Shown here one piece after another: positions 1-64,000 of a stretch of 64,000 nucleotides of DNA. The notes under the pieces are model-generated. The model was not told where the DNA came from. It searched no databases and worked only from the letters and a program-made list of their open reading frames with translations. The position numbers and the translations under genes are program-made. How positions within the stretch are numbered: position 1 is the stretch's first letter; every line of letters starts with the position of its first letter. The DNA is taken from contig NZ_JAHVHT010000005.1 of assembly GCF_019802125.1 (NCBI RefSeq), positions 248,001 to 312,000 of the forward strand. The letters run 5' to 3'. This DNA is from Tateyamaria omphalii. GTDB taxonomy: Bacteria; Pseudomonadota; Alphaproteobacteria; Rhodobacterales; Rhodobacteraceae.

Positions 1-1
1 G

Positions 2-793
2 TATCCCGACCACGAGTTGATGACGGGCATCGTCGGGACCAATGAACAGGTGCCGGTGCCTGCTCCGGGTTATGACGCTCCAATCCCGCTCGCTCCGGTT
101 CTGGGCAACACGCCGCACACGCGGGACTCCGCACTCGGTGTGGCGGTGAACGGTGTGCCGATCTTCGACTACACCGGCGGCGGCGAAATGACGGAGGAGG
201 ACCTTTACCACTACCAGACTCAGCACGATACGCTGCAAACCCAGCAACTCGATGTGTGCGGCGGACATGCCGGACGCGGAGACGATTATCACTACCATGT
301 CAAACCTGTTTGCATGATTGCCCAGATGGAGAATGCCGGGAACAACGCGATCATCGGCTGGGCGTTCGACGGCTTTCCGATCTACGGCGACAACAACCCG
401 GATGGTACTGCCATCCCTGATGGGGTTCTGGACGTCTGCAACGGTCAGCCGGACGAAGCATTCGGCTACCGATACCATACGTCGGAGGGCGCGCCCTACA
501 TTGTGCAGTGTCTCATGGGGGAGGTTGCCGATATTCGCGAGTTGCCCCGTGTCTCGCCGCTGGTCGATGCAAAAACGGGTCATGGCACGGACCCGGGTCG
601 CCCGCCGCGTGGTGGTGTTGAAAACCTGATCTTCACTGAAGGTACGGATGGCACCCGCAGCATGGATTACAGCTATGAGGGTGAGGACTACTACATCCGC
701 TATGCCCCATCCGGCACGCCCGACTGCTATTTGTTCGAGACCCGGACTGTGACCAATGGCGGCGAGGTTGTCAGCGGCGAGTACTGCCGATGA
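2..793 (+). CDS. YHYH-domain secreted protein, 5' end outside window
   Basis: The frame is open from the first bases of the window, so the true start and any signal peptide lie upstream; only the C-terminal part, about 263 residues, is seen. The name-giving YHYH motif follows GRGDD near position 285, and a second conserved stretch reads AFDGFPIYG near 362-388. The domain is known from secreted or periplasmic bacterial proteins and has no firmly assigned biochemical role. Several His, Tyr and Cys residues around the motif would suit metal or ligand binding, but that is inference. The stop overlaps the start of the PEBP-family gene by four bases (ATGA), so the two are almost certainly co-translated and probably act in the same compartment. 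Confidence 0.85.
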   Translation, partial: YPDHELMTGIVGTNEQVPVPAPGYDAPIPLAPVLGNTPHTRDSALGVAVNGVPIFDYTGGGEMTEEDLYHYQTQHDTLQTQQLDVCGGHAGRGDDYHYHVKPVCMIAQMENAGNNAIIGWAFDGFPIYGDNNPDGTAIPDGVLDVCNGQPDEAFGYRYHTSEGAPYIVQCLMGEVADIRELPRVSPLVDAKTGHGTDPGRPPRGGVENLIFTEGTDGTRSMDYSYEGEDYYIRYAPSGTPDCYLFETRTVTNGGEVVSGEYCR

Positions 794-1338
794 GGAGCTT
801 GATGTCATTGTTCGCGGTGGTTTGCTTGGCTGTCGCGGGATCCGCGCAGGCAGAGGATGCGTTTTCCCTCACAAGCTCGGCACTGACAGATGGTGGCATG
901 CTACCGGCGGACCTGAAATGCGCGCGAGATGGTGGCAGCGGCGCTTCACCGCCACTTGAATGGCATGACGTGCCTGTTGGAACCGAGAGTTTTGCGCTCA
1001 TCATGCACCACTATCCGCGGGGCACGACCGCTGGTTTTGATACTCCAAGTCACTATTGGCTGCTTTGGAACGTACCTGCCGATTTTACCAAGATCGGTCG
1101 TGGTAACCCAGCGTCGATTGGTGACGAGGGTGCTGACAAGGATCGAATGCGCACCGGCTACACCTCGCCATGTTCTCCCGGTGGCCAGCAGCACGAATAC
1201 ACCATCACGGTCTATGCGCTCAATGGGCCCATGGACGATCTGCCTGGCTACGACGACCGTCAGGTTGACTGGCAAATGATGACCAATGCGCTGGAGGGCA
1301 AGGTCATCTCATCTGCACAGCTTTCGTTTCTGAACTGA
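790..1338 (+). CDS. PEBP / YbhB-YbcL family secreted protein
   Basis: This 182-residue protein begins with a Sec signal peptide (hydrophobic stretch about residues 5-18, cleavage after AQA near residue 21). The mature part matches the phosphatidylethanolamine-binding / YbhB-YbcL fold. Visible signs are the early SPPLEW element, HYWLLWNVP in the middle, and the GYTSPCSPGG-HEYTITVYAL block near the C-terminus. The usual DPDAP motif is altered to a sequence with HHYP. Family members bind small anionic ligands, and bacterial roles are poorly known. The start overlaps the stop of the YHYH gene, and the next gene follows after 22 bases, so the three form one operon of exported proteins. The family call is firm; the function is unknown. 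Confidence 0.88.
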   Translation: MRSLMSLFAVVCLAVAGSAQAEDAFSLTSSALTDGGMLPADLKCARDGGSGASPPLEWHDVPVGTESFALIMHHYPRGTTAGFDTPSHYWLLWNVPADFTKIGRGNPASIGDEGADKDRMRTGYTSPCSPGGQQHEYTITVYALNGPMDDLPGYDDRQVDWQMMTNALEGKVISSAQLSFLN

Positions 1339-1360
1339 CCCAAAAAAGGAGAAGATTACG

Positions 1361-2005
1361 ATGCGTACCATCATTGCAGCACCGCTTATCCTGACCGTAG
1401 CGCCCGTCTTTGCTGAACCCCTCACGATCACTGCTGACATCTGGGCAGACAATTGGTTCGAGATGTCGGTGAACGGCACCAAGGTGCTTGAGGACAGCGT
1501 TCCAATCACGACCGAGAGATCCTTCAATGCGGAAACCGTGACATTCACAGTTGAGCCGCCGATGACCATCGCCATCAAGGCAATGGATTTCAAAGAGAAT
1601 GACAGTGGTCTGGAATACATCGGGACCGGTCGCCAGCAGATGGGAGACGGGGGTCTGATTGCCCAATTCATGGATGCAGTGACCGGCGAAACCATTGCTG
1701 TAACGGATGATACGATGCGCTGTCTTGTTGTGCACCATGCTCCGATTGATCGCGCGTGTGAGAGGTCCGGCAATCCGGTTGCAGGCCAAGGCGCCTGCGG
1801 GTTCGAGATGACCGCAGAGCCCGAAGATTGGACTTTGCCCGCATTTGACCCGTCGGACTGGCCACAAGCGACACTTCATTCTGCCCGCGCCGTCGATCCG
1901 AAGGATGGTTACGACACTATAAGCTGGTCACCGCAGGCTCAGTTCATCTGGGGTCCCGACCTTGAACGGGACAATACAATCCTTTGCCGCGTCACCATAG
2001 AATAG
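1361..2005 (+). CDS. Small exported protein of unknown function
   Basis: The 214-residue product starts with a short signal peptide (MRTIIAAPLILTVAPVFA, cleavage near residue 18). The start is well supported by an AAGGAG ribosome site a few bases upstream. The mature chain opens with beta-rich sequence (ITADIWADNWFEMSVNG) resembling the sandwich folds that hold galactose-binding or PA14-like ligands. It contains four Cys residues that may form disulfides. I cannot name a family with certainty. It is third in the operon with the YHYH and PEBP genes, so it probably shares their periplasmic or extracellular setting. Confidence 0.75.
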   Translation: MRTIIAAPLILTVAPVFAEPLTITADIWADNWFEMSVNGTKVLEDSVPITTERSFNAETVTFTVEPPMTIAIKAMDFKENDSGLEYIGTGRQQMGDGGLIAQFMDAVTGETIAVTDDTMRCLVVHHAPIDRACERSGNPVAGQGACGFEMTAEPEDWTLPAFDPSDWPQATLHSARAVDPKDGYDTISWSPQAQFIWGPDLERDNTILCRVTIE

Positions 2006-2403
2006 CTGTTCACCCTAGGCGCACCTGGCGACAGAGGCTGACGGGAGCGAAGAACAAACGCGATGCAGGATCAGAGTTCATTTTCGTCCGTCGCATGTTT
2101 CAATGACGACAACAGCGAAAGAGTCCGGAGGTCGGACCAAGTGGTTGAAGCTGTTCCGCTCGTCAGAGCCAAGCACCTTTGGTGCTGGGTGGGAATATCA
2201 GGATCATCAATAGCCTGCTGGATGATACCACAGCAACATCACAATGATCGCGAATGCAGATTGGGGCTCAGACCCGATCATCACGCTGCTGTTAGTGACT
2301 GACCTGCTGCCCTGAGAACCCAAGGGCGCGGGCCGCTCGATCTGGGAATGACGTTCGCACATCTGTTTGACGAACCCATACGAAGATCGTATTCATCAAC
2401 TCA
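2006..2403. other. Intergenic region without a convincing gene
   Basis: This stretch of about 400 bases separates the secreted-protein operon from the thiamin riboswitch. A 79-codon open frame (2063-2302) exists, but it has no ribosome site and a composition rich in Trp, His and Cys unlike its neighbours. The promoter for the thiamin operon should lie in its last part, but I could not pick a convincing -35/-10 pair. Confidence 0.5.
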
Positions 2404-2493
2404 CACCTGTTGGGGTGCCCCGTTGGGGCTGAGATGCGCTGCGCGTGAACCCATTGAACCTGAACCGGTTAGGACCGGCGGAGGAAACAGTTC
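2404..2493 (+). promoter_or_regulatory. TPP (THI-box) riboswitch
   Basis: The conserved aptamer blocks are all present in order: GGGGTGCC near 2412, GGCTGAGATG at 2427-2436, ACCC-TTGAACCTGA around 2449-2464, then GGTTAGGACCGGCGGAGG to 2484. The closing stem P1 can be CTGTT (2407-2411) with AACAG (2486-2490). The ribosome site GGAGG (2480-2484) lies inside the 3' part of the aptamer, so ligand binding should hide it, which is a translational control mode. The switch sits ahead of thiamin biosynthesis and uptake genes, as expected. Confidence 0.95.
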
Positions 2494-2646
2494 ATGAAGA
2501 CGCACGCCGTCTCTGATTGCCCCCCGTTTGCTTTCTTGATCCTCTTTGAAAGGGGCATCGATATGCTGAGCGGAACAGCTTTGGCGACCGATGGTCTCGG
2601 CACTGTTCGTGCGTCCACGAGACTGCGCTGTGGATCGCCGAGATGA
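2494..2646 (+). CDS. Putative 50-residue leader ORF between riboswitch and thiO
   Basis: An ATG lies nine bases after the GGAGG that forms the end of the TPP aptamer. The frame it opens runs 50 codons and stops at TGA 2644-2646, overlapping the ATG of thiO (2643) by four bases. thiO itself has no good ribosome site, so it may depend on ribosomes arriving from this leader. The predicted peptide begins MKTHAVSDC and ends RLRCGSPR; I recognise no family in it. It could be a true small protein, a purely regulatory translated leader, or the remnant of a lost first gene such as thiD. I see no thiD similarity in it. The placement argues for translation; the function is open. Confidence 0.55.
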   Translation: MKTHAVSDCPPFAFLILFERGIDMLSGTALATDGLGTVRASTRLRCGSPR

Positions 2647-3623
2647 GCAGGTTTTTTTCAATAATTGGTGGTGGCGTCTGCGGTCTTGCGATGGCGGCGG
2701 AGCTTTCAGCCCGCGGAGCGCAGGTCGAGGTGATCGAGCGCAACGGTGCACCCGGTGAACATGCGTGCTCCTGGTGGGCAGGTGGCATGTTGGCACCGGA
2801 ATGCGAAGGCGTGAGTGCCGAGCCCGGAATTGTCATGGAGGGTCGCAAGGCCGCTGCATGGTGGGAAAATCATGGTGCAGCAGTGATCCAACGCGGCACG
2901 CTGGTTGTGGCCCTTGGTCGTGATCAGAGCGAGTTAAAGACCTTTGCCCGACGTGCGCCGACGGCTGCAATGCTGGATCGGCCGGCTTTGGAAAGCCTTG
3001 AGCCGCATTTGGCGGAGCAGTTCTCAAAGGCCCTGTATCTCGCTGAAGAAGCACATCTTGATCCGCGTGCCACGCTGACGGAACTGCATCGGCGCCTTGC
3101 ACGAACCGGTGTGGTCTTTGGGGATGATCCAAAGGGACAGATCATTGATTGCCGTGGTCTTGCGGCGCGCGATACGCTTTCCGATCTGCGCGGGGTCAAA
3201 GGTGAAATGCTGGTGGTGCGTTGCCCTGACGTGGCTTTGTCGCGGCCGGTTCGCCTGCTGCACCCGCGGTTTCCCCTTTACATCGTCCCGCGCGGCGACG
3301 GTGTCTTCATGCTGGGCGCCACCCAGATCGAAAGTGGTGAGCGCGGTCGTGCCACTCTGCGTTCCGTCATGGAACTGATGAACGCGGCCTACGCGCTGCA
3401 TCCCGCTTTTGGCGAAGCCGAGCTGTTGGAAATCGGCGTCGACGCGCGGCCCGCGTTTCCCGACAACCAGCCGCGCATCCGCCAGATCGGCGAACGGATC
3501 TATGCAAACGGTCTCTTTCGGCACGGATTTCTGCTGGCGCCCGCCTTGGCGCGAATGACGGCGGATCTGGTGCTGGAGTGCAAAACACCGGAGATTTGGT
3601 ATGAAGATCATCGTGAACGGTGA
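2643..3623 (+). CDS. thiO: Glycine oxidase ThiO
   Basis: ThiO is a flavin-dependent glycine oxidase that makes iminoglycine (dehydroglycine), the C2-N unit of the thiamin thiazole. The 326-residue protein has the N-terminal FAD-binding Rossmann motif GGGVCGLAMAAELSARG followed by VEVIE (about residues 8-31). It also has the DAO-family C-terminal part with RPAFPDNQPRIRQIG and the closing NGLFRHGFLLAP stretch. Its 3' end overlaps thiS by 23 bases. The order thiO-thiS-thiG marks an aerobic, ThiO-dependent thiazole pathway. The start overlaps the stop of the leader ORF downstream of the TPP riboswitch, so expression should fall when thiamin is plentiful. Confidence 0.93.
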   Translation: MSRFFSIIGGGVCGLAMAAELSARGAQVEVIERNGAPGEHACSWWAGGMLAPECEGVSAEPGIVMEGRKAAAWWENHGAAVIQRGTLVVALGRDQSELKTFARRAPTAAMLDRPALESLEPHLAEQFSKALYLAEEAHLDPRATLTELHRRLARTGVVFGDDPKGQIIDCRGLAARDTLSDLRGVKGEMLVVRCPDVALSRPVRLLHPRFPLYIVPRGDGVFMLGATQIESGERGRATLRSVMELMNAAYALHPAFGEAELLEIGVDARPAFPDNQPRIRQIGERIYANGLFRHGFLLAPALARMTADLVLECKTPEIWYEDHRER

Positions 3624-3798
3624 GACACTGGTCAGTGACGCGCCCGATCTGGGGGCATTGCTGGTCGAGCTTGGCAAGGGCGATGCCAAGGTCGCCACCT
3701 CGGTGAACGAGGCGTTCGTGCCCAAGACCATGCGCAGCGCGCAGGCGCTGAGTGACGGAGACCGGGTCGAAATCGTCGCCCCCCGGCAGGGAGGGTGA
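3601..3798 (+). CDS. thiS: Sulfur carrier protein ThiS
   Basis: ThiS is a 65-residue ubiquitin-like sulfur carrier. It starts MKIIVNGE, has the beta-grasp pattern of the family, and ends in the essential Gly-Gly tail (PRQGG). The tail is adenylated by ThiF and converted to a thiocarboxylate that ThiG uses as the sulfur donor for the thiazole ring. The gene lies within the end of thiO at its 5' side and is followed one base after its stop by thiG. That tight spacing suits carrier and synthase made together. Confidence 0.93.
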
Positions 3799-3799
3799 G

Positions 3800-4570
3800 A
3801 TGCCTGAGTTCTATGGCAAAGAGATCGCATCGCGGCTGATGCTGGGCACCGCACAATACCCGTCCCCTGCTATCCTGGCCGATGCCTTTCGGCAGTCGGC
3901 AGCTGGTATCGCAACGGTGTCCGTGCGGCGTGAAGCGGGCGGCGATCAGGCAGGGCAAGATTTCTGGGCGTTGATTCAAGACTTGGGCGTGGCTGTTCTG
4001 CCCAACACCGCGGGCTGCCATTCGGTGCGTGAGGCGGTGACAACGGCCCAGATGGCACGCGAGCTTTTCGACACCAACTGGATCAAGCTGGAAGTCATCG
4101 GCCACGCCGACACCTTGCAACCCGACCCTTTCGGTTTGATCGACGCCGCCGCGCAACTGACAGAAGACGGGTTCGAGGTCTTCCCCTATTGCACCGAGGA
4201 TCTGGTGCTGTGCGAACGGCTGGTTGAGGTCGGCTGCAAGGTTCTGATGCCGTGGGGCGCACCCATCGGCACGGGGCTGGGGCTCAACAACATATACGGG
4301 CTGCGCAGTCTGCGCGCGCACTTCCCGGACATTCCGCTGGTGGTCGATGCGGGGCTAGGCCTGCCGTCGCAGGCGGCTCATGCGATTGAGCTCGGGTATG
4401 ACGCGGTGCTGTTGAACACCGCCGTGGCCAAGGCTGGCGATCCGGTTGCAATGGCCAAAGGGTTTGCCCGTGCGGTTGAAGCGGGCGCCCTTGCACACCA
4501 GGCTGACGCGATGGAACCACGCGATATGGCGGCCCCGTCCACGCCCGTGTTCGGAAAGGCAATCCTGTGA
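3800..4570 (+). CDS. thiG: Thiazole synthase ThiG
   Basis: ThiG joins deoxyxylulose phosphate, dehydroglycine and ThiS-thiocarboxylate into the thiazole phosphate. The start at MPEFYGKE is preferred over an upstream in-frame codon at 3752 because that extension would sit inside thiS. From this start the protein has 256 residues, the usual length. The Schiff-base lysine is Lys96 in TNWIKLEVI. The phosphate-binding end of the barrel shows [15 protein letters not shown] and [11 protein letters not shown], and the C-terminal part has [11 protein letters not shown]. Its stop overlaps the GTG start of thiE. Confidence 0.95.
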
Positions 4571-5163
4571 CATTGCACCCGTTCTACCCGATCTTCGATG
4601 ATGTGGTTTGGCTGCGGCGGATGCTCCCTTTGGGCGTCAAGCTCGTGCAACTCCGGATCAAGGATCAGCCCGAGGACATTCTGCAGACGCAACTCAGCGA
4701 AGCGCGCGACCTGTGTCGCGCGCATAACGCGGTGCTGGTGGTCAATGATCACTGGCAACTGGCGATCGAGTTGGGGTGTGACTGGCTCCATCTGGGGCAG
4801 GAAGATCTGGATGACGCCGATGTGGATACGATCCGTTCAGCGGGCCTCAAACTGGGGATTTCTACCCATGACGATGCCGAGCTGGCACGCGCGCTGGCGC
4901 TGGCGCCGGACTACGTCGCGCTTGGCCCAATCTATCCGACGATCCTGAAAAAGATGAAGTGGCATCAGCAGGGCGTCGATAAGCTGACGCTCTGGAAAAA
5001 GCGCATCGGCGACATTCCACTGGTCGCCATCGGCGGCATGAGTGTCGCGCGGGCCGAAGGGGCGTTTGCCGCGGGCGCCGACATAGTCTCAGCGGTCACG
5101 GACATCACACTGCACGACGACCCCGAAGGCCGCGTGCGTCAGTGGTTGGAGGCCTGCGCATGA
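4567..5163 (+). CDS. thiE: Thiamin-phosphate synthase ThiE
   Basis: ThiE couples thiazole phosphate with hydroxymethylpyrimidine diphosphate to give thiamin monophosphate. The 198-residue TIM barrel shows VKLVQLRIK near the N-terminus, [20 protein letters not shown] (binding of diphosphate and Mg), LGISTH, the LGPIYPT loop and VAIGGM near the end. A GTG start overlaps the thiG stop as GTGA. The protein is slightly shorter than the typical 210-220 residues, with no missing motif noticed. The HMP-PP it needs cannot be made by genes in this window, because thiC and thiD are absent. It must come from elsewhere in the genome or from uptake through ThiXYZ. Confidence 0.92.
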
Positions 5164-6116
5164 GCAGATACGCCCGCCAGACTGCCGTACTGGGCGACGC
5201 AGCGCAGGCGCAACTTGGCGAGGCATCGGTTCTTGTCATTGGGGCGGGCGGGCTAGCGGTACCCGTACTGCAATACTTGGTGGGCGCTGGCATGGGTCGT
5301 ATCCGACTGGTGGATGCCGATTTGGTCAGCCTGTCCAACCTGCACCGCCAGACGCTTTTTCGCACGGCGGATATCGGTCAACCCAAAGTCGATGTAGCCG
5401 CACGCACCATGTCGGCGCTCAATCCTGAAACGACCTTGGAGCCCATACGGCAGCGGCTTGATCCCGCCAACCTCGGTACGCTCTGTGACGGAATAGACTT
5501 GATCCTCGATTGCGCCGACAGCTTTGCGGCCAGCTACATGGCGTCGGATCACTGTCTTCAAACGGGCCAGCCGCTTGTGAGTGCCAGTGTCGTGGGCACT
5601 GCGGGATATGCAGGCGGGTTCTGTGGCGGCAAACCGGGGCTGCGGGCGGTCTTTCCCGACCTGCCGGATCGGCTTGGCTCATGCGACGCAGATGGTGTTC
5701 TGGGCCCGAGCGTCGGAGTGATCGGCAGCCTTCAGGCGCAGATGGCGATTGCGATCCTGACCGGGTATGAAACGCCGCTTGGTCAGCTTGTGACATATGA
5801 TGCAGAGGCACTGCGGTTTGGCGGGTTCCGCTTCGACACGGCGTCAGACCCCACGCCCAACCCAGGTTTCATCGCACCCGCGGACATTCACGCAAACGAC
5901 TTTCTGGTCGATCTGCGGGCCAAAGGCGAACCGGGCCCCGACTTGCCTCATGCCATACGCCATGCCGTCACCGACTTTGGTCCGCACGGCCCCCAACCCA
6001 AACAAGATCAACGCGCCGTTCTGGCCTGCCGGTCGGGCCTGCGCGCCTGGCAAGCGGCGGAGCGGCTTTCACAACATTGGGCGGGCGAGATCAAACTGCT
6101 CGCCCTCGGAGACTAA
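5160..6116 (+). CDS. thiF: ThiF adenylyltransferase with C-terminal rhodanese-like domain
   Basis: The 318-residue protein belongs to the ThiF/MoeB/HesA E1-like family, which adenylates the ThiS C-terminus. The nucleotide-binding motif [19 protein letters not shown] lies near residues 23-41, followed by [18 protein letters not shown], the standard Asp and Arg/Gln elements. After about residue 240 comes a shortened rhodanese-like domain with active loop CRSGLRAW close to the C-terminus. It may pass sulfur to the adenylated carrier, replacing a separate ThiI-type rhodanese. The start chosen is the ATG overlapping the thiE stop; the upstream codon at 5142 would overlap thiE more. The ATG of thiY follows after ten bases. 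Confidence 0.9.
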
Positions 6117-6126
6117 GGAGACCCCG

Positions 6127-7065
6127 ATGAGATTTCTGCTTACAACCACCGCTGCCTTGTTGATCGGCACCCAGGCCATGGCGCAAGACAAGATGACCCT
6201 GCTTCTCGATTGGTTCATCAACCCCGATCATGGGCCAATCATCGTCGCCGAAGAGCTTGGTTACTTCGCCGACCAGGGGCTCGAGATCGAGATCATTCCG
6301 CCCGCCGATCCCTCCGCGCCGCCCAAGCTCGTCGCAGCGGGGCAAGGTGACATCGCAGTCAGCTACCAGCCCAGCCAGCACCTGCAAGTGGCCGAAGGCC
6401 TGCCATTGATCCGCGTCGGCACCTTGGTTGCTACGCCGCTGAACTGCCTGCTGGTGCTCAAGGACGGCCCCATTCAAGAGATCAGCCAGCTCAAGGGCGC
6501 CAAGATCGGCTTTTCCGTTGCGGGCGTGGAAGAGGCGGTTCTGACCGCGATGCTGGGCAAGCATGGTGTCAGCCTCGACGATGTCGAGATGGTCAACGTG
6601 AACTTCTCGCTCAGCCCATCGTTGATGTCCGGTCAGGTGGATGCGGTCATCGGCGCCTACCGCAATTTCGAACTGAACCAGATGGAGATCGAAGGCGTCG
6701 AAGGCCGCTGTTTCTACGTCGAGGAAGAGGGTGTGCCGACCTATGACGAATTGATCTATGTGGCCAACCCCGAGCGCATGGATAAGGATCAGGTCCGCCG
6801 CTTCCTGCGCGCGACGGAACTGGCAACCCAATACATCGTCAACAACCCGGAAGCCTCTTGGGAGCTGTTCAAGGGGTATTCGCCCGAACTGAACGATGCT
6901 CTGAACGCCAAGGCGTGGATCGATACGTTGCCACGCTTTGCATTGCGCCCCGAAGCGCTGGACGAGGGTCGTTACACCCGGTTCGAGCAATTCCTGGCCG
7001 ACAGTGGTCTGATCGAGGGTACACGACCCGTGTCGGCGCTGGCCTTGGATCTAGGGGCGGAATGA
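6127..7065 (+). CDS. thiY: ThiY-type pyrimidine-binding protein of an ABC importer
   Basis: This 312-residue solute-binding protein has a Sec signal peptide (MRFLLTTTAALLIGTQAMAQ). Its NMT1/THI5-like fold is seen in LLDWFINPDHGPIIVAEELGYFADQGLEIE and the GDIAVSYQPSQ element. Family members bind hydroxymethylpyrimidine or the formylaminopyrimidine breakdown product of thiamin. The start at 6127 is supported by an AAGGAG site just upstream; the longer frame from 5797 runs through thiF and is not used. The gene overlaps tenA by four bases and sits in the same operon as its ATPase (thiZ) and permease (thiX). Pyrimidine uptake is therefore co-regulated with thiazole synthesis by the riboswitch. 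Confidence 0.9.
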   Translation: MRFLLTTTAALLIGTQAMAQDKMTLLLDWFINPDHGPIIVAEELGYFADQGLEIEIIPPADPSAPPKLVAAGQGDIAVSYQPSQHLQVAEGLPLIRVGTLVATPLNCLLVLKDGPIQEISQLKGAKIGFSVAGVEEAVLTAMLGKHGVSLDDVEMVNVNFSLSPSLMSGQVDAVIGAYRNFELNQMEIEGVEGRCFYVEEEGVPTYDELIYVANPERMDKDQVRRFLRATELATQYIVNNPEASWELFKGYSPELNDALNAKAWIDTLPRFALRPEALDEGRYTRFEQFLADSGLIEGTRPVSALALDLGAE

Positions 7066-7730
7066 GCTACGGAAGCACATTCACGGCTTGGCGGGATGCG
7101 ACACCCGCCTGGCCAGCCTACACGCGCCACGCCTTTGTCAAAGGTCTCGGGGACGGAAGCCTGCCGCGCGAAGCGTTCCTGCATTACCTCAAACAGGACT
7201 ATGTCTTTCTGATCCACTTCTCCCGCGCGTGGGCGCTGGCAGTGACCAAGGCGGACACGGTCGATGAAATGCGGCTGGCCGCAGGCACGGTTAACGGTCT
7301 GATCAACGAAGAGATCGCGCTTCATATCAAGACCTGTGCCGAAGCTGGAATTGATGAAACGACGCTTTTCGCCACGGAGGAACTGCAAGCGAACCTTGCC
7401 TACACGCGCTATGTGCTGGATGCCGGGCATTCGGGTGATCTGCTGGATCTGCTGGCCGCATTGGCACCCTGCGTGCTGGGCTATGGTGAGATCGGAACGC
7501 ATCTGGCATCTAAGCAAACCTCGGACACCTACGCCGATTGGATCGGTACCTATGCCGGGCCTGACTATCAGAAAGTGTGCCACGATGTCGGCGCACTGAT
7601 CGACGGGGCCATCGCGCGACGTCTTGGAGATGATCCGATGTCCAGCCCGCGTTGGGCCACTCTTCAGGCCCGCTTTGCCACGGCCACGCGATTGGAGGTC
7701 GGGTTCTGGGATATGGGGCTTGATCCGTGA
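7062..7730 (+). CDS. tenA: TenA family aminopyrimidine aminohydrolase, Cys type
   Basis: The 222-residue all-helical protein matches TenA (thiaminase II). Key signs are FLHYLKQDYVFLIHFSRAWA near residues 43-62, the ALAPCVLGYGEIG stretch with the active-site Cys, and the closing FWDMGL. Cys-type TenA hydrolyses 4-amino-5-aminomethyl-2-methylpyrimidine to hydroxymethylpyrimidine, salvaging degraded thiamin. It lies between the binding protein and the ATPase of the pyrimidine importer and overlaps both by four bases, which fits a role in processing what the importer brings in. A second TenA, of the Glu type, is two genes downstream. Confidence 0.92.
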   Translation: MSYGSTFTAWRDATPAWPAYTRHAFVKGLGDGSLPREAFLHYLKQDYVFLIHFSRAWALAVTKADTVDEMRLAAGTVNGLINEEIALHIKTCAEAGIDETTLFATEELQANLAYTRYVLDAGHSGDLLDLLAALAPCVLGYGEIGTHLASKQTSDTYADWIGTYAGPDYQKVCHDVGALIDGAIARRLGDDPMSSPRWATLQARFATATRLEVGFWDMGLDP

Positions 7731-8428
7731 CCCAAGCCCTGCGCCTTACCGGGTCGGCAGCGATCCACGGCACGCCGGTCTTCTCTCAGGTTGACCTGAC
7801 GCTGGAGCCTGGCACCTGGACCTGCCTGCTTGGGGCGAGTGGCGTGGGGAAATCCACGGTCTTGCGTCTCTTTGCCGGGTTGGCGGAAGAGGTCAGCTTC
7901 GACGGCCAAATGACCGATCCGGGCCGAGTGGCCCTGATGGCGCAACAGGACCTTCTGCTGCCGTGGCTCAGCGTGATTGACAACGTATTGGTCGGCGCGC
8001 GGTTGCGCGGGGACCGCCCGGACAAGGCGCGCGCGCAAGAGATACTCGCGCAGGTGGGGCTGGCCGATCACGCGGGCAAACGGCCGTCCGCCCTTTCCGG
8101 TGGGCAGCGGCAGCGGGTCGCCTTGGCCCGCACGTTGATGGAGGATCGCCCCGTCATCCTGCTGGACGAACCTTTCTCAGCCCTCGACGCACTGACTCGC
8201 GCGCAGATGCAGGATTTGACAGCAGAACTGCTCACGGACCGCACGGTGCTTCTGGTGACACATGATCCGGCGGAAGCGGCCCGATTGGGGCAGTCGATCT
8301 TCATTGTGACTGCGTCAGGGCTGATCGAGGTCGCTGCACCTGACGGTCAGATCCCTCGCCCGGTGGACGCGCCGGACGTCCTGCACGCCCAAGCCAACCT
8401 TCTGAACAAATTGCGGAGACCGAGATGA
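7727..8428 (+). CDS. thiZ: ThiZ, ATPase of pyrimidine ABC importer
   Basis: A 233-residue ABC ATPase of the NitT/TauT group. The Walker A motif is GASGVGKST (about residues 37-45), the Q-loop AQQDLLLPWL, the signature [14 protein letters not shown], and Walker B VILLDEPFSALD; the switch His is in VTHDPAEA. It starts with GTG overlapping the tenA stop. With ThiY and ThiX it forms the importer for pyrimidine precursors. Substrate specificity comes from ThiY and from the thiamin operon context, not from this protein. Confidence 0.92.
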   Translation: MTQALRLTGSAAIHGTPVFSQVDLTLEPGTWTCLLGASGVGKSTVLRLFAGLAEEVSFDGQMTDPGRVALMAQQDLLLPWLSVIDNVLVGARLRGDRPDKARAQEILAQVGLADHAGKRPSALSGGQRQRVALARTLMEDRPVILLDEPFSALDALTRAQMQDLTAELLTDRTVLLVTHDPAEAARLGQSIFIVTASGLIEVAAPDGQIPRPVDAPDVLHAQANLLNKLRRPR

Positions 8429-9078
8429 GCGCGACTGAACACCTTAAATCAACTGTTGCTGACGACTGGCACGCCGCAACGACACATGCCTTCACGGACG
8501 CCTTGGCAGACGGCACACTCAGCAACGACAAGATGGCGGGGTATCTGCAGCAAGACTACCTGTTCGTCGAAAGCTTTGTCCGCCTTCTGGCATCTGCAGT
8601 GGCACATGCACCAACACTGGCCGACGCGGTGCCCGGCGCGCAATTTCTGGGACTGATTTGTGGGACCGAGAACACCTATTTCTTGCGTGCGCTCGAAGCG
8701 CTTGAAGTGCCTCAGGCGGGTGAAGCAGCACCGGAAACCAAAGCATTCCAAACCCTCATGGACGAGGCGCGCCAGTCAGGTCGATACGAGATCATGCTGT
8801 CCGTGCTGGTGGTCGCAGAATGGATCTACCTCGACTGGGCCACGCCCGTTGAGGATCGCGCCGATGATCTGCCCTTTTGGCTGGGCGAATGGATCACACT
8901 CCATTCCGGTGCAGATTTTGCTGGTGTTGTTGCCTACTTGCGCGGACAACTCGACGCCACGTGGGAAACACTCGATGAAAACGCCCGGACTGACGTGACC
9001 AAGACCTTCACGGCTGCCGTTGCCCTCGAACGCGCCTTTTTCGATGCGGCATGGTCCGGCTTTCCAGTCGCCAGATGA
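8425..9078 (+). CDS. TenA-like protein, Glu type (TenA_E)
   Basis: The 217-residue protein is homologous to the TenA three genes upstream (QQDYLFVESFVRLLASA matches KQDYVFLIHFSRAWALA). The active-site Cys region APCVLGYGEIG is replaced by VVAEWIYLDWA, where Glu takes over. Glu-type TenA proteins are known from plants and bacteria. Some hydrolyse formylaminopyrimidine or aminopyrimidine derivatives of broken thiamin. With a Cys-type enzyme in the same operon, the two could act in succession: one deformylating, the other deaminating the imported pyrimidine. That division of labour is inference. The gene overlaps thiZ and thiX by four bases each. Confidence 0.85.
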   Translation: MSATEHLKSTVADDWHAATTHAFTDALADGTLSNDKMAGYLQQDYLFVESFVRLLASAVAHAPTLADAVPGAQFLGLICGTENTYFLRALEALEVPQAGEAAPETKAFQTLMDEARQSGRYEIMLSVLVVAEWIYLDWATPVEDRADDLPFWLGEWITLHSGADFAGVVAYLRGQLDATWETLDENARTDVTKTFTAAVALERAFFDAAWSGFPVAR

Positions 9079-9818
9079 CGGGATGGCGGGCAGGGATCGC
9101 GGCCGCGCTTCTGGCGGTGACGCTGTGGCAGATGGTGATCTGGACCACCGGCGTGGCGCGCTTCATTCTGCCATCCCCTGCCCTGGTCGCACAGACCATC
9201 TGGGACAGCCGTGCGCTTTTGGCCGAACATGCGGCGATCACCATGACCGAAGTGCTGATCGGCCTGGTCCTCGGCGCAGCCCTCGGCTTCGTTTCTGCCA
9301 TTGCACTCGTCGCCTCGCCCACGGCGCGAGCGCTGGTGCGGCCGATGCTCGTGTTCAGTCAGGCGATACCTGTCTTTGCCCTGGCGCCGATCCTGACGCT
9401 TTGGCTGGGCTTCGGTATGTGGTCCAAAATCGCCATGGCACTCATCATTATATACTTTCCAGTCACATCTTCGTTCTTCGATGCACTGATGCGGACAAAT
9501 CGCGATTGGTTGGGGATGGCCCGTGTCATGGGGGCAAGCTCCGCGCGCATCATGTGGCATATCCGCGTGCCTGCTGCACTACCCGGCTTTGCGTCTGGGC
9601 TGCGTCTGGCAGCGGTCTATGCGCCCATCGGGGCCATCATCGGGGAATGGGTCGGCGCGTCAAAAGGGCTCGGCTACCTGATGCTGCTTGCCAACGGTCG
9701 GGCCAAGACCGACCTCATGTTCGCCGCGCTCATCGTGCTTGCCGTGCTGACGGTGCTTTTGCACGCTGGTGTAAACAAGGTTTGTGAAAAGACCCTGGAT
9801 CGTTCCGAGGCCATTTGA
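9075..9818 (+). CDS. thiX: ThiX, permease of pyrimidine ABC importer
   Basis: A 247-residue BPD-type permease with about six membrane segments. The first is GIAAALLAVTLWQMVIW. The cytoplasmic coupling loop shows ARVMGASSARIMWHIRVPAALPG, the EAA-like motif of NitT/TauT permeases. I chose the ATG at 9075, which overlaps the stop of the Glu-type tenA as ATGA like every other junction in this operon. An ATG at 9051 is possible. This is the last gene of the thiamin operon. No clear terminator hairpin follows; the next 60 bases are unremarkable before a decayed gene begins. Confidence 0.9.
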   Translation: MTGWRAGIAAALLAVTLWQMVIWTTGVARFILPSPALVAQTIWDSRALLAEHAAITMTEVLIGLVLGAALGFVSAIALVASPTARALVRPMLVFSQAIPVFALAPILTLWLGFGMWSKIAMALIIIYFPVTSSFFDALMRTNRDWLGMARVMGASSARIMWHIRVPAALPGFASGLRLAAVYAPIGAIIGEWVGASKGLGYLMLLANGRAKTDLMFAALIVLAVLTVLLHAGVNKVCEKTLDRSEAI

Positions 9819-9879
9819 TCCCGTGTGGTTCCCGGCATCGAATGCCTGCGACGCCAACGATTGCTGGAACAAACGACTT

Positions 9880-10630
9880 CAAGCTTTCGGGCCTGCATGC
9901 GCGCCGTCCGCAATTCCGTATGCCGATGGTTGGCCCACGCCTGCTGAAATGTCGGAAGCGGACATTTTACGTGTGATCAAAGCTTTGGCGCATCCGCTCG
10001 ACGTGCTGCCCAAGCGGGGTTCAAGATCATAGGGTCTATGCAGCGCACGGATTCCTTGCGCGTCAATTCCTATCACCGTTGTCGAACACCCGCACCGATA
10101 GCTGGGGTGGTTCGTTTGAAAACCGTACACGGTTTGCGGTCGAGGTCGCGAAATCCATTCGCGCAAATTGGCCCAAGGCCTACCCGCTGGCCTTCCGGCT
10201 GTCTGCTACCGACTGGGTAGAGGGCGGACTGGAGGTCGAAGATACGGTTGAGATTGCCCGGCGTCTCAAGGCTGAGGGCGTGGATATGATTGACTGCTCG
10301 TCTGGCGGGATCGGGGGGAAGGAACGGCCGAAGCGCATGACAATCGCCGAAGGTTTCCAGGCACCATTTGCTGCTGAGGTTCGAAAGAAAGCCGAGATCG
10401 CGACGATGGCCGTCGGTTTCCTTTGGGATGCCAAGCTTTGCGAAGACCTGCTTGGGTCGCAACAGGCGGACATGATCGCCCTAGCACGAGAGTTGCTGGA
10501 TGACCCGAACTGGCCGCTACATGCAACAGCGCAATTGGATGCAACGGACGGCCACAGCCCTTGGCCAATCGAAGCTGGCTGGTGGTTGATGAAGCGGGAT
10601 CGGCTGCTTGCCAAGCTCGGCTTGCGGTGA
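9880..10630 (+). pseudogene. Remnant of an NADH:flavin oxidoreductase (Old Yellow Enzyme family)
   Basis: Pieces of a YqjM-like Old Yellow Enzyme run in three successive frames. APSAIPYADGWPTPAEMSEADIL lies in one frame (about 9900-9975). ARRAAQAGFKII lies in the next (about 9993-10028). AAHGFLARQFLSPLSNTRTDSWGGSFENR, leading into the intact C-terminal half up to the stop at 10630, lies in a third. That gives at least two frameshifts near 9978 and 10031. The N-terminal half, roughly 140 residues including the first FMN-binding strands, is missing. The remaining C-terminal part still has ALARELLDDPNWPLHA. The gene cannot make a working enzyme. It sits between the thiamin operon and the convergent two-component genes. 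Confidence 0.85.
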
Positions 10631-10705
10631 AGTTTGAACAGTCGCTTGGTTCGTGCCGCTCTTCGCCGTCTGCTTTCATCAAGCAACCGGAAACAGTTGT
10701 GTCAA

Positions 10706-11422
10706 CTAAGTCGACTGCTCCTCCAGTACACTGTCCGTTGTTTCCAAAACGTAGCCGAAGCCCCGAACATTCCTCAACGCGACATCTGTTGTCGCTTGGG
10801 ACAGCTTACGTCGCAGATATAGGATGTAGACCTCTACCACGTTGGTTTCGGGATCGAAGTCGTACCCCCACACGGCATTGAGAAGTTCCATCCGGTCGAC
10901 AGGGCGATCCGTGTGCTGCATGAGATGCGCAAGCAACGAAAACTCTGTTGCAGTAAGCGCAATCGGGGTCCCATCAACGGTGACTTTCTTCCGCCCACGA
11001 TCAAGACGTAGCGGCCCGATGCAAAGTTCTTCTTCTTGTGTTCCTGTGGTGCGGTCCGCACGCCGCAACAATGTCTCGACCCGCATGGCCATTTCCGCAA
11101 ACGCAAAGGGTTTGGTCAGATAGTCGTCGGCTCCCGCCTCAAGACCTTCGAGCTTATCCTCCAACGCATCTTGCGCCGTGATCATGAACACGAGGATGTC
11201 GTCGCCTGCCTGACGCAACGATCTGCACAACTCCGCACCTTCGGCATCTGGCAGAAGCCGGTCAAGTATGACCAATGCATAGTCTCCGCCGTTGAGCTGC
11301 TGCGCAAATTCCGCACCCGAGTGCGTCACATCAATTATGTGACCGCGCCGCCGTAACGTATCGGCAATCATTTCGCTGATCTCTGGATCATCCTCGACAA
11401 TCAGAATGCGCGCGGGGCTCAC
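10706..11422 (-). CDS. OmpR-family response regulator
   Basis: A 238-residue regulator with an N-terminal receiver domain: acidic pair Asp11-Asp12, phosphoacceptor Asp54 in LVILDRLLPD, Thr82 and Lys104 in YLTKPF. A C-terminal winged-helix DNA-binding domain has LTATEFSLLAHLMQH and the closing VEVYILYLRRKL-RNVRGFGYVL. The start overlaps the stop of the upstream histidine kinase by four bases, so they form one operon read from the kinase. The stimulus and targets are unknown. The kinase promoter side faces the glycan cluster at 13.3 kb, which is a possible target. Confidence 0.93.
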   Translation of the reverse strand: MSPARILIVEDDPEISEMIADTLRRRGHIIDVTHSGAEFAQQLNGGDYALVILDRLLPDAEGAELCRSLRQAGDDILVFMITAQDALEDKLEGLEAGADDYLTKPFAFAEMAMRVETLLRRADRTTGTQEEELCIGPLRLDRGRKKVTVDGTPIALTATEFSLLAHLMQHTDRPVDRMELLNAVWGYDFDPETNVVEVYILYLRRKLSQATTDVALRNVRGFGYVLETTDSVLEEQST

Positions 11423-13035
11423 GGCGTTGCCTCTGTATCGTTCATACCTTCCGCATCGAATGGCATGTCCAATCGTACTGTGGCGCCACCTTCGCTATGG
11501 TTTTCGATTGTGATGGTGCCGTCATGCTGCTCCATGATCCAACGTGCAATCGCTAGGCCCAGGCCACTGCCGCGCGCCGATTTTCCGCCGCGTGCGGGCC
11601 CACGCCAGAACCGGCTGAATGCGCGCTCGGTTTCCTCTGCCGCAAATCCTGGCCCGTGATCGGAAACCTTGACCACTGCACGATCCTGTTCGCAGGTCAG
11701 GTCCACATGCACCACACTCCCGGCAGGCGCGATACGAACTGCGTTGTCGAGCGGGATCAGGATGGCTTGCCGCAGCCTTTCCGCATCACCCCGCACGACA
11801 ACAGGCTCGGTTGGTTGGTGTGGGCGTATTGCAATGTCCTTGCGGCGGGAAAGCTCCTCGCTGTCCAGCAGGGTATCGGCCAAAACATCCTGCATGTTGA
11901 TGCGTTGCCTCTCTATGGGAATGGCGCCCGCCTCGCTTCGGGCCACGAACAACATGTCATCCACCAACCGGCTCATCTGCTCCGCCTTGACCCGGACGCG
12001 TTCCAAAGCTGTGCGCATGTATGCTGCTGTTGCATCCGGGTCGCTCAGTGCAATTTCCGCCTTTCCGCGTATCACGGTCAAAGGTGTACGCAGTTCGTGG
12101 CTCAGGTCGGCAAGGACTCGCGCGCGGCCTTCGGCCAGTTCTTTGTGGCGCGTTGCGGCTTCCTCAAGTTCGACGGTGCGGGCTGCTACCTCGGCCTCCA
12201 AACCAGATTTTGCGGTTAGTAGTGCGTCCCGTTGCTGCGCGATCTTGTCAGTCATGGCGTTGAACTGATCAGCCAATCGGCCGAGTTCGTCTCGCTGCCG
12301 GATTTGCACGCGATACCCAAGATCTCCGTTCGCCACGGCATCAGTGCCTTTGGACAGGGCTTCGACCGGACGCAGAACGCTGCGGAAGAAAAAGACCCCA
12401 AGCAACACGACGAGCAAAGCCATCACCGCAACCAGGCCGTAGGCAGAGGCGCGCATCCGTTCGATCAGTACATCCATGGATGCAATTGCGCCGCCGACCT
12501 CTTGGATCTCTCGCGTGACGCTGGCTGCCAACAAGTGATCCAGCGCGTCGTCCAAACGATGCTCGACATCGTCACGATAGATCCGTCGCGCCTTTTCCTG
12601 ATCCTGGTTAGTCAAGGCCGAGCCAATCTCTGTGCGCATCGCCTCGATCTTCTGGATGATGCCACGCAGTTCAGCCATGACCATCAGCTCGGCCTCTTCT
12701 TCGCGCACTTCGTCAAAGTCATCGACTTGCAAAAGCGCTTCAATCTCGGCGTGAACGGACGCTTCCATCGTTCCGATTGCACCAAGCAGGACGTCGCGTG
12801 CGGTTTCAACTTGTGACGGTTCCGGGCCAAGGATCAACAATTCGGCAATCTGCTCCGAATAGTCATTTGCCGCGCTTTCAATTGTTTTGATGGCCAGCGT
12901 CTGATCATAGGACGCGCGCATTTCTGCCAAGGCCGCATCATTGATGCGTAGGAAAGCGAGTAGACTCAGCGCAACGATTCCCGCCAACAGGACCACAAGG
13001 GCGAGGCTAAGCACGAGTTTCGTGCCGAACCTCAT
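11419..13035 (-). CDS. Membrane sensor histidine kinase
   Basis: From the ATG at 13035 the protein has 538 residues. A first membrane helix lies near residues 6-28, followed by a helical periplasmic sensor region rich in Glu and Asp (about 30-195). A second membrane helix (about 198-217) leads to HAMP, then a coiled segment. The HisKA box has His313 in LADLSHELRTPLT, followed by the HATPase motifs DNAVRIAP, DHGPGF and GSGLGLAI. A longer frame reaches 13155, but the extra 40 residues precede the membrane helix without sense; an ATG at 13107 is the other option. The sensor resembles the four-helix bundles of chemoreceptor-like proteins. Ligand unknown. Confidence 0.9.
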   Translation of the reverse strand: MRFGTKLVLSLALVVLLAGIVALSLLAFLRINDAALAEMRASYDQTLAIKTIESAANDYSEQIAELLILGPEPSQVETARDVLLGAIGTMEASVHAEIEALLQVDDFDEVREEEAELMVMAELRGIIQKIEAMRTEIGSALTNQDQEKARRIYRDDVEHRLDDALDHLLAASVTREIQEVGGAIASMDVLIERMRASAYGLVAVMALLVVLLGVFFFRSVLRPVEALSKGTDAVANGDLGYRVQIRQRDELGRLADQFNAMTDKIAQQRDALLTAKSGLEAEVAARTVELEEAATRHKELAEGRARVLADLSHELRTPLTVIRGKAEIALSDPDATAAYMRTALERVRVKAEQMSRLVDDMLFVARSEAGAIPIERQRINMQDVLADTLLDSEELSRRKDIAIRPHQPTEPVVVRGDAERLRQAILIPLDNAVRIAPAGSVVHVDLTCEQDRAVVKVSDHGPGFAAEETERAFSRFWRGPARGGKSARGSGLGLAIARWIMEQHDGTITIENHSEGGATVRLDMPFDAEGMNDTEATP

Positions 13036-13323
13036 GTTCAGTTGGCGTTCGCAGTCGGCTAAAATGTCACCGGATGTCACGTCGGTTGGGCTGGTTTTGG
13101 TTAACATACCATCCAATTTACGGCCAAAAACTGCCAAAACCACCGCCTTCCGCACTCTCTTAGTGAATTCTAATTTTACGGAACGGGGGCGCGGACATAG
13201 CTATTTTCATGAAGGTTTTGTGACAGGAACGCAGCAAAAATCGCGCTTCGAAAGATATACGCGCGAGCTCTGTTTTCGCTGCAAGCGGGGCGTATCCCCA
13301 CCGTTCATTGGAAGGATTTGAGC

Positions 13324-14580
13324 ATGTCGCGATCAATCAAGTCTCTGGCTAAGCGTGCGCCGCGTATCATGCTGTACTCGCACGATACGCTGGGCTACGG
13401 ACATCTCCGCCGCAACTTGTTGATTGCCAAAGCCCTATCCGAGCTTGATCAGAAACCCGAGATTCTGTTGATCGGTGGTATGCGCGAAGCGGGGGCCTTT
13501 GTCCTCCCTCCACGCACCGATTGCGTAACCCTGCCAGCCTACGCCAAACAAAGCGATGGCAGCTACAGGCCCCGAGAGTTGGGGGACGATATTGCCCGGC
13601 TTGCCCGTATGCGCAGCCGCATCATCAAGAGTGTAGCCGCCGGTTTTGACCCCGATCTGCTGATTGTCGACAATGTACCGCGCGGTGCACAGTTCGAACT
13701 GGATAACACGCTGGCAGCCTTGTCTCGTCGGGGTCACTGCCGCATAGTATTGGGCCTGCGCGACGTAATTGACGACAGCCAGGTCGTGCGCCGTCAGTGG
13801 CTGCGTCAGCGCAACTTCGAAACTGTGCGCCGGTATTATGATCAGGTTTGGATCTACGGCGATCCGAAACTCTACGATATTCTGAGTGATTGCGGCATGG
13901 ACGAGCGGTTCGGATCCCGCGCGCACTACCTCGGCCTGCTCGATCCAACAGGACGTGGTGAGACAAAGCAAGCCGCGATAGATCTAGAAGCGATCGTCGG
14001 CAACGACCGGCGCCCCTACGTGTTCTGTGCGGTAGGTGGCGGACGCGACGGTGCCGATCTGTGCGAGGCGTTCGCCCGCGCACCCATGCCTGCCGGTCAC
14101 CGCGGTGTACTGGTGACCGGGACACAAATGCCGGAAACGCTGCGCGATGGTGTTTTGAAACATGCTGAGGCGCGGGAAGATATGGTTGTGCTGCCGTTTG
14201 TGCACGAGCCGTTCGGCGTCATGGCTGGGGCTGCGCGCCTTGTCGGGATGGGTGGCTACAATACCACCATGGAATTTCTGGCAATAGATGCGCCGGCCCT
14301 GATTGTCCCGCGTTGCGAGCCCCGTCGGGAACAGGTGATGCGCACCACGCGCCTTGCAGCACGCGGACTGGTTTCGATGTTGCTGCCAGAGGATTTGTCA
14401 CCGGCATCCATTGGTGACTGGCTCGCCAACCCGGTTTCACACAGTGGAACCGTGCCGGACATGGCGGGGCTCGCCCGGGTTCAGGACATGGCGCGCGCAG
14501 CGCTTGCCGATGTGCCAACCGCCGCTGCCATCCAGCGCAACCACAAGCCCAAGTCCGAGCGGTTTATTTCTGCCGCCTGA
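13324..14580 (+). CDS. MurG/GT28-like predicted glycosyltransferase
   Basis: The 418-residue protein starts at the ATG seven bases after a GGAAGGA site; a TTG two codons earlier is less likely. It has two Rossmann-like halves: YSHDTLGYGHLRRNLLIAKAL near the N-terminus and FCAVGGGRDGADLCEAFARA after residue 230. A late stretch, FGVMAGAARLVGMGGYNTTMEFLAIDAPALIVPR, matches the sugar-nucleotide site of GT28/MurG-type enzymes. Members of this predicted group lack assigned substrates. It is the first gene of a five-gene cluster with two GT4 enzymes, an ABC exporter and a double kinase-fold protein. It probably begins or modifies an exported glycan. Confidence 0.85.
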   Translation: MSRSIKSLAKRAPRIMLYSHDTLGYGHLRRNLLIAKALSELDQKPEILLIGGMREAGAFVLPPRTDCVTLPAYAKQSDGSYRPRELGDDIARLARMRSRIIKSVAAGFDPDLLIVDNVPRGAQFELDNTLAALSRRGHCRIVLGLRDVIDDSQVVRRQWLRQRNFETVRRYYDQVWIYGDPKLYDILSDCGMDERFGSRAHYLGLLDPTGRGETKQAAIDLEAIVGNDRRPYVFCAVGGGRDGADLCEAFARAPMPAGHRGVLVTGTQMPETLRDGVLKHAEAREDMVVLPFVHEPFGVMAGAARLVGMGGYNTTMEFLAIDAPALIVPRCEPRREQVMRTTRLAARGLVSMLLPEDLSPASIGDWLANPVSHSGTVPDMAGLARVQDMARAALADVPTAAAIQRNHKPKSERFISAA

Positions 14581-14610
14581 CATTACAACCTCGGAGAAAG
14601 GATCAATGCA

Positions 14611-15852
14611 ATGTCCCTGACATCGAACTATCCGCCCACATCGCGTGTTGGATACGTGCTGAAACGCTATCCGCGGTACTCTGAAACGTTCATCGTTAAC
14701 GAAATCCTCGCGCATGAAGCAGTGGGGCAAGAGATTGAAATCTTTGCGTTGCGCCCCGTTGAGGAAACGCATTTTCAGGATCAATTAGGACAAGTACGTT
14801 CCCCCGTTACGCGTTTGCGCGACAAGTTTTCCGGGCCGGAACCATTCTGGCAGCGTTTGTCTGCTGCCTGCGAAGAGCGACCTGCTGCGTTGAATGTTCT
14901 TTCCACGCTTGATGGTATCGTTTCAGGCCAGGACGTCGCGCAAGCATTGGACTTGGCCGTCGAGGTTCGGCAACGCGGTGTGACGCACCTGCATGCACAT
15001 TTTGGAACGGTCGCAACGTCGGTTGCCAGACTGGCTGCCGCAATGGCCGGAATAGGGTATTCCTTCACGGCGCATGCAAAGGACATCTACCACGAGTACA
15101 GCGCACCGCAGCACCTCGACCTGAAGTTCAGGGATGCGGATATGGCCGTTACCGTGTCGGACTACAACCTGAGCTACTTGCGCGATACCTTTGCTGCGCC
15201 CCGCGCCGTCAGAGTTTATAATGGGTTGGATCTTGATCGGTTTTCCTGGACCCCTCCAAAACCGCATGCGCCAGAAATCCTCGCCGTCGGCAGATTGGTT
15301 GAAAAAAAGGGCTTCCATTTCCTGATCGAAGCACTGCGTCTGATGCGCAGTGCCGGGCGGGATGTGACCTGCCGCATCGTGGGAGCCGGTGATGAAGAAG
15401 AGCATCTGCGCGCCCAGATCGCAGAATCCGACTTAGCCGACTGCGTCCAGCTGGAAGGTCCGCGCCCGCAGGCTGAAGTGATCGAACTGATGCGCAACGC
15501 GGCCGTTCTTGCATGTCCATGTGTGGTCGGCTCCGATGGCAATCGTGATGGATTGCCAACAGTATTGCTTGAGGCGATGGCGATCGGTCTGCCGGTTATC
15601 TCGACCAATGTCGTTGGCATTCCCGAACTGGTCCGAGATCGGGATACCGGCCTTCTGGTTGCCGAAGGTGACGCAGAAGCGCTGGCAGCAGCCTTGGTGG
15701 AGGTTATCGATGATACAGGCTTGCGGCAGAACCTGTCGCAGCGAGCGCGTGCACTGATCGAACGCGACTTCGACATCACTAAGAGTGCGGGCGCCTTGCG
15801 CGCCATCTTTGCCAAATCGATCGAACGGCGGAACCGCAAGCAGGTGGCATGA
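14611..15852 (+). CDS. GT4 family glycosyltransferase
   Basis: A 413-residue GT-B enzyme. The N-terminal half has the acceptor-domain phrase RVGYVLKRYPRYSETFIVNEI and HLHAHFGTVATSVARL. The C-terminal half is typical of GT4: ILAVGRLVEKKGFHFLIEAL, then CPCVVGSDGNRDGLPTVLLEAMAIGLPVI with the catalytic E-x7-E type pattern, then PELVRDRDTGLLV. The YPRYSETF start is common in GT4 enzymes of exopolysaccharide clusters. Its stop overlaps the start of the next GT4 gene. Nucleotide sugar and acceptor are unknown. Confidence 0.9.
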   Translation: MSLTSNYPPTSRVGYVLKRYPRYSETFIVNEILAHEAVGQEIEIFALRPVEETHFQDQLGQVRSPVTRLRDKFSGPEPFWQRLSAACEERPAALNVLSTLDGIVSGQDVAQALDLAVEVRQRGVTHLHAHFGTVATSVARLAAAMAGIGYSFTAHAKDIYHEYSAPQHLDLKFRDADMAVTVSDYNLSYLRDTFAAPRAVRVYNGLDLDRFSWTPPKPHAPEILAVGRLVEKKGFHFLIEALRLMRSAGRDVTCRIVGAGDEEEHLRAQIAESDLADCVQLEGPRPQAEVIELMRNAAVLACPCVVGSDGNRDGLPTVLLEAMAIGLPVISTNVVGIPELVRDRDTGLLVAEGDAEALAAALVEVIDDTGLRQNLSQRARALIERDFDITKSAGALRAIFAKSIERRNRKQVA

Positions 15853-17000
15853 TGCACATTGCCTATATCTGTACTGATCCAGGCATTCCCGTCTGGGGCG
15901 CCAAGGGCGCGTCGATCCACGTTCAGGAAATCCTGCGCGCTTTTGTAAAACGCGGCGCACAGGTCACGCTGCTGACACCGCGCGCTGAAGGGGAGCGCCC
16001 CTCCGATCTGGCGCAGGTTGAGGTTCATCCGTTGCCCCCCGCCCCCAAAGGCGAACCAACGCACCGGGCGCGGGCGCTTTTGGCCGCGAATGATGCGTTG
16101 ACGGCGGCTCTGGATGACCTGCAACCGGATCTTGTCTACGAACGTCATGCGCTGATGTCCTACGCCGCCATGGAATGGGCCGCACAGGCGGGCCGACCGG
16201 GCGTGCTGGAAATCAACGCGCCACTCATCGCCGAACAGGCGGCGCATCGGCAGCTCGAACTCCCGCACGAGGCAGACGCCGCCGCCCGGCGGTCCATGCG
16301 GGCAGCACGGCTTGTCTGCGCAGTCACCGAACCGGTTGCGCAATACGCGCGGGCCATCGGGGGCAAGGACGTGATCGTTGTGCCAAATGCCGTGAACCCG
16401 GCCCGCTTTCCCGCGCCCCCACCGCGCCCAGATCGCCCCTTTACGGTGGGTTTCCTCGGCTCGATGAAACCCTGGCACGGATTGCCGACACTGGTTCAGG
16501 CCTTCTTCCAGCTCAAGCAGGCGGTGCCCGATGCCAGGCTCCTGATCGTTGGGGACGGCCCGGAACGCGCACGGATCGAAGACGAGTTCGCAAAGAGCGG
16601 CCTGTCAGGCGCGATCGAGATAACCGGGCTCTTGCCCGCCACCGCCGTGCCCGCCGCCCTCGCAAGGATGGATGTGGGAACAGCCCCCTATCACGCCATG
16701 GCTGACTTCTACTTCTCGCCGCTCAAGATCTACGAATACATGGCTGCGGCGCTTCCGGTCGTCACCACGCGCACCGGCAATCTCGACCAGCTTGTGCATG
16801 ATGGCAAAACAGGTCTCGTCACACCGCCCGGCGATGCCGATGCCCTGACCCGAGCTCTTGCCCAATTATCTACGGATCTGCCATGGGCGCAGGCGATGGG
16901 GACCGCTGGGCGCAGCCATGTTTTGGCGCACCACACTTGGGATGCGACGGTGGAGCATGTCCTGACACGTGCCCTTGGCCGCAACGTGCGTGCCGCATGA
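15849..17000 (+). CDS. GT4 family glycosyltransferase
   Basis: A 383-residue GT-B enzyme with MHIAYICTDPGIPVWGAKGASIHVQE at the N-terminus, the glycine-rich acceptor-side loop of GT4. In the C-terminal half are VGFLGSMKPWHGLPTLVQAF, LLIVGDGPERARIE, and FYFSPLKIYEYMAAALPVVTT with the conserved Glu pair region. It overlaps the previous glycosyltransferase and the following ABC exporter by four bases each, so all three are translated as a unit. It likely adds a later sugar to the same product. Substrate unknown. Confidence 0.9.
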   Translation: MMHIAYICTDPGIPVWGAKGASIHVQEILRAFVKRGAQVTLLTPRAEGERPSDLAQVEVHPLPPAPKGEPTHRARALLAANDALTAALDDLQPDLVYERHALMSYAAMEWAAQAGRPGVLEINAPLIAEQAAHRQLELPHEADAAARRSMRAARLVCAVTEPVAQYARAIGGKDVIVVPNAVNPARFPAPPPRPDRPFTVGFLGSMKPWHGLPTLVQAFFQLKQAVPDARLLIVGDGPERARIEDEFAKSGLSGAIEITGLLPATAVPAALARMDVGTAPYHAMADFYFSPLKIYEYMAAALPVVTTRTGNLDQLVHDGKTGLVTPPGDADALTRALAQLSTDLPWAQAMGTAGRSHVLAHHTWDATVEHVLTRALGRNVRAA

Positions 17001-18787
17001 GCACCCCGGCAGAGCCCGCACAGACGGGGCCTGGCCTTTTCGCGGTCTTGCGGCGGTTTCGGCCCTATATGCGAGGGCACGTCCTAGCGCTTTGTGGCGC
17101 GGTGTGCGCCCTGATCCTGTCGACGTTCATGCGTCTGGCCGAACCCTGGCCGCTGAAATTCGTCATCGATGCCGTCGTGCCCGTGCCGGACGCGCAGGCA
17201 ACGGCTGCCACACGGATCGACCCGATGCTACTGCTTGCGCTCTGCGCCGGGGGGCTCCTGCTCGCCGTCCTGCTGCGGGCGGCTTTCCACTACATTGCAA
17301 CGGTTGTCTTTGCAGGGGTCGGCAACCGGATGCTGGCGCGGGTGCGGGCCGACCTGTTCCGGCACCTGCAATCGCTGTCCATCGGGTTTCACGCCAAGTC
17401 GCGGACAGGCGATCTGACCATCAGGCTGGTCAGCGACGTGGGCATGTTGAAGGACGCACTGGTCACCGCCGCCATGCCGCTTCTGGCCAATGTGCTGATA
17501 TTCGGCGGTATGATCGGCGTCATGCTCTGGCTCGACTGGCGGTTGGCGCTGGTGGCGCTGGCGCCGCTGCCGGTGCTCTGGGTCCTGTCGCACCTGCTGA
17601 CGGTGCGCATCCGCAAGGTCAGCCGCACGCAGCGCAAACGGCAGGGCGCGCTTGCCGCCACCTCGTCCGAGGTGCTGGCCGGGATCGCATCAGTGCAGAC
17701 ACTCGGACTTGAGGAACACACGAACAAAGCCTTTTCCGGTGCCAACGAAAAGGAGATGCGCGAGGGCGTCAAGGGCGCCCGGCTCACTGCGGGGCTGGAG
17801 CGCTCCGTCGACGTGCTGGCCGGTCTCGGTCTCGTCGGAGTGCTTTTCTATGGCACGCTGCAAGTGCTCGACGCGCGGATCACGCCGGGGGATCTGCTGA
17901 TCTTTGTCAGCTACCTCAAACATACCTATCGGCCTGTCCGCGGCTATGCCAAATACGCCGCGCGCCTGGCCAAGGCGCTGGCCGCGGCCGAGCGGGTCGT
18001 TGACCTGCTCGACCAGGACGACGCCGTGCGCGACCGGCCCGGCGCACGCCCTGCTCCGGCCGATCTGCACGGCAGTCTGACATTCGAAAACGTCCACTTC
18101 GCACATCAGGACGGAGCCCGGGTGTTCGATGGGCTCGATCTGACAGTTTCTGAAGGGGAGCGCGTCGCGGTGATCGGACCCTCCGGTGCGGGCAAATCCA
18201 CGCTCGCTGCGCTCGCCTTGCGTCTTCACGACGTCGAGGAGGGTCGGATTACGCTGGGCGGCACGGACATACGCGATCTCACGCTTCAGTCCCTGCGGGC
18301 CACGGTTGCATTCGTGCCGCAAGAGCCTTTGATCATGTCGCGCACGATCCGCGACAACCTCACCCTCGGTCTCGATCGCGATCCGAGTGAAGACGAACTG
18401 GAGGACGCGGCACGCCGGGCGGTGTTACACGACTTCATCGCGTCCCTGCCGGACGGCTATGACACGCATCTCGCCGAGCGCGGCGCTACACTTTCGGGCG
18501 GTCAGCGCCAACGTCTGTCACTCGCGCGGGCCTTTCTGCGGCGCACCCCGGTGCTGATCCTCGACGAACCCACCACTGGGCTGGACCGTGAAAGCGCTGC
18601 ATCGGTGATTGCAGCCATCGACTCCGTGTCCGAGGGTCGTACGACGCTGTTGATCACTCACGATCTTTCACTTGCTGCGCGATGCGATCGTGTCGCCACA
18701 ATTTCGGGAGGGTCCGTGGCCGAAACTGGAAACGCATCATCTCTGCGCGCGGCGGGCGGATGGCTCGCAGCGGCCGAAGCGTGCTAA
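16997..18787 (+). CDS. ABC exporter, fused membrane and ATPase domains
   Basis: A 596-residue type IV exporter half-transporter. Six membrane segments occupy about residues 25-300, with intracellular loops such as FHAKSRTGDLTIRLVSDV. The nucleotide-binding domain has Walker A GPSGAGKST at residues 394-402, the signature LSGGQ at 499-503, Walker B VLILDEPT around 519-526 and the switch His in ITHDLS. The start at 16997 overlaps the glycosyltransferase stop; the upstream frame from 16883 runs inside that gene. Such exporters flip lipid-linked sugars or lipids, or export peptides and glucans. Between three glycosyltransferases and a kinase-fold protein, a glycan or glycolipid cargo is the best guess. 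Confidence 0.92.
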   Translation: MSTPAEPAQTGPGLFAVLRRFRPYMRGHVLALCGAVCALILSTFMRLAEPWPLKFVIDAVVPVPDAQATAATRIDPMLLLALCAGGLLLAVLLRAAFHYIATVVFAGVGNRMLARVRADLFRHLQSLSIGFHAKSRTGDLTIRLVSDVGMLKDALVTAAMPLLANVLIFGGMIGVMLWLDWRLALVALAPLPVLWVLSHLLTVRIRKVSRTQRKRQGALAATSSEVLAGIASVQTLGLEEHTNKAFSGANEKEMREGVKGARLTAGLERSVDVLAGLGLVGVLFYGTLQVLDARITPGDLLIFVSYLKHTYRPVRGYAKYAARLAKALAAAERVVDLLDQDDAVRDRPGARPAPADLHGSLTFENVHFAHQDGARVFDGLDLTVSEGERVAVIGPSGAGKSTLAALALRLHDVEEGRITLGGTDIRDLTLQSLRATVAFVPQEPLIMSRTIRDNLTLGLDRDPSEDELEDAARRAVLHDFIASLPDGYDTHLAERGATLSGGQRQRLSLARAFLRRTPVLILDEPTTGLDRESAASVIAAIDSVSEGRTTLLITHDLSLAARCDRVATISGGSVAETGNASSLRAAGGWLAAAEAC

Positions 18788-18803
18788 TCAGGAGCAGTCG
18801 GGT

Positions 18804-20912
18804 ATGCCATGGACAGTTGATCTGTTGCCAGCTGATGCCGCCTTGTGTGCACGGGATGCCGATCTGCCCGGTCTCGGCGCGGTTTTGAATGCGTCACCGC
18901 TCGCCCGAACAATCGGCTTGGGTGAGTTGCGTCACAGTTACCTGAACTACAAGCCCGGGACGAATTGTGTGGCCGGACTTGTCCCTGTCGATGGCAGCCT
19001 TGACGCTTGGGTGGCGATGACCTACCCGCAAGCGCGCTGGCCCGAAATCCGGAAGCGGCCGAAATGGAACGAGGGTCCACGGACAGCTGTCTATTTCGAC
19101 GATGCTTTTACCGTTTTTGTTCCGCTGGCCTTGGAACGGCGTTTGCCAAAGGCGCGCCAATTGTCTGACGACGCGTCGCGTGCCGCATTGCTGAGCCGTC
19201 TTGGACTGTCCAACCACCGCCTCAGGATCCTCAGGTACAAACCGGGGCGCAGGATTGTACTGTGCGCCGATGGGCCGCATGGGCCTGTCGCCGTGATAAA
19301 GATGCATGCCGATCAGGCCGCCTACGACCGCGCTGTCGCAGGGGCTGTGTACGCGCGTTCAATGGGCGGACCCGAAGTTATCGGAACCGCGCAGGATGAT
19401 TTCGCGATTGCAACTGCATGGACTCGGGGCCATGCATTGTCGCCGCAGTCCGCGCCGCGCGACTTCAACTTGGCGGGAGCAATGCTTGCGCATCATCATG
19501 TGGCGGGTAACCCGAAGAAGTTACCCGATTGGAAGCCTCCTGCTCTTCTGCGGACCGTGGAGGCGATTTCCGCCCTCTCGCCAGCTCTCGAAGTGCAGGC
19601 GCAGCGCTTGGCCCAACGGTTGCCTGAGCTGACGGCGTCCGAGATGGTGGCGCTGCACGGTGATTTTTCGGCCGACCAAGTGATACGGGACGGGCAGGGT
19701 ACAGTGATCCTCGATTGGGACCGCGCGGCAACAGGTCCTGCCGCGCGCGATCTTGGCAGCGCGCTGGCCAGGCTCGACCTGGATGAGATTGAAGGTGTCG
19801 ACACGAACGAGGCACGCACAGCGCTCTTGGAGGGATACGGTGCCGTAAGAGAGCTTCCGTCTGGCAGGACCATCGCTGCGCATCGTGCACAGGCGCTTTT
19901 TGCTCTGGCCGCTGAAGCTTTCCGCGCGCGCCGTGCCGATTGGGATGATCAACTGCGCGCCGTTCTCAGGCGGGTTGAGGAACTCTGTCAAAACCCACCA
20001 ATGCCGACAACGAAGGGCACTATACCCGGTTTGGCCAAGGCGTTGAAGCCAGAGCATATGCGTGCCGGTTTTGGGGAAAAGCCGAAAGCTATCACGCTGA
20101 CAAGGCTGAAGCCCGGGCGTCGTGCCATGTTGGAATATGTCCTTCCGGACGGCCAGGTCTTGCTGGGCAAGCTGCGGGCGAAAGGCGCTGATCGAAACGC
20201 GCCGCATCTGCAGTCAAAATTGCGGTCCGCCGGGCTCAATGGGCGTGACGGTGTGGGTGTGGCGCCAGTGGCGGGCACGATGGACGACCCGGCAATCTGG
20301 CTGCAGGAGCAGGTTCCGGGTGATGCGCTTGGCGATATGCAAGATGGCTCTGCGCTTGCTCACCTGGACGCCATGCGGCGCACGGGGCGTGCACTGGCGA
20401 AGCTCCATAGCACACCGGCTCAAACGACAAGGCAATGGACCCACGCCGATGAGTGGGATGTCTTGGAAAAGGCACTCTCCAACGGGCCGCATGATGATCT
20501 ATTGTCACTTGCAAGGGCGCGCTTAGACGGGCTTCCAAGCGCGCCGCGTGTAGGGCTGCACCGCGATTTCTACTTTGACCAGGTCCTGGTAACGCCGGAT
20601 ACAATTTGGCTTGTCGATCTGGATCTGTATGCACTGGGCGATGCTGCGATTGACCTTGGGAACTTTCTGGCTCACTTGGATGAACTTGCATTAAGGCGCG
20701 GCAGGGAGCCGGGTTATTTCGCTGCTCAGCAGGACGCCTTTCTCGAGGGATACGCCAACCTTGCACCGCTTCCCGATATGCATCGTGTGAATTCGTTTCG
20801 CTGGATATCTCTGGCGCGTCACATTGCGATCGCCGCGCGATTTCCGGACCGTCGGCATGCCATCCCGGCCCTCGAAGCCCTGTGTCGCAAGGAGCTTTCA
20901 AAAGGGCAGTGA
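18804..20912 (+). CDS. Tandem aminoglycoside-phosphotransferase-fold protein
   Basis: The 702-residue protein carries two kinase-fold units. The first has the catalytic HGDFSADQV (His285, Asp287) followed by ILDWDRA (Asp304, Asp306). The second has HRDFYFDQV (His586, Asp588) followed by LVDLDLYALGD (Asp605, Asp607). Both thus keep the Brenner-type catalytic Asp and a metal-binding Asp, so both may be active. A Lys-Pro-Gly-containing N-lobe phrase occurs three times (about residues 50, 146 and 436), suggesting an extra N-lobe copy. APH-fold enzymes phosphorylate sugars, choline, amines or antibiotics. Here, 16 bases after a glycan exporter, phosphorylation of a sugar or polyol building block is more likely than antibiotic resistance. 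Confidence 0.85.
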   Translation: MPWTVDLLPADAALCARDADLPGLGAVLNASPLARTIGLGELRHSYLNYKPGTNCVAGLVPVDGSLDAWVAMTYPQARWPEIRKRPKWNEGPRTAVYFDDAFTVFVPLALERRLPKARQLSDDASRAALLSRLGLSNHRLRILRYKPGRRIVLCADGPHGPVAVIKMHADQAAYDRAVAGAVYARSMGGPEVIGTAQDDFAIATAWTRGHALSPQSAPRDFNLAGAMLAHHHVAGNPKKLPDWKPPALLRTVEAISALSPALEVQAQRLAQRLPELTASEMVALHGDFSADQVIRDGQGTVILDWDRAATGPAARDLGSALARLDLDEIEGVDTNEARTALLEGYGAVRELPSGRTIAAHRAQALFALAAEAFRARRADWDDQLRAVLRRVEELCQNPPMPTTKGTIPGLAKALKPEHMRAGFGEKPKAITLTRLKPGRRAMLEYVLPDGQVLLGKLRAKGADRNAPHLQSKLRSAGLNGRDGVGVAPVAGTMDDPAIWLQEQVPGDALGDMQDGSALAHLDAMRRTGRALAKLHSTPAQTTRQWTHADEWDVLEKALSNGPHDDLLSLARARLDGLPSAPRVGLHRDFYFDQVLVTPDTIWLVDLDLYALGDAAIDLGNFLAHLDELALRRGREPGYFAAQQDAFLEGYANLAPLPDMHRVNSFRWISLARHIAIAARFPDRRHAIPALEALCRKELSKGQ

Positions 20913-21061
20913 GATTTAGACCCATGCGCGGCCTGACCTGTGCATCTTGCTCGTCCCCTTTGTCCAAACCAAGGCCGGATGCCACACTCGCATTGCAAAG
21001 GTCATTCGCAATTGAAAGCATGATCTGCTATGCTACCTACGGTTGGGCATGGGTCGGAGGG

Positions 21062-22081
21062 ATGCTGTTGCTTGAAGATGCGCTAATCTTAGACGCGTCA
21101 GGCAAACCTGTCCGATACAAGGGCCGTACATACTCATCCGATTGGGATGAGGTTCAGGAGTTCTGTCGAACTGTCTACATGCCCTATCGCGTTCGTCCGC
21201 TTGAAAAGTATGCAACGCCGGACGCCACCATGCTGTCGCGCAAAGCGGGTCGGGTGACCATGACGCGGTTTTCCTATGGGACAGGCATCTACCTGGATCG
21301 TTTTGATCCGACGGCCGGCAATATTATCGTACTGAACACCCTTGCCGGAGCTTTGAATCACGGTACAGCAGATGGCTCTGTTTCTACCGCTGCAGGAGAG
21401 AGCTTTGTGGTGGATTGTTCCCGCACCGAGTATTGGTTGGAGGGTGATCCCAATCATATGCAGTTCAACCTGACCATACCCCATGATGTGATGGCGGAGA
21501 CTGCGCAGCGATGGTTTGGCTTTGTTCCTGACGACAGCCTCTGGACCAGTCGGGTCAAGTTTGGTGGGGTCAATTCTCCTTGGTTAAAGCTGCTCGATTA
21601 TGCAGCCACTGCCATCAACAATCGTGGAGATCGATCCGCAGCGAAAGTGATTGGTCGGCACATCGAAGAGATCATTTGCCTGGAATTGCTGCGTGCTTGG
21701 GCCGCGGCGGCCGGTGTAACATTGACTGATGGTCATCGTTCGGCGGCGCCGGGTTATGTGCGGCAGGCAGAGGAAATCTTTGAAAGTGAAGCCCGTAGTG
21801 CCCCAACGGTCGGAGATGTTGCGGAGCGTGTCGGCGTGTCTGCGCGTACACTTTCGGGCGGTTTCCGTCGATTTCGCGGGATTTCGCCGCGGGAATTTCT
21901 GGCCGCTCGACGTATGGACGGGTTTCGCCGGGATCTCGAGCTCGAGCAGGCACACTTGAGTATCGCGCAGATCGCCGCCGGATGGGGATTTGTAAGTCTA
22001 GGGTCGCTTGCTGCGAAGTACCGCCAAAGGTTTGGAGAACTGCCGTCGCACACGCGCTTGCGTGCAATGTCCAAGTGGTGA
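21062..22081 (+). CDS. AraC-family regulator with AraC_binding_2-type sensor
   Basis: From the ATG at 21062 the protein has 339 residues. An N-terminal effector domain (WDEVQEFCRTVYMPYRVRPL onward) resembles those of AraC proteins that regulate aromatic or alkane catabolism. The C-terminal double helix-turn-helix has VGDVAERVGVSARTLSGGFRRFRGISPREFLAARRM and IAQIAAGWGFVSLGSLAAKYRQRFGELPS. The start is uncertain: the frame is open back to 20882, inside the previous gene, and ATGs exist at 21020 and 21062. It lies 112 bases ahead of the serine hydrolase gene in the same direction and probably regulates it or the nearby monooxygenase. Confidence 0.88.
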   Translation: MLLLEDALILDASGKPVRYKGRTYSSDWDEVQEFCRTVYMPYRVRPLEKYATPDATMLSRKAGRVTMTRFSYGTGIYLDRFDPTAGNIIVLNTLAGALNHGTADGSVSTAAGESFVVDCSRTEYWLEGDPNHMQFNLTIPHDVMAETAQRWFGFVPDDSLWTSRVKFGGVNSPWLKLLDYAATAINNRGDRSAAKVIGRHIEEIICLELLRAWAAAAGVTLTDGHRSAAPGYVRQAEEIFESEARSAPTVGDVAERVGVSARTLSGGFRRFRGISPREFLAARRMDGFRRDLELEQAHLSIAQIAAGWGFVSLGSLAAKYRQRFGELPSHTRLRAMSKW

Positions 22082-22193
22082 CACGCAGCTCCTGATCATT
22101 TCTTCCGAAACGGGACATGCCATTCCGGTTTCGAACAGGCCGGAAGTGCTCAGCGCGTTACCCTGAAGTACATTTCATCAAGAGGAGTTGTCC

Positions 22194-23381
22194 ATGAGCC
22201 TGAAAACAGAATGCAATTCCGTACTGTCTCGTGTGGTGAAGGGATCCGAGCGTGTACCAGGCGTTGTTGCAATGGTGACAGACCGAAACGAGAATATTTT
22301 CTCGGGTGCGATGGGCGACCGCAGTGTCGGTGGTGATCCGATAACGGAAGATACCATTTTCGCGATCTTTTCGACAACGAAGGCCGTCGCCGGGACTGCG
22401 GCACTTCAATGCGTGGAGGAGGGCCTTTTGGACCTGGATGCTCCCGCAAAGACCTACGCCCCGGCCATCGGTGAGTTGCAGGTTCTCGAAGGTTTTGGTG
22501 CGGATGGGCAGCCAAAACTGCGTCCCCCTAAAACTGATGTGACGACTCGGCAGTTGTTGCTCCATACGGCAGGGCTTGCGTACGAATTCTTTAACGAACG
22601 ATACAAGAAGCTTTCCGATGATCACGGTCAGGTGCCTGTCACAACATGCACGATGGATGCAATCAAGACGCCGCTGCTTTTTGATCCTGGGGAGCGCTGG
22701 GAGTACGGCACGAACATCGATTGGGTCGGCCAGGTCGTCGAAGGGATACGCGGCAAACGCCTCGGCCAGGTGATGCGCGAGAGGATTTTCGATCCGCTCG
22801 AGATGAATGAGATTGCATTTACGAGAACAGATGCAATGAAGGCCAAAACCGCCAGCATTCATGCCCGCGGCGAGGATGGATTCCTGACGCCGACCGACCT
22901 TGCGCTGCCGGACAATCCGGAAGTCGATATGGGCGGGCACGGGCTGTACGGCACGGTGCCCGAATACATGAAGTTCATTCGCATGTGGCTCAATGATGGA
23001 GAGGGACCGAAGGGCAGGGTGCTGCGATCCGAAACGGTGGAATGGGCCGTCAAGGGTGCGCTGGTGCCGCCACAGAAGGTGACGATGATGCCAGGTGTTA
23101 TTCCTGAATTGACGCATGATGCCGAATTCTTCCCGGGGCTGGCAAAAGATTGGTCGTATTCGTTCATGGTCAACTCCGAAGCGGCACCAACGGGGCGTCC
23201 TGCTGGCACGATCGGCTGGGCCGGGTTGGCAAATTGTTTCTACTGGATTGATCGCCAGAATGGTCTTGGTGGGTTTTGGGCCACGCAAGTCCTGCCCTTC
23301 GTAGATCCGGTGTCGTTCAACGGCTACATGGATTTCGAGACAGCAGTCTATTCCGAAATGATGGCTGCCAAGGCGGCCTGA
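22194..23381 (+). CDS. Class C beta-lactamase-fold serine hydrolase (family VIII esterase-like)
   Basis: A 395-residue cytoplasmic protein with no signal peptide, which argues against a periplasmic beta-lactamase. The nucleophile motif S-x-x-K is Ser60-Thr-Thr-Lys63 in AIFSTTKAV. The conserved Tyr171 follows PGERWE, and GTIGWAG near the end takes the place of the KTG-like strand. This pattern fits family VIII carboxylesterases and EstB-like enzymes. The ATG at 22194 has an AGAGGAG site six bases ahead. Gene context, a Baeyer-Villiger monooxygenase nearby, suggests that it hydrolyses the ester or lactone made from a ketone. Confidence 0.87.
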
Positions 23382-23446
23382 GCGCAGTCAACACGTTGCT
23401 GACCGCAGGTCCCTGCTGCGGTCAGCATAAATTGGATGAGTAGGAT

Positions 23447-24331
23447 ATGTCTCATTTGATCCCCTACGAAGAGCTTCCGACGTGGGTTCCGGGTAAAACG
23501 TTGCTGTCCAGCGATGGAATGGGCTGGAAACAGGTCGGCCTGCGATCTTACCGATACGATGGTCAGGATGTCGTTGTTCCCGCCATGCGGGATTTCATGC
23601 TCGTCAGCTACCGACACGGTACGACGCCGATGCAGCGCCGTTTTGACGGACAATGGACCCGCGAAACACTTGGACCCGGGGAAGCCTCACTGCTGACGCG
23701 TTCGCAAAGAGCCCATTGGACTTGGGACGAACAGATCGATGTCGTGCATCTGTATTTGTCATCGACCCTGGTGACCGAAGTCGCGAGTGAGGTCATGGAC
23801 TGCGCCGTTAGCGAGGTCACTCTGAATGACGTTCTGCGAACCGATGATACGACGATGGCTCAGGCGGTCCGGAGTATAACGCAGGAGGTGGAGACCGGTG
23901 GCTTGGGTGGGGCACTGTTTGTTGAAAGCATGTCGCGTGCCCTGATCATTCACCTGTTGCGCCGATATGCTTCCATCAAACTTCCCGCCGCCAAGCCCGG
24001 TGGTGCCTTGTCTCCGCGACAGGTGACCCGGATCAAAGCGTTCGTACATGCGATGCTGTCCGAGCGTATTGATCTGAAAACCATGGCCGCAGCTGTGGGC
24101 CTGCCTCCTTGTGTCTTTGCCAGATACTTCCGCAAAAGCTTTGGTCGGCCGCCCTATGCCTACGTGATGGACCGGCGGCTAGAGATGGCACGGCGGCTTC
24201 TGGCGCGATCCGCCATGCCAATCAAGGCGGTAGCTGCCGATTGCGGCTTTTCCGATCAGTCGCATCTGACGCGGGTGTTCTCAGCGCGCTACGGCGAGAC
24301 GCCCGCCGTGTTCAGACGCCGGGCGCATTGA
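23447..24331 (+). CDS. AraC-family regulator
   Basis: A 294-residue regulator. The N-terminal half is a cupin-like effector domain (MRDFMLVSYRHGTTPMQRRFDG). The C-terminal half is an AraC DNA-binding domain with ERIDLKTMAAAVGLPPCVFARYFRKSFGRPPYAYVMDRRLEMARRLL and IKAVAADCGFSDQSHLTRVFSARYGETP, both helix-turn-helix units intact. It follows the serine hydrolase by 65 bases in the same direction and meets the monooxygenase gene tail to tail with a 16-base gap. It is the second AraC gene within 3 kb, so hydrolase and monooxygenase may be under separate control. Confidence 0.9.
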   Translation: MSHLIPYEELPTWVPGKTLLSSDGMGWKQVGLRSYRYDGQDVVVPAMRDFMLVSYRHGTTPMQRRFDGQWTRETLGPGEASLLTRSQRAHWTWDEQIDVVHLYLSSTLVTEVASEVMDCAVSEVTLNDVLRTDDTTMAQAVRSITQEVETGGLGGALFVESMSRALIIHLLRRYASIKLPAAKPGGALSPRQVTRIKAFVHAMLSERIDLKTMAAAVGLPPCVFARYFRKSFGRPPYAYVMDRRLEMARRLLARSAMPIKAVAADCGFSDQSHLTRVFSARYGETPAVFRRRAH

Positions 24332-24347
24332 GTGGGGTTTGCGGTTT

Positions 24348-25979
24348 CTACTGTGCTGCGACTCTTTGCGATCCGCCGCTGATCTTGAAACCGGGATACC
24401 CTTGCTCGGCGATGTCCTTGCAGGTCTGACGGTAGGCGCCGACACCGCCGAAATAGGACAGCACCCGCCGCGGTTTTCCCGGGACATTCGAGCCGGTGTA
24501 CCAAGACGATGTCTTTGCGACGAGCGAGGCATTTGCGATTTCGTCGTGATGCGCAACCCAGTCGTCTTCACCCTTGACCGTCGGCTCAATGACGCTGGCG
24601 CCGGTGTTACGCAGGTGGGCAATACAATTGGTGATCCATTCGGTTTGCTGTTGCAGGCACGTAGTCATGTTGCAGAAAGCCGCGGACGGGGCGAGGGGTG
24701 CGCCTGTCATGAAGAGGTTCGGGAACCCGTGTTTTTGCATGCCCAGCGTTGTGCGGATGTCCTTGCCCCACTCATCGCGCAAGCTAAGGCCATCACGTCC
24801 GGTAATGTCAATCCGCGTCAAGGCACCGGTGCCTGCGTCAAAGCCTACCGCCATGATGATCACATCAAGATCATACACGGTTCCGTCTTCCAGCTTCACA
24901 CCCTGTGCTATGATTTCGGCGATGGGATTCTGCCTGACGTTGACGGCATGGACGTTCGGTTGATGGTAGACTTCGAGGTAGTTCGTTTCTAGCGGGACGC
25001 GGTGGGTGCCGAAGCCGTAGCTGCCGGCTGCTGGCACCAGCGTGTCGATGAGCTTCGGATCCTTGAGACGCGCAATCATCTTGTCTCGGACGAATTTGGA
25101 GACTTCGGCGCTGACCTCTTCCTTGAAGAACATGTCTGCGAAGGAGGCAAGCCACAGCTTCAATGACCCATCCGCATGGATATCCTCAAGCACGTCGAGG
25201 CGCTCCTGAGGCGTCAGGTCCGCCCAATCATGTTCGAAGTCATACTCGAAGCCGGTGAATGTAACAGGCAGGTTTTTCTTGAGCTCAGCGAAGCGAGACT
25301 TGTACCACTCCGCTTCGGATGGGCCATATTTCGGGTTTTTCATGGGCAGCACGTATTGTGGGGTGCGCGCGAACACCGTCATTTCCTCTACAACCGGTGC
25401 GATGGTCTGAATGACCTGAATCCCCGTGGCACCAATGCCGATCACACCGACTCGTTTGCCCTCAAGGTCGATACCATCCTTGGGGTAGCGCGCCGTGTGC
25501 ACGATCGTGCCTTGAAATGTGTCCTGGCCTGGGAACTGGTCGGTGAGGGGTGCGGACAGCATCCCCGTGCAGCCAATCAGATACTGCGTATCATAACGAT
25601 CACCGTTTTCCAGTTGGACGCGCCAGCGGCCGGTGTCTTCGTCGAAGTCCGCGCTGGTCACCTTGCTGTCAAAGCTGAAGTCCTTTCGCAGATCCAGCGT
25701 GTCGGTGATGTAATGTAGCCATCGTTCAATTTCCGGCTGGCTTGGGAAACGCTCGCTCCAGGTCCAGCCTTTGTACATCTCTTCGCTGAACAGGTATTGG
25801 TAGATATAGCTTTCGGAGTCGAACTTGGCGCCCGGGTAACGGTTCCAGTACCACGTTCCGCCAACATCTGTACCCGCTTCAACTCCGTGTACTGAGAACC
25901 CTTGTTCACGAAGCTGGTAGAGTTGATAGAGGCCGGCAACCCCGGCTCCGATGACCAATGCGTCAAGTTTTTTTGCCAT
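24348..25979 (-). CDS. Baeyer-Villiger-type flavin monooxygenase
   Basis: A 543-residue FAD/NADPH enzyme of the cyclohexanone / phenylacetone monooxygenase type. The first Rossmann motif is GAGVAGLYQLYQLREQG near residue 12, followed by GGTWYWNRYPGAKFDSES. The Baeyer-Villiger fingerprint appears as FQGTIVHTARYP, with Tyr where Trp is usual. The second nucleotide motif is GIGATGIQVIQ. The ATG at 25979 is six bases from a GGAGGA site and is preferred over the start six codons upstream. It converts a ketone to an ester or lactone. The family VIII hydrolase at 22.2 kb could finish that route. The substrate is unknown. Confidence 0.9.
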   Translation of the reverse strand: MAKKLDALVIGAGVAGLYQLYQLREQGFSVHGVEAGTDVGGTWYWNRYPGAKFDSESYIYQYLFSEEMYKGWTWSERFPSQPEIERWLHYITDTLDLRKDFSFDSKVTSADFDEDTGRWRVQLENGDRYDTQYLIGCTGMLSAPLTDQFPGQDTFQGTIVHTARYPKDGIDLEGKRVGVIGIGATGIQVIQTIAPVVEEMTVFARTPQYVLPMKNPKYGPSEAEWYKSRFAELKKNLPVTFTGFEYDFEHDWADLTPQERLDVLEDIHADGSLKLWLASFADMFFKEEVSAEVSKFVRDKMIARLKDPKLIDTLVPAAGSYGFGTHRVPLETNYLEVYHQPNVHAVNVRQNPIAEIIAQGVKLEDGTVYDLDVIIMAVGFDAGTGALTRIDITGRDGLSLRDEWGKDIRTTLGMQKHGFPNLFMTGAPLAPSAAFCNMTTCLQQQTEWITNCIAHLRNTGASVIEPTVKGEDDWVAHHDEIANASLVAKTSSWYTGSNVPGKPRRVLSYFGGVGAYRQTCKDIAEQGYPGFKISGGSQRVAAQ

Positions 25980-26175
25980 GTTTTCCTCCAAACTCAAAAG
26001 TGGACGTCAGTATGGAGGCGTGTGTCGGGGTGTATTGAACGTTTCGGCGAAACCTTTGAATGATTGAACTGTCTGTGAGCCATCCCGCTTCGACTTGGCC
26101 AACTGCCAAAGAAGATTTAAGCGCTTTGCCGCGTTTCCATGTCTTTGGCTGCGGACAGCCGATCAAACAATTTGG

Positions 26176-26784
26176 TCAGATCTGTGCGCGTTCCCGACTC
26201 CTGATGGCCTTCAACTTGGGCCGATCAATGCACCGTTGCAGCCAGGCCTGAACTGCCGGATGTTTCGATGCCGTATCGGGGAGCCATTCGAACGGGCTTG
26301 ATAAGAGAAGATCGACTGCGGAGTAGCTGTCGCCCAGTAAGTAGGGTTGCCCGTCCAACGCGTCGGATATGTGGTTCAGCATGGTGTCCAGATCTCGAAA
26401 CGTTGTTTGCACGATGGGATGGTCGATCTGCGCCCAGTCCAGAACCAGCACGGGTTCTACGACGCCTTGATAGTAAAAGAGCCAGCTCAGGAAGGCACCG
26501 CGTTGAGGGTGCCCGACAGGACGACCAAGCCCTGCCTCGGGGAACATGTCGGTTAGAAAGGCGACAATTGCCCCGCGCTCGCGCACATGGTCATTGCCGT
26601 GCACCAAGTAGGGGACTTTCTTCTCCGGATGGGGGTTGCGTGGGTCCGGGCCTCCGCCGCCAGCTTGCCGAGGAATATCCACCTCGAAGACTTTGATGCG
26701 GTCGGCGATACCCATTTCATCTATCAAGGCTGGGATGGATGTCGAGCGTGAGTTTGGAGCGTGATAGAGGGTTAGCATTGGCAT
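26176..26784 (-). CDS. Glutathione S-transferase-like protein
   Basis: The 202-residue protein has a thioredoxin-like N-terminal domain (LTLYHAPNSRSTSIPALIDEMG, then PHPEKKVPYLVHGN with the cis-Pro, then ERGAIVAFLTDMF). The helical C-terminal domain ends with LLGDSYSAVDLLLSSPFEWLP. The Ser residues in PNSRST may provide the glutathione-activating residue. It lies upstream of, and in the same direction as, the monooxygenase gene, 196 bases away. It may detoxify reactive products, but no substrate can be named. The in-frame extension to 26901 is not used because it lacks domain sense. Confidence 0.85.
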   Translation of the reverse strand: MPMLTLYHAPNSRSTSIPALIDEMGIADRIKVFEVDIPRQAGGGGPDPRNPHPEKKVPYLVHGNDHVRERGAIVAFLTDMFPEAGLGRPVGHPQRGAFLSWLFYYQGVVEPVLVLDWAQIDHPIVQTTFRDLDTMLNHISDALDGQPYLLGDSYSAVDLLLSSPFEWLPDTASKHPAVQAWLQRCIDRPKLKAIRSRERAQI

Positions 26785-26940
26785 GTCCTGAGATTGCGCT
26801 TTTGACCTGCAATACCGAGACTTGCTGACTTCCGCTGGCAGCAACGGCAATGGCGACCAAAGGACTTTTTTGCTGGTGCGCTTCACGTACCAACAGCACA
26901 TTCAAGTAGGGCGCTGTTGGCGACAGTTTGAAAGCGCCTT

Positions 26941-28785
26941 TTACTTGAAATGCTTCGGGTCAATGCCGAGTGATTTGATCTTTGAGTATGCTGTGGTCGG
27001 TGCGACCCCAAGCATGGCAGCAGCGCCTTTCTGGCCGGACACTTTGCCCTTGGTGCGGCGCAGCGCATTTTTTATGTTTTCCCGCTCGAGACTGCGAAGT
27101 TCATCATGCGTCAGCACCACATCTGACGAACGTCCCAGCCCATTCTCCTTACGCTGAAAGTCGAACTTCAACCGTCCGCCCTGTGCCAGAATGGCCGCAC
27201 GTTCAATGACGTTTTCAAGCTCGCGTACGTTTCCGGGCCACTCATACTGTTTGAGTGCCTCGATATTCGACTTGGACAAGCGTGTAGCTGGCAGGCGTAG
27301 GCGGCGCGTGGTGCGATCAAGGAAATGCTTGGCGAGATAGGGTATGTCTTCGGGCCTATCGTGCAATGGTTCGCACGTGATCGAAAAAACATTGAGCGCA
27401 AAGTAAAGGTCCTGACGAAAACGCCCGGCACGCAACTCCGTCATCAGGTCGCGGGAGGTGGTCGCAACTACGGTAAGCGATACAGGCGTCTGCGTGCTGT
27501 CACCCAGCCGTTGGAAGTGTCCGCGCTGCAGCACGTCGTGCAGCTTCGCCTGCACGACTTTTGGCAGTTCTGCGACCTCGTCCAGGTGCAGGGTGCCATT
27601 GTGCGCCATGATCAGCTTGCCGGTGTTGTCGCGTGTTGCTCCGGAAAAGGCGCCGCGACGGTAGCCGAACAGTTCCGCCTCAAGTTCAGGTGCCGACATA
27701 TGATCGCAACTGATACGCACAAGGGGGCGGCGATGGCGATCACTGGCTTCGTGAATGGCCGAGACTGTCAGGCTTTTCCCTGATCCTGGAGGGCCGGTGA
27801 CCAACACATTCGCCTTGTTGCGCGCTGCCAAATCAATACGCGCATTCAGGGACTTGATGGCCGGCGATACGCCAACAACTCCAGTATGAGATCGCGCTGA
27901 ACGGATTTCAGTGAGCAGGTAGTCGTTTTCCTGCTCCAACTTGACCTTCAGTTCTTCGACCTGCGCCAGTGCATCGCGTAGCTTGCGTTCATTTTCCTTG
28001 CGGTCGGTCACATCGCGGAAAATCACCACCGCTCCGGCAAGCACGCCGTGATCGTAGATGGGCGTCGAGACGTACTCGACCAATATCGGTTTCCCATCCT
28101 TGCGCCAGAACACATCATCGTCCACGCGCATCGTTTCTTCGCGTCGGAAGGAGGCGTAGATCGGGCATTCATGCGCGGGAAAGTGTTCCCCATTCAGATG
28201 TTTGTGGTGAATGGTCGCGTGAAGATCGCGCCCGATCAGATCGTCCGAAGACCAACCCAGCATTTCCTGTGCCGCGCGGTTCACAAAGGTTGCCTGGCCC
28301 ATGGCGTTGATGCCGTAAATTCCCTCGCCTGCAGCTTCAAGAATGAGGTGATTTTGTGCCTCGACCTCGCGGAAAAAGCCGTAGATGTTTTGCCATTGCG
28401 ACAGGCCAGCCCTTTGGTGTGCATCCTGCTCGGCCAGGTGGTTGCGGCGGTCATGCTCATCAAGGTTCAGAAAGCTGATTAGGACAAGTTCATGCCGATA
28501 TTGAACTCCATGGCTCTGCAAACGCAATGTGGCGCCTTCGCTGTCAGACATTGAAAGGGTGCGGCTGACATACGTTCCGAAATGGGCCACTGCATCGAAG
28601 AATACAGCCGCTGTCGGAACATCGCATTTCAACAGCTCTGAGAACGCGCCGCCTTGTAACATCGGGCCAAAGAGTTGGTGTGCAAGCACGTTCGCCGACA
28701 ACACCCTGTCATTGCGCGTATCAACGAGCAAGGTAGGCAGCGGGTTATGGCGTACCAGCCGGTCAGAATCGGACTGATCAAGCAT
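26941..28785 (-). CDS. PAS-containing sigma-54-type transcription activator
   Basis: From the Met at 28785 the protein has 614 residues; an upstream start at 28875 is possible. The N-terminal region holds PAS-type sensing, clearest at about residues 146-262 (AAGEGIYGINAMGQATFVNRAA and the following HECPIY-WRKDGKPILVEY), then a coiled coil. The AAA+ domain has Walker A GPPGSGKS near residues 331-338 and the sigma-54 contact loop as GAFSGA near 378-383, Ser instead of the usual Thr. A Fis-type helix-turn-helix closes the protein (GAAAMLGVAPTTAYSKIKSLGI). It is divergent from the cyanate cluster, so that is its most likely target; the monooxygenase side is another option. Confidence 0.9.
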   Translation of the reverse strand: MLDQSDSDRLVRHNPLPTLLVDTRNDRVLSANVLAHQLFGPMLQGGAFSELLKCDVPTAAVFFDAVAHFGTYVSRTLSMSDSEGATLRLQSHGVQYRHELVLISFLNLDEHDRRNHLAEQDAHQRAGLSQWQNIYGFFREVEAQNHLILEAAGEGIYGINAMGQATFVNRAAQEMLGWSSDDLIGRDLHATIHHKHLNGEHFPAHECPIYASFRREETMRVDDDVFWRKDGKPILVEYVSTPIYDHGVLAGAVVIFRDVTDRKENERKLRDALAQVEELKVKLEQENDYLLTEIRSARSHTGVVGVSPAIKSLNARIDLAARNKANVLVTGPPGSGKSLTVSAIHEASDRHRRPLVRISCDHMSAPELEAELFGYRRGAFSGATRDNTGKLIMAHNGTLHLDEVAELPKVVQAKLHDVLQRGHFQRLGDSTQTPVSLTVVATTSRDLMTELRAGRFRQDLYFALNVFSITCEPLHDRPEDIPYLAKHFLDRTTRRLRLPATRLSKSNIEALKQYEWPGNVRELENVIERAAILAQGGRLKFDFQRKENGLGRSSDVVLTHDELRSLERENIKNALRRTKGKVSGQKGAAAMLGVAPTTAYSKIKSLGIDPKHFK

Positions 28786-28974
28786 TCCAGACAGTCTTGC
28801 AGTCTTGTGCCTGCCGGGTTTCACGAAAATTCGTAATTTACGAAAAATCGTCAGAAATGCCTGTAATTTCATCAATAAATTCAGCGCTCTGACTATTTCT
28901 AGGCAGGTTTCAGACCGCGTTTCGCGCCAGTTCGCTCCATGGGAAGATTTGGAAAACGCTGACAGGAGATGGAC

Positions 28975-30363
28975 ATGACGATCAAAAGCCTAGGCAATCC
29001 GTTTTCGGAGAAGACCGATCTGCGGCATGGTGCAGATTGCGGTTGCGAGGGTTGTCTGGCGGGCCACGGGCACGATCAGGACCACGTCGAACCGCACCAG
29101 ATGTCCTCGGAACAGATAATGGAACGTGCGGTTGAAAGTGCGATCGTACGCTCGGTTTTTGGTCAGAGCGACATCGGTCGTCGTTCTTTCATGGGGATGA
29201 TTGGCGGAACGACAGCAGCCGCTGCGCTTGCGTCGGTCTTCCCGTTGGAACAGGCAAAAGCGGCCATCCTCGACGATTTGGGTCCCCCGGAGAAGACCGA
29301 TCTGAACATCGGTTTCGTGCCGATCACCTGCGCGACGCCCATCATCATGGCGCAGCCCCTCGGCTTCTACGAACGCTATGGCCTCAATGCGGAAGTGATT
29401 AAGACAGCCGGCTGGGCCGTGGCGCGCGACAAGTCCCTGTCGGGAGAGTATGACGCCAGCCACATGCTGACGCCCATGCCACTGGCGATGACCCTTGGCG
29501 CAGGTTCGGTTGCAACTCCATACATCATGCCGGCCGTTGAGAACATAAACGGACAGGCGATTGTGTTGTCCAATGAGCACCTCGACAAGCGCGACCCGCA
29601 GCAATGGAAGGGCTTCACCTTTGGCGTGCCGTTCGAATACTCGATGCACAACTTCCTGCTGCGTTACTACGTGGCCGAGTTCGGTCTCGATCCCGACAAG
29701 GACATCCAGATCCGCGTTGTGCCGCCGCCCGAGATGGTCGCGAACCTGCGCGCGGGAAATCTGGATGGCTATCTTTCGCCTGACCCGTTCAACCAACGCG
29801 CTGTCTATGAGGGCATCGGCTTCATCCACATCCTGACCAAGGAGATCTGGGAAGGGCACCCGTGCTGCGCATTTGCGGCACCTTTGAGTTTTGCGACAGA
29901 GTTGCCCAACACCTATGGCGCGCTCTTGAAGTCGATTATTGACGCCACGCAGTATGCCTCGAACCCCGACAATCGTGTCGAGATCGCCGAGGCGATTTCG
30001 CCCACCAACTATCTCAATCAGCCGGTCACGGTTGTACAACAGGTGCTAACCGGCACCTATGCTGATGGATTGGGTGAGGTGCAGCGCGTCCCCGACCGAA
30101 TAGATTTCGATCCATTCCCCTGGCATTCCATGGGCGTTTGGATCCTCACGCAGATGAAACGTTGGGGCTATATCGACGGCGACATCGACTACAAGGCGGT
30201 GGCGGAGCAGGTCTACCTTGCGTCGGACGCCAAGAAGGTGATGACCGATCTGGGCTATGACGCGCCTGATATCACCTACAAGTCGCATACTATCATGGGC
30301 AAGACCTTCGACCCGGCGGAACCGGAAGCCTACATCGACAGCTTTGCGATCAAGGCGGGCTGA
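28975..30363 (+). CDS. NitT/CynA-type solute-binding protein with Cys/His-rich N-terminus and Tat signal
   Basis: The ATG at 28975 fits the GACAGGAG site better than the one at 28969, giving 462 residues. Residues 17-41 form an unusual Cys/His-rich patch (three Cys and four His within 21 residues). A twin-arginine signal follows (GRRSFMG with Arg69-Arg70, then an Ala-rich hydrophobic stretch). The mature protein matches the CmpA/NrtA family: LNIGFVPITCATPIIMAQPLGFYERYGL and YLSPDPFNQRAVYEGIGF. CmpA/NrtA/CynA proteins bind bicarbonate, nitrate or cyanate. With cynS in the same cluster, cyanate is the likely ligand. The stop overlaps the permease start. Confidence 0.88.
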   Translation: MTIKSLGNPFSEKTDLRHGADCGCEGCLAGHGHDQDHVEPHQMSSEQIMERAVESAIVRSVFGQSDIGRRSFMGMIGGTTAAAALASVFPLEQAKAAILDDLGPPEKTDLNIGFVPITCATPIIMAQPLGFYERYGLNAEVIKTAGWAVARDKSLSGEYDASHMLTPMPLAMTLGAGSVATPYIMPAVENINGQAIVLSNEHLDKRDPQQWKGFTFGVPFEYSMHNFLLRYYVAEFGLDPDKDIQIRVVPPPEMVANLRAGNLDGYLSPDPFNQRAVYEGIGFIHILTKEIWEGHPCCAFAAPLSFATELPNTYGALLKSIIDATQYASNPDNRVEIAEAISPTNYLNQPVTVVQQVLTGTYADGLGEVQRVPDRIDFDPFPWHSMGVWILTQMKRWGYIDGDIDYKAVAEQVYLASDAKKVMTDLGYDAPDITYKSHTIMGKTFDPAEPEAYIDSFAIKAG

Positions 30364-31196
30364 TGAAGACCTTGTCCGAAAATCGCAAGGCTGCCCTGCT
30401 CTCGATCCTGATCCTGATCGTGGGTTGCCTGATCTGGGAGGCGTCTATCCCCGCACAAAAGGCGGTGGGTGAGCTGACAGAATACGAGTTGCTCACCGGC
30501 GGCGGCCAGCCCAAGGCCGGTGTGCCGCCGCCCAGCCAGGTGTTCGCCAAGGCGTGGGAGCAGCTGTCGAACCCATTCTATGACGCAGGCCCCAATGACA
30601 AGGGCATCGGCATTCAGATCGGTTATTCGATCTACCGTGTGTTGACGGGCTACGCCCTCGCTGCGGCCATCGCGATCCCACTGGGGTTCCTGATCGGCAT
30701 GTCCTCTGTCGCTTACAAGGCGCTGAACCCTTTCATTCAGGTTCTGCGGCCCATCTCGCCGCTCGCTTGGATGCCGCTTGCCCTATTTGTGATCCAAGAC
30801 AGCGAGATGAGTGCGATCTTCGTTATCTTCATCTGCTCGATCTGGCCCATGCTGATCAACACCGCCTTTGGCGTTGCCGGAGTGCGAGAGGATTGGGTGA
30901 ATGTAGCCCGCACCCATGAGCTGAGCGCACTAAAGACAGCCTTCACCGTGATCCTGCCTGCCGCCGCGCCGACCATCGTGACGGGCATGCGCATCTCCAT
31001 CGGCATCGCCTGGCTGGTGATTGTCGCGGCTGAGATGCTCGTGGGGGGCACCGGCATCGGCTATTACGTCTGGAACGAGTGGAACAACCTCGATCTGACT
31101 TCCGTCATCTTTTCCATCCTCATGATCGGCGTCGTGGGCATGCTGCTGGACTCCATGTTTGGCCTGCTGCAGCGCACCGTCGCCTACACGGAATAG
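30363..31196 (+). CDS. ABC importer permease, probable cyanate/NitT type
   Basis: A 277-residue membrane protein of the NrtB/CynB group. One N-terminal segment (LLSILILIVGCLIWEA) is followed by a periplasmic stretch and five more segments. The coupling loop reads VARTHELSALKTAFTVILPAAAPTIVTGMRISIGIAW, with the EAA-like pattern of NitT permeases. It overlaps the binding-protein gene as TGATG and is followed after nine bases by the ATPase gene. The three make a complete importer; cyanate as substrate is inferred from cynS two genes further on. Confidence 0.9.
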   Translation: MKTLSENRKAALLSILILIVGCLIWEASIPAQKAVGELTEYELLTGGGQPKAGVPPPSQVFAKAWEQLSNPFYDAGPNDKGIGIQIGYSIYRVLTGYALAAAIAIPLGFLIGMSSVAYKALNPFIQVLRPISPLAWMPLALFVIQDSEMSAIFVIFICSIWPMLINTAFGVAGVREDWVNVARTHELSALKTAFTVILPAAAPTIVTGMRISIGIAWLVIVAAEMLVGGTGIGYYVWNEWNNLDLTSVIFSILMIGVVGMLLDSMFGLLQRTVAYTE

Positions 31197-31205
31197 GAGC
31201 TTTTC

Positions 31206-32114
31206 GTGGCAAAACCGTTTCTGAGCATCGAGCAACTCACGCAACGCTATCCCGATGGCCAGGGTGGGGAGTTCACCGTCTTTGAAGACGCCAGTTTTGG
31301 CATTGAGAAGGGCGAATTTGTCTGCATCTTGGGCCATTCGGGCTGTGGCAAATCGACGATCATGAACATCCTCGCCGGGCTGGCCGAGCCCACAAGCGGC
31401 GTGGTCAAGATGGACGGGCGGCATGTCTCCGGCCCCAGCCTCGACCGAGGCGTGGTGTTCCAAAACTACTCGCTGTTGCCCTGGCTCACGGCGCTCAAGA
31501 ACGTGACCTTTGGCGTCTCAGCCCGCTTTCCAAGTTGGAGCAAGGAGAAGGTGATCGAGCATTCGACGGCGTTTCTCGCCAAGGTGGGCCTGACCGGCGA
31601 CACCATCCACCGCAAGCCCAGCCAGCTCTCGGGCGGCATGCGCCAGCGGGTCTCGATCACGCGGGCGTTCGCCAACGAGCCCAAGCTCTTGCTGCTCGAT
31701 GAACCCTTTGGCGCGCTTGATGCGCTGACCCGGGGCACCATTCAAGACGAGCTGATCAAGGTCTGGAGCGACACGGACCAGACCGTCTTCATGATCACCC
31801 ATGACATCGACGAGGCGATCCTGCTGGCCGACCGTATCTTGCTGATGACCAACGGGCCGATGGCGCAGGTGGCCGAGAGTGTCGAGATCACCATCCCGCG
31901 TCCGCGCGTGCGCAATGATATTGTCGAGCATCCCAACTACTACGCCATCCGCAATCATCTGGTGCACTTCCTTGCGCAGCGGTCGGCAGAGCTGGCAGGC
32001 CAGCCCGGCGATGGGGCTAACCAGCCCGAGACCATCCGTATTGATCTGACCGACGCGCAGGAGAGCGAAGAGCCTGAGCCTGCCAAACCAGTCCTGCGCG
32101 CGGTGGAAGGGTGA
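31206..32114 (+). CDS. ABC importer ATPase, probable cyanate/NitT type
   Basis: A 302-residue ATPase starting at GTG after a TAGGAG site. Walker A is GHSGCGKST, the Q-loop [13 protein letters not shown], the signature [15 protein letters not shown], and Walker [13 protein letters not shown], with ITHDIDEA supplying the switch His. This matches the NrtD/CynD group. After the ATPase core there is a tail of about 70 residues, ending in an acidic and Pro-rich segment. It has no regulatory NrtA-like domain, unlike NrtC. Its stop is four bases from the DUF1348 gene start. Confidence 0.92.
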
Positions 32115-32118
32115 TGCC

Positions 32119-32598
32119 ATGAGCGACACGCTTCCCCGCCCGCCACTGCCGCCATTTTCCTATGAAGAAGCGGTCGCCAAGGTGCGCATGGCCGAGAATG
32201 CCTGGAACACGCGGGACCCGGAAAAGGTGGCGCAGGCCTATACGCCGGACACCCGCTGGCGCAACCGCTCCGAGTTTCCGCGCGGGCGCGCCGAGGTGAA
32301 GGCGTTTCTCACCCGCAAATGGGCCAAGGAAACCGGCTATCGCCTGATCAAGGAGATCTGGGCGCATGCGGGGCACCGGATCGCCGTGCGCTTTTGCTAC
32401 GAATGGCACGATGAGGCGGGCCAGTGGTACCGCGCCCATGGCAACGAGAACTGGGAGTTTGATGATCTGGGCTACATGGCCGTGCGCCACGCCTCGATCA
32501 ACGATGTGCCCATCGCGGAAAACGACCGCCTGTTTCACTGGCCGGAGGGGACGCCCCGGCCCGACGACCACCCCGGACTGACAGAGTTAGGACTATAA
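32119..32598 (+). CDS. DUF1348 / SnoaL-like (NTF2-fold) protein
   Basis: A 159-residue protein of the DUF1348 group. The visible family pattern is [29 protein letters not shown], then [36 protein letters not shown] and [24 protein letters not shown]2-fold proteins often form small enzymes or binding pockets; the function of DUF1348 is not established. It lies between the importer ATPase and cyanase with gaps of four and one bases. A role in cyanate or carbamate handling is therefore plausible but unproven. Confidence 0.85.
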
Positions 32599-32599
32599 A

Positions 32600-33067
32600 A
32601 TGAAGGATACGATCCCAATGACCGAGATGACCAAAGAGGACGTCACCGCGATGATCCTGTCGGCCAAGAAACAGGCCGGGCTGACATGGGAAGAGATTGC
32701 CGAGAAGATCGACATGTCTCCCATCTGGACCCACTCCGCCGCCATGGGGATGAACGCCTTCCCAGCTGACAAAGCCGAGCTGATGGTCACCACCATGGGG
32801 CTGCCGCAGGAGGCCGCCTCGGTTCTGGCCGAAAGCCCCACCAAGATCTGGGAACAGGCGGTTCCGACCGATCCGTGCATTTATCGTTTCTACGAAATCG
32901 TCGGTGTGTACGGCCCGACACTCAAGGCAATCATCCAGGAAAAATTCGGCGATGGCATCATGTCGGCCATCGACTTCGACATGTCGGTGACCCGCGTTGA
33001 GCACCCGAAGGGAGACCGCGTAAAGGTCGAAATGTCGGGGAAATTCCTTGGCTACAACAGCTGGTAG
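32600..33067 (+). CDS. cynS: Cyanase (cyanate hydratase)
   Basis: CynS converts cyanate and bicarbonate to carbamate and CO2, giving ammonia and protecting the cell from cyanate. The 155-residue protein has the N-terminal helix-turn-helix-like part (ILSAKKQAGLTWEEIAEKI) and the C-terminal catalytic domain. The active-site residues Arg96, Glu99 and Ser122 fall at the same numbers as in the E. coli enzyme (YRFYEIVGVYG and GIMSAIDFDMSV). Length and motifs are complete. It is the last gene of the transporter cluster and fixes the reading of that cluster as cyanate utilisation. A perfect hairpin lies about 80 bases downstream. Confidence 0.97.
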   Translation: MKDTIPMTEMTKEDVTAMILSAKKQAGLTWEEIAEKIDMSPIWTHSAAMGMNAFPADKAELMVTTMGLPQEAASVLAESPTKIWEQAVPTDPCIYRFYEIVGVYGPTLKAIIQEKFGDGIMSAIDFDMSVTRVEHPKGDRVKVEMSGKFLGYNSW

Positions 33068-33144
33068 TTCCGCGTGTGGTACTAAAGCATTGCAGATTGG
33101 ACATGACAGAAGCTTCGACCTGCATGTGTTTCACTTCCAATGGT

Positions 33145-33167
33145 CATCTGCGCGCAATGCGCAGATG
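33145..33167 (+). terminator. Hairpin downstream of cynS
   Basis: CATCTGCGC and GCGCAGATG form a perfect nine-base-pair stem with a five-base loop, about 77 bases after the cynS stop. No T-run follows, so it is not a classical intrinsic terminator. It could still protect the 3' end of the transcript or mark its end together with Rho. The rest of 33068-33330 shows no gene. Confidence 0.45.
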
Positions 33168-33330
33168 CAACGACAATCGGATCAGTCATTTGGTGCACGC
33201 ATGCGGCACGTTGTGTGTAAATCTATGGCCGATCTGATCGCTCTCGAGAAGTTCTGGCTATACCGGGAGTTACAAGCGGCCATGAGTTGTATTGCTCGCA
33301 TTCCGTGCGGCTCGAGGGCTGTGCCCATCG

Positions 33331-33987
33331 CTATTCGGCGGCCGTTTTCAGTCGTGCCATGAGGTGATGGAATTTTTCGCCTTGAACGGCCACGTGGTCG
33401 CGGATCGCGTCCGCAGCGGCTTGGCTGTCGCCGTCTTCCAACGCCGCCACGATTTCCTCGTGTTCGTGCATTGACTGCTTGAGACGTCCGCGCAGGCGCA
33501 ACTGCGTGCGTCGAAACGGTTGTAGCCTGCGTTGGAGGCGCAAGCATTCCTGTTCCAGAAAGCTGTTGCCAGATTCTTTGTACAAGATGGCGTGGAACCG
33601 TTCGTTTTCGAGATAGTATCTGTCGGCATCTTTCGCTTCCACGGCTGCATTGCACCGTTTGTTGGTGTCGTTCAGCTCTTGGATCGCCGCGTCCGAAATG
33701 CGTGCGGCAGCGAAGCGGGCGCATGTTGCCTCAAGCTCCGCCATGACCTCGAACATCTCAAGCAGTTCGATCGGGCCGGGCTGCCGCACAAAGACGCCGC
33801 GCCGTGGGAAATGTTCGACGAGACCGGATTGCGCAAGCCGAAGCAGTGCTTCCCGGATCGGTGTTCTTGAGACTGCAAATCGTTCCGACAACTGCACTTC
33901 GTCCAGTCGCTCGCCGTCGCTGAACGTGCCGTCGAAGATCAACTCCTCGATCTGGTTGGCAATGATATCGGATCGTTTCTGTTCCAT
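33331..33987 (-). CDS. matR: GntR/FadR-family regulator, probable MatR
   Basis: A 218-residue FadR-subfamily repressor. The N-terminal winged helix is seen in QIEELIFDGTFSDGERLDEVQLSERFAVSRTPIREALLRLAQSGLVEHFPRRGVFV. The C-terminal FCD domain contains the metal/ligand His and Asp residues (ENERFHAILY, HEEIVAALEDGD and IRDHV). It is divergent from the malonate genes, and a TTGTATACAA palindrome stands between them. Malonate operons in rhizobia have a GntR regulator MatR in the same position. The name rests on this context. Malonate or malonyl-CoA is the expected effector. Confidence 0.87.
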   Translation of the reverse strand: MEQKRSDIIANQIEELIFDGTFSDGERLDEVQLSERFAVSRTPIREALLRLAQSGLVEHFPRRGVFVRQPGPIELLEMFEVMAELEATCARFAAARISDAAIQELNDTNKRCNAAVEAKDADRYYLENERFHAILYKESGNSFLEQECLRLQRRLQPFRRTQLRLRGRLKQSMHEHEEIVAALEDGDSQAAADAIRDHVAVQGEKFHHLMARLKTAAE

Positions 33988-34033
33988 AGCGCTGCAATAG
34001 CATCCGTCAATCTGGCACGCAAGAATATCTATC

Positions 34034-34043
34034 TTGTATACAA
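34034..34043. promoter_or_regulatory. Palindromic operator, likely bound by MatR
   Basis: TTGTATACAA is a perfect ten-base palindrome in the 135-base gap between the divergent matR and transporter genes. Its centre T-A-T-A-C type symmetry suits GntR/FadR regulators and is close to the operator described for rhizobial MatR. A TTGACT at 34049-34054, just downstream, could be the -35 box for the transporter operon, with a weak CATTCT at 34071-34076. Confidence 0.65.
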
Positions 34044-34122
34044 AAATATTGACTTGGAACGCAAAGCTTGCATTCTGGCACGATACCCGAGGCTGACTCG
34101 GGACTTTCTGGGAGGAAAACCA

Positions 34123-35109
34123 ATGAAGCTGAAATTCACTGCCGCCGTCGCGTCAGCCGCATTGCTTGCGGGCTCTATAGCGGCGGGTGCCGCCGAACTT
34201 CGCCTGTCGCACCAATGGTCCACTGCAGATGTCCGTCACCAGGTGGCGCAGATCGTGGCCGATGAGGTCGCTGCTGCCGGTGTCGATCTGGAGATCAAGA
34301 TTTTCCCGTCGAAGTCGCTGTTCAAACCGCGTGAGCAGTACAAGCCGCTAAGTCGTGGACAGTTGGACATGACCGTCTTTCCGCTGAGCTATGCGGGCGG
34401 TCAACAGCCCGCCTATAACCTGACGCTGATGCCGGGCCTCGTGAAGAACCACGACCATGCCGCGCGCCTGAACGAAAGCGAATTCATGGGCAAGATCGAA
34501 GAGATCATGGCCGGTGACGACGTCATGGTGCTGGTCCACGGCTATCTTGCGGGCGGTTTTGTGGGCAAAGACAAGTGCATTACATCTCCCGAGGATGTGC
34601 AGGGCCAGCAGACGCGCGCTGCGGGCAAGGCGTTTGAGCAGATGTTGGCAGGGGCAGGGGCGTCCATCGCATCAATGGCGTCTTCAGAGATTTACAACGC
34701 GATGCAAACTGGCGTTCTGACGGCCGCCAATACGTCGTCGTCGTCCTTTGTCAGCTACCGCATCTACGAGCAGGTGTCTTGCTACACCCCGGCGAGCGAT
34801 TTTGCACTGTGGTTCATGTATCAGCCACTGATGATGAACAAGTCCACCTTCGATGGGCTGAACGCAGACCAGCAGAATGCGCTGATGGAGGCCGCGGCCA
34901 AGGCCGAGGCGTTCTATCTGGAAGAGGCCAAGAAGCAGGATGCTGCCTCGGCCAAGGTCTTTGCAGACAATGGGGTCGAAATTGCCGAGATGAGCCAGGA
35001 GGAATTCGATGCCTGGCGCGCATTGGCACAGGAGACATCTTACAAGGCGTTCATCGAGGAGACACCCGGCGGGCAAGATTTGTTGGATCTCGCCTTGTCT
35101 GTCGAGTGA
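34123..35109 (+). CDS. TRAP transporter solute-binding protein (DctP), probable malonate
   Basis: A 328-residue periplasmic protein with a Sec signal peptide (hydrophobic residues 5-22, cleavage near AGA). The start at 34123 is fixed by a GGAGGAA site seven bases upstream. The DctP fold is visible in LRLSHQWSTADVRHQVAQIVADEV, FPSKSLFKPREQYKPLSRGQLDM, and the ligand-binding Arg region ARAAGKAFEQML-type block near residue 165. It opens the malonate operon, ahead of the DctQ and DctM genes, malonyl-CoA decarboxylase and malonyl-CoA synthetase. Malonate is therefore the probable ligand. A hairpin follows its stop. Confidence 0.9.
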   Translation: MKLKFTAAVASAALLAGSIAAGAAELRLSHQWSTADVRHQVAQIVADEVAAAGVDLEIKIFPSKSLFKPREQYKPLSRGQLDMTVFPLSYAGGQQPAYNLTLMPGLVKNHDHAARLNESEFMGKIEEIMAGDDVMVLVHGYLAGGFVGKDKCITSPEDVQGQQTRAAGKAFEQMLAGAGASIASMASSEIYNAMQTGVLTAANTSSSSFVSYRIYEQVSCYTPASDFALWFMYQPLMMNKSTFDGLNADQQNALMEAAAKAEAFYLEEAKKQDAASAKVFADNGVEIAEMSQEEFDAWRALAQETSYKAFIEETPGGQDLLDLALSVE

Positions 35110-35122
35110 TCGACGTCTGATC

Positions 35123-35146
35123 GGGGCGGCTGCGTCGAGCCGCCCC
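35123..35146 (+). terminator. Intercistronic hairpin after dctP
   Basis: GGGGCGGCT (35123-35131) pairs perfectly with AGCCGCCCC (35138-35146) around a six-base loop. It lies 13 bases after the binding-protein stop and 31 before the DctQ start, with no T-run. It probably stabilises the upstream mRNA or thins transcription, so the binding protein is made in excess over the membrane parts. Confidence 0.7.
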
Positions 35147-35177
35147 AAACGCATAGAACGTGAATGAGGAGGCCGCC

Positions 35178-35726
35178 ATGGCAGGCCAGAGCAATGCTGC
35201 TGTTGCCCACGTTGGCGACAACCCTTTTCTGCGCCTTGTGGCTGGGATCTCGACCCTGGCGGGATGGTGTTCGGCTGCGATGATCGTCGCGGCTGTCGCC
35301 ATCACCTGTCAGATGATCTTCATCCGCTTTGTGTTGAACGGCTCGACCGTGTGGCAGACCGAAGCGGTGATCTATCTGGTCGTTGCGGCGACGCTGATTG
35401 GTTTGCCCTATGTGCAGCGGTTGCGCGGCCATGTGAACGTCGACTTGGTGCCGTTGGCCCTGCCGCCGCGCGGGCGGATGGTCCTGGCATTCGTGACGTT
35501 ATCCGTCTCCATCCTGATCGTCGCTGTCATGCTGTTTTATGGTTACGAATATTGGCACTTTGCCTGGGAGCGGGGATGGCGATCCGACACGGTATGGGGT
35601 GTTCGATTGTGGATTCCGTATCTGGCGATCCCGGTGGGGTTTGGCCTGCTTCTATTGCAACTGATTGCTGACTTTGTTGCCGTGCTGATCGGTGTCGATA
35701 AGCCCTTTGGCCTGGAGGACGGCTGA
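35178..35726 (+). CDS. TRAP transporter small membrane subunit (DctQ)
   Basis: A 182-residue protein with four membrane segments (AMIVAAVAITCQMIFIRFV, then AVIYLVVAATLIGLPYVQ, LAFVTLSVSILIVAVMLFYG, and IPYLAIPVGFGLLLLQLIADF). The DctQ motif RGHVNVDLV follows the second segment. The ATG at 35178 follows a GAGGAGG site; an upstream GTG at 35160 would leave that site inside the gene. It overlaps the DctM gene as TGATG. It pairs with DctM in a sodium-driven importer. Confidence 0.9.
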   Translation: MAGQSNAAVAHVGDNPFLRLVAGISTLAGWCSAAMIVAAVAITCQMIFIRFVLNGSTVWQTEAVIYLVVAATLIGLPYVQRLRGHVNVDLVPLALPPRGRMVLAFVTLSVSILIVAVMLFYGYEYWHFAWERGWRSDTVWGVRLWIPYLAIPVGFGLLLLQLIADFVAVLIGVDKPFGLEDG

Positions 35727-37042
35727 TGGATCCGCTTCTGTTGGGCGCGATCGTGGCTGTTGCCACAATCTTTGTCCTCTTTTCCGGCGTGTCGGTGGCG
35801 CTGGGTCTGCTGATCGTGTCGGCCGGTTTCCTTATCGTTTTTGACGGTGTGCGGTCGCTGGAGCTGATGCCTGAAATTCTTTTCGGCAAGCTCGACAACT
35901 TTGCCCTTTTGTCGATCCCGATGTTCATCATCATGGGTGCGTCGATTGCATCGACGCGGGCGGGGGCCGATCTGTACGAAGCGCTGGAGCGGTGGCTGAC
36001 CCGTGTGCCCGGTGGGCTGGTCATTTCGAACCTGGGCGCCTGTGCCCTGTTTTCGGCGATGTCGGGGTCGTCGCCTGCCACCTGTGCGGCGATTGGCAAG
36101 ATGGGCATCCCGGAGATGCGCAAGCGGGGCTATCCGGACGCCATCGCCTCGGGCTCCATTGCGGCAGGGGGGACGCTTGGCATCCTGATCCCGCCATCGG
36201 TGACCATGATCGTCTACGGGATTGCGACCGAGACCTCGATCGGGCGGCTGTTTCTGGCGGGTGTCTTTCCCGGCCTGTTGCTCGTAGCGCTGTTCATGGC
36301 GTGGTCGCTTTATGCGACGTGGCGGTCGGGGGATTCCGCCGTTCTGAGCGCCACCACGTACACATGGCGCGAAAAGGTTGCGATCCTGCCGCGGGTCCTG
36401 CCATTTATCGCGATCATCCTTGGCGTGCTCTATGCGATGTATGGCGGTATCGCGACCCCGTCAGAGACGGCGGCTGTCGGGGCGCTTCTGTGTCTTTTGA
36501 TTGCCATGGTGATCTACAAGCTGTGGAACCCCGGCGACCTGTGGGTCGTCCTGCGCGACAGCACCAAGGAAAGCGTGATGATCCTGTTCATCATCGCCGC
36601 TGCCGGTGTGTTCAGCTACATGCTGTCTTCGCTGTTCATCACGCAGGCCATTGCGGAGTGGATTGGCACACTGGACGTGAACCGCTGGGTTCTGATGGGT
36701 GCGGTCAATGTCTTTCTGTTGATCGCGGGGTTCTTTCTGCCGCCGGTTGCGGTGATCCTGATGGCGGCGCCCATCCTGTTGCCGATTATCACGACGGCAG
36801 GCTTCGATCCGATCTGGTTTGCTGTGGTTCTGACCATCAATATGGAGATCGGCCTGATCTCTCCTCCCGTTGGCCTGAACCTCTATGTGATCAATGGGAT
36901 TGCGCCAGATATTTCGTTGAAGACGATCCTGCGCGGGTCATTGCCCTTTGTGGCCTGCATGATCATCGCCATTGTCCTCCTGTGCATCTTTCCGGGTATC
37001 GCAACGTGGTTGCCCGATGCGGTGATGGGGGCGTCACGATGA
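35726..37042 (+). CDS. TRAP transporter large membrane subunit (DctM)
   Basis: A 438-residue membrane protein with about twelve segments. DctM hallmarks are LSIPMFIIMGASIASTRAGADLYEALERWLTRVPGGL, then AMSGSSPATCAAIGKMGIPEM and GSIAAGGTLGILIPPSVTMIVYGIATETSIGRLFLAG. A late INMEIGLISPPVGLNLYVING block is also typical. It forms the ion-coupled channel with DctQ. The stop overlaps the malonyl-CoA decarboxylase start by four bases, linking uptake and metabolism in one transcript. Confidence 0.93.
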   Translation: MDPLLLGAIVAVATIFVLFSGVSVALGLLIVSAGFLIVFDGVRSLELMPEILFGKLDNFALLSIPMFIIMGASIASTRAGADLYEALERWLTRVPGGLVISNLGACALFSAMSGSSPATCAAIGKMGIPEMRKRGYPDAIASGSIAAGGTLGILIPPSVTMIVYGIATETSIGRLFLAGVFPGLLLVALFMAWSLYATWRSGDSAVLSATTYTWREKVAILPRVLPFIAIILGVLYAMYGGIATPSETAAVGALLCLLIAMVIYKLWNPGDLWVVLRDSTKESVMILFIIAAAGVFSYMLSSLFITQAIAEWIGTLDVNRWVLMGAVNVFLLIAGFFLPPVAVILMAAPILLPIITTAGFDPIWFAVVLTINMEIGLISPPVGLNLYVINGIAPDISLKTILRGSLPFVACMIIAIVLLCIFPGIATWLPDAVMGASR

Positions 37043-38301
37043 CGATGCTGGCCGATCTTTTATCGACCGTGTTCGAACGTCCGATACGGATCCCGGGGCG
37101 TGCCACGGCCGATGCCCGATCCACGCCTGATCTGGTTGAGGCGCTGGCCGGGACAGATGGAGAGAGGTCCGGGCAGATCCTGGGGCGCCTTATCCTCGAT
37201 CGGTTCGAACATATGGACGACGATGCGCGTCTGGAGTTCTTTACCTACCTGGCGACCGAGATGGACTTTGATCCGGGTGCCGTGCGCGCCGCACTGGATG
37301 CTTACGAACAGGATCCGGGGCGGATAACATACCAGCGCTTTGCAGAAGCGGCAGAGCCACGGCGGCAGGAGTTCGTCAGGCGTCTCAACCGGGTGCCCCA
37401 AGCCACCGGCGAGCTGGTCGCAATGCGGGCGCATCTGCTGAAGCACACCCGGTCAAACGGCGCCCTTGCCGCCTTGGACCTGGATTTTCAGCACCTGTTC
37501 AGTTCGTGGTTCAACCGGGGTTTTCTGGTACTGCGCCCGATCAATTGGGAAAGCCCCGCCCATATTCTGGACAAGATCATCGCCTACGAGGCCGTCCATG
37601 CCATCGACAGTTGGGATGATTTGAGGCGCAGGCTGGCACCGGAGGATCGGCGCTGCTTTGCGTTCTTTCACCCGGCCATGGCGGACGAGCCGTTGATTTT
37701 TGTCGAAGTAGCGCTGACCAAGGGCATTCCTGACAGTGTGCAGGGTCTGTTGTCCGAAGATCGGCAGGGCATCTTTGCCGAGGATGCCGATACGGCTGTG
37801 TTCTACTCGATCTCGAACTGTCAGGCGGGGCTTGCCAACATCTCGTTTGGCAATTCGCTGATCAAGCAGGTGGCCGTCGATATTTCATTGCAGCTACCCG
37901 GGTTGAAGACCTTTGTCACGTTGTCGCCCATTCCGGGGCTGAACACTTGGCTTGCTGAGTGTGGGATCGATGCCGACCCAAGCGACACGGATCGCATTCG
38001 CAATCTGGCGGCGCATTACCTGTTGGAGTCCAAGCGCGCCGATGGTGCCCCGCGTGATCCGGTTGCCCGGTTTCATCTGGGCAACGGGGCACAGGTGCAC
38101 AAGGTTCATGCAGATGCGGATGTGTCCGACAATGGTTTGGCGCAGTCTTCGGGCGTGATGGTCAATTATCTTTACGATCTGAAGAAAGTGTCCCAAAACC
38201 ACGAGCGCTTCGCCACCGAAGGCAAGATCGCTGCATCTTCGGAGATGCGGTCTATGAGTTCGGGCGGGAAGAAGCTGCTTGTTGAGGAGAAGGGCCAATG
38301 A
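37039..38301 (+). CDS. matA: Malonyl-CoA decarboxylase
   Basis: The 420-residue protein converts malonyl-CoA to acetyl-CoA and CO2. The family N-terminal helical domain covers about residues 20-150 (GEL-MRAHLLKHTRSN, FQHLFSSWFNRGFL). The catalytic GNAT-like domain has FAFFHPAMADEPLIFVEVAL, FYSISNCQAGLANISFGN with the Ser region, and HLGNGAQVHKVHADADVSDNG with the catalytic His. The start at 37039 overlaps the DctM stop; the frame is open far upstream, but that part is a shadow of dctM. The stop overlaps matB. Together they recycle CoA: MatB activates malonate, MatA decarboxylates it. Confidence 0.94.
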   Translation: MTMLADLLSTVFERPIRIPGRATADARSTPDLVEALAGTDGERSGQILGRLILDRFEHMDDDARLEFFTYLATEMDFDPGAVRAALDAYEQDPGRITYQRFAEAAEPRRQEFVRRLNRVPQATGELVAMRAHLLKHTRSNGALAALDLDFQHLFSSWFNRGFLVLRPINWESPAHILDKIIAYEAVHAIDSWDDLRRRLAPEDRRCFAFFHPAMADEPLIFVEVALTKGIPDSVQGLLSEDRQGIFAEDADTAVFYSISNCQAGLANISFGNSLIKQVAVDISLQLPGLKTFVTLSPIPGLNTWLAECGIDADPSDTDRIRNLAAHYLLESKRADGAPRDPVARFHLGNGAQVHKVHADADVSDNGLAQSSGVMVNYLYDLKKVSQNHERFATEGKIAASSEMRSMSSGGKKLLVEEKGQ

Positions 38302-39815
38302 CGAACCCGCTCTATGATGCATTGTTTGGGCGGTATGCGGACCGATCGACCCCGTTCCTGTATATGCCTGATGGGACTGTGTTGTCCCATGCGGATTTCC
38401 TCGCTACGGCTGCTCGGTTTGCGCATGTGTTGACGGATGCGGGACTTGCGCCGGGCGACCGTTTGGCTGCGCAGGTGGACAAGTCGCCCGAGGCGCTGGC
38501 GCTCTATGCGGCTTGTGTACAGGCGGGCGTGGTCTTTTTGCCCTTGAACACGGCCTACACAACGGATGAGCTGTCTTACTTCATCGAAGACAGCGGTGCG
38601 AAGCTGATGGTGTGCGATGGCGCCGATGCGGCGGCTTTGAAGCGGATCACGGATCCGCTGGGTGCATTGCTAATGTCGCTGAACGGGGACGGGACGGGGA
38701 CGTTGGCCGACGCGGCGGCGTCGAAACCTGCGACTTACTCAACGGTCCAGCGGTCTGAGGATGATCTTGCAGCATTTCTTTACACCTCGGGGACGACGGG
38801 CCGTTCAAAGGGCGCGATGCTGTCGCAGGGGAATTTGCTATCCAATGCAAAGACGCTGGTGACGTGCTGGAAATTCGATGCAAGCGATGTGCTGCTGCAT
38901 GCCTTGCCGATCTTTCACACCCATGGTCTTTTCGTGGCGACGAATGTCACGCTTGCCGCGGGCGGTTCGATGATTTTTCTGCCCAAGTTCGACCCGGACC
39001 AAGTCATGGCGCAGTTGCCAAAAGCCACTGCGATGATGGGGGTGCCTACATTCTACACGCGTCTTTTGGCAGACCCGCGCCTGACTAGGGATTTGGTAGA
39101 ACATATGCGGTTGTTCGTGTCTGGCAGTGCGCCCTTGTTGGCAGACACTCATATCGAGTTCGAGGCGCGCACAGGTCACCGCATCCTTGAACGGTACGGT
39201 ATGACGGAAACCAATATGAACACATCGAACCCGTACGACGGTGAACGTCGTGCCGGGACCGTGGGTTTGCCGCTTCCTGGGGTTGAATTGCGAATAACGA
39301 GCCGCGCCACGGGAGAACCCGTAGCGCCAGGCGATGTCGGACAAATCGAGGTTCGCGGGCCAAACGTTTTTAAAGGGTATTGGAAGATGCCGGAGAAAAC
39401 CGCGGCGGAACTGCGCGACACTGGTTTTTTCATAACTGGCGATTTGGGTAAGGTCGACGATGATGGTTACTTGCACATTGTCGGTCGGGACAAAGACCTG
39501 ATCATCTCGGGCGGTTACAACATCTACCCCAAGGAAATCGAGTTGGTTCTGGACGCGCAGCCTGGGGTATTGGAAAGCGCTGTGATCGGTGTCCCCCATG
39601 ACGATTTCGGGGAGACCGTCGTTGGTCTGATCGTTCCTTTGGCTGGCGAAACGCCCGATATCGAAGACATCAAATCGGCAACTTCTGCGTCACTTGCAAA
39701 ATTCAAGCACCCCCGTGCGCTCATTGTCGTGGACGAGCTTCCGCGCAACACAATGGGGAAGGTCCAAAAGGCTGTCTTGCGGGCGGCTCACAAGGATCTG
39801 TTCGTACCCACGTAG
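38298..39815 (+). CDS. matB: Malonyl-CoA synthetase
   Basis: A 505-residue AMP-forming acyl-CoA synthetase. The ATP/AMP motif is YTSGTTGRSKGAMLS near residue 165, followed by the later YGMTETNMNTSNPYDGERRAGTVGLPLPG, which is characteristic of malonyl-CoA synthetases, and TGDLGKVDDDGYLHIVGRDKDLIISGGYNIYPKE. The C-terminal catalytic Lys is in PRNTMGKVQK. It loads malonate onto CoA using ATP. The start overlaps the decarboxylase stop. This is the last gene of the malonate operon; no clear terminator was seen after it, and 39816-40003 holds nothing I recognise. Confidence 0.94.
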   Translation: MTNPLYDALFGRYADRSTPFLYMPDGTVLSHADFLATAARFAHVLTDAGLAPGDRLAAQVDKSPEALALYAACVQAGVVFLPLNTAYTTDELSYFIEDSGAKLMVCDGADAAALKRITDPLGALLMSLNGDGTGTLADAAASKPATYSTVQRSEDDLAAFLYTSGTTGRSKGAMLSQGNLLSNAKTLVTCWKFDASDVLLHALPIFHTHGLFVATNVTLAAGGSMIFLPKFDPDQVMAQLPKATAMMGVPTFYTRLLADPRLTRDLVEHMRLFVSGSAPLLADTHIEFEARTGHRILERYGMTETNMNTSNPYDGERRAGTVGLPLPGVELRITSRATGEPVAPGDVGQIEVRGPNVFKGYWKMPEKTAAELRDTGFFITGDLGKVDDDGYLHIVGRDKDLIISGGYNIYPKEIELVLDAQPGVLESAVIGVPHDDFGETVVGLIVPLAGETPDIEDIKSATSASLAKFKHPRALIVVDELPRNTMGKVQKAVLRAAHKDLFVPT

Positions 39816-40003
39816 CCTTTAGCTCTTTCCGAGCGTTTCTGCTTGGTGTGCGACGCCTGTCTTGCAACAGTCGTCTGCAGCAACCTCGCGTGCGCTTTGG
39901 AAAAGGCAGTGGTTTGATGCAGATCATCTCAGCAGTCCATGGAGGCGGCATAGAATGATCCGGTCCAGCCACTTTTGTTACCCACATGATGGAATGAACG
40001 CCC

Positions 40004-40414
40004 ATGCAGACTGAGCATGCCAACATAGACCTGATTGCCAAGATCGACATCACCGACATACCCGCGCAGGCTGATTTGTTTCAACGCGACGTAGTTTGGC
40101 ATTTCTTCAACCCAATGGCGCCAAACCTGGCAGGGTCCTATCGCGGAGTTGATGGCATTGCCGAGTTTTTCGACAAGGTACGCGGGCACGGTCATGGCAG
40201 TTTCGCGGTCCAGCCCAAGCTGGCATGGGCCGTAGGAGACGAGTTGGTCGTTGTTCAAAGCCGCAACCGGCTAGGGCAGGGTATTGAAGCGATCAATTTC
40301 GATGTCGTGGTCGTCTGGCGGATCATCGACGGCAAGATCGCCGAGGTCTGGGACATCCCAGCCGTGAATACAATTTTCAGCAACGCCGACCTCGCAAAAA
40401 CATCTGTCATCTGA
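40004..40414 (+). CDS. SnoaL-like NTF2-fold protein
   Basis: The 136-residue protein has the SnoaL polyketide-cyclase-like pattern: YRGVDGIAEFFDKVRG in the first half and VVVVWRIIDGKIAEVWDIPAVN in the second. Such proteins act as small hydrolases, isomerases or binding proteins; the substrate cannot be told here. It converges on the amidase gene, and the two coding ends overlap by eight bases. That leaves no room for a terminator between them. No good ribosome site is seen upstream of the ATG, so the start is less certain. Confidence 0.75.
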   Translation: MQTEHANIDLIAKIDITDIPAQADLFQRDVVWHFFNPMAPNLAGSYRGVDGIAEFFDKVRGHGHGSFAVQPKLAWAVGDELVVVQSRNRLGQGIEAINFDVVVVWRIIDGKIAEVWDIPAVNTIFSNADLAKTSVI

Positions 40415-41795
40415 GCAACGCCTCGATCTGTTCTGCAAGTGCCAGCAGCTTCGCGTCGCGACCAGGTTTACCGACCAGTTGTGCGCCAACGGGCAGGCCG
40501 TTGCTGTCACGGCCAATTGGCAAGGTTACGACAGGCCAGCCCAAGGCCGTCACAGGCAACGTGAAACGTGTGAGCGCATCATAGTAAGGGAGCGGGCCGG
40601 CCAACGTGTCGAATACTGTGTCGTAAGTGCGGCCCCCGGCCTTTTCACGTGCAGGCAGGATGTGTTTGAACGCGCAGATACCCGTCACCGGCAAAAGAAG
40701 TGCGTCGACGTCTACCCATGTCAGTGCCAGGTTTTCGCGAAATGCCGCAAGTCGAACAAGGTTGTCAGCGTATCGCTGGACGTGTCTTCGATATCCTTCG
40801 TGGATATGAGCAATGAAGCCAGGAGAGCTGGTTGAAGCACGGCGATCACGGCGCATCATCCACCGTATGGGCCAAGGTATGAGCCCGCCGGTTTCATATC
40901 CGATGATTTCCCCGGCCATCTCGTAGACACCTTCGTCAAAAAGGGTGATCATCTCCTTCGTTTCCAGAGCCATATTGCCGCCTGACAGATGCGCCTTGAA
41001 CGCGGTCCAACAGGCGAATGTATCCTCGTCACAGGGAGGTTGCTGTGCCGGAGACCAGATGGCGATCTTTGCCGTGTGTTCAGACGTGCTGACTGCTTCG
41101 GCGTGCTTCTCCAGGACGTGCCAGATAAAACCCAGATCCGCCGACGTCCGTGCCGTCAGACCGATGCGCGCAAAGTGATCCAAAGTGGTAGTTCTGTTCA
41201 GCAAGCCGTCATTTGGCCATAGACCCTCGGTCGGTGTGTAGGATGAGACGCCGCACCAAGCTGCAGGTATGCGCAAGGACCCACTTAGATCGGCACCGAT
41301 GTCCAGATTGCTCATACCACTGGCCACAGCAGCAGCACCGCCGCCAGTGCTGCCGCCGGATGTAAAGCTCGGATTGTGGGGGTTATGCGTCGGCCCTCGC
41401 CGCTCGTTGAAGGTTTGGAAGTCCATGGCGAACGGCGGAAGTGCCGTCTTGCCTGTTACCACGGCGCCTAGGCCCTGCAGCCTCTGCACCACCGACGCGC
41501 TTGCCGGGTCGGGTCGCTGCGCCGGGCGCTCCAATCCAAAAGACCTCGGCCACCCTGCGGTCGCGATTTGGTCCTTCACGCTGATCGGCAATCCGTTGAG
41601 GGGAGCTTTCACGTCATTCGGGCAGCTTTCCCGCCGAATTTCGAATGCGTTCACTACAGGTTCGATTTCGTCGCGGCGCGCGGTAAGCGACTTGTAATGG
41701 CAGCTCCGGACAAGCGGGTCGGCCAAGCGTTCCGCGATATCGCAAAGCGGGTCATCAGCACTGTAGTCCGGTAGGAGCCTGACGGTCTCGGTCAT
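40407..41795 (-). CDS. Amidase signature family hydrolase
   Basis: A 462-residue enzyme of the amidase signature family. The catalytic Lys74 lies in ISVKDQ. The Gly/Ser-rich signature reads TSGGSTGGGAAAVASGM, and the acylated Ser is in GADLSGSLRIPAAWCGV. This gives the full Ser-cisSer-Lys set. The ATG at 41795 has a GAGG site seven bases ahead; the adjacent ATG at 41798 is nearly as good, and the track upstream to 41843 is unlikely. Family members cleave amides, carbamates or Glu-tRNA intermediates; the length and lack of gatB nearby point to a catabolic amide hydrolase. An AraC gene lies immediately upstream in the same direction. Confidence 0.88.
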   Translation of the reverse strand: MTETVRLLPDYSADDPLCDIAERLADPLVRSCHYKSLTARRDEIEPVVNAFEIRRESCPNDVKAPLNGLPISVKDQIATAGWPRSFGLERPAQRPDPASASVVQRLQGLGAVVTGKTALPPFAMDFQTFNERRGPTHNPHNPSFTSGGSTGGGAAAVASGMSNLDIGADLSGSLRIPAAWCGVSSYTPTEGLWPNDGLLNRTTTLDHFARIGLTARTSADLGFIWHVLEKHAEAVSTSEHTAKIAIWSPAQQPPCDEDTFACWTAFKAHLSGGNMALETKEMITLFDEGVYEMAGEIIGYETGGLIPWPIRWMMRRDRRASTSSPGFIAHIHEGYRRHVQRYADNLVRLAAFRENLALTWVDVDALLLPVTGICAFKHILPAREKAGGRTYDTVFDTLAGPLPYYDALTRFTLPVTALGWPVVTLPIGRDSNGLPVGAQLVGKPGRDAKLLALAEQIEALLR

Positions 41796-41846
41796 CATCT
41801 TGCCTCGGTTTAGAAAGATGACGCCGTGATACTGCCAGCGCATGTC

Positions 41847-42740
41847 TTAGGCTGTCCCGTCCGTGCTTTTCTCAACCGGCAAATAAATCAGCGCGGAAAG
41901 CTCGGTGTCGTTCGTCTCTGCATTGGGCGCAAAATAGGTTTCGTACATCCAAGCTGAACGGAAGCGGACACCCAACTGATCGAAACCTGATCGAACGCAA
42001 CGGTGCCAGGTCAGATGCAAGGTTGTTAGGGAGCCAAAATGGGGAAAGACCGCAAAGAGGCCAGCGGGAAGCAACCGCCATTCAGCGGGCCAATCAAGTG
42101 CGCAGCGATCCTGCATAACGGCGCCATAATAAGCCTCGGCCTTAGGATCGCTGAAACCCTTGGGCCCTTGTGGAAATGCGGTCGCCAGATATCCGGTGTG
42201 AGTGCCGAGTTCCGTACGAAGCGCTTGAAATTCGGCGCTGACCGCGTCCAGATCTTGAAAAAATCGGCCGTCACTCAAACCGATGTTCTTACGACAGCAC
42301 AACCATTGTCTGGGAACTTCGATCAGATCGCATCGCGCGGTTAGGGTCCGCGACGACAGCGGTCGCAGAAACGGGCGGGGCGGGAGGCCCTGTCTATTGA
42401 GGGGCAGCCCATTTTTGCGAAACACGCTGGGGCTGCATTCAAAATGCGCAGTGAACGCACGTGTAAAGGCCGCGTGCGTTTGGAAACCGGCGTCCAGGGC
42501 GATGTCGATCACGCGATCTGTGGTCTCCTGCAAAGTGATGGCGGCGCGTTCCAGTCGTCGGCTGCGGATGTAGCCGGCTACCGTCTCGCCGGTTGCCGCT
42601 GCAAACTGCCGCTGGAAATGGTGCTGAGCCATGCCTGCCGCGCGTGCCAGCATATCCGTGCGCAAGGGTGCGCTGATGTCGGCCTCAATGACCTTGCAGA
42701 TTTCGGTAATTCTGTCGGACTTCGATTTGGGCACGGCCAA
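41847..42740 (-). CDS. AraC regulator with GyrI-like effector domain
   Basis: A 297-residue protein in the Rob-like order: AraC DNA-binding domain first (MLARAAGMAQHHFQRQFAAATGETVAGYIRSRRLERAAITL, then IDIALDAGFQTHAAFTRAFTAHFECSPS). After it comes a GyrI-like small-molecule domain of about 160 residues ending YETYFAPNAETNDTELSALIYLPVE. Proteins of this layout sense amphipathic compounds. It lies 51 bases upstream of the amidase start and reads the same way, so it may control the amidase. Confidence 0.88.
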   Translation of the reverse strand: MAVPKSKSDRITEICKVIEADISAPLRTDMLARAAGMAQHHFQRQFAAATGETVAGYIRSRRLERAAITLQETTDRVIDIALDAGFQTHAAFTRAFTAHFECSPSVFRKNGLPLNRQGLPPRPFLRPLSSRTLTARCDLIEVPRQWLCCRKNIGLSDGRFFQDLDAVSAEFQALRTELGTHTGYLATAFPQGPKGFSDPKAEAYYGAVMQDRCALDWPAEWRLLPAGLFAVFPHFGSLTTLHLTWHRCVRSGFDQLGVRFRSAWMYETYFAPNAETNDTELSALIYLPVEKSTDGTA

Positions 42741-42822
42741 CCTTGCAACTGTTGAAAAGGCGCAAACACGTCATGGTTCAGTCCTGAGGCAATGACCCTT
42801 GATCGGGGCGTTTCGTGTGCCG

Positions 42823-43734
42823 TCAATCGCTTGTCGTGAACGGTTCCAGGCTTTCCTTGAACAGTTCCATGAACTCCAGTGTTATCAGTGACGGTTTTTT
42901 CAGGATCGGGCGCACAAGAGACAATGTATGAGGCAGGCAGGGTACAAAGGGGCGGTAGCCAAGCCCGTGACCGTGGTATTTCACCGCGTCAAGCTTGCTG
43001 ACGATGGCCACACCGGCACCGCGGCAAACAAGCTCACATGCGGCCGTGAATTGTCGTACTTCTAGGCTGGATTTCAGCTCGACTTGAGCATCCTGAAAGG
43101 TCCTGGAAAGCCGAATGAAGAAATCGCTGTCCCTACGTGGGTGTATGACGTTTTTGTCGCCAAGATCGCGTGGGGTGATCACGTCGAGCGCTTCCAATTG
43201 GTCGCCCGATGGAAACACGCAGACCGTGCTGACATTCACGACCTGCCTGTCGACCGCCGGATGCCCAAAGAAACCGTCGGTTATGCCGAAGTCATACTGT
43301 TCGCCGATCATCCACTCCAGGATGCGTTCAGGTCGGTCCGGCTCGATCGTCATGCTGACGCCCGGCCGGTCCTTTAGAAACTGAGCGACGACAGTGGGTA
43401 GATGGCTGGTCGCAAAACCCGGCAAGCAGGCAATGCGCAGGTGCCCGGCCTTTCGCTTCGTTATGTCCTGACTGACGTCCGAGATCTGGCGCATCAACTC
43501 GAGCACCCGTTGGATGTCCGGTTGCAGCAGTCGCACTTCCTGGGAGGGCACAAGCCGACCGTCTCGCTTGTCGAAAAGCTGAAAGTCGAACTCCTTTGCA
43601 AGGTCTGAGAGCAACCTGCTGGTCGCCGGTTGGCTGATCCCCAGATCTGCTGCCGCCGCAGTCACTGAGCCGTTCACGATAACGGCCATCAGGGCTTCAA
43701 GCTGTCGGATGCGGGGTGTTCTGCGAGCCGTCAT
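42823..43734 (-). CDS. LysR-family regulator
   Basis: A 303-residue LysR protein. The N-terminal helix-turn-helix is RQLEALMAVIVNGSVTAAAADLGISQPATSRLLSDLAKEFDFQLFDKRDGRLVPS. The C-terminal periplasmic-binding-like effector domain has GHLRIACLPGFATSHLPTVVAQFL and CRGAGVAIVSKLDAVKY. It is divergent from the ugp-like importer with a 173-base gap to ugpB, the classic arrangement for a LysR regulator and its target. AT-rich inverted sequences occur in the gap, but I could not settle on one T-N11-A site. Confidence 0.92.
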   Translation of the reverse strand: MTARRTPRIRQLEALMAVIVNGSVTAAAADLGISQPATSRLLSDLAKEFDFQLFDKRDGRLVPSQEVRLLQPDIQRVLELMRQISDVSQDITKRKAGHLRIACLPGFATSHLPTVVAQFLKDRPGVSMTIEPDRPERILEWMIGEQYDFGITDGFFGHPAVDRQVVNVSTVCVFPSGDQLEALDVITPRDLGDKNVIHPRRDSDFFIRLSRTFQDAQVELKSSLEVRQFTAACELVCRGAGVAIVSKLDAVKYHGHGLGYRPFVPCLPHTLSLVRPILKKPSLITLEFMELFKESLEPFTTSD

Positions 43735-43907
43735 TCAATGTCATATGTATTTGATATCCAGGGCATAATACTGTGTTATATGATTATTGTGAATTGTCAC
43801 CTTGAATTATGAATGGCGCCCGGTACAGTCGGGTCATTAAGCTCCATTTGCAGCTGTTATGCAGGCGGAGATTGCAACGCATCATCCGTGATGCACGGGA
43901 GGAACAT

Positions 43908-45218
43908 ATGAAAAAGTATCTATTCGGCGCACTTGCTGCGACCACTGCGCTGTCGCCGGTGGCAGCCACGGCCGAAACAGAAATTCAGTTCTGGCACGCT
44001 TTTACCGGCCGCTTGGGTGAGCTTGTCGCTGCTCAGGTCGAAGAGTTCAACGCAAGTCAAAGTGACTACACAGTCGTTCAAAGCCACAAGGGCAATTACT
44101 CTGAAACGCTGAATGCTGGCATCGCGGCCTTCCGTGCCGAGGAACAGCCGCATGTTCTGATGGTCTTTGAAGTTGGAACGGCGACGATGATGGCTGCCGG
44201 CGGAGCGATTAAGCCGGTATATGAGGTGATGGCAGAGAGCGGTGCCGATTTTGATCCGGATGCTTACATCGGCGCGGTCAAAGGGTATTATACCACCACA
44301 GATGGCCAGATGTTGTCGCTGCCTTTCAACTCGTCCACACCTGTGCTGTGGGTGAACCGCGACGCATTCGAAGCGGCGGGTGTGGATCCCGACATGGATC
44401 TGTCCACTTGGGAGAATGTGGGCGAGGCGCTGGACGCGCTGAAAGCCGGGGGCGAGGAATGCCCGCTGGTCACTGCCTGGCAAAGCTGGATCCACCTTGA
44501 GAACTTCTCGGCCTATCACGATGTGCCTTTTGCCAGCCAGGACAACGGTTTTGCTGGTCTTGATACTGAATTGATGCTCAACGGCCCCGCTCAAGTGGCA
44601 CACCTGAGTGCCATGGGGCAGTGGGCCGAGGACGGCAAGTTCATCTATACCGGGCGTCGGAACGAAGGTGGTGCGAATTTCCGTGCGGGTGAATGCGCTC
44701 TCTTTACCGAAAGCTCGGCTGGCTATGCCGGGATCAAGGCCGAAGCGGAATTCGATTTCGATGTTCGCCCCTTGCCTTACTGGAAGGCAGTCGCGGATGA
44801 GCCGCAGAACACGATCATTGGCGGTGCGTCGCTCTGGATCATGTCCGGTCATGATGCCGAGGAATACAAGGGCGTGGGCGAGTTCCTGAGCTTCTTGTCG
44901 ACCTCGGACGTGCAGGCGTCTTGGCACCAGAACACAGGCTATCTGCCCATTACTGGCGAAGCGGGTGACGCCACCCGTGCAGCGGGCTTTTATGAACAGA
45001 ATCCGGGCACGGACATTGCCGTGATCCAGATGACCGCCAAGGAGCCGACGGCCAATTCCAAAGGCCTGCGCCTTGGTTCATTTGACCAGATCCGCGGGAT
45101 CATCGACGAAGAGTTGGAGGCCATCTGGTCCGGCGACAAGTCCGCGCAAGAGGCGATGGACAGTGCGAAAGAACGGGGCGACACGCTGCTGCGCCGTTTT
45201 GAATCGGCCAATCGCTAA
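43908..45218 (+). CDS. ugpB: UgpB-like solute-binding protein of an ABC importer
   Basis: A 436-residue family 1 binding protein with a Sec signal peptide (MKKYLFGALAATTALSPVAATA). The start follows a GGGAGGA site; the frame upstream to 43809 is not used. The mature N-terminus EIQFWHAFTGRLGELVAAQVEEFNAS and the later QDNGFAGLDTELMLNGP fit UgpB, which binds sn-glycerol-3-phosphate or glycerophosphodiesters. The ligand could be another polyol phosphate or sugar. Permeases and ATPase follow in the order B-A-E-C, the usual ugp order. A GC-rich hairpin follows the stop. Confidence 0.87.
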   Translation: MKKYLFGALAATTALSPVAATAETEIQFWHAFTGRLGELVAAQVEEFNASQSDYTVVQSHKGNYSETLNAGIAAFRAEEQPHVLMVFEVGTATMMAAGGAIKPVYEVMAESGADFDPDAYIGAVKGYYTTTDGQMLSLPFNSSTPVLWVNRDAFEAAGVDPDMDLSTWENVGEALDALKAGGEECPLVTAWQSWIHLENFSAYHDVPFASQDNGFAGLDTELMLNGPAQVAHLSAMGQWAEDGKFIYTGRRNEGGANFRAGECALFTESSAGYAGIKAEAEFDFDVRPLPYWKAVADEPQNTIIGGASLWIMSGHDAEEYKGVGEFLSFLSTSDVQASWHQNTGYLPITGEAGDATRAAGFYEQNPGTDIAVIQMTAKEPTANSKGLRLGSFDQIRGIIDEELEAIWSGDKSAQEAMDSAKERGDTLLRRFESANR

Positions 45219-45231
45219 CGTCTGAACACGC

Positions 45232-45253
45232 GGCGGGCCTTGCGGGGCCCGCC
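45232..45253 (+). terminator. Intercistronic hairpin between ugpB and ugpA
   Basis: GGCGGGCC (45232-45239) pairs with GGCCCGCC (45246-45253) around a six-base loop, followed by a pyrimidine stretch CTTTCCTTT. It lies 13 bases after the ugpB stop. It could act as a partial terminator or a stabilising 3' end, keeping the binding protein more abundant than the permeases. Confidence 0.7.
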
Positions 45254-45276
45254 CTTTCCTTTGACCGGAAGCAACC

Positions 45277-46158
45277 ATGGAAAAGCGCGTTACATTCAAA
45301 GGCTGGTTGCTGCCGCTTGCCCTGATCGCGCCTCAGGTGGTCATTTCGGCGGTTTTCTTTTTCTACCCGGCTGCACAGGCCATCTGGCAGTCATTGTTCA
45401 TCCCGGACCCGTTTGGGTTGTCCGCCAAATTCGTCGGTCTGGGGAATTTCGAATTTCTGCTCTCTGACAAGTTCTATCGTGCATCGTTCCTGACCACGGC
45501 GGTGTTTTCGATCCTTGTCACCTTGTGTTCGATGATCCCGGCCTTGTTTCTGGCAGTGATCGCGGATCGGTTGATCAAGGGGTCGGGCGTCTATCGCACT
45601 ATGTTGATCTGGCCCTATGCCGTTGCCCCGGCAGTGGCAGGGGTGTTGTGGCTGTTCATGTTCAACACCCGCGTCGGTGTCGTATCATGGTACCTCGGTC
45701 AGCTTGGCTATGACTGGAACCACGTGCTGAACGGGGGAGAGGCCATGGGCCTTGTCGTGGTCGCCTCGGCCTGGGGGCGGATCAGTTATAACTTCCTGTT
45801 CTTCTTTGCTGCCCTGCAGTCCGTGCCAAGGTCGGTGATCGAGGCGGCGGCCATTGACGGCGCGCATTTCTGGCGCCGCTTTTTCACAATCGTTTTGCCG
45901 CTGATCACGCCGACTGCCTTCTTTCTGCTGGTCGTGAACATCGTCTATTCCTTCTTCGAGACGTTCGGGGTGATCCACACGATCACGGCGGGCGGGCCGC
46001 AACAGTCGACGACCATCCTGGTGTACAAGGTGTTCTCGGACGGTTTCGTCGGCCAGGACCTCGGGTCGTCCGCCGCGCAGTCCGTGATCCTGCTGTTCGT
46101 CGTTGGTCTGCTGACGGTGATCCAGTTCAAATACATCGAAAAGCGGGTGCATTACTGA
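45277..46158 (+). CDS. ugpA: UgpA-like ABC permease
   Basis: A 293-residue MalF-type permease with six membrane segments, starting with [29 protein letters not shown]. The coupling loop reads [24 protein letters not shown], the EAA motif. [27 protein letters not shown] is typical of UgpA. It overlaps ugpE by one base (stop TGA shares its A with the ATG). The ATG start follows a GGAAGCAACC stretch that includes a modest ribosome site. Confidence 0.9.
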
Positions 46159-47015
46159 TGGCCTCCGAGCGTCATGGCATGGTCGAAAAGCGCGGGGCAG
46201 GGCTGTGGCTGACCCACGTGTTCATGATCCTTGGTGTCCTCGTGATCTTCTTTCCGATTTGGCTGGCCTTTGTTGCGTCAACCGTGACCCAGCCCGAGAT
46301 CGTACAGCCGCCCATGCCGCTGTGGCCCGGTGATCAGTTCTGGGAGAATTATAGCCGGGCTCTGCTTTCTGGGGTGAATGTGCCGGTATCGACCATGTTG
46401 TTGAACAGTTTTGTCATGGCGATGGGCATCGCGGTGGGTAAGATCGTCATTTCCCTTCTGTCCGCTTTTGCCATCGTCTATTTCCGCTTTCCGGGGCGCA
46501 CGACCTTTTTCTGGCTGATTTTTTTGACGCTGATGCTGCCAGTCGAGGTCCGCATCGTGCCCACGTTTGAAGTGGTCGCGGGGTTTGGGATGCTCAACAG
46601 CTATTCCGGCCTGATTTTTCCGCTGATCGCGTCAGCCACTGCGACATTCCTGTTCCGACAATTCTTTCTGACCATCCCGGACGAACTGGCCGAGGCTGCC
46701 CGTGTTGATGGCGCGCGGCCTATGCGGTTCTTTGTCGACATCGTGGTTCCGATGAGCCGTACAAACATTGCGGCCCTGTTCGTGATCTTGTTCATCTATG
46801 GCTGGAACCAGTACCTGTGGCCGTTGCTGATCACCACGGACCCCGAAATGAACACCATCGTGATGGGCATCAAGCAGATGTTCCCGTCAGGTGACGATGT
46901 GGCTGAGTGGCCGGTGATCATGGCGACGTCGATCCTGGCGATGATCCCTCCAGTCATCGTGGTGGTGTCGATGCAGAAGCTTTTTGTCCGCGGCCTTGTC
47001 GATAGCGAGAAATAA
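46158..47015 (+). CDS. ugpE: UgpE-like ABC permease
   Basis: A 285-residue MalG-type permease. Membrane segments include [26 protein letters not shown] and [23 protein letters not shown]. The coupling loop is [28 protein letters not shown], and the [25 protein letters not shown] stretch is typical of UgpE. It forms the heterodimeric channel with UgpA. The ATPase gene follows two bases after the stop. Confidence 0.9.
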
Positions 47016-47017
47016 CC

Positions 47018-48073
47018 ATGGCGACCGTTACCCTTCAGAACGTCAAGAAGAGCTTTGGCACGACGGATGTGATCCACGGCATCGATACCGAGATTGCCGA
47101 TGGAGAGTTCATTGTGATCGTTGGGCCATCAGGCTGTGGAAAGTCGACCCTTTTGCGCATGGTCGCCGGACTTGAGACGGTGACCGCAGGCGATGTGCTG
47201 ATCGGTGGAGAAAGGGCCAACGACAAGGAGCCGATGGATCGAGACATCGCGATGGTGTTTCAGAACTACGCTCTTTATCCGCACATGTCGGTGCGTCAGA
47301 ATATGGGATACGGGCTGAAGATCGCGGGTCTGCCAAAGGCCGAGATTGAAGCCAAGGTACAAAACGCCGCTAAGCTGCTGCAACTTGAAGCTCTGCTGGA
47401 CCGCAAACCGCGAGAGTTGTCAGGCGGGCAGCGTCAGCGCGTTGCAATGGGTCGCGCCATTGTGCGCGAGCCTGCTGTCTTTCTGTTCGATGAACCGTTG
47501 TCGAACCTTGATGCGAAATTGCGGGTGCAGATGCGCCTTGAGATCCGCGAGCTTCAGGACAAGCTGGGCATAACCTCGCTTTACGTGACCCATGACCAGG
47601 TCGAAGCGATGACCATGGCGGACCGCATGATTGTGATGAACGGTGGGGTGGCTGAACAGATCGGGACGCCGCTGGAGGTCTACGAGACACCCAGTACGCT
47701 CTTTGCGGCGCAATTCATCGGCAGTCCCGCGATGAACGTGTTCGATGCACAGGTGAGCGCAGGCGCGATCAAGATCGGGGATGCGGTGATCGGACCTGCC
47801 ACATACGGTGACGGTGCGGTCAAACTTGGGATCCGGCCCGAACACATGGTGCCTGATGATCAGGGCCCATTGTTCACCTTGATTCAAATGTCCGAGCCGT
47901 TGGGCGCCAATACGCTACTGCACGGACGTTTGGAGGCTTGCGACGAAGCGATCACAATCAGTTTGGCCGGGGTGCATCCGGTTGAGGGTAGGGCGGTTCC
48001 CATGCGGTTTTCGGTGGATCCTGCGAACATACATCTCTTCGACGCTACCTCTGGCCGTCGGCTGACTGCGTAG
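47018..48073 (+). CDS. ugpC: UgpC/MalK-like ABC ATPase
   Basis: A 351-residue ATPase of the MalK group. Walker A is GPSGCGKST, the Q-loop [15 protein letters not shown], the signature [15 protein letters not shown], and Walker [17 protein letters not shown], with [14 protein letters not shown] supplying the switch His. A C-terminal TOBE-type regulatory domain starts near residue 240 ([14 protein letters not shown] and KLGIRPEHM). It completes the importer and is the last gene of the operon. The gap up to the convergent ligase gene (48074-48145) shows no strong terminator. Confidence 0.92.
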
Positions 48074-48145
48074 GTCCTCAGCGTTTACGCAGCAGCTTCG
48101 ATAAACTTCCTAGAACAATGGAGACTGACTGCAGGTCGCAAATAA

Positions 48146-49633
48146 CTAGGTCAACTCAGCCAGCTTCAGTCGCTGGATTTTACCCGATGGCCCTTTGGGC
48201 AATTCGTCCAGAAAATGGATGCTGTCCGGGGATTTGAACGCGCCAAGCCGTTGGTGGCATAACTCGATCAGCGCGGCTTCGGATACATTTGACCCTGGCT
48301 TGACGCAGACAGCTGCTTCGACCCGTTCGCCATAGCTTGTGCAGGGCCGGGCAAAGGCGGCCGCCTCTATGATATCCGGCTCTGAATACAGCACCTCGTC
48401 AATCTCACGCGGCGCGATGTTCTCGCCGCCCTTGATGATCAGCTCCTTCAGCCGCCCGGTGACAAAGACATAGCCGTCCTCGTCGATATGCCCCAAATCC
48501 CCGGTGCGTAGCCAGTCACCGGCAAGAGTCTTCGCCGTGGTCTCTGGGTTGTGCAGATACTCGACCATCACATTTGGCCCGCGAATGGCGATCTCCCCCT
48601 CCTGCATCGGCGGGGCATCGGTCAGATCAGCGGTCAGAATGCGCACTTCGTTGCCATAGGCCATACCGGGCGAGCCAATCTTGCGCTTGCCCGGCGGCAG
48701 CGGGTTCGACAGGATTTGTGCCGCTGTCTCGGTCAGCCCCATCGTCTCGATGATCGGAACCTCGAACCGTTCCTCAAACGCCGCTTGCGTCTCCACCGCC
48801 AACGCTGAGGACGCCGACCGGCCGAACCGCAACCGCGCTGATAGCGCCGAACTGGGGTCCGCCTGGCCATGCAGCAGATGGCTGATGATCGTCGGCACCA
48901 CGGAAAACCAGGTTACCTCACCCCGTTCCGCCTGATCCCAGAACTTGCCCGCAGAAAAGCGGGCCGTCATCGCCAACGACCCGCCGGACACGAGCGACCC
49001 CATCAGCGTTACGCACAACCCGTTGATGTGGTAGATCGGCAAGACGCAAAAGCCGCGATCCTTCGCCGTCAACTCATGCGCAATCGCCGTTGTCCACCCC
49101 CCCGCCAGCAGACTCGCATGGGTATGTACCACCCCCTTGGGTCGCCCGGTCGTACCTGATGTGTACATCAGCAGCGCATGATGCGTCGGATCGACGTCAG
49201 GCAACTCGGCCCTTTGCCGCAACATCCTCGGCTCAAGAATACTCAACCGCTCCGGCGCGATGCGCGCAATCGTCTCCCGCTGCCCTTCATGCACAAACGC
49301 AAACCGCGCGCCACTGTGATCCAGCGCATAGCCAATCCCATCCGCCCCCGCCGCCAGGTTGATCATCGTGGCCCGAAACCCGCCATACAGAGCGGCATAC
49401 AACGCCACGACCCCGTCCCACCCGTTGGGATGCACGATGGCGACACTCTCGCCCCGCGCCACGCCCAGACCGGCCAGCCCGCAGGCCGCCGCCCGCGCCT
49501 CATCCCGCAGAGCGGGCCACTCCAGCACCTCCCCCGTCTCGGGAAAGACAATAGCCACACCCCCAGCTTCGGCCCGGGCATCCAGCCAGTCCCGCACCGT
49601 CCCGTCCGGAGGCCTTTCCCGGTCAAAGATCAT
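48146..49633 (-). CDS. AMP-forming acyl-CoA ligase, probable sulfoacetate-CoA ligase
   Basis: A 495-residue ANL-superfamily enzyme: LLMYTSGTTGRPKGVVHTH near residue 155, MGLTETAAQILSNPLPPGKRKIGSPG, TGDLGHIDEDGYVFVTGRLKELIIKGGENI, and the catalytic Lys in PKGPSGKIQR at the C-terminus. It overlaps the acylating aldehyde dehydrogenase by four bases. Ligase plus CoA-acylating dehydrogenase converts a carboxylate through its CoA ester to an aldehyde. This is the SauT-SauS pair known for sulfoacetate in Cupriavidus. Here a TTT importer stands in for SauU. Sulfoacetate is the best guess; other small acids cannot be excluded. Confidence 0.85.
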   Translation of the reverse strand: MIFDRERPPDGTVRDWLDARAEAGGVAIVFPETGEVLEWPALRDEARAAACGLAGLGVARGESVAIVHPNGWDGVVALYAALYGGFRATMINLAAGADGIGYALDHSGARFAFVHEGQRETIARIAPERLSILEPRMLRQRAELPDVDPTHHALLMYTSGTTGRPKGVVHTHASLLAGGWTTAIAHELTAKDRGFCVLPIYHINGLCVTLMGSLVSGGSLAMTARFSAGKFWDQAERGEVTWFSVVPTIISHLLHGQADPSSALSARLRFGRSASSALAVETQAAFEERFEVPIIETMGLTETAAQILSNPLPPGKRKIGSPGMAYGNEVRILTADLTDAPPMQEGEIAIRGPNVMVEYLHNPETTAKTLAGDWLRTGDLGHIDEDGYVFVTGRLKELIIKGGENIAPREIDEVLYSEPDIIEAAAFARPCTSYGERVEAAVCVKPGSNVSEAALIELCHQRLGAFKSPDSIHFLDELPKGPSGKIQRLKLAELT

Positions 49634-51030
49634 TTCCCGACCGCGCCCCAGTACTCGGCAAAGATCTCGTCCACTGACGGCTCATCCGACGGGATCTCCC
49701 GCACGATCTTGGTGGTTTGCAGGAAGTGCCGCCAATGCAGGTTGGTATCGATGGAATTGCCGCCCCACGCGCCACACCCCATGGACAGCGAAAACGGCAT
49801 CCCGTTTGTGAACGACCCGCCAGTCGCGAAAGTATGCGCCTGGTTCACAATCACGCGGCTCGTTGGAACGGCCCGCGCCAGGACCAGGGCACGCCTGTCC
49901 ACAGAGGTATGAAGACCCACCGAGTGTCCCGCCCCCTGATGCAGCTGGATCTCTGTCGTGATGCGCACCGCATCGTCAAAATCCCGCGCCCGGTAGACGC
50001 TCAGCACCCGGCTCAGCTTTTCGCCCGACAAGGGATGATCCGGCCCAATGCCACGGGTCTCGACGGCCAGATAGGACGTGCCCGCAGGCACCTCGCCTAC
50101 CAGACCCAACGTCTCGATCATGGCACCGGCATCCTGCGCGATGGCACGGGGGTTCAAATGGCCCTTCACCCACAGACGCTCCACCACCAGCGCCTCATCC
50201 GTGATCAGCGCACCGCCCGTCCGCGCCATCTCGGCGACAAAGGCATCGTACACAGCATCCACCACGACAACCGCATTCTCCGACGAACAGGAGGTCGCAT
50301 TGTCAAACGTCTTGGACGCCGCAATCTTGTCGGCGGCGGCGGCCAGATCGGCGGTCTCGTCCACGATCACCGCCACATTCCCCGCCCCCACAGCCAAGGC
50401 AGGCGTGCCCGAGGTATAAGCGCGCCGCACATTGTTCTGACTGCCCGTGACAACGATCAGATCGGCCGCTTCCAACAGCCGCTGCGTGCTCTCCTTCGAC
50501 CCGCGACCGGGGATCATCTGCACCAGATCGAGGTCGATCCCCAGCTTGTCGAACTCCGCATGGACATAGCCCAACAGCGCCTCGCAGGTCGGCACCCCCT
50601 TGGGTGACGGGGACAGCACGATGGCATTGCCGCACTTCAAAGCGTTGATGATGTTGTTGGCGGGTGTCGCACCGGGATTGGTCGACGGCACGACAGCACC
50701 AATCACACCCATGGGCCGCGCCACCTCGGTGATGCCGGTGGCTGGATCGTCACTGATGACACCATGGGTGCGCACTCCCTTGATGTCGCGCATCAACCCC
50801 AATGTCTTACGATGGTTTTTGATGATTTTGTCAGGCACATTGCCCAGCCCCGTCGTCTCGACGGCCAGCTCCGCCAGATGCCGGTTTCGGGTGGGTTCCA
50901 TGATTGCCCAGGCCGCCGCCTCTGCCGCGCGATCATAGCGCTCTTGCGATCCCTCCCGCTCAAACGCGGCCTGCGCTGCTCGCGCGCCCGCCACAAGGGC
51001 ATCTACCTCGGCAATCACTTCATCGGACAT
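49630..51030 (-). CDS. CoA-acylating aldehyde dehydrogenase, probable sulfoacetaldehyde dehydrogenase
   Basis: A 466-residue acylating dehydrogenase, lacking the alcohol dehydrogenase half of AdhE-type proteins. The catalytic Cys248 lies in FDNATSCSSENAVVV. The NAD-binding part shows GVIGAVVPSTNPGATPANNIINALKCGNAIVLSPSPKG, and a later TGSQNNVRRAYTSGTPALAVGAGN is typical of the group that includes SauS. It would reduce sulfoacetyl-CoA to sulfoacetaldehyde, the substrate of Xsc. No xsc gene is in the window. It lies after the TctC gene and a hairpin and before the ligase gene, with which it overlaps by four bases. Confidence 0.86.
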   Translation of the reverse strand: MSDEVIAEVDALVAGARAAQAAFEREGSQERYDRAAEAAAWAIMEPTRNRHLAELAVETTGLGNVPDKIIKNHRKTLGLMRDIKGVRTHGVISDDPATGITEVARPMGVIGAVVPSTNPGATPANNIINALKCGNAIVLSPSPKGVPTCEALLGYVHAEFDKLGIDLDLVQMIPGRGSKESTQRLLEAADLIVVTGSQNNVRRAYTSGTPALAVGAGNVAVIVDETADLAAAADKIAASKTFDNATSCSSENAVVVVDAVYDAFVAEMARTGGALITDEALVVERLWVKGHLNPRAIAQDAGAMIETLGLVGEVPAGTSYLAVETRGIGPDHPLSGEKLSRVLSVYRARDFDDAVRITTEIQLHQGAGHSVGLHTSVDRRALVLARAVPTSRVIVNQAHTFATGGSFTNGMPFSLSMGCGAWGGNSIDTNLHWRHFLQTTKIVREIPSDEPSVDEIFAEYWGAVGK

Positions 51031-51053
51031 CTCGGGCTTCCTGACATGGGGAC

Positions 51054-51077
51054 GCAGCGCCCAACAAAGGGCGCTGC
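51054..51077 (-). terminator. Intercistronic hairpin after tctC
   Basis: GCAGCGCCC (51054-51062) and GGGCGCTGC (51069-51077) form a perfect nine-pair stem with a six-base loop. On the coding strand it follows the tctC stop by ten bases and precedes the dehydrogenase start by 23. No T-run is present, so it looks like a stability or attenuation hairpin rather than a full terminator. Confidence 0.7.
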
Positions 51078-51087
51078 AAAGGTCTCT

Positions 51088-52056
51088 CTACAGCCCCGCA
51101 AGCAGCGCTTCGAGGGTCTTTTGACGCGCCGCCCACATCGCAAGCACCTCGTCGCGGGTCATGATGTGCATGGGCGAGCCACCGGCCTCCATACGCTTTT
51201 GCACACGGGCGTTTTCAAACATGGTCGGCACCACCTCGGCCAGACGGTCGATGACGCCCTGCGGCGTGCCCTTCGGCACCATCACACCGCGGAAGTTCAC
51301 GGACGCATTGTCGATGTCAAACCCCTGCTCCTTCATCGTGGGCACATCAGGCAAGAACGCATTGCGCTCCAGGTCAAAAACGCCAAGGATCTTCACGTTG
51401 CCCGCCGCCTGCGCGCGGAACGCATCGGACAGGTTGTTGACCCCGCCCAGCACTTCTCCGGCAATCACGGCACGCATGGCCCCGGCCCCGCCCGCATTGT
51501 TGGGGATATAGGCCAGTTTCACACCCGCCGCCTTCTCAAGCTGCAAGGCGGCAATGTGATGCCCCACAAACAGCCCCGCGCCCGAGAATGTCAGCCCGCC
51601 CGGGTTCTCCTTGGCATAGGCAACAACATCCGCCATCGAGTTGAAGTCGCTGTCGGCCCCCACGACAAAGACCGCAGGGTCCGCGCCCCAGTTCGCAATG
51701 GGCTCAAAATCATCGGTGGAGTACGAAACCCCACCCTCAATCGACTGCGCAATGAAGTGCGGCACGTTATAGGCACCCAGCGTATAGCCATCGGCCTCCG
51801 CCTCCGTCGCAAACCAGTTCCAGCCGACGCGACCGCCCGCACCGGGGCGGTTCAGGATGGCGATGGGCATCCCCAGCGCATCCTCGTTCCCAGCGGTCAT
51901 GGTCACGATGCGCGCCTGAAAGTCGGTCGCACCCCCGGCCCCATAGCTGACCATCATCATGATGGGCCGTTCGGGGTAACTCGCGTGCCCGTCAGCCAGC
52001 GCCGGTCCCGTCATCGCGGCGAGGGCAAGTGCCGCCCCTGCAATCCAGTGTTTCAT
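51088..52056 (-). CDS. TTT transporter solute-binding protein (TctC family)
   Basis: A 322-residue periplasmic protein with a Sec signal peptide (MKHWIAGAALALAAMTGPALA). TctC/BugD-family signs are YPERPIMMMVSYGAGGATDFQAR, PGAGGRVGWNWFATEAEADGYTLG and FSGAGLFVGHHIAALQLEKAAGVKLAYIPNNAGGAGAMRAVIAG. These proteins bind carboxylates or sulfonated carboxylates for the tripartite tricarboxylate transporter. Its genes for the membrane subunits lie just upstream. Sulfoacetate is inferred from the enzyme genes downstream. Confidence 0.92.
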   Translation of the reverse strand: MKHWIAGAALALAAMTGPALADGHASYPERPIMMMVSYGAGGATDFQARIVTMTAGNEDALGMPIAILNRPGAGGRVGWNWFATEAEADGYTLGAYNVPHFIAQSIEGGVSYSTDDFEPIANWGADPAVFVVGADSDFNSMADVVAYAKENPGGLTFSGAGLFVGHHIAALQLEKAAGVKLAYIPNNAGGAGAMRAVIAGEVLGGVNNLSDAFRAQAAGNVKILGVFDLERNAFLPDVPTMKEQGFDIDNASVNFRGVMVPKGTPQGVIDRLAEVVPTMFENARVQKRMEAGGSPMHIMTRDEVLAMWAARQKTLEALLAGL

Positions 52057-52094
52057 AGTATCCTCCCTAGGGTTAACTCTGCCGCTTCTGCGGT

Positions 52095-52559
52095 TCAGAA
52101 TAAGATTTCACGTGGTGTGAAGACGTTGAGCAGCTGGGCAAACAGCCCGTACATGACCAGCATGAAGCCCGCCGTGATGGCGATGCGCTTGGCCCATGTT
52201 TTCAGCTGCCTGTGCGGTGCCGGATCGTACAGCGACACCAGAATGAAAAACGCGATGGTGGTCGCGGTGTAGAACCCCAGCGCCTTGGCCGCCCAGAACA
52301 CATAGACCAGCGTCACCACCAGCCCCGGCGCCATGCGCAGCATCGCCTCTCCGCTGATCCCGTTGCCCACCTTGGTGCGGCCCAGCACAGCTTTAACGAA
52401 CGTCCAGATCGCCAGCACCGCAAAGACCGAAGAAATCAGGCGCGGAAAAACATACGCGTCCGCAGGTTCCTGCGTATAGCTGATATAGGCGATGGTCACG
52501 CCCACCGCAGCGATCAGGCCAGATGCAACGATATGCTGGCTGCGCGGCAGGCTCGTCAT
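52095..52559 (-). CDS. TTT transporter small membrane subunit (TctB family)
   Basis: A 154-residue protein with four membrane segments: HIVASGLIAAVGVTIAYISY, then LISSVFAVLAIWTFVKAVL, APGLVVTLVYVFWAAKALGFYTATTIAFFILVSL, and a last one near IAITAGFMLVMYGLFAQLL. This matches TctB in length and layout. It overlaps tctA by four bases and lies 38 bases before tctC. Its job is to assist the large channel subunit TctA. Confidence 0.88.
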   Translation of the reverse strand: MTSLPRSQHIVASGLIAAVGVTIAYISYTQEPADAYVFPRLISSVFAVLAIWTFVKAVLGRTKVGNGISGEAMLRMAPGLVVTLVYVFWAAKALGFYTATTIAFFILVSLYDPAPHRQLKTWAKRIAITAGFMLVMYGLFAQLLNVFTPREILF

Positions 52560-54085
52560 GACATCGCCTCCTCTTTGGCGACGGCGTCATCCTTCGTGGT
52601 GTAGCGGCGCTGCGCCACCTCCATCCAGACCGAGTAGCTGACCGACGCCAGCACGATCAGGATCAGCAGCCAGTTCAGCCAGCCGGTGAAGAAATAGCTG
52701 CCCATGCCCACCGTCGCGTTGGCGATCATCGACCCTTGGATAAAATTCGCCTCGGCAATCGGGCCCAGGATCAGGCCCAGCACCAGCGGCGCCGCGGAAA
52801 AGCCGAAGCGCTCCAAGAAATACATCCCTACCCCAAGGCTCGCCATGACATAGACGTCGCCCATCGAGTTTTGGACCGAATAGCTGCCAAAGACGGCCAA
52901 CCCTAGCACAACAGCCGCCATCACCGCATGGGGCACCCGTGCCACCCGCGCCGCCAGCCCCGCGATATACAGGCCAAAGATACACATCAGGATCTGACCG
53001 ATCAGCATCGAGTCAATGAACGTCCACGCCACCTGCGGATAGTTCATGAACAGGTCCGGCCCGGGGAAGATCCCGTGGATCAACAACCCACCCAGCAGCA
53101 CCGCCGCCGTGGGCGACCCGGGTATCGACAGTGTGAGCAGCGGCACCAGCGACGGCCCCACCATCGCATTGTTGGCGCTCTCGGCGGCGATCACCCCCTC
53201 GCTGTGCCCGGTGCCAAACTTCTCACTCTCCCGGCTGAACTTCTTGGACTGGTCGTAGGCGACAAGCCCCGCAATCTGCCCGCCCACCCCGGGGATCAGC
53301 CCAATGATCGACCCGGTGATGGTACCAATCGTCAGCGCCGTCTTACGCCGCAACACCTCGACAAAAGCCAGCCGAATGGGATGCCGCTTCACGCTGATGA
53401 TCTCCGCATCATCACTCGACCGCCCCTTCGTAAACATCGTGATCACCTGCGGAATGGCAAAGAGGCCAATCAACGCCGGAATGACATTGATCCCCCCGCT
53501 CACCGACGGGTGAAAGATAAACCGCTGCGCGCCCATGATGTCGTCAAAGCCGATGGTCGCCAGCCACAGCCCGATACAGCCCGCCAAAAGCCCCTTCACC
53601 ACCGAACTGGAATCGAGCGTCCCGATCACCGTCACCCCCAAAATCGCCAACCAGAACAGATGCGACGGCCCAAAGGCCAGCGCCCACTGCGCCAGCACGG
53701 GCGTCAGAAAGATCAACAGGAACACCCCGAACAGCCCACCGACGGCGGACGCCAGAAACGAAAGCTGCAACGCCTTCGCCCCCTCGCCCTTCGTCGCCAT
53801 CGTGTGCCCATCCAGCGTCGTGGCAATGTTTGCAGGCGCCCCCGGGATCTTCAGCAGGATCGCACTCACCGCACCTCCCGCCACAGTCGAGGTATAGGCC
53901 GCCCCGAGCAGGATCAGCCCCTGCTGCGGCTCCAACTGGAACGTAAACGGAATGAGCAGCGCCACCGCCATCGTCGGCGACAACCCCGGCGTCGCGCCCA
54001 GGATCAGACCGCCAATCGTGCCCAGCAGCAGCAACCCGAAATTGATCGGCGTGAACACATCGCCCATGTAAAACAGGAAATCCAA
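52556..54085 (-). CDS. TTT transporter large membrane subunit (TctA family)
   Basis: A large membrane protein of about 509 residues with roughly a dozen segments. TctA hallmarks are GTIGGLILGATPGLSPTMAVALLIPFTF near the N-terminus, KIPGAPANIATTLDGH, then GLIPGVGGQIAGLVAYDQSKKFS and FGTGHSEGVIAAESANNAMVGPSLVPLLTLSIPGSPTAAVLLGG. The start is uncertain: TTG codons at 54094 and 54085 and an ATG at 54067 are in frame. 54085 gives the best spacing from GGAGGAA. It begins the operon tctA-tctB-tctC-dehydrogenase-ligase. Confidence 0.9.
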   Translation of the reverse strand: MDFLFYMGDVFTPINFGLLLLGTIGGLILGATPGLSPTMAVALLIPFTFQLEPQQGLILLGAAYTSTVAGGAVSAILLKIPGAPANIATTLDGHTMATKGEGAKALQLSFLASAVGGLFGVFLLIFLTPVLAQWALAFGPSHLFWLAILGVTVIGTLDSSSVVKGLLAGCIGLWLATIGFDDIMGAQRFIFHPSVSGGINVIPALIGLFAIPQVITMFTKGRSSDDAEIISVKRHPIRLAFVEVLRRKTALTIGTITGSIIGLIPGVGGQIAGLVAYDQSKKFSRESEKFGTGHSEGVIAAESANNAMVGPSLVPLLTLSIPGSPTAAVLLGGLLIHGIFPGPDLFMNYPQVAWTFIDSMLIGQILMCIFGLYIAGLAARVARVPHAVMAAVVLGLAVFGSYSVQNSMGDVYVMASLGVGMYFLERFGFSAAPLVLGLILGPIAEANFIQGSMIANATVGMGSYFFTGWLNWLLILIVLASVSYSVWMEVAQRRYTTKDDAVAKEEAMS

Positions 54086-54131
54086 ACCGCCCAATTCCTC
54101 CCAGCTCAGGCTTGACCGACTACGCTAAGCG

Positions 54132-54159
54132 ATGAAAATAGTTTTGCAAATGTTTTCAT
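54132..54159. promoter_or_regulatory. Palindromic operator between tctA and lacI-type gene
   Basis: ATGAAAA (54132-54138) and TTTTCAT (54153-54159) are perfect inverted copies around a centre that itself contains the palindrome TTTGCAAA (54143-54150). The site sits in the 98-base gap between divergent genes. It has the size and central G-C step expected of LacI-family operators. It is the likely control point for the transporter operon and for the regulator. Confidence 0.65.
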
Positions 54160-54183
54160 AAATCCGCGTGCTGAGTCGCTCAA

Positions 54184-55221
54184 ATGACTGGTAAATCGAA
54201 GAAAAAGGTCGACATCGTCACAGTTGCCAAAGCCGCTGGTGTCTCCGCCTCAACCGTCTCGCGTTATTTCAACCATCCCGACCTGCTCAAGCCAGCAACG
54301 CGCAAACGGATCGACACCGCGGTGCGCAAAACGGGCTACATCCGCAACCGCGCAGCCCAGACCATCCACGGCATCCGCTCGGGCACCATCGGCGTCCTGA
54401 TCCCCACGCTCGACCACGCCATCTTTGCCGAGGTCGTGCAGGCATTCTCCGACACCGTCGCCGACGCAGGCTTCACCATCCTGCTCGCCTCCCACGGCTA
54501 CGACCTGCAGCGCGAATACGCGATCCTGCGCAAGTTCCTCGAACACCGGGTCGACGGCGTGGTGCTCACAGGCCTCGACCATGACGACGCCGTCTTCCAA
54601 CTCCTCGACCAGCAACAGATCCCTTGCGTATTGATGTGGAACTACGCTGCGGGGTCCCGCTATCCGTCCATCGGAGCGGATAACGAACTGGCAGGGCGCA
54701 TGATTGCCGAACACATCCTGTCGCTTGGCCACCGCCGCATCGCGTGCATGTTCCCGCCCACGCAGGGCAACGACCGCGCACAGGCGCGGCGCGGCATTGT
54801 CCTGCACACGCTGGCGCAGGCGGGTGTCACGGTTCCCGATGCGTGGTCACTGACCACCGTTTACAGCATTTCGGAATCGAAGAAAGACGCACAGATTTTG
54901 CTCTCCGCCCCTGAACGACCCACGGCGCTGATTTGCGGAAACGATGTACTCGCCTCTGGCGCGCTTTATGGCGCCAATGCCGCAGGCCTATCGGTGCCAA
55001 GCGAAATCTCGATTGTCGGGATCGGCGATTTCAAGGGATCCTCAGAAATCGAACCTTCCCTGACGACCGTGCGCCTGCCCGCAAGACGGATCGGACAAGA
55101 GGCGGGCAGGGCGCTCTGTGCCGCGATCACCCAGCCTGACACAGGACGTGGGCAAAGCCTGCACTGCGCGCCTGTCCTGATGCACAGACATTCGGCGCGT
55201 GCGGTATCAAATGCGCTGTAA
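54184..55221 (+). CDS. LacI-family repressor
   Basis: A 345-residue regulator with the N-terminal LacI helix-turn-helix (VDIVTVAKAAGVSASTVSRYFNHPDLLKPATRKRI) and hinge near NRAAQTIHG. The periplasmic-binding-like effector domain follows: IGVLIPTLDHAIFAEVVQAFSDTVADAG, GADNELAGRMIAEHILSLGHRRIACMF and ALICGNDVLASGALYGANAAGLSVPSEISIVGIGDF. It is divergent from the tct-ligase operon, with a palindrome between them, so that operon is its probable target. Gene end faces the RpiR gene tail to tail. Confidence 0.93.
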   Translation: MTGKSKKKVDIVTVAKAAGVSASTVSRYFNHPDLLKPATRKRIDTAVRKTGYIRNRAAQTIHGIRSGTIGVLIPTLDHAIFAEVVQAFSDTVADAGFTILLASHGYDLQREYAILRKFLEHRVDGVVLTGLDHDDAVFQLLDQQQIPCVLMWNYAAGSRYPSIGADNELAGRMIAEHILSLGHRRIACMFPPTQGNDRAQARRGIVLHTLAQAGVTVPDAWSLTTVYSISESKKDAQILLSAPERPTALICGNDVLASGALYGANAAGLSVPSEISIVGIGDFKGSSEIEPSLTTVRLPARRIGQEAGRALCAAITQPDTGRGQSLHCAPVLMHRHSARAVSNAL

Positions 55222-55298
55222 CTGGCAATCAAGCGATGAATCCAAGCGTCGATCTGAACCAGGGAGCCCACCCCTTCCGAGCGACACTTCTGCGTTCG

Positions 55299-56171
55299 TC
55301 AGGTGAATTTTCTAAAGAGCTTGGTCTTATCAAAAATGTCTTCCAGTTCCTGCATCCTGCTTTTTGTCTTTTCCCAGTTCACAGTTTGGACAGTGGAGAT
55401 CATGCTCTCGGCCAATAGCATTATGGCTGTCGCACTGTCCCAGGCGGAAGGTACAATGATCTGGCTGGAGAGGCTGACATCCGCCATGCGGTGCACGGGT
55501 GATCGCCACTGGTCAGTGAAAAGCACGATCTTGGCGTCACGGGCAAAAGCCAGCTCGGCCAGTTTGAGAGTGTTGTTCTCGTACCGTCGCACGTCGAAAA
55601 TTACGAACACGTCGCCTTTGTTCGCGTTCAGCAGGTAGTGTGGCCATGTGTTGGAGGTCGATTGAACATGCGTCACATGCGGGCGGATGACCTGCAAGTG
55701 CATAAACAGATATTCCGCCAAAGTATGGGTGATGCGCCCACCGACGACAAAGACATGACGTTTCGGATCAGCGACCAGCGAACAGGCAGAATCAAATGCG
55801 ACGGGGTCGATATGCGCCATGGTATTGCGAATATTGTCGATGACCGCGTCGGTGAAACGGTTGAGCACATGTTCCGACGGAGCGGCCCCGGCCCATGTCT
55901 CGTGTTTGGCGATTGGGCCCTTGGCGATGGCCCCCAGTTCTTCGCGCAGGTCCGCCTGAAATTCAGGATACCCTTTGTAACCCAGTTTCTGCACCATGCG
56001 TGCCACTGTCGGCACTGAGACGTTCGCGCCCTTTGCCAATGCCGTCAGCGGCCCGAGACCGGATGCCGGATAGTTTTCGAGGATCGACAGAGCCAGTTGA
56101 CGCTCGGCGCGCGTCAGATCGTCCAGCTTGGCCTGGATGCGATCAGAAATCGTCTGCTTTGCATCGGTCAT
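55299..56171 (-). CDS. RpiR-family regulator (HTH plus SIS domain)
   Basis: From the ATG at 56171 the protein has 290 residues. The N-terminal HTH_6 domain shows LDDLTRAERQLALSILENYPASGLGPLTALAKGANVSVPTVARMVQKLGYKGYPEFQADLREEL. The C-terminal SIS domain shows RHVFVVGGRITHTLAEYLFMHLQVI and KGDVFVIFDVRRYENNTLKLAELAFARDAKIVLFTD. SIS domains commonly bind phosphosugars, though many RpiR proteins sense other metabolites. It is divergent from the amidohydrolase/TRAP operon, with a large inverted repeat between them. A TTG start 24 bases upstream is less likely. Confidence 0.9.
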   Translation of the reverse strand: MTDAKQTISDRIQAKLDDLTRAERQLALSILENYPASGLGPLTALAKGANVSVPTVARMVQKLGYKGYPEFQADLREELGAIAKGPIAKHETWAGAAPSEHVLNRFTDAVIDNIRNTMAHIDPVAFDSACSLVADPKRHVFVVGGRITHTLAEYLFMHLQVIRPHVTHVQSTSNTWPHYLLNANKGDVFVIFDVRRYENNTLKLAELAFARDAKIVLFTDQWRSPVHRMADVSLSSQIIVPSAWDSATAIMLLAESMISTVQTVNWEKTKSRMQELEDIFDKTKLFRKFT

Positions 56172-56187
56172 TTGCGATGTCTCTTCA

Positions 56188-56237
56188 TTGTGCAAAAAAT
56201 TAACAGATGAGCCAGAGCTGTTATGAATTTTTCACAA
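56188..56237. promoter_or_regulatory. Large inverted repeat between rpiR-type gene and amidohydrolase operon
   Basis: TTGTG-C-AAAAAATT-AACAG on the left mirrors CTGTT-ATG-AATTTTT-CACAA on the right, with a one-base offset, around an 11-base centre at about 56207-56217. It fills the divergent promoter region, and RpiR proteins are known to use AT-rich inverted sites. TTGACA at 56243-56248 just beyond it could be a -35 box reading to the right; the -10 is poor. Confidence 0.6.
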
Positions 56238-56289
56238 TTCTGTTGACAGAAATCCCGCTTGGCAAGACCTTTCCCGGGTGGGACCTGCG

Positions 56290-57045
56290 ATGAATCACCT
56301 GAACCAGCCTTGGGATGACACCATTGTCGATGTGCGCGCCAACCGCGCGTCTTCGCAGGTTGTGCTGGTGTGCGAACACGCAAGTCCGTACATTCCTGAG
56401 CGCTTCAAGAACCTTGGCTTGCCGGATGATGCGCTACGCAGCCATGTCGCGTGGGACCCTGGCGCGCTTGCCTTGGCCGAACGCATGGCAGAGCATCTTG
56501 GCGCCGCGCTGCTTGCCGCCAAGACCTCGCGACTGGTGTATGATTGCAATCGACCGCCCGAAGCGCAGGATGCGATGCCTGAACGCAGCGAGGTGGTGGA
56601 TGTGCCGGGAAATTTTGGGTTGAGCTCGCTACAGAAAGCCGAGCGGGTCGAGACCTACTACAAGCCGTTTCGTGCGGCGGTTTCCCATGTCATTTCCCGT
56701 CTTGAAGCACCTGTCCTTGTGACTGTGCACAGTTTTACACCGATCTATCACGATGCGCGTCGTGATGTTGAAATCGGTGTTTTGCATGACCGTGACGCGC
56801 GTTTGGCGGATGCGCTTTTATCATGTGTCGATGGACAATATGTCGTGCGCCGCAATGAACCGTATGGCCCTGACGATGGTGTTACGCACACGTTGAAAGA
56901 ACATGCGCTGCCCGGCGGTCATTTGAATGTCATGCTCGAGGTCCGAAATGATCTCATCGCGGACCAGGCCGGGCAGTCCGGGATGGCAGATCTGTTGTCC
57001 GGCTGGCTCAAGCGCGCCCTTGTGCGTGTGGGAGTGACTGCATGA
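56290..57045 (+). CDS. N-formylglutamate amidohydrolase family enzyme
   Basis: A 251-residue protein of the HutG/N-formylglutamate amidohydrolase family. Metal and substrate motifs are visible: VLVCEHAS near residue 30, HVAWDPGALALAERMAEHLGA, SRLVYDCNRPPEA and VDVPGNFGLS, then LVTVHSFTPIYH. No histidine-degradation genes are nearby, so the classical role is unlikely. It starts an operon with a TRAP transporter, a glutamine-synthetase-like ligase and two dehydrogenases. It may cleave a gamma-glutamyl or other acyl amide at the end of that route; this is inference. Overlap with the DctQ gene is four bases. Confidence 0.85.
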   Translation: MNHLNQPWDDTIVDVRANRASSQVVLVCEHASPYIPERFKNLGLPDDALRSHVAWDPGALALAERMAEHLGAALLAAKTSRLVYDCNRPPEAQDAMPERSEVVDVPGNFGLSSLQKAERVETYYKPFRAAVSHVISRLEAPVLVTVHSFTPIYHDARRDVEIGVLHDRDARLADALLSCVDGQYVVRRNEPYGPDDGVTHTLKEHALPGGHLNVMLEVRNDLIADQAGQSGMADLLSGWLKRALVRVGVTA

Positions 57046-57563
57046 CGGGCTTTGCGTTGCAGTACATCAAGTGGGTCGATGCGATGAACTACCGCATCGG
57101 GCGTATCGTGATGTACGGCATCTTTGTGATGATGGCGATCCTGCTGTGGTCGTCTGTCAGCAAGACCTTTTTTGTGCCATCGCTGTGGACGCTTGAAATG
57201 GCCCAGTTTGCGATGGTGGCGTACTACATGCTCGGCGGGCCCTACTCTATCCAGATGGGATCGAACGTGCGGATGGACCTGCTTTATGGCGAGTGGAGCG
57301 ATCATCGCAAGGCGCAGGTTGATGCGATGACCGTCCTGTTCCTGATCGTCTATCTTGTCTTCCTCCTCTGGGGCGGGTGGGAGAGTTTTCAGTACTCGAT
57401 CAGTTATGGGGGCGAACGTAGCTCGTCCGTTTGGCGCCCGTATCTGTGGCCGATCAAGGCGATCATGCTGGTCGGCATATTCCTGATGCTGTTGCAGGCG
57501 ATTTCCGAGTTCTTCAAGGACATCTTGAGGATCAAGGGGCATGACATGGGGGCCAAGGTCTGA
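57042..57563 (+). CDS. TRAP transporter small membrane subunit (DctQ)
   Basis: A 173-residue protein with four membrane segments (IVMYGIFVMMAILLWSSV, AQFAMVAYYMLGGPYSIQ, VDAMTVLFLIVYLVFLLWGGW, IKAIMLVGIFLMLLQAISEFF). The loop SNVRMDLLYGEWSDHRKAQVD is the DctQ motif. It overlaps the amidohydrolase and DctM genes by four bases or fewer. Unlike the malonate TRAP system, the binding-protein gene comes last here. Confidence 0.88.
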   Translation: MTGFALQYIKWVDAMNYRIGRIVMYGIFVMMAILLWSSVSKTFFVPSLWTLEMAQFAMVAYYMLGGPYSIQMGSNVRMDLLYGEWSDHRKAQVDAMTVLFLIVYLVFLLWGGWESFQYSISYGGERSSSVWRPYLWPIKAIMLVGIFLMLLQAISEFFKDILRIKGHDMGAKV

Positions 57564-58888
57564 TGTCCTACGAGGTCATCGCAATCCTCATGTTCTCGTC
57601 CATGATGCTGATGCTTCTGACGGGCCAGCGCGTGTTCGGGGCCATCGGCTTTGTGGCCGTGGTCGCCGCGTTTTTCCTGTGGGGGGATCGGGGCGGATAC
57701 GACCTTGGGTTTGCGGCGGCGATCAAGCTGATGAAATGGTATCCGCTGCTGACGCTGCCGATGTTCATTTTCATGGGCTACATCCTGTCGGAATCCAAGA
57801 TTGCCGATGATCTCTATCGGATGTTCCACGTCTGGATGGGCGGCCTGTCCGGTGGGTTGGCGGTGGGCACCATTGGGTTGATGGTGCTGATTTCGGCCAT
57901 GAACGGTTTGTCGGTGGCGGGCATGGCCATTGGCGCCACGATTGCGCTGCCAGAGCTTCTGAGGCGGGGTTACGACAAGCGTATGGTGACGGGAGTGATC
58001 CAGGCGGGCTCGTCCCTTGGTATTCTTGTGCCGCCATCGGTCGTGCTGGTGCTATATGCGATGATCGCGCGGCAGCCGGTGGGGCAGTTGTGGCTGGCGG
58101 GCGTGCTGCCGGGACTAATGATGGCCGCGATGTTTATCATCTACATCGTGATCCGCTGCCGCCTGAACCCGGCGCTTGGTCCAGTTCTGCCAGCCGAGGA
58201 TCGCGCAATACCCATGGGCGAGAAGATACGGCTGCTCGGCGCAGGCCTGCTGCCGTTGTTCATCTTCTTTGCGATGATGGTGCCCTTCGTCAACGGCTGG
58301 ACCTCGCTTGTGGAAAGCTCCGCCATCGGGGCCATCGCGGCATTCGTCGCGGCGGTCGCCAAAGGTCGGATGACCCGTGAGGTGTTCGAGACATCGGTGC
58401 GCAAGACACTGGGCATTTCCTGCATGTTCATGTGGATTATCCTTGCTGCGCTCGCCTTCGGCGCCGTGTTTGACGGCCTGGGTGCGGTCAAGGCCATCGA
58501 GAGCCTGTTTACGGAAAAGCTGGGCCTCAGCCCCTGGATGATCCTGATCCTGATGCAGCTCAGCTTTATTGTCATGGGCACGTTTCTGGATGACACCGCG
58601 ATGCTGGTGATCGTCGCGCCGCTCTATGTCCCGCTGGTCGGTGCGCTTGGCTTCGATCTGATCTGGTACGGCGTGCTTTATACGATCACCACGCAGATCG
58701 CCTACATGACGCCGCCCTTCGGCTACAACCTGTTCCTTATGCGCGCCATGGCGCCGCCTGAGATCACGTTGCGCGACATATATTCGTCGATCCTGCCCTT
58801 CGTCTTGGTGATGGCCATCGCGTTGGGCACGATCATGGCCTTTCCTGGAATCGCGCTTTGGTTGCCGGGATATGTGTATGGAAATTAA
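57563..58888 (+). CDS. TRAP transporter large membrane subunit (DctM)
   Basis: A 441-residue protein with about twelve membrane segments. DctM motifs are YPLLTLPMFIFMGYILSESKIADDLYRMFHVWMGGLSGGL, MNGLSVAGMAIGATIALPELLRRGY, GSSLGILVPPSVVLVLYAMIARQPVGQLWLAGVLPG, and the final ITTQIAYMTPPFGYNLFLMRAM. The length is normal. It works with the DctQ partner and the Tat-exported binding protein encoded 63 bases downstream. Confidence 0.93.
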   Translation: MSYEVIAILMFSSMMLMLLTGQRVFGAIGFVAVVAAFFLWGDRGGYDLGFAAAIKLMKWYPLLTLPMFIFMGYILSESKIADDLYRMFHVWMGGLSGGLAVGTIGLMVLISAMNGLSVAGMAIGATIALPELLRRGYDKRMVTGVIQAGSSLGILVPPSVVLVLYAMIARQPVGQLWLAGVLPGLMMAAMFIIYIVIRCRLNPALGPVLPAEDRAIPMGEKIRLLGAGLLPLFIFFAMMVPFVNGWTSLVESSAIGAIAAFVAAVAKGRMTREVFETSVRKTLGISCMFMWIILAALAFGAVFDGLGAVKAIESLFTEKLGLSPWMILILMQLSFIVMGTFLDDTAMLVIVAPLYVPLVGALGFDLIWYGVLYTITTQIAYMTPPFGYNLFLMRAMAPPEITLRDIYSSILPFVLVMAIALGTIMAFPGIALWLPGYVYGN

Positions 58889-58951
58889 CCACAAAAGAGA
58901 TCTCGTATCCCGAGGCATATTGAGAAGAGCACCAACAGAGAGGACATTCCA

Positions 58952-59989
58952 ATGACAACAAGACGCAAGTTCCTATCATCCGCCGGTATTGGCGCCGCCG
59001 CCACGCTCGCGACCCCTTCCATCGTCAAAGCTCAATCGGCGATCAAATGGCGGTTTCAGACCTACGCGGGCAGTGCACTGGGTGAGCATGTGACCAAGCC
59101 GGTCATCGACTATATCAACGCAAATGCCAACGGCGAGCTTGAGGTCGAGCTGTTCTATGCTGACCAGATCGTGCCAACCGGCGAGCTGTTCCAGGCCCTA
59201 CAACGGGGGACAATTGACGGTGTGCATTCGGATGACGACTCCATGGCGTCGCCCACACCGCTGCGTCAGTTCGGCGGGTACTTCCCCTTTGCGACCAAGC
59301 ACATTCTCGACGTGCCGGTGCTGTTCAACCAATATGGGCTGAAAGAAATATGGGAAGAGGAATATGCCAAGGTTGGCGTGAAATGGCTGTCCGCTGCGGG
59401 GCAAGATCCCTGCAATTTCAACACCAAGAAAGAGATTACTTCGGTTGCTGATCTGGATGGTCTCAAACTTTACACCTTCCCGACCGCGGGCCGCTTCCTG
59501 GCCAAGTTCGGCGTGGTGCCAGTGAATATTCCTTACGAGGATGCCGAAGTTGCTGTTCAAACCGGCGAACTGGACGGCATGGCATGGTCCGGCATTACCG
59601 AGGACTACACGGTCGGCTGGGCCGATGTGACCGACTACTTCCTGACCAACAACATCTCGGGCGCATGGATCGGGTCGTGGTTCGTGAACGAGGAGCGGTG
59701 GGCCGATCTGCCCGATCACCTGAAATCGGTCGTGATGGCCGCGACCGAGGCGGGCCACACCTATCGCAACCAGTGGTACTGGGGTGGTGAGGCCGCGCTG
59801 CGTGCCAATGGTGACAAGCTGGCGCTGCGCTCTGTTCCTGCGGGTGAGTGGGCCGAGGTCGAGAATGCCGCCAAGGAGTTCTGGGAAGAGGTCGCGCAGG
59901 AAGGTGAAGTGCATCAGAAGATCGTCAACATCTTCAAGGAGTACAACAGCGTCATCAACCAGGCCGGCGTGCCGTACAACTTCGAATAG
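58952..59989 (+). CDS. TRAP transporter solute-binding protein with Tat signal
   Basis: A 345-residue DctP-type protein whose leader begins MTTRRKFLSSAGIGAAATLATP, a twin-arginine signal, so it is probably folded before export. The mature chain has WRFQTYAGSALGEHVTKPVIDYINANANGELEVELFYADQIVPTGELFQALQRG and the binding Arg region LDGLKLYTFPTAGRFLAKFGVVPVNIPYEDAEVAVQTGELDGM. This is the subgroup that binds hydrophobic or amino-acid-like acids and other ligands. A strong hairpin follows the stop. The ligand is unknown; the enzyme genes suggest an amine or amino alcohol derivative. Confidence 0.9.
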   Translation: MTTRRKFLSSAGIGAAATLATPSIVKAQSAIKWRFQTYAGSALGEHVTKPVIDYINANANGELEVELFYADQIVPTGELFQALQRGTIDGVHSDDDSMASPTPLRQFGGYFPFATKHILDVPVLFNQYGLKEIWEEEYAKVGVKWLSAAGQDPCNFNTKKEITSVADLDGLKLYTFPTAGRFLAKFGVVPVNIPYEDAEVAVQTGELDGMAWSGITEDYTVGWADVTDYFLTNNISGAWIGSWFVNEERWADLPDHLKSVVMAATEAGHTYRNQWYWGGEAALRANGDKLALRSVPAGEWAEVENAAKEFWEEVAQEGEVHQKIVNIFKEYNSVINQAGVPYNFE

Positions 59990-60006
59990 GCGCAAGGGAA
60001 AAAACG

Positions 60007-60037
60007 AAAGGCGCCCCCTTTTTCGTGGGGGCGCTTT
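60007..60037 (+). terminator. Hairpin between dctP and the ligase gene
   Basis: GCGCCCCC (60011-60018) pairs with GGGGGCGC (60027-60034) over an eight-base loop containing five Ts. AAA before and TTT after the stem extend it with one bulge. It begins 21 bases after the dctP stop, and the ligase gene starts 26 bases beyond its stem. It may end part of the transcripts or stabilise the transporter message. Confidence 0.7.
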
Positions 60038-60059
60038 ACTGGACGGAAGGATGGGGCCC

Positions 60060-61424
60060 GTGGCGGCAAATTTGACTTTTGATGCTTTGAAAGATGCCGT
60101 GACGGCGCGTGAGATAGATACTGTTCTTGTCTGTTTTGTCGATATGCAGGGCCGGTTGATGGGCAAGCGGTTCCATGCGGTGAACTTTGTCGAAACCTCG
60201 TTTGAGGAGACGCACTGCTGCAACTACCTGCTGGCGACCGATCTCGAAATGGCGACTCCACCTGGTTATAAAGCGTCGAGTTGGGAAGCGGGATATGGTG
60301 ACTATATCATGGCGCCTGATCTTTCGACCCTGCGTCGTGTGCCGTGGTTGGATGGCACCGCGATGGTGTTGTGCGATGTCTTGGACCATCACACCCATGC
60401 CCCTGTCCCACATTCGCCCCGAGCAATGTTGAAGGCACAGATCGCCCGTCTGAAAGCCCTTGGCTATGATGCGATGATGGCGACGGAGTTGGAGTTTTTC
60501 CTGTTCGAGAAAAGCTTTGACGAGATCCGCAAAGAGGGGTTTCGCGATCTCGCCCCGATCAGCGGCTACAACGAAGATTACCATATCCTCCAGACGACGA
60601 AGGAGGAACATGTGATGCGCCCCATCCGCAATCATCTGTTTGACGCGGGCATTCCCGTTGAGAATACGAAAGGGGAGGCGGAGACCGGGCAGGAAGAGTT
60701 GAACATCCGCTATGCCCCTGCTCTGGACTGTGCGGACCATCACAGCATTGCCAAGAATGCGATCAAGGAGATTGCCGGGCAGCAAGGCCATGCCGCCAGC
60801 TTCCTGCCCAAGTGGCACCATGACCGGATCGGCAGCTCAAGCCACGTGCACCAGTCGCTTTGGCAAGATGGTGAACCCGCGTTCTATGACGCCGACGCCC
60901 CGCTGGGCATGTCGGAGGTGATGCAGCATTACATGGCGGGTCTGATCGCCTATGCGCCGGATTACACATTCTTTCTTGCGCCCTACATCAACAGCTACAA
61001 GCGCTTTGCCAAGGGCACCTTTGCGCCGACCAAGACGGTCTGGTCGGTTGACAACCGGACCGCCGGTTTCCGCCTGTGTGGCGACGGGACCAAGGGCGTT
61101 CGGGTTGAGTGCCGGATCGGTGGGTCCGATCTGAATCCTTATCTGGCGCTGGCAGCGATGCTGGCCGCCGGGATCAAGGGGATCGAGGACAAGATGCCGT
61201 TGGCTCCGGCGACGACGGGTGATGTCTACGACGATGCGCAGGCTGTGGAGATTCCGCGCACCTTGCATGCGGCAACCGAAACACTGCGCGGTTCTATCCT
61301 GCTGCGTACGGCTTTTGGCGACGATGTGGTCGATCACTACGTGCGGGCCGCCGAGTGGGAGCAGGAAGAGTTCGACCGTGTGGTCACCGATTGGGAAGTC
61401 GCGCGCGGCTTTGAAAGGGCCTGA
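60060..61424 (+). CDS. Glutamine-synthetase-like gamma-glutamyl ligase
   Basis: A protein of about 454 residues from the GTG at 60060, which lies eight bases after GGAAGGA; an ATG at 60051 sits too close to that site. The glutamine synthetase fold is clear: ATELEFFLFEKSF near residue 140, GEAETGQEELNIRYAPALDCADHHSIAKNAIKEIA, GSSSHVHQSLW, and FAPTKTVWSVDNRTAGFRLCGDGTKGVRVECRIGGSDLNPYLALAAMLAAGIKG. This pattern belongs to the PuuA/IpuC/GlnT-like group, which links glutamate to amines, not to primary nitrogen assimilation. The following aldehyde and alcohol dehydrogenases support an amine or amino-alcohol substrate. Confidence 0.87.
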   Translation: MAANLTFDALKDAVTAREIDTVLVCFVDMQGRLMGKRFHAVNFVETSFEETHCCNYLLATDLEMATPPGYKASSWEAGYGDYIMAPDLSTLRRVPWLDGTAMVLCDVLDHHTHAPVPHSPRAMLKAQIARLKALGYDAMMATELEFFLFEKSFDEIRKEGFRDLAPISGYNEDYHILQTTKEEHVMRPIRNHLFDAGIPVENTKGEAETGQEELNIRYAPALDCADHHSIAKNAIKEIAGQQGHAASFLPKWHHDRIGSSSHVHQSLWQDGEPAFYDADAPLGMSEVMQHYMAGLIAYAPDYTFFLAPYINSYKRFAKGTFAPTKTVWSVDNRTAGFRLCGDGTKGVRVECRIGGSDLNPYLALAAMLAAGIKGIEDKMPLAPATTGDVYDDAQAVEIPRTLHAATETLRGSILLRTAFGDDVVDHYVRAAEWEQEEFDRVVTDWEVARGFERA

Positions 61425-61426
61425 TT

Positions 61427-62794
61427 ATGATCCGCTGTATCTCTCCCATTGACGGGTCTGTCGTTGCCGAACGTCCCACGTTGTCAGCGGCCCAAGCACA
61501 TGCTGCCGTCGCGCGAGCGCGGGCTGCGCAGGCCGACTGGGCTGCGCGCCCGTTGGAAGACCGCATCGCGCTGGTGCAGGCCGGTGTTGCGAATATCGGT
61601 ACGATGAATGAAGATATCGTGCCTGCATTGGCGCGCCAGATGGGGCGCCCCATCCGCTATGGCGGCGAGTTCGGCGGTTTTAGCGAACGCGCGACGTATA
61701 TGGCCGGTATCGCGCCCGAGGCGCTTGCCGATATCGAGATCGAAGACAGCCCGGCCTTTCGACGGGTGATCAAGCGCGTGCCTCATGGCCTTGTTCTGGT
61801 CGTGGCACCGTGGAACTACCCCTACATGACGGCTATCAATACGGTGGCGCCCGCCCTGATCGCAGGGAATGCGGTGATGCTGAAACATGCGAGCCAGACA
61901 CCGCTGGTGGGTGAGCATCTGGCGACGGCCTTTCATGCCGCGGGGGTGCCCGCGGACGTCTTCCAGAACGTCTTTCTGGATCACCAGACGACATCGGATC
62001 TGATCGCGGCCAAATCCTTTGGTTTTGTCAATTTCACGGGATCGGTGGTTGGCGGGCAGGCCATTGAACGCGCGGCGGCTGGCACGTTTACCGGCATCGG
62101 GTTGGAACTGGGCGGGAAGGACCCCGGCTATGTCTGCGACGATGCCGACATTGATGCGGCGGCAGAGACTTTGATTGACGGGGCGATGTTCAACTCGGGG
62201 CAGTGCTGTTGCGGGATCGAGCGGATTTACGTGGCAGAGCAGCATTTCGACATCTTCGTCGCGAAAGCGGTCGAGATTGTCAGCGCCTACAAGCTCGGAA
62301 ATCCGCTGGACGCAGAAACGACATTGGGTCCCATGGCACACAAGCGGTTTGCAGACACGGTGCGTGCGCAAACGGCCGAAGCAATTGAACAGGGCGCGAC
62401 CGCGCATATCCCAGCATTTGCGGAGGACGATGGAGGTGCGTACCTGTCACCACAAATCCTGACCAACGTGACCCACGATATGCGCGTGATGCGCGAAGAG
62501 AGCTTTGGTCCGGTTGTGGGTATCATGCCTGTGAGGGACGACGCGCACGCGATTGAACTTGTGAATGACAGCGACTTTGGCCTGACCGCGTCCGTCTGGA
62601 CGCGGGATGTGCAGCGTGCTGAAGCCATCGCTGATCAGATCGAAACGGGCACCGTTTTCATGAACCGCGCCGACTACCTTGATCCAGCGCTGTGCTGGAC
62701 CGGGTGCAAAGACACGGGACGCGGGGGCGGGCTGTCGCTTATCGGCTATCACAACCTGACGCGTCCGAAATCCTATCACTTGAAGAAGGCCTGA
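61427..62794 (+). CDS. Aldehyde dehydrogenase
   Basis: A 455-residue NAD(P)-dependent dehydrogenase. The catalytic Glu227 is in GIGLELGGKDP and the catalytic Cys is most likely Cys261 in FNSGQCCCGIERIYV, where three Cys stand in a row. VLVVAPWNYPYMTAINTVAPALIAGNAVMLKHAS is the cofactor and oxyanion region, with His replacing the usual Pro in the KP-S motif. EESFGPVVGIMPV closes the active site. It begins two bases after the ligase stop and is followed by the alcohol dehydrogenase. The two would oxidise an alcohol to a carboxylate. Confidence 0.92.
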   Translation: MIRCISPIDGSVVAERPTLSAAQAHAAVARARAAQADWAARPLEDRIALVQAGVANIGTMNEDIVPALARQMGRPIRYGGEFGGFSERATYMAGIAPEALADIEIEDSPAFRRVIKRVPHGLVLVVAPWNYPYMTAINTVAPALIAGNAVMLKHASQTPLVGEHLATAFHAAGVPADVFQNVFLDHQTTSDLIAAKSFGFVNFTGSVVGGQAIERAAAGTFTGIGLELGGKDPGYVCDDADIDAAAETLIDGAMFNSGQCCCGIERIYVAEQHFDIFVAKAVEIVSAYKLGNPLDAETTLGPMAHKRFADTVRAQTAEAIEQGATAHIPAFAEDDGGAYLSPQILTNVTHDMRVMREESFGPVVGIMPVRDDAHAIELVNDSDFGLTASVWTRDVQRAEAIADQIETGTVFMNRADYLDPALCWTGCKDTGRGGGLSLIGYHNLTRPKSYHLKKA

Positions 62795-62799
62795 GTGCT

Positions 62800-63945
62800 A
62801 TGCCGCTGACCGCAAATTGGTCCTATCCCACTGCAATCCGTTTTGGCGCTGGACGCATCGCCGAAATTGCCGATGCCTGTGCGGCTGCGGGCATTTCCAA
62901 GCCGCTACTGATCACCGATCGTGGCCTGGCTGACATGGAAATCACGACCAAAACGCTTGATCTGCTGGAGGCGGCGGGACTGGGGCGCGCGATCTTTGCG
63001 GATGTTGATCCGAACCCCAATGAAAAGAACGCTGACGCAGGCGTGCGCGCCTTCAAAGAGGGTGGACATGATGGTGTAGTTGCTTTCGGGGGCGGATCAG
63101 GCCTGGATCTCGGCAAGCTTGTCGCGTTTCTTGCGGGCCAGACCCGTCCGCTGTGGGACTTTGAGGATATCGGAGACTGGTGGACCCGCGCAGATGCGGA
63201 TGCCATTGCGCCCATTGTTGCGGTGCCCACCACTGCGGGCACCGGATCGGAAGTAGGGCGGGCGAGCGTCATTACCAATTCGGAGACAGAAGAAAAGAAG
63301 ATCATCTTTCACCCGAAGTTCCTGCCGACCGTGGTGATTTGTGACCCCGAGTTGACCGTCGGGATGCCCAAGCTCATCACGGCCGGCACCGGCCTTGATG
63401 CCTTTGCCCACTGCGTCGAGGCGTTTTCATCCCCGCACTACCATCCAATGTCGCAGGGCATGGCGCTGGAAGGAATGCGGTTGGTCAAGGACTACCTCCC
63501 GCGCGCCTATGATGATGGCGAAGACCTTGAGGCGCGCGCGCAGATGATGTCAGCGGCGGCGATGGGCGCGACCGCCTTTCAAAAAGGGCTGGGTGCAATC
63601 CACGCTCTGTCGCATCCCATCGGCGCGATCTACCACACGCATCACGGCACCACGAACGCGGTTTGTATGCCGGCCGTTTTGCAGTTCAACAGGTCAGCGA
63701 TTGCAGACCGCTTTGACATGGCGACCGGGTATCTTGGCATTTCAGGCGGCTTTGACGGGTTCTGTGCATATGTTGATGATCTGAACCAGAGTATGGGCAT
63801 TCCCAAAACGCTGACTGATCTTGGCATCGAAAAGCTGGATGTAGATCGGGTCGTTGAAGGCGCTTTGATCGATCCAAGCACTGGGGGAAACCCGATCGAG
63901 ATGACGCGCAAGAACACACGGGAGCTTCTTTTGAATATTGTGTAG
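62800..63945 (+). CDS. Iron-containing alcohol dehydrogenase
   Basis: A 381-residue group III alcohol dehydrogenase. The start at 62800 is chosen because the frame upstream to 62692 overlaps the aldehyde dehydrogenase. The nucleotide motif is GVVAFGGGSGLDLGK, followed by VPTTAGTGSEV. The metal ligands are Asp200 and His204 (GLDAFAHCVEAF), His268 and His282 in the IHALSHPIGAIYHTHHG block, matching the FucO spacing of 14. It would oxidise an alcohol group to an aldehyde for the neighbouring dehydrogenase. It is the last gene fully in the window. Confidence 0.93.
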   Translation: MPLTANWSYPTAIRFGAGRIAEIADACAAAGISKPLLITDRGLADMEITTKTLDLLEAAGLGRAIFADVDPNPNEKNADAGVRAFKEGGHDGVVAFGGGSGLDLGKLVAFLAGQTRPLWDFEDIGDWWTRADADAIAPIVAVPTTAGTGSEVGRASVITNSETEEKKIIFHPKFLPTVVICDPELTVGMPKLITAGTGLDAFAHCVEAFSSPHYHPMSQGMALEGMRLVKDYLPRAYDDGEDLEARAQMMSAAAMGATAFQKGLGAIHALSHPIGAIYHTHHGTTNAVCMPAVLQFNRSAIADRFDMATGYLGISGGFDGFCAYVDDLNQSMGIPKTLTDLGIEKLDVDRVVEGALIDPSTGGNPIEMTRKNTRELLLNIV

Positions 63946-64000
63946 CGGTTGGACAGGACGCGCTTACCGCACACCATTCTAACCCGCATGGATTTAGGCA
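63946..64000. other. Window end, no gene seen
   Basis: Only 55 bases remain after the alcohol dehydrogenase stop. They contain an ATG at 63989, too close to the end to judge whether it starts another gene of the operon. Confidence 0.4.

Follow-up and report, generated by a model that had tools for sequence, protein, structure and literature searches.

A Tateyamaria omphalii operon probably serving ethanolamine catabolism by a published gamma-glutamyl route

What is the substrate of an operon that places a TRAP importer beside a glutamine synthetase (GS) relative, an iron alcohol dehydrogenase (Fe-ADH), an aldehyde dehydrogenase (ALDH) and a hydrolase of the N-formylglutamate amidohydrolase family (FGase)? 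The locus that raises this question lies in a 64,000-nt stretch of the Tateyamaria omphalii genome (hereafter, the window). In the Ipu (isopropylamine/alaninol) and Puu (putrescine) pathways an amine is protected by a GS relative through gamma-glutamylation; the substrates and hydrolases of these pathways differ from those of the window operon. An earlier note on this DNA had proposed a gamma-glutamyl route for an imported amino alcohol and held the combination of genes to be undescribed. The operon itself is present and intact as that note described it, with the gene of an RpiR protein just before it: eight intact genes span positions 55299–63945, the divergent regulator gene lying on the minus strand and the other seven on the plus strand (Table 1).

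Table 1. Features of the operon, with positions counted from the first letter of the window
Feature	Position	Strand	Basis
RpiR/MurR-type regulator (HTH_6 + SIS)	55299–56171	-	Pfam PF01418 + PF01380; divergent from operon
Intergenic control region	56172–56289		alignment of 7 loci
FGase-family hydrolase, probably gamma-glutamylglycine amidohydrolase (GGAH)	56278 (GTG) or 56290 (ATG) to 57045	+	PF05013, 140.5 bits
DctQ, TRAP small permease (EtoV-like)	57042–57563	+	PF04290
DctM, TRAP large permease (EtoW-like)	57563–58888	+	PF06808
DctP, TRAP binding protein, ethanolamine type (EtoX-like)	58952–59989	+	best PDB match 4uab; Tyr174
GS relative, probably ethanolamine gamma-glutamylase	60051–61424	+	PF00120; best PDB match 5dm3
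ALDH, probably gamma-glutamyl-aminoacetaldehyde to gamma-glutamylglycine	61427–62794	+	PF00171; position of GAADDH in the published operon
Fe-ADH, probably gamma-glutamylethanolamide dehydrogenase	62800–63945	+	PF00465 + PF25137; position of GETADH in the published operon

The FGase gene is the first of the operon, not the last, and of its two candidate starts the ATG is likelier than the GTG. Genes of the operon overlap or are separated by 2–5 bases, the exceptions being the gaps of 63 and 61 bases that flank the DctP gene. Alignment of seven loci revealed in the intergenic region two elements, TTGACA and a TGGCAAGAC block, that are invariant in all seven. The same alignment contains an inverted repeat, TGTGA...TCACA, which is complete in three of the six relatives (L090, L091 and L092) and imperfect in the window. 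These elements may serve as promoter or operator.

We consider it highly probable that this is an ethanolamine operon of the eto type, with import, gamma-glutamylation, two oxidations and a final hydrolysis to glycine and glutamate. The reading starts from the anatomy of the operon, the families of its proteins, the type of its binding protein and the co-conservation of its genes; the substrate and reactions are assigned by analogy with what has been published on this operon in other organisms. Ethanolamine, a product of membrane-lipid breakdown, would be taken up by the TRAP importer and joined by the GS relative, with ATP, to the gamma-carboxyl of glutamate, yielding gamma-glutamylethanolamide. 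The hydroxyl of this compound would be oxidised to an aldehyde by the Fe-ADH and the aldehyde converted to gamma-glutamylglycine by the ALDH, after which the FGase-family hydrolase would release glycine and glutamate. The RpiR protein would be the controller of the whole unit.

Both the gene combination and the route are already known. Operon MED193_10021–10056 of Phaeobacter sp. MED193 consists of genes for RpiR, GGAH, EtoV, EtoW, EtoX, ETAGA, GAADDH and GETADH (Westermann et al. 2023, PMC10132767). Compared by published gene order and names, the two operons are alike in all eight functions and in their order, with RpiR first and gamma-glutamylglycine amidohydrolase in the position of the FGase gene, and no difference was seen. 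According to the same account, GGAH, EtoX, ETAGA, GAADDH and GETADH are more abundant on phosphorylethanolamine, and the Kd of EtoX for ethanolamine is 7.9 uM (PMC10132767). That paper cites Vetting et al. 2015 for the ethanolamine route of Chromohalobacter salexigens and Agrobacterium tumefaciens C58. With the former, the window has in common an ethanolamine-type TRAP binding protein without the selectivity arginine (Csal_0678); as to the latter, the sole PDB match of the window FGase at E ≤ 0.1 is 2odf (Atu2144).

The same route has also been proposed in Streptomyces coelicolor, where the GlnA4 pathway comprises a gamma-glutamylethanolamide synthetase, two proposed dehydrogenases and a proposed gamma-glutamylglycine amidohydrolase, SCO1615 (Krysenko et al. 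2019, PMC6529630). This last enzyme likewise belongs to the formylglutamate amidohydrolase family, but a figure legend of that paper gives a short-chain dehydrogenase, not an iron alcohol dehydrogenase, and the transporter and regulator differ (PMC6529630). The paper in turn cites an abstract from a 2015 conference whose subject is a novel ethanolamine pathway, and the enzyme name gamma-glutamylglycine amidohydrolase is already in use in the literature. When the literature was searched under the joint names N-formylglutamate amidohydrolase, TRAP transporter and glutamine synthetase, no paper was found; the operon is in print under other names. Thus, the chemistry put forward in the earlier note is well supported, better than any other reading, the amino alcohol probably being ethanolamine; the note's claim of novelty is wrong because the MED193 operon and the Streptomyces route had been published.

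By comparison with binding proteins of known structure, the imported substrate is likely to be ethanolamine. The best PDB match of the window DctP, 4uab, was found at E 2.6e-145 and the runner-up at 3.7e-17. 4UAB is Csal_0678 with ethanolamine, the ligand being held by an acidic residue (PMC12410723, 2025), and Csal_0678 is described as being without the arginine by which TRAP binding proteins select carboxylates (PMC4646407, 2015). At the position of this selectivity arginine, an alignment confined to the PF03480 family has Tyr174 in the window DctP and Arg in every one of the genome's remaining 13 PF03480 proteins. Among the DctPs of 19 relatives the same position is occupied by Phe (16) or Tyr (3). 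Glu217, which we provisionally take to be the published platform glutamate Glu220, lies in an ITE or FTE motif and is kept in 19 of 19 relatives.

The surroundings of related clusters bear on the fate of the product. In Salipiger abyssi the four enzyme genes are followed by glyA and an L-serine ammonia-lyase gene, and on two Aminobacter plasmids and one P. pantotrophus plasmid by bhc genes, which belong to the glyoxylate-using beta-hydroxyaspartate cycle; bhcBCD also stand beside the cluster in Roseovarius azorensis (L151, one of the best 80 genome loci). These neighbours fit glycine as the product; loci that have them are a minority, and none was identified near the window operon. The same route could mainly serve another amino alcohol (alaninol, 1-amino-2-propanol, 3-aminopropanol or N-methylethanolamine) and end in an amino acid other than glycine. 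We regard this as improbable: the chemistry would be identical, and the Salipiger cluster adjoins betaine-transport and demethylation-type genes, but the closeness of DctP to the ethanolamine-binding 4uab and the neighbours of several relatives, which fit glycine or glyoxylate, argue against it.

Conservation of the gene set was followed in 61 genomes, including that of the window, with a close FGase defined by at least 46% identity to the window protein. Seventeen close FGase loci were found, the window's own and 16 others; in the genus, such a locus occurs in 7 of the 19 genomes. All eight genes are kept in the same order in 15 of the 16 relatives, so their grouping is not due to chance, and the exception, G037, has the first five genes only. 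G037 and the L119 and L120 genomes encode importer and FGase but no eto-type GS: the best-scoring GS match is 32% identical, and none exceeds 35%. RpiR, DctQ and DctM were found at none of the 13 loci of more distant FGases (L021–L033), for each of which about 3–4 kb was examined.

A wider genome collection yielded at least 595 stretches (589 confirmed), of which the best 80 loci were analysed. All four enzymes are encoded near the FGase in 61 of these; 36 of the 61 also have a TRAP importer, 17 have an amino-acid-type permease, and in 8 neither was recognised. Among the other 19, ten are cut off no more than 160 bases from a contig end, L119 lies 1.6 kb from one, and eight are intact; nine loci not cut at a contig end, L119 included, thus have an incomplete set of the four enzymes nearby. 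Outside the locus stretch, the genome of L089 has GS and Fe-ADH genes side by side, and those of L090, L108, L122 and L147 encode an Fe-ADH 56–74% identical to that of the window; the ALDH is missing from loci L091 and L092. The genes thus co-occur in the relatives and in most of the best 80 loci, but the nine incomplete loci count against a strict unit. Plasmids contributed 142 FGase records (45 from Klebsiella), of which 40 were listed and 13 opened, none from Klebsiella. In nine of the 13 opened regions (L034–L036, L038–L042 and L044) the gene order is FGase, GS, ALDH, Fe-ADH; three of the nine include a TRAP importer and two a permease, and the remaining four have no transporter gene between FGase and GS. 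The only GS of L037 and of L045 is a distant one (27 and 26%, respectively), and L043 and L177 carry EutBC instead.

Scores against curated models indicate which families the enzymes do not belong to. The GS relative falls below the cut-offs of type I (GlnA; 241.8 versus 429.15) and type III glutamine synthetases (228.7 versus 469.6) and of gamma-glutamylputrescine synthetase (PuuA, NF045547; 202.7 versus 650), and on these scores we rejected both a true glutamine synthetase and PuuA. Its best PDB match is 5dm3 (751.6 bits), which we take to be a Chromohalobacter enzyme. The best models of the Fe-ADH and ALDH are 4-hydroxybutyrate dehydrogenase (359.7 versus a cut-off of 500) and succinic semialdehyde dehydrogenase (314.6 versus 521). 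These top models would suit an operon for 4-hydroxybutyrate or another organic acid, which would enter through the TRAP importer and be oxidised by the two dehydrogenases, GS and FGase being passengers without a part in it; we rejected this as extremely unlikely, with both models under their cut-offs, a DctP without the carboxylate arginine, and GS and FGase co-conserved with the rest.

Against the HutG model TIGR02017 the FGase scores 22.4 bits, below the cut-off of 278.75. The genome encodes two more PF05013 proteins besides the operon FGase, and the one on C2 reaches just 118.2 bits with the HutG model. In line with the earlier note's remark on hut genes, searches of the entire genome for hutH (TIGR01225) and hutU (TIGR01228) gave nothing at E ≤ 0.001; each of these searches was positive in 5 of 14 control genomes. 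EutB (PF06751) has no match in the window's own genome either, in a search positive in one of the 14 controls, E. coli. A chance pairing, with the FGase a genuine N-formylglutamate deformylase (HutG) and the GS relative a genuine glutamine synthetase, agrees with the family-level Pfam matches, but is scarcely credible given the model scores, the missing hutH and hutU matches and the strong co-conservation.

FGase genes also occur beside ethanolamine ammonia-lyase genes. On pAoF64/95 and pRi1724, eutB and eutC follow immediately after an FGase gene, and no GS is annotated in the stretches opened. By coordinates, 13 Agrobacterium/Rhizobium rhizogenes plasmid records have an FGase 46–49% identical to that of the window 190–255 bases before the eutB match. 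These 13 are the plasmid records with the closest EutB (at least 94% identity) among the 40 FGase matches listed, out of 123 EutB records in all; a fourteenth EutB record, from Pararhizobium sp. A13, is outside the 40 FGase matches listed, and the other 109 of the 123 were left out. Records with an eto-type GS at E 1e-100 number 35, and none of the 13 belongs to them. The 13 represent a few plasmid types and are not independent cases. Since FGase adjoins EutB without such a GS on these records, the hydrolase is not tied to the eto pathway alone. It is conceivable, if rather doubtful, that the family has a second ethanolamine role outside that pathway. There it may cleave an imported amide, either gamma-glutamylethanolamide or something opine-like, and so supply ethanolamine ammonia-lyase with its substrate. 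The plasmid FGase-eutB pairs could be served by a ligase encoded on the chromosome; one R. rhizogenes genome (L157) carries the whole eto cluster on its chromosome. We found no literature tying pRi1724 to ethanolamine, and no new reading for the window operon itself survives.

Read as an eto-type ethanolamine operon, the locus would be a further genomic instance of a published route by which phospholipid breakdown is connected with the supply of nitrogen and carbon. For annotation, genes of such clusters that are labelled N-formylglutamate amidohydrolase or glutamine synthetase should receive names that refer to ethanolamine catabolism.

On 13 Agrobacterium/R. rhizogenes plasmid records the FGase-family hydrolase gene, as judged from match coordinates, precedes eutB. 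In two of these loci, L043 and L177, eutBC lies immediately 3′ of it, and no glutamine synthetase (GS) relative is annotated near the pair in either stretch. The RpiR regulator, ethanolamine-type importer and hydrolase are retained at L119, L120 and L055 (genome G037), and genome-wide searches of the three genomes found no close eto-type GS.

Upstream of the hydrolase gene, the TGGCAAGAC block is invariant and TTGACA is conserved in all seven aligned loci. By the sigma-54 consensus, a putative nitrogen-type (sigma-54) promoter is conceivable in this region.

An SBP_bac_8 binding protein gene lies 3′ of the operon in the source genome and two relatives; the products at L064 and L091 are 93% identical. 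A different protein, unlike this one, is encoded upstream of 27 of the 61 loci with all four enzymes near the hydrolase (among the best 80): a relative of the S. meliloti L038 ABC binding protein.

Features of the hydrolase gene surroundings
Feature	Location	Remark
FGase + eutBC	L043:8956-12127	Agrobacterium/R. rhizogenes plasmid
FGase + eutBC	L177:6971-10167	Agrobacterium/R. rhizogenes plasmid
Intergenic region upstream of FGase	56172-56289	TGGCAAGAC block + TTGACA
ABC-type binding protein, SBP_bac_8	L064:3074-4135	just past window end, after operon
ABC-type binding protein, SBP_bac_8	L091:16511-17569	after operon
ABC-type binding protein, SBP_bac_8	L044:16932-17993	after operon; annotated PotD

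Genes of the beta-hydroxyaspartate cycle (bhc) adjoin the ethanolamine cluster in two Aminobacter plasmids and one P. pantotrophus plasmid (L036, L040, L041) and in Roseovarius azorensis (L151). This adjacency suggests that the route from ethanolamine through glycine to glyoxylate could move as a single module.
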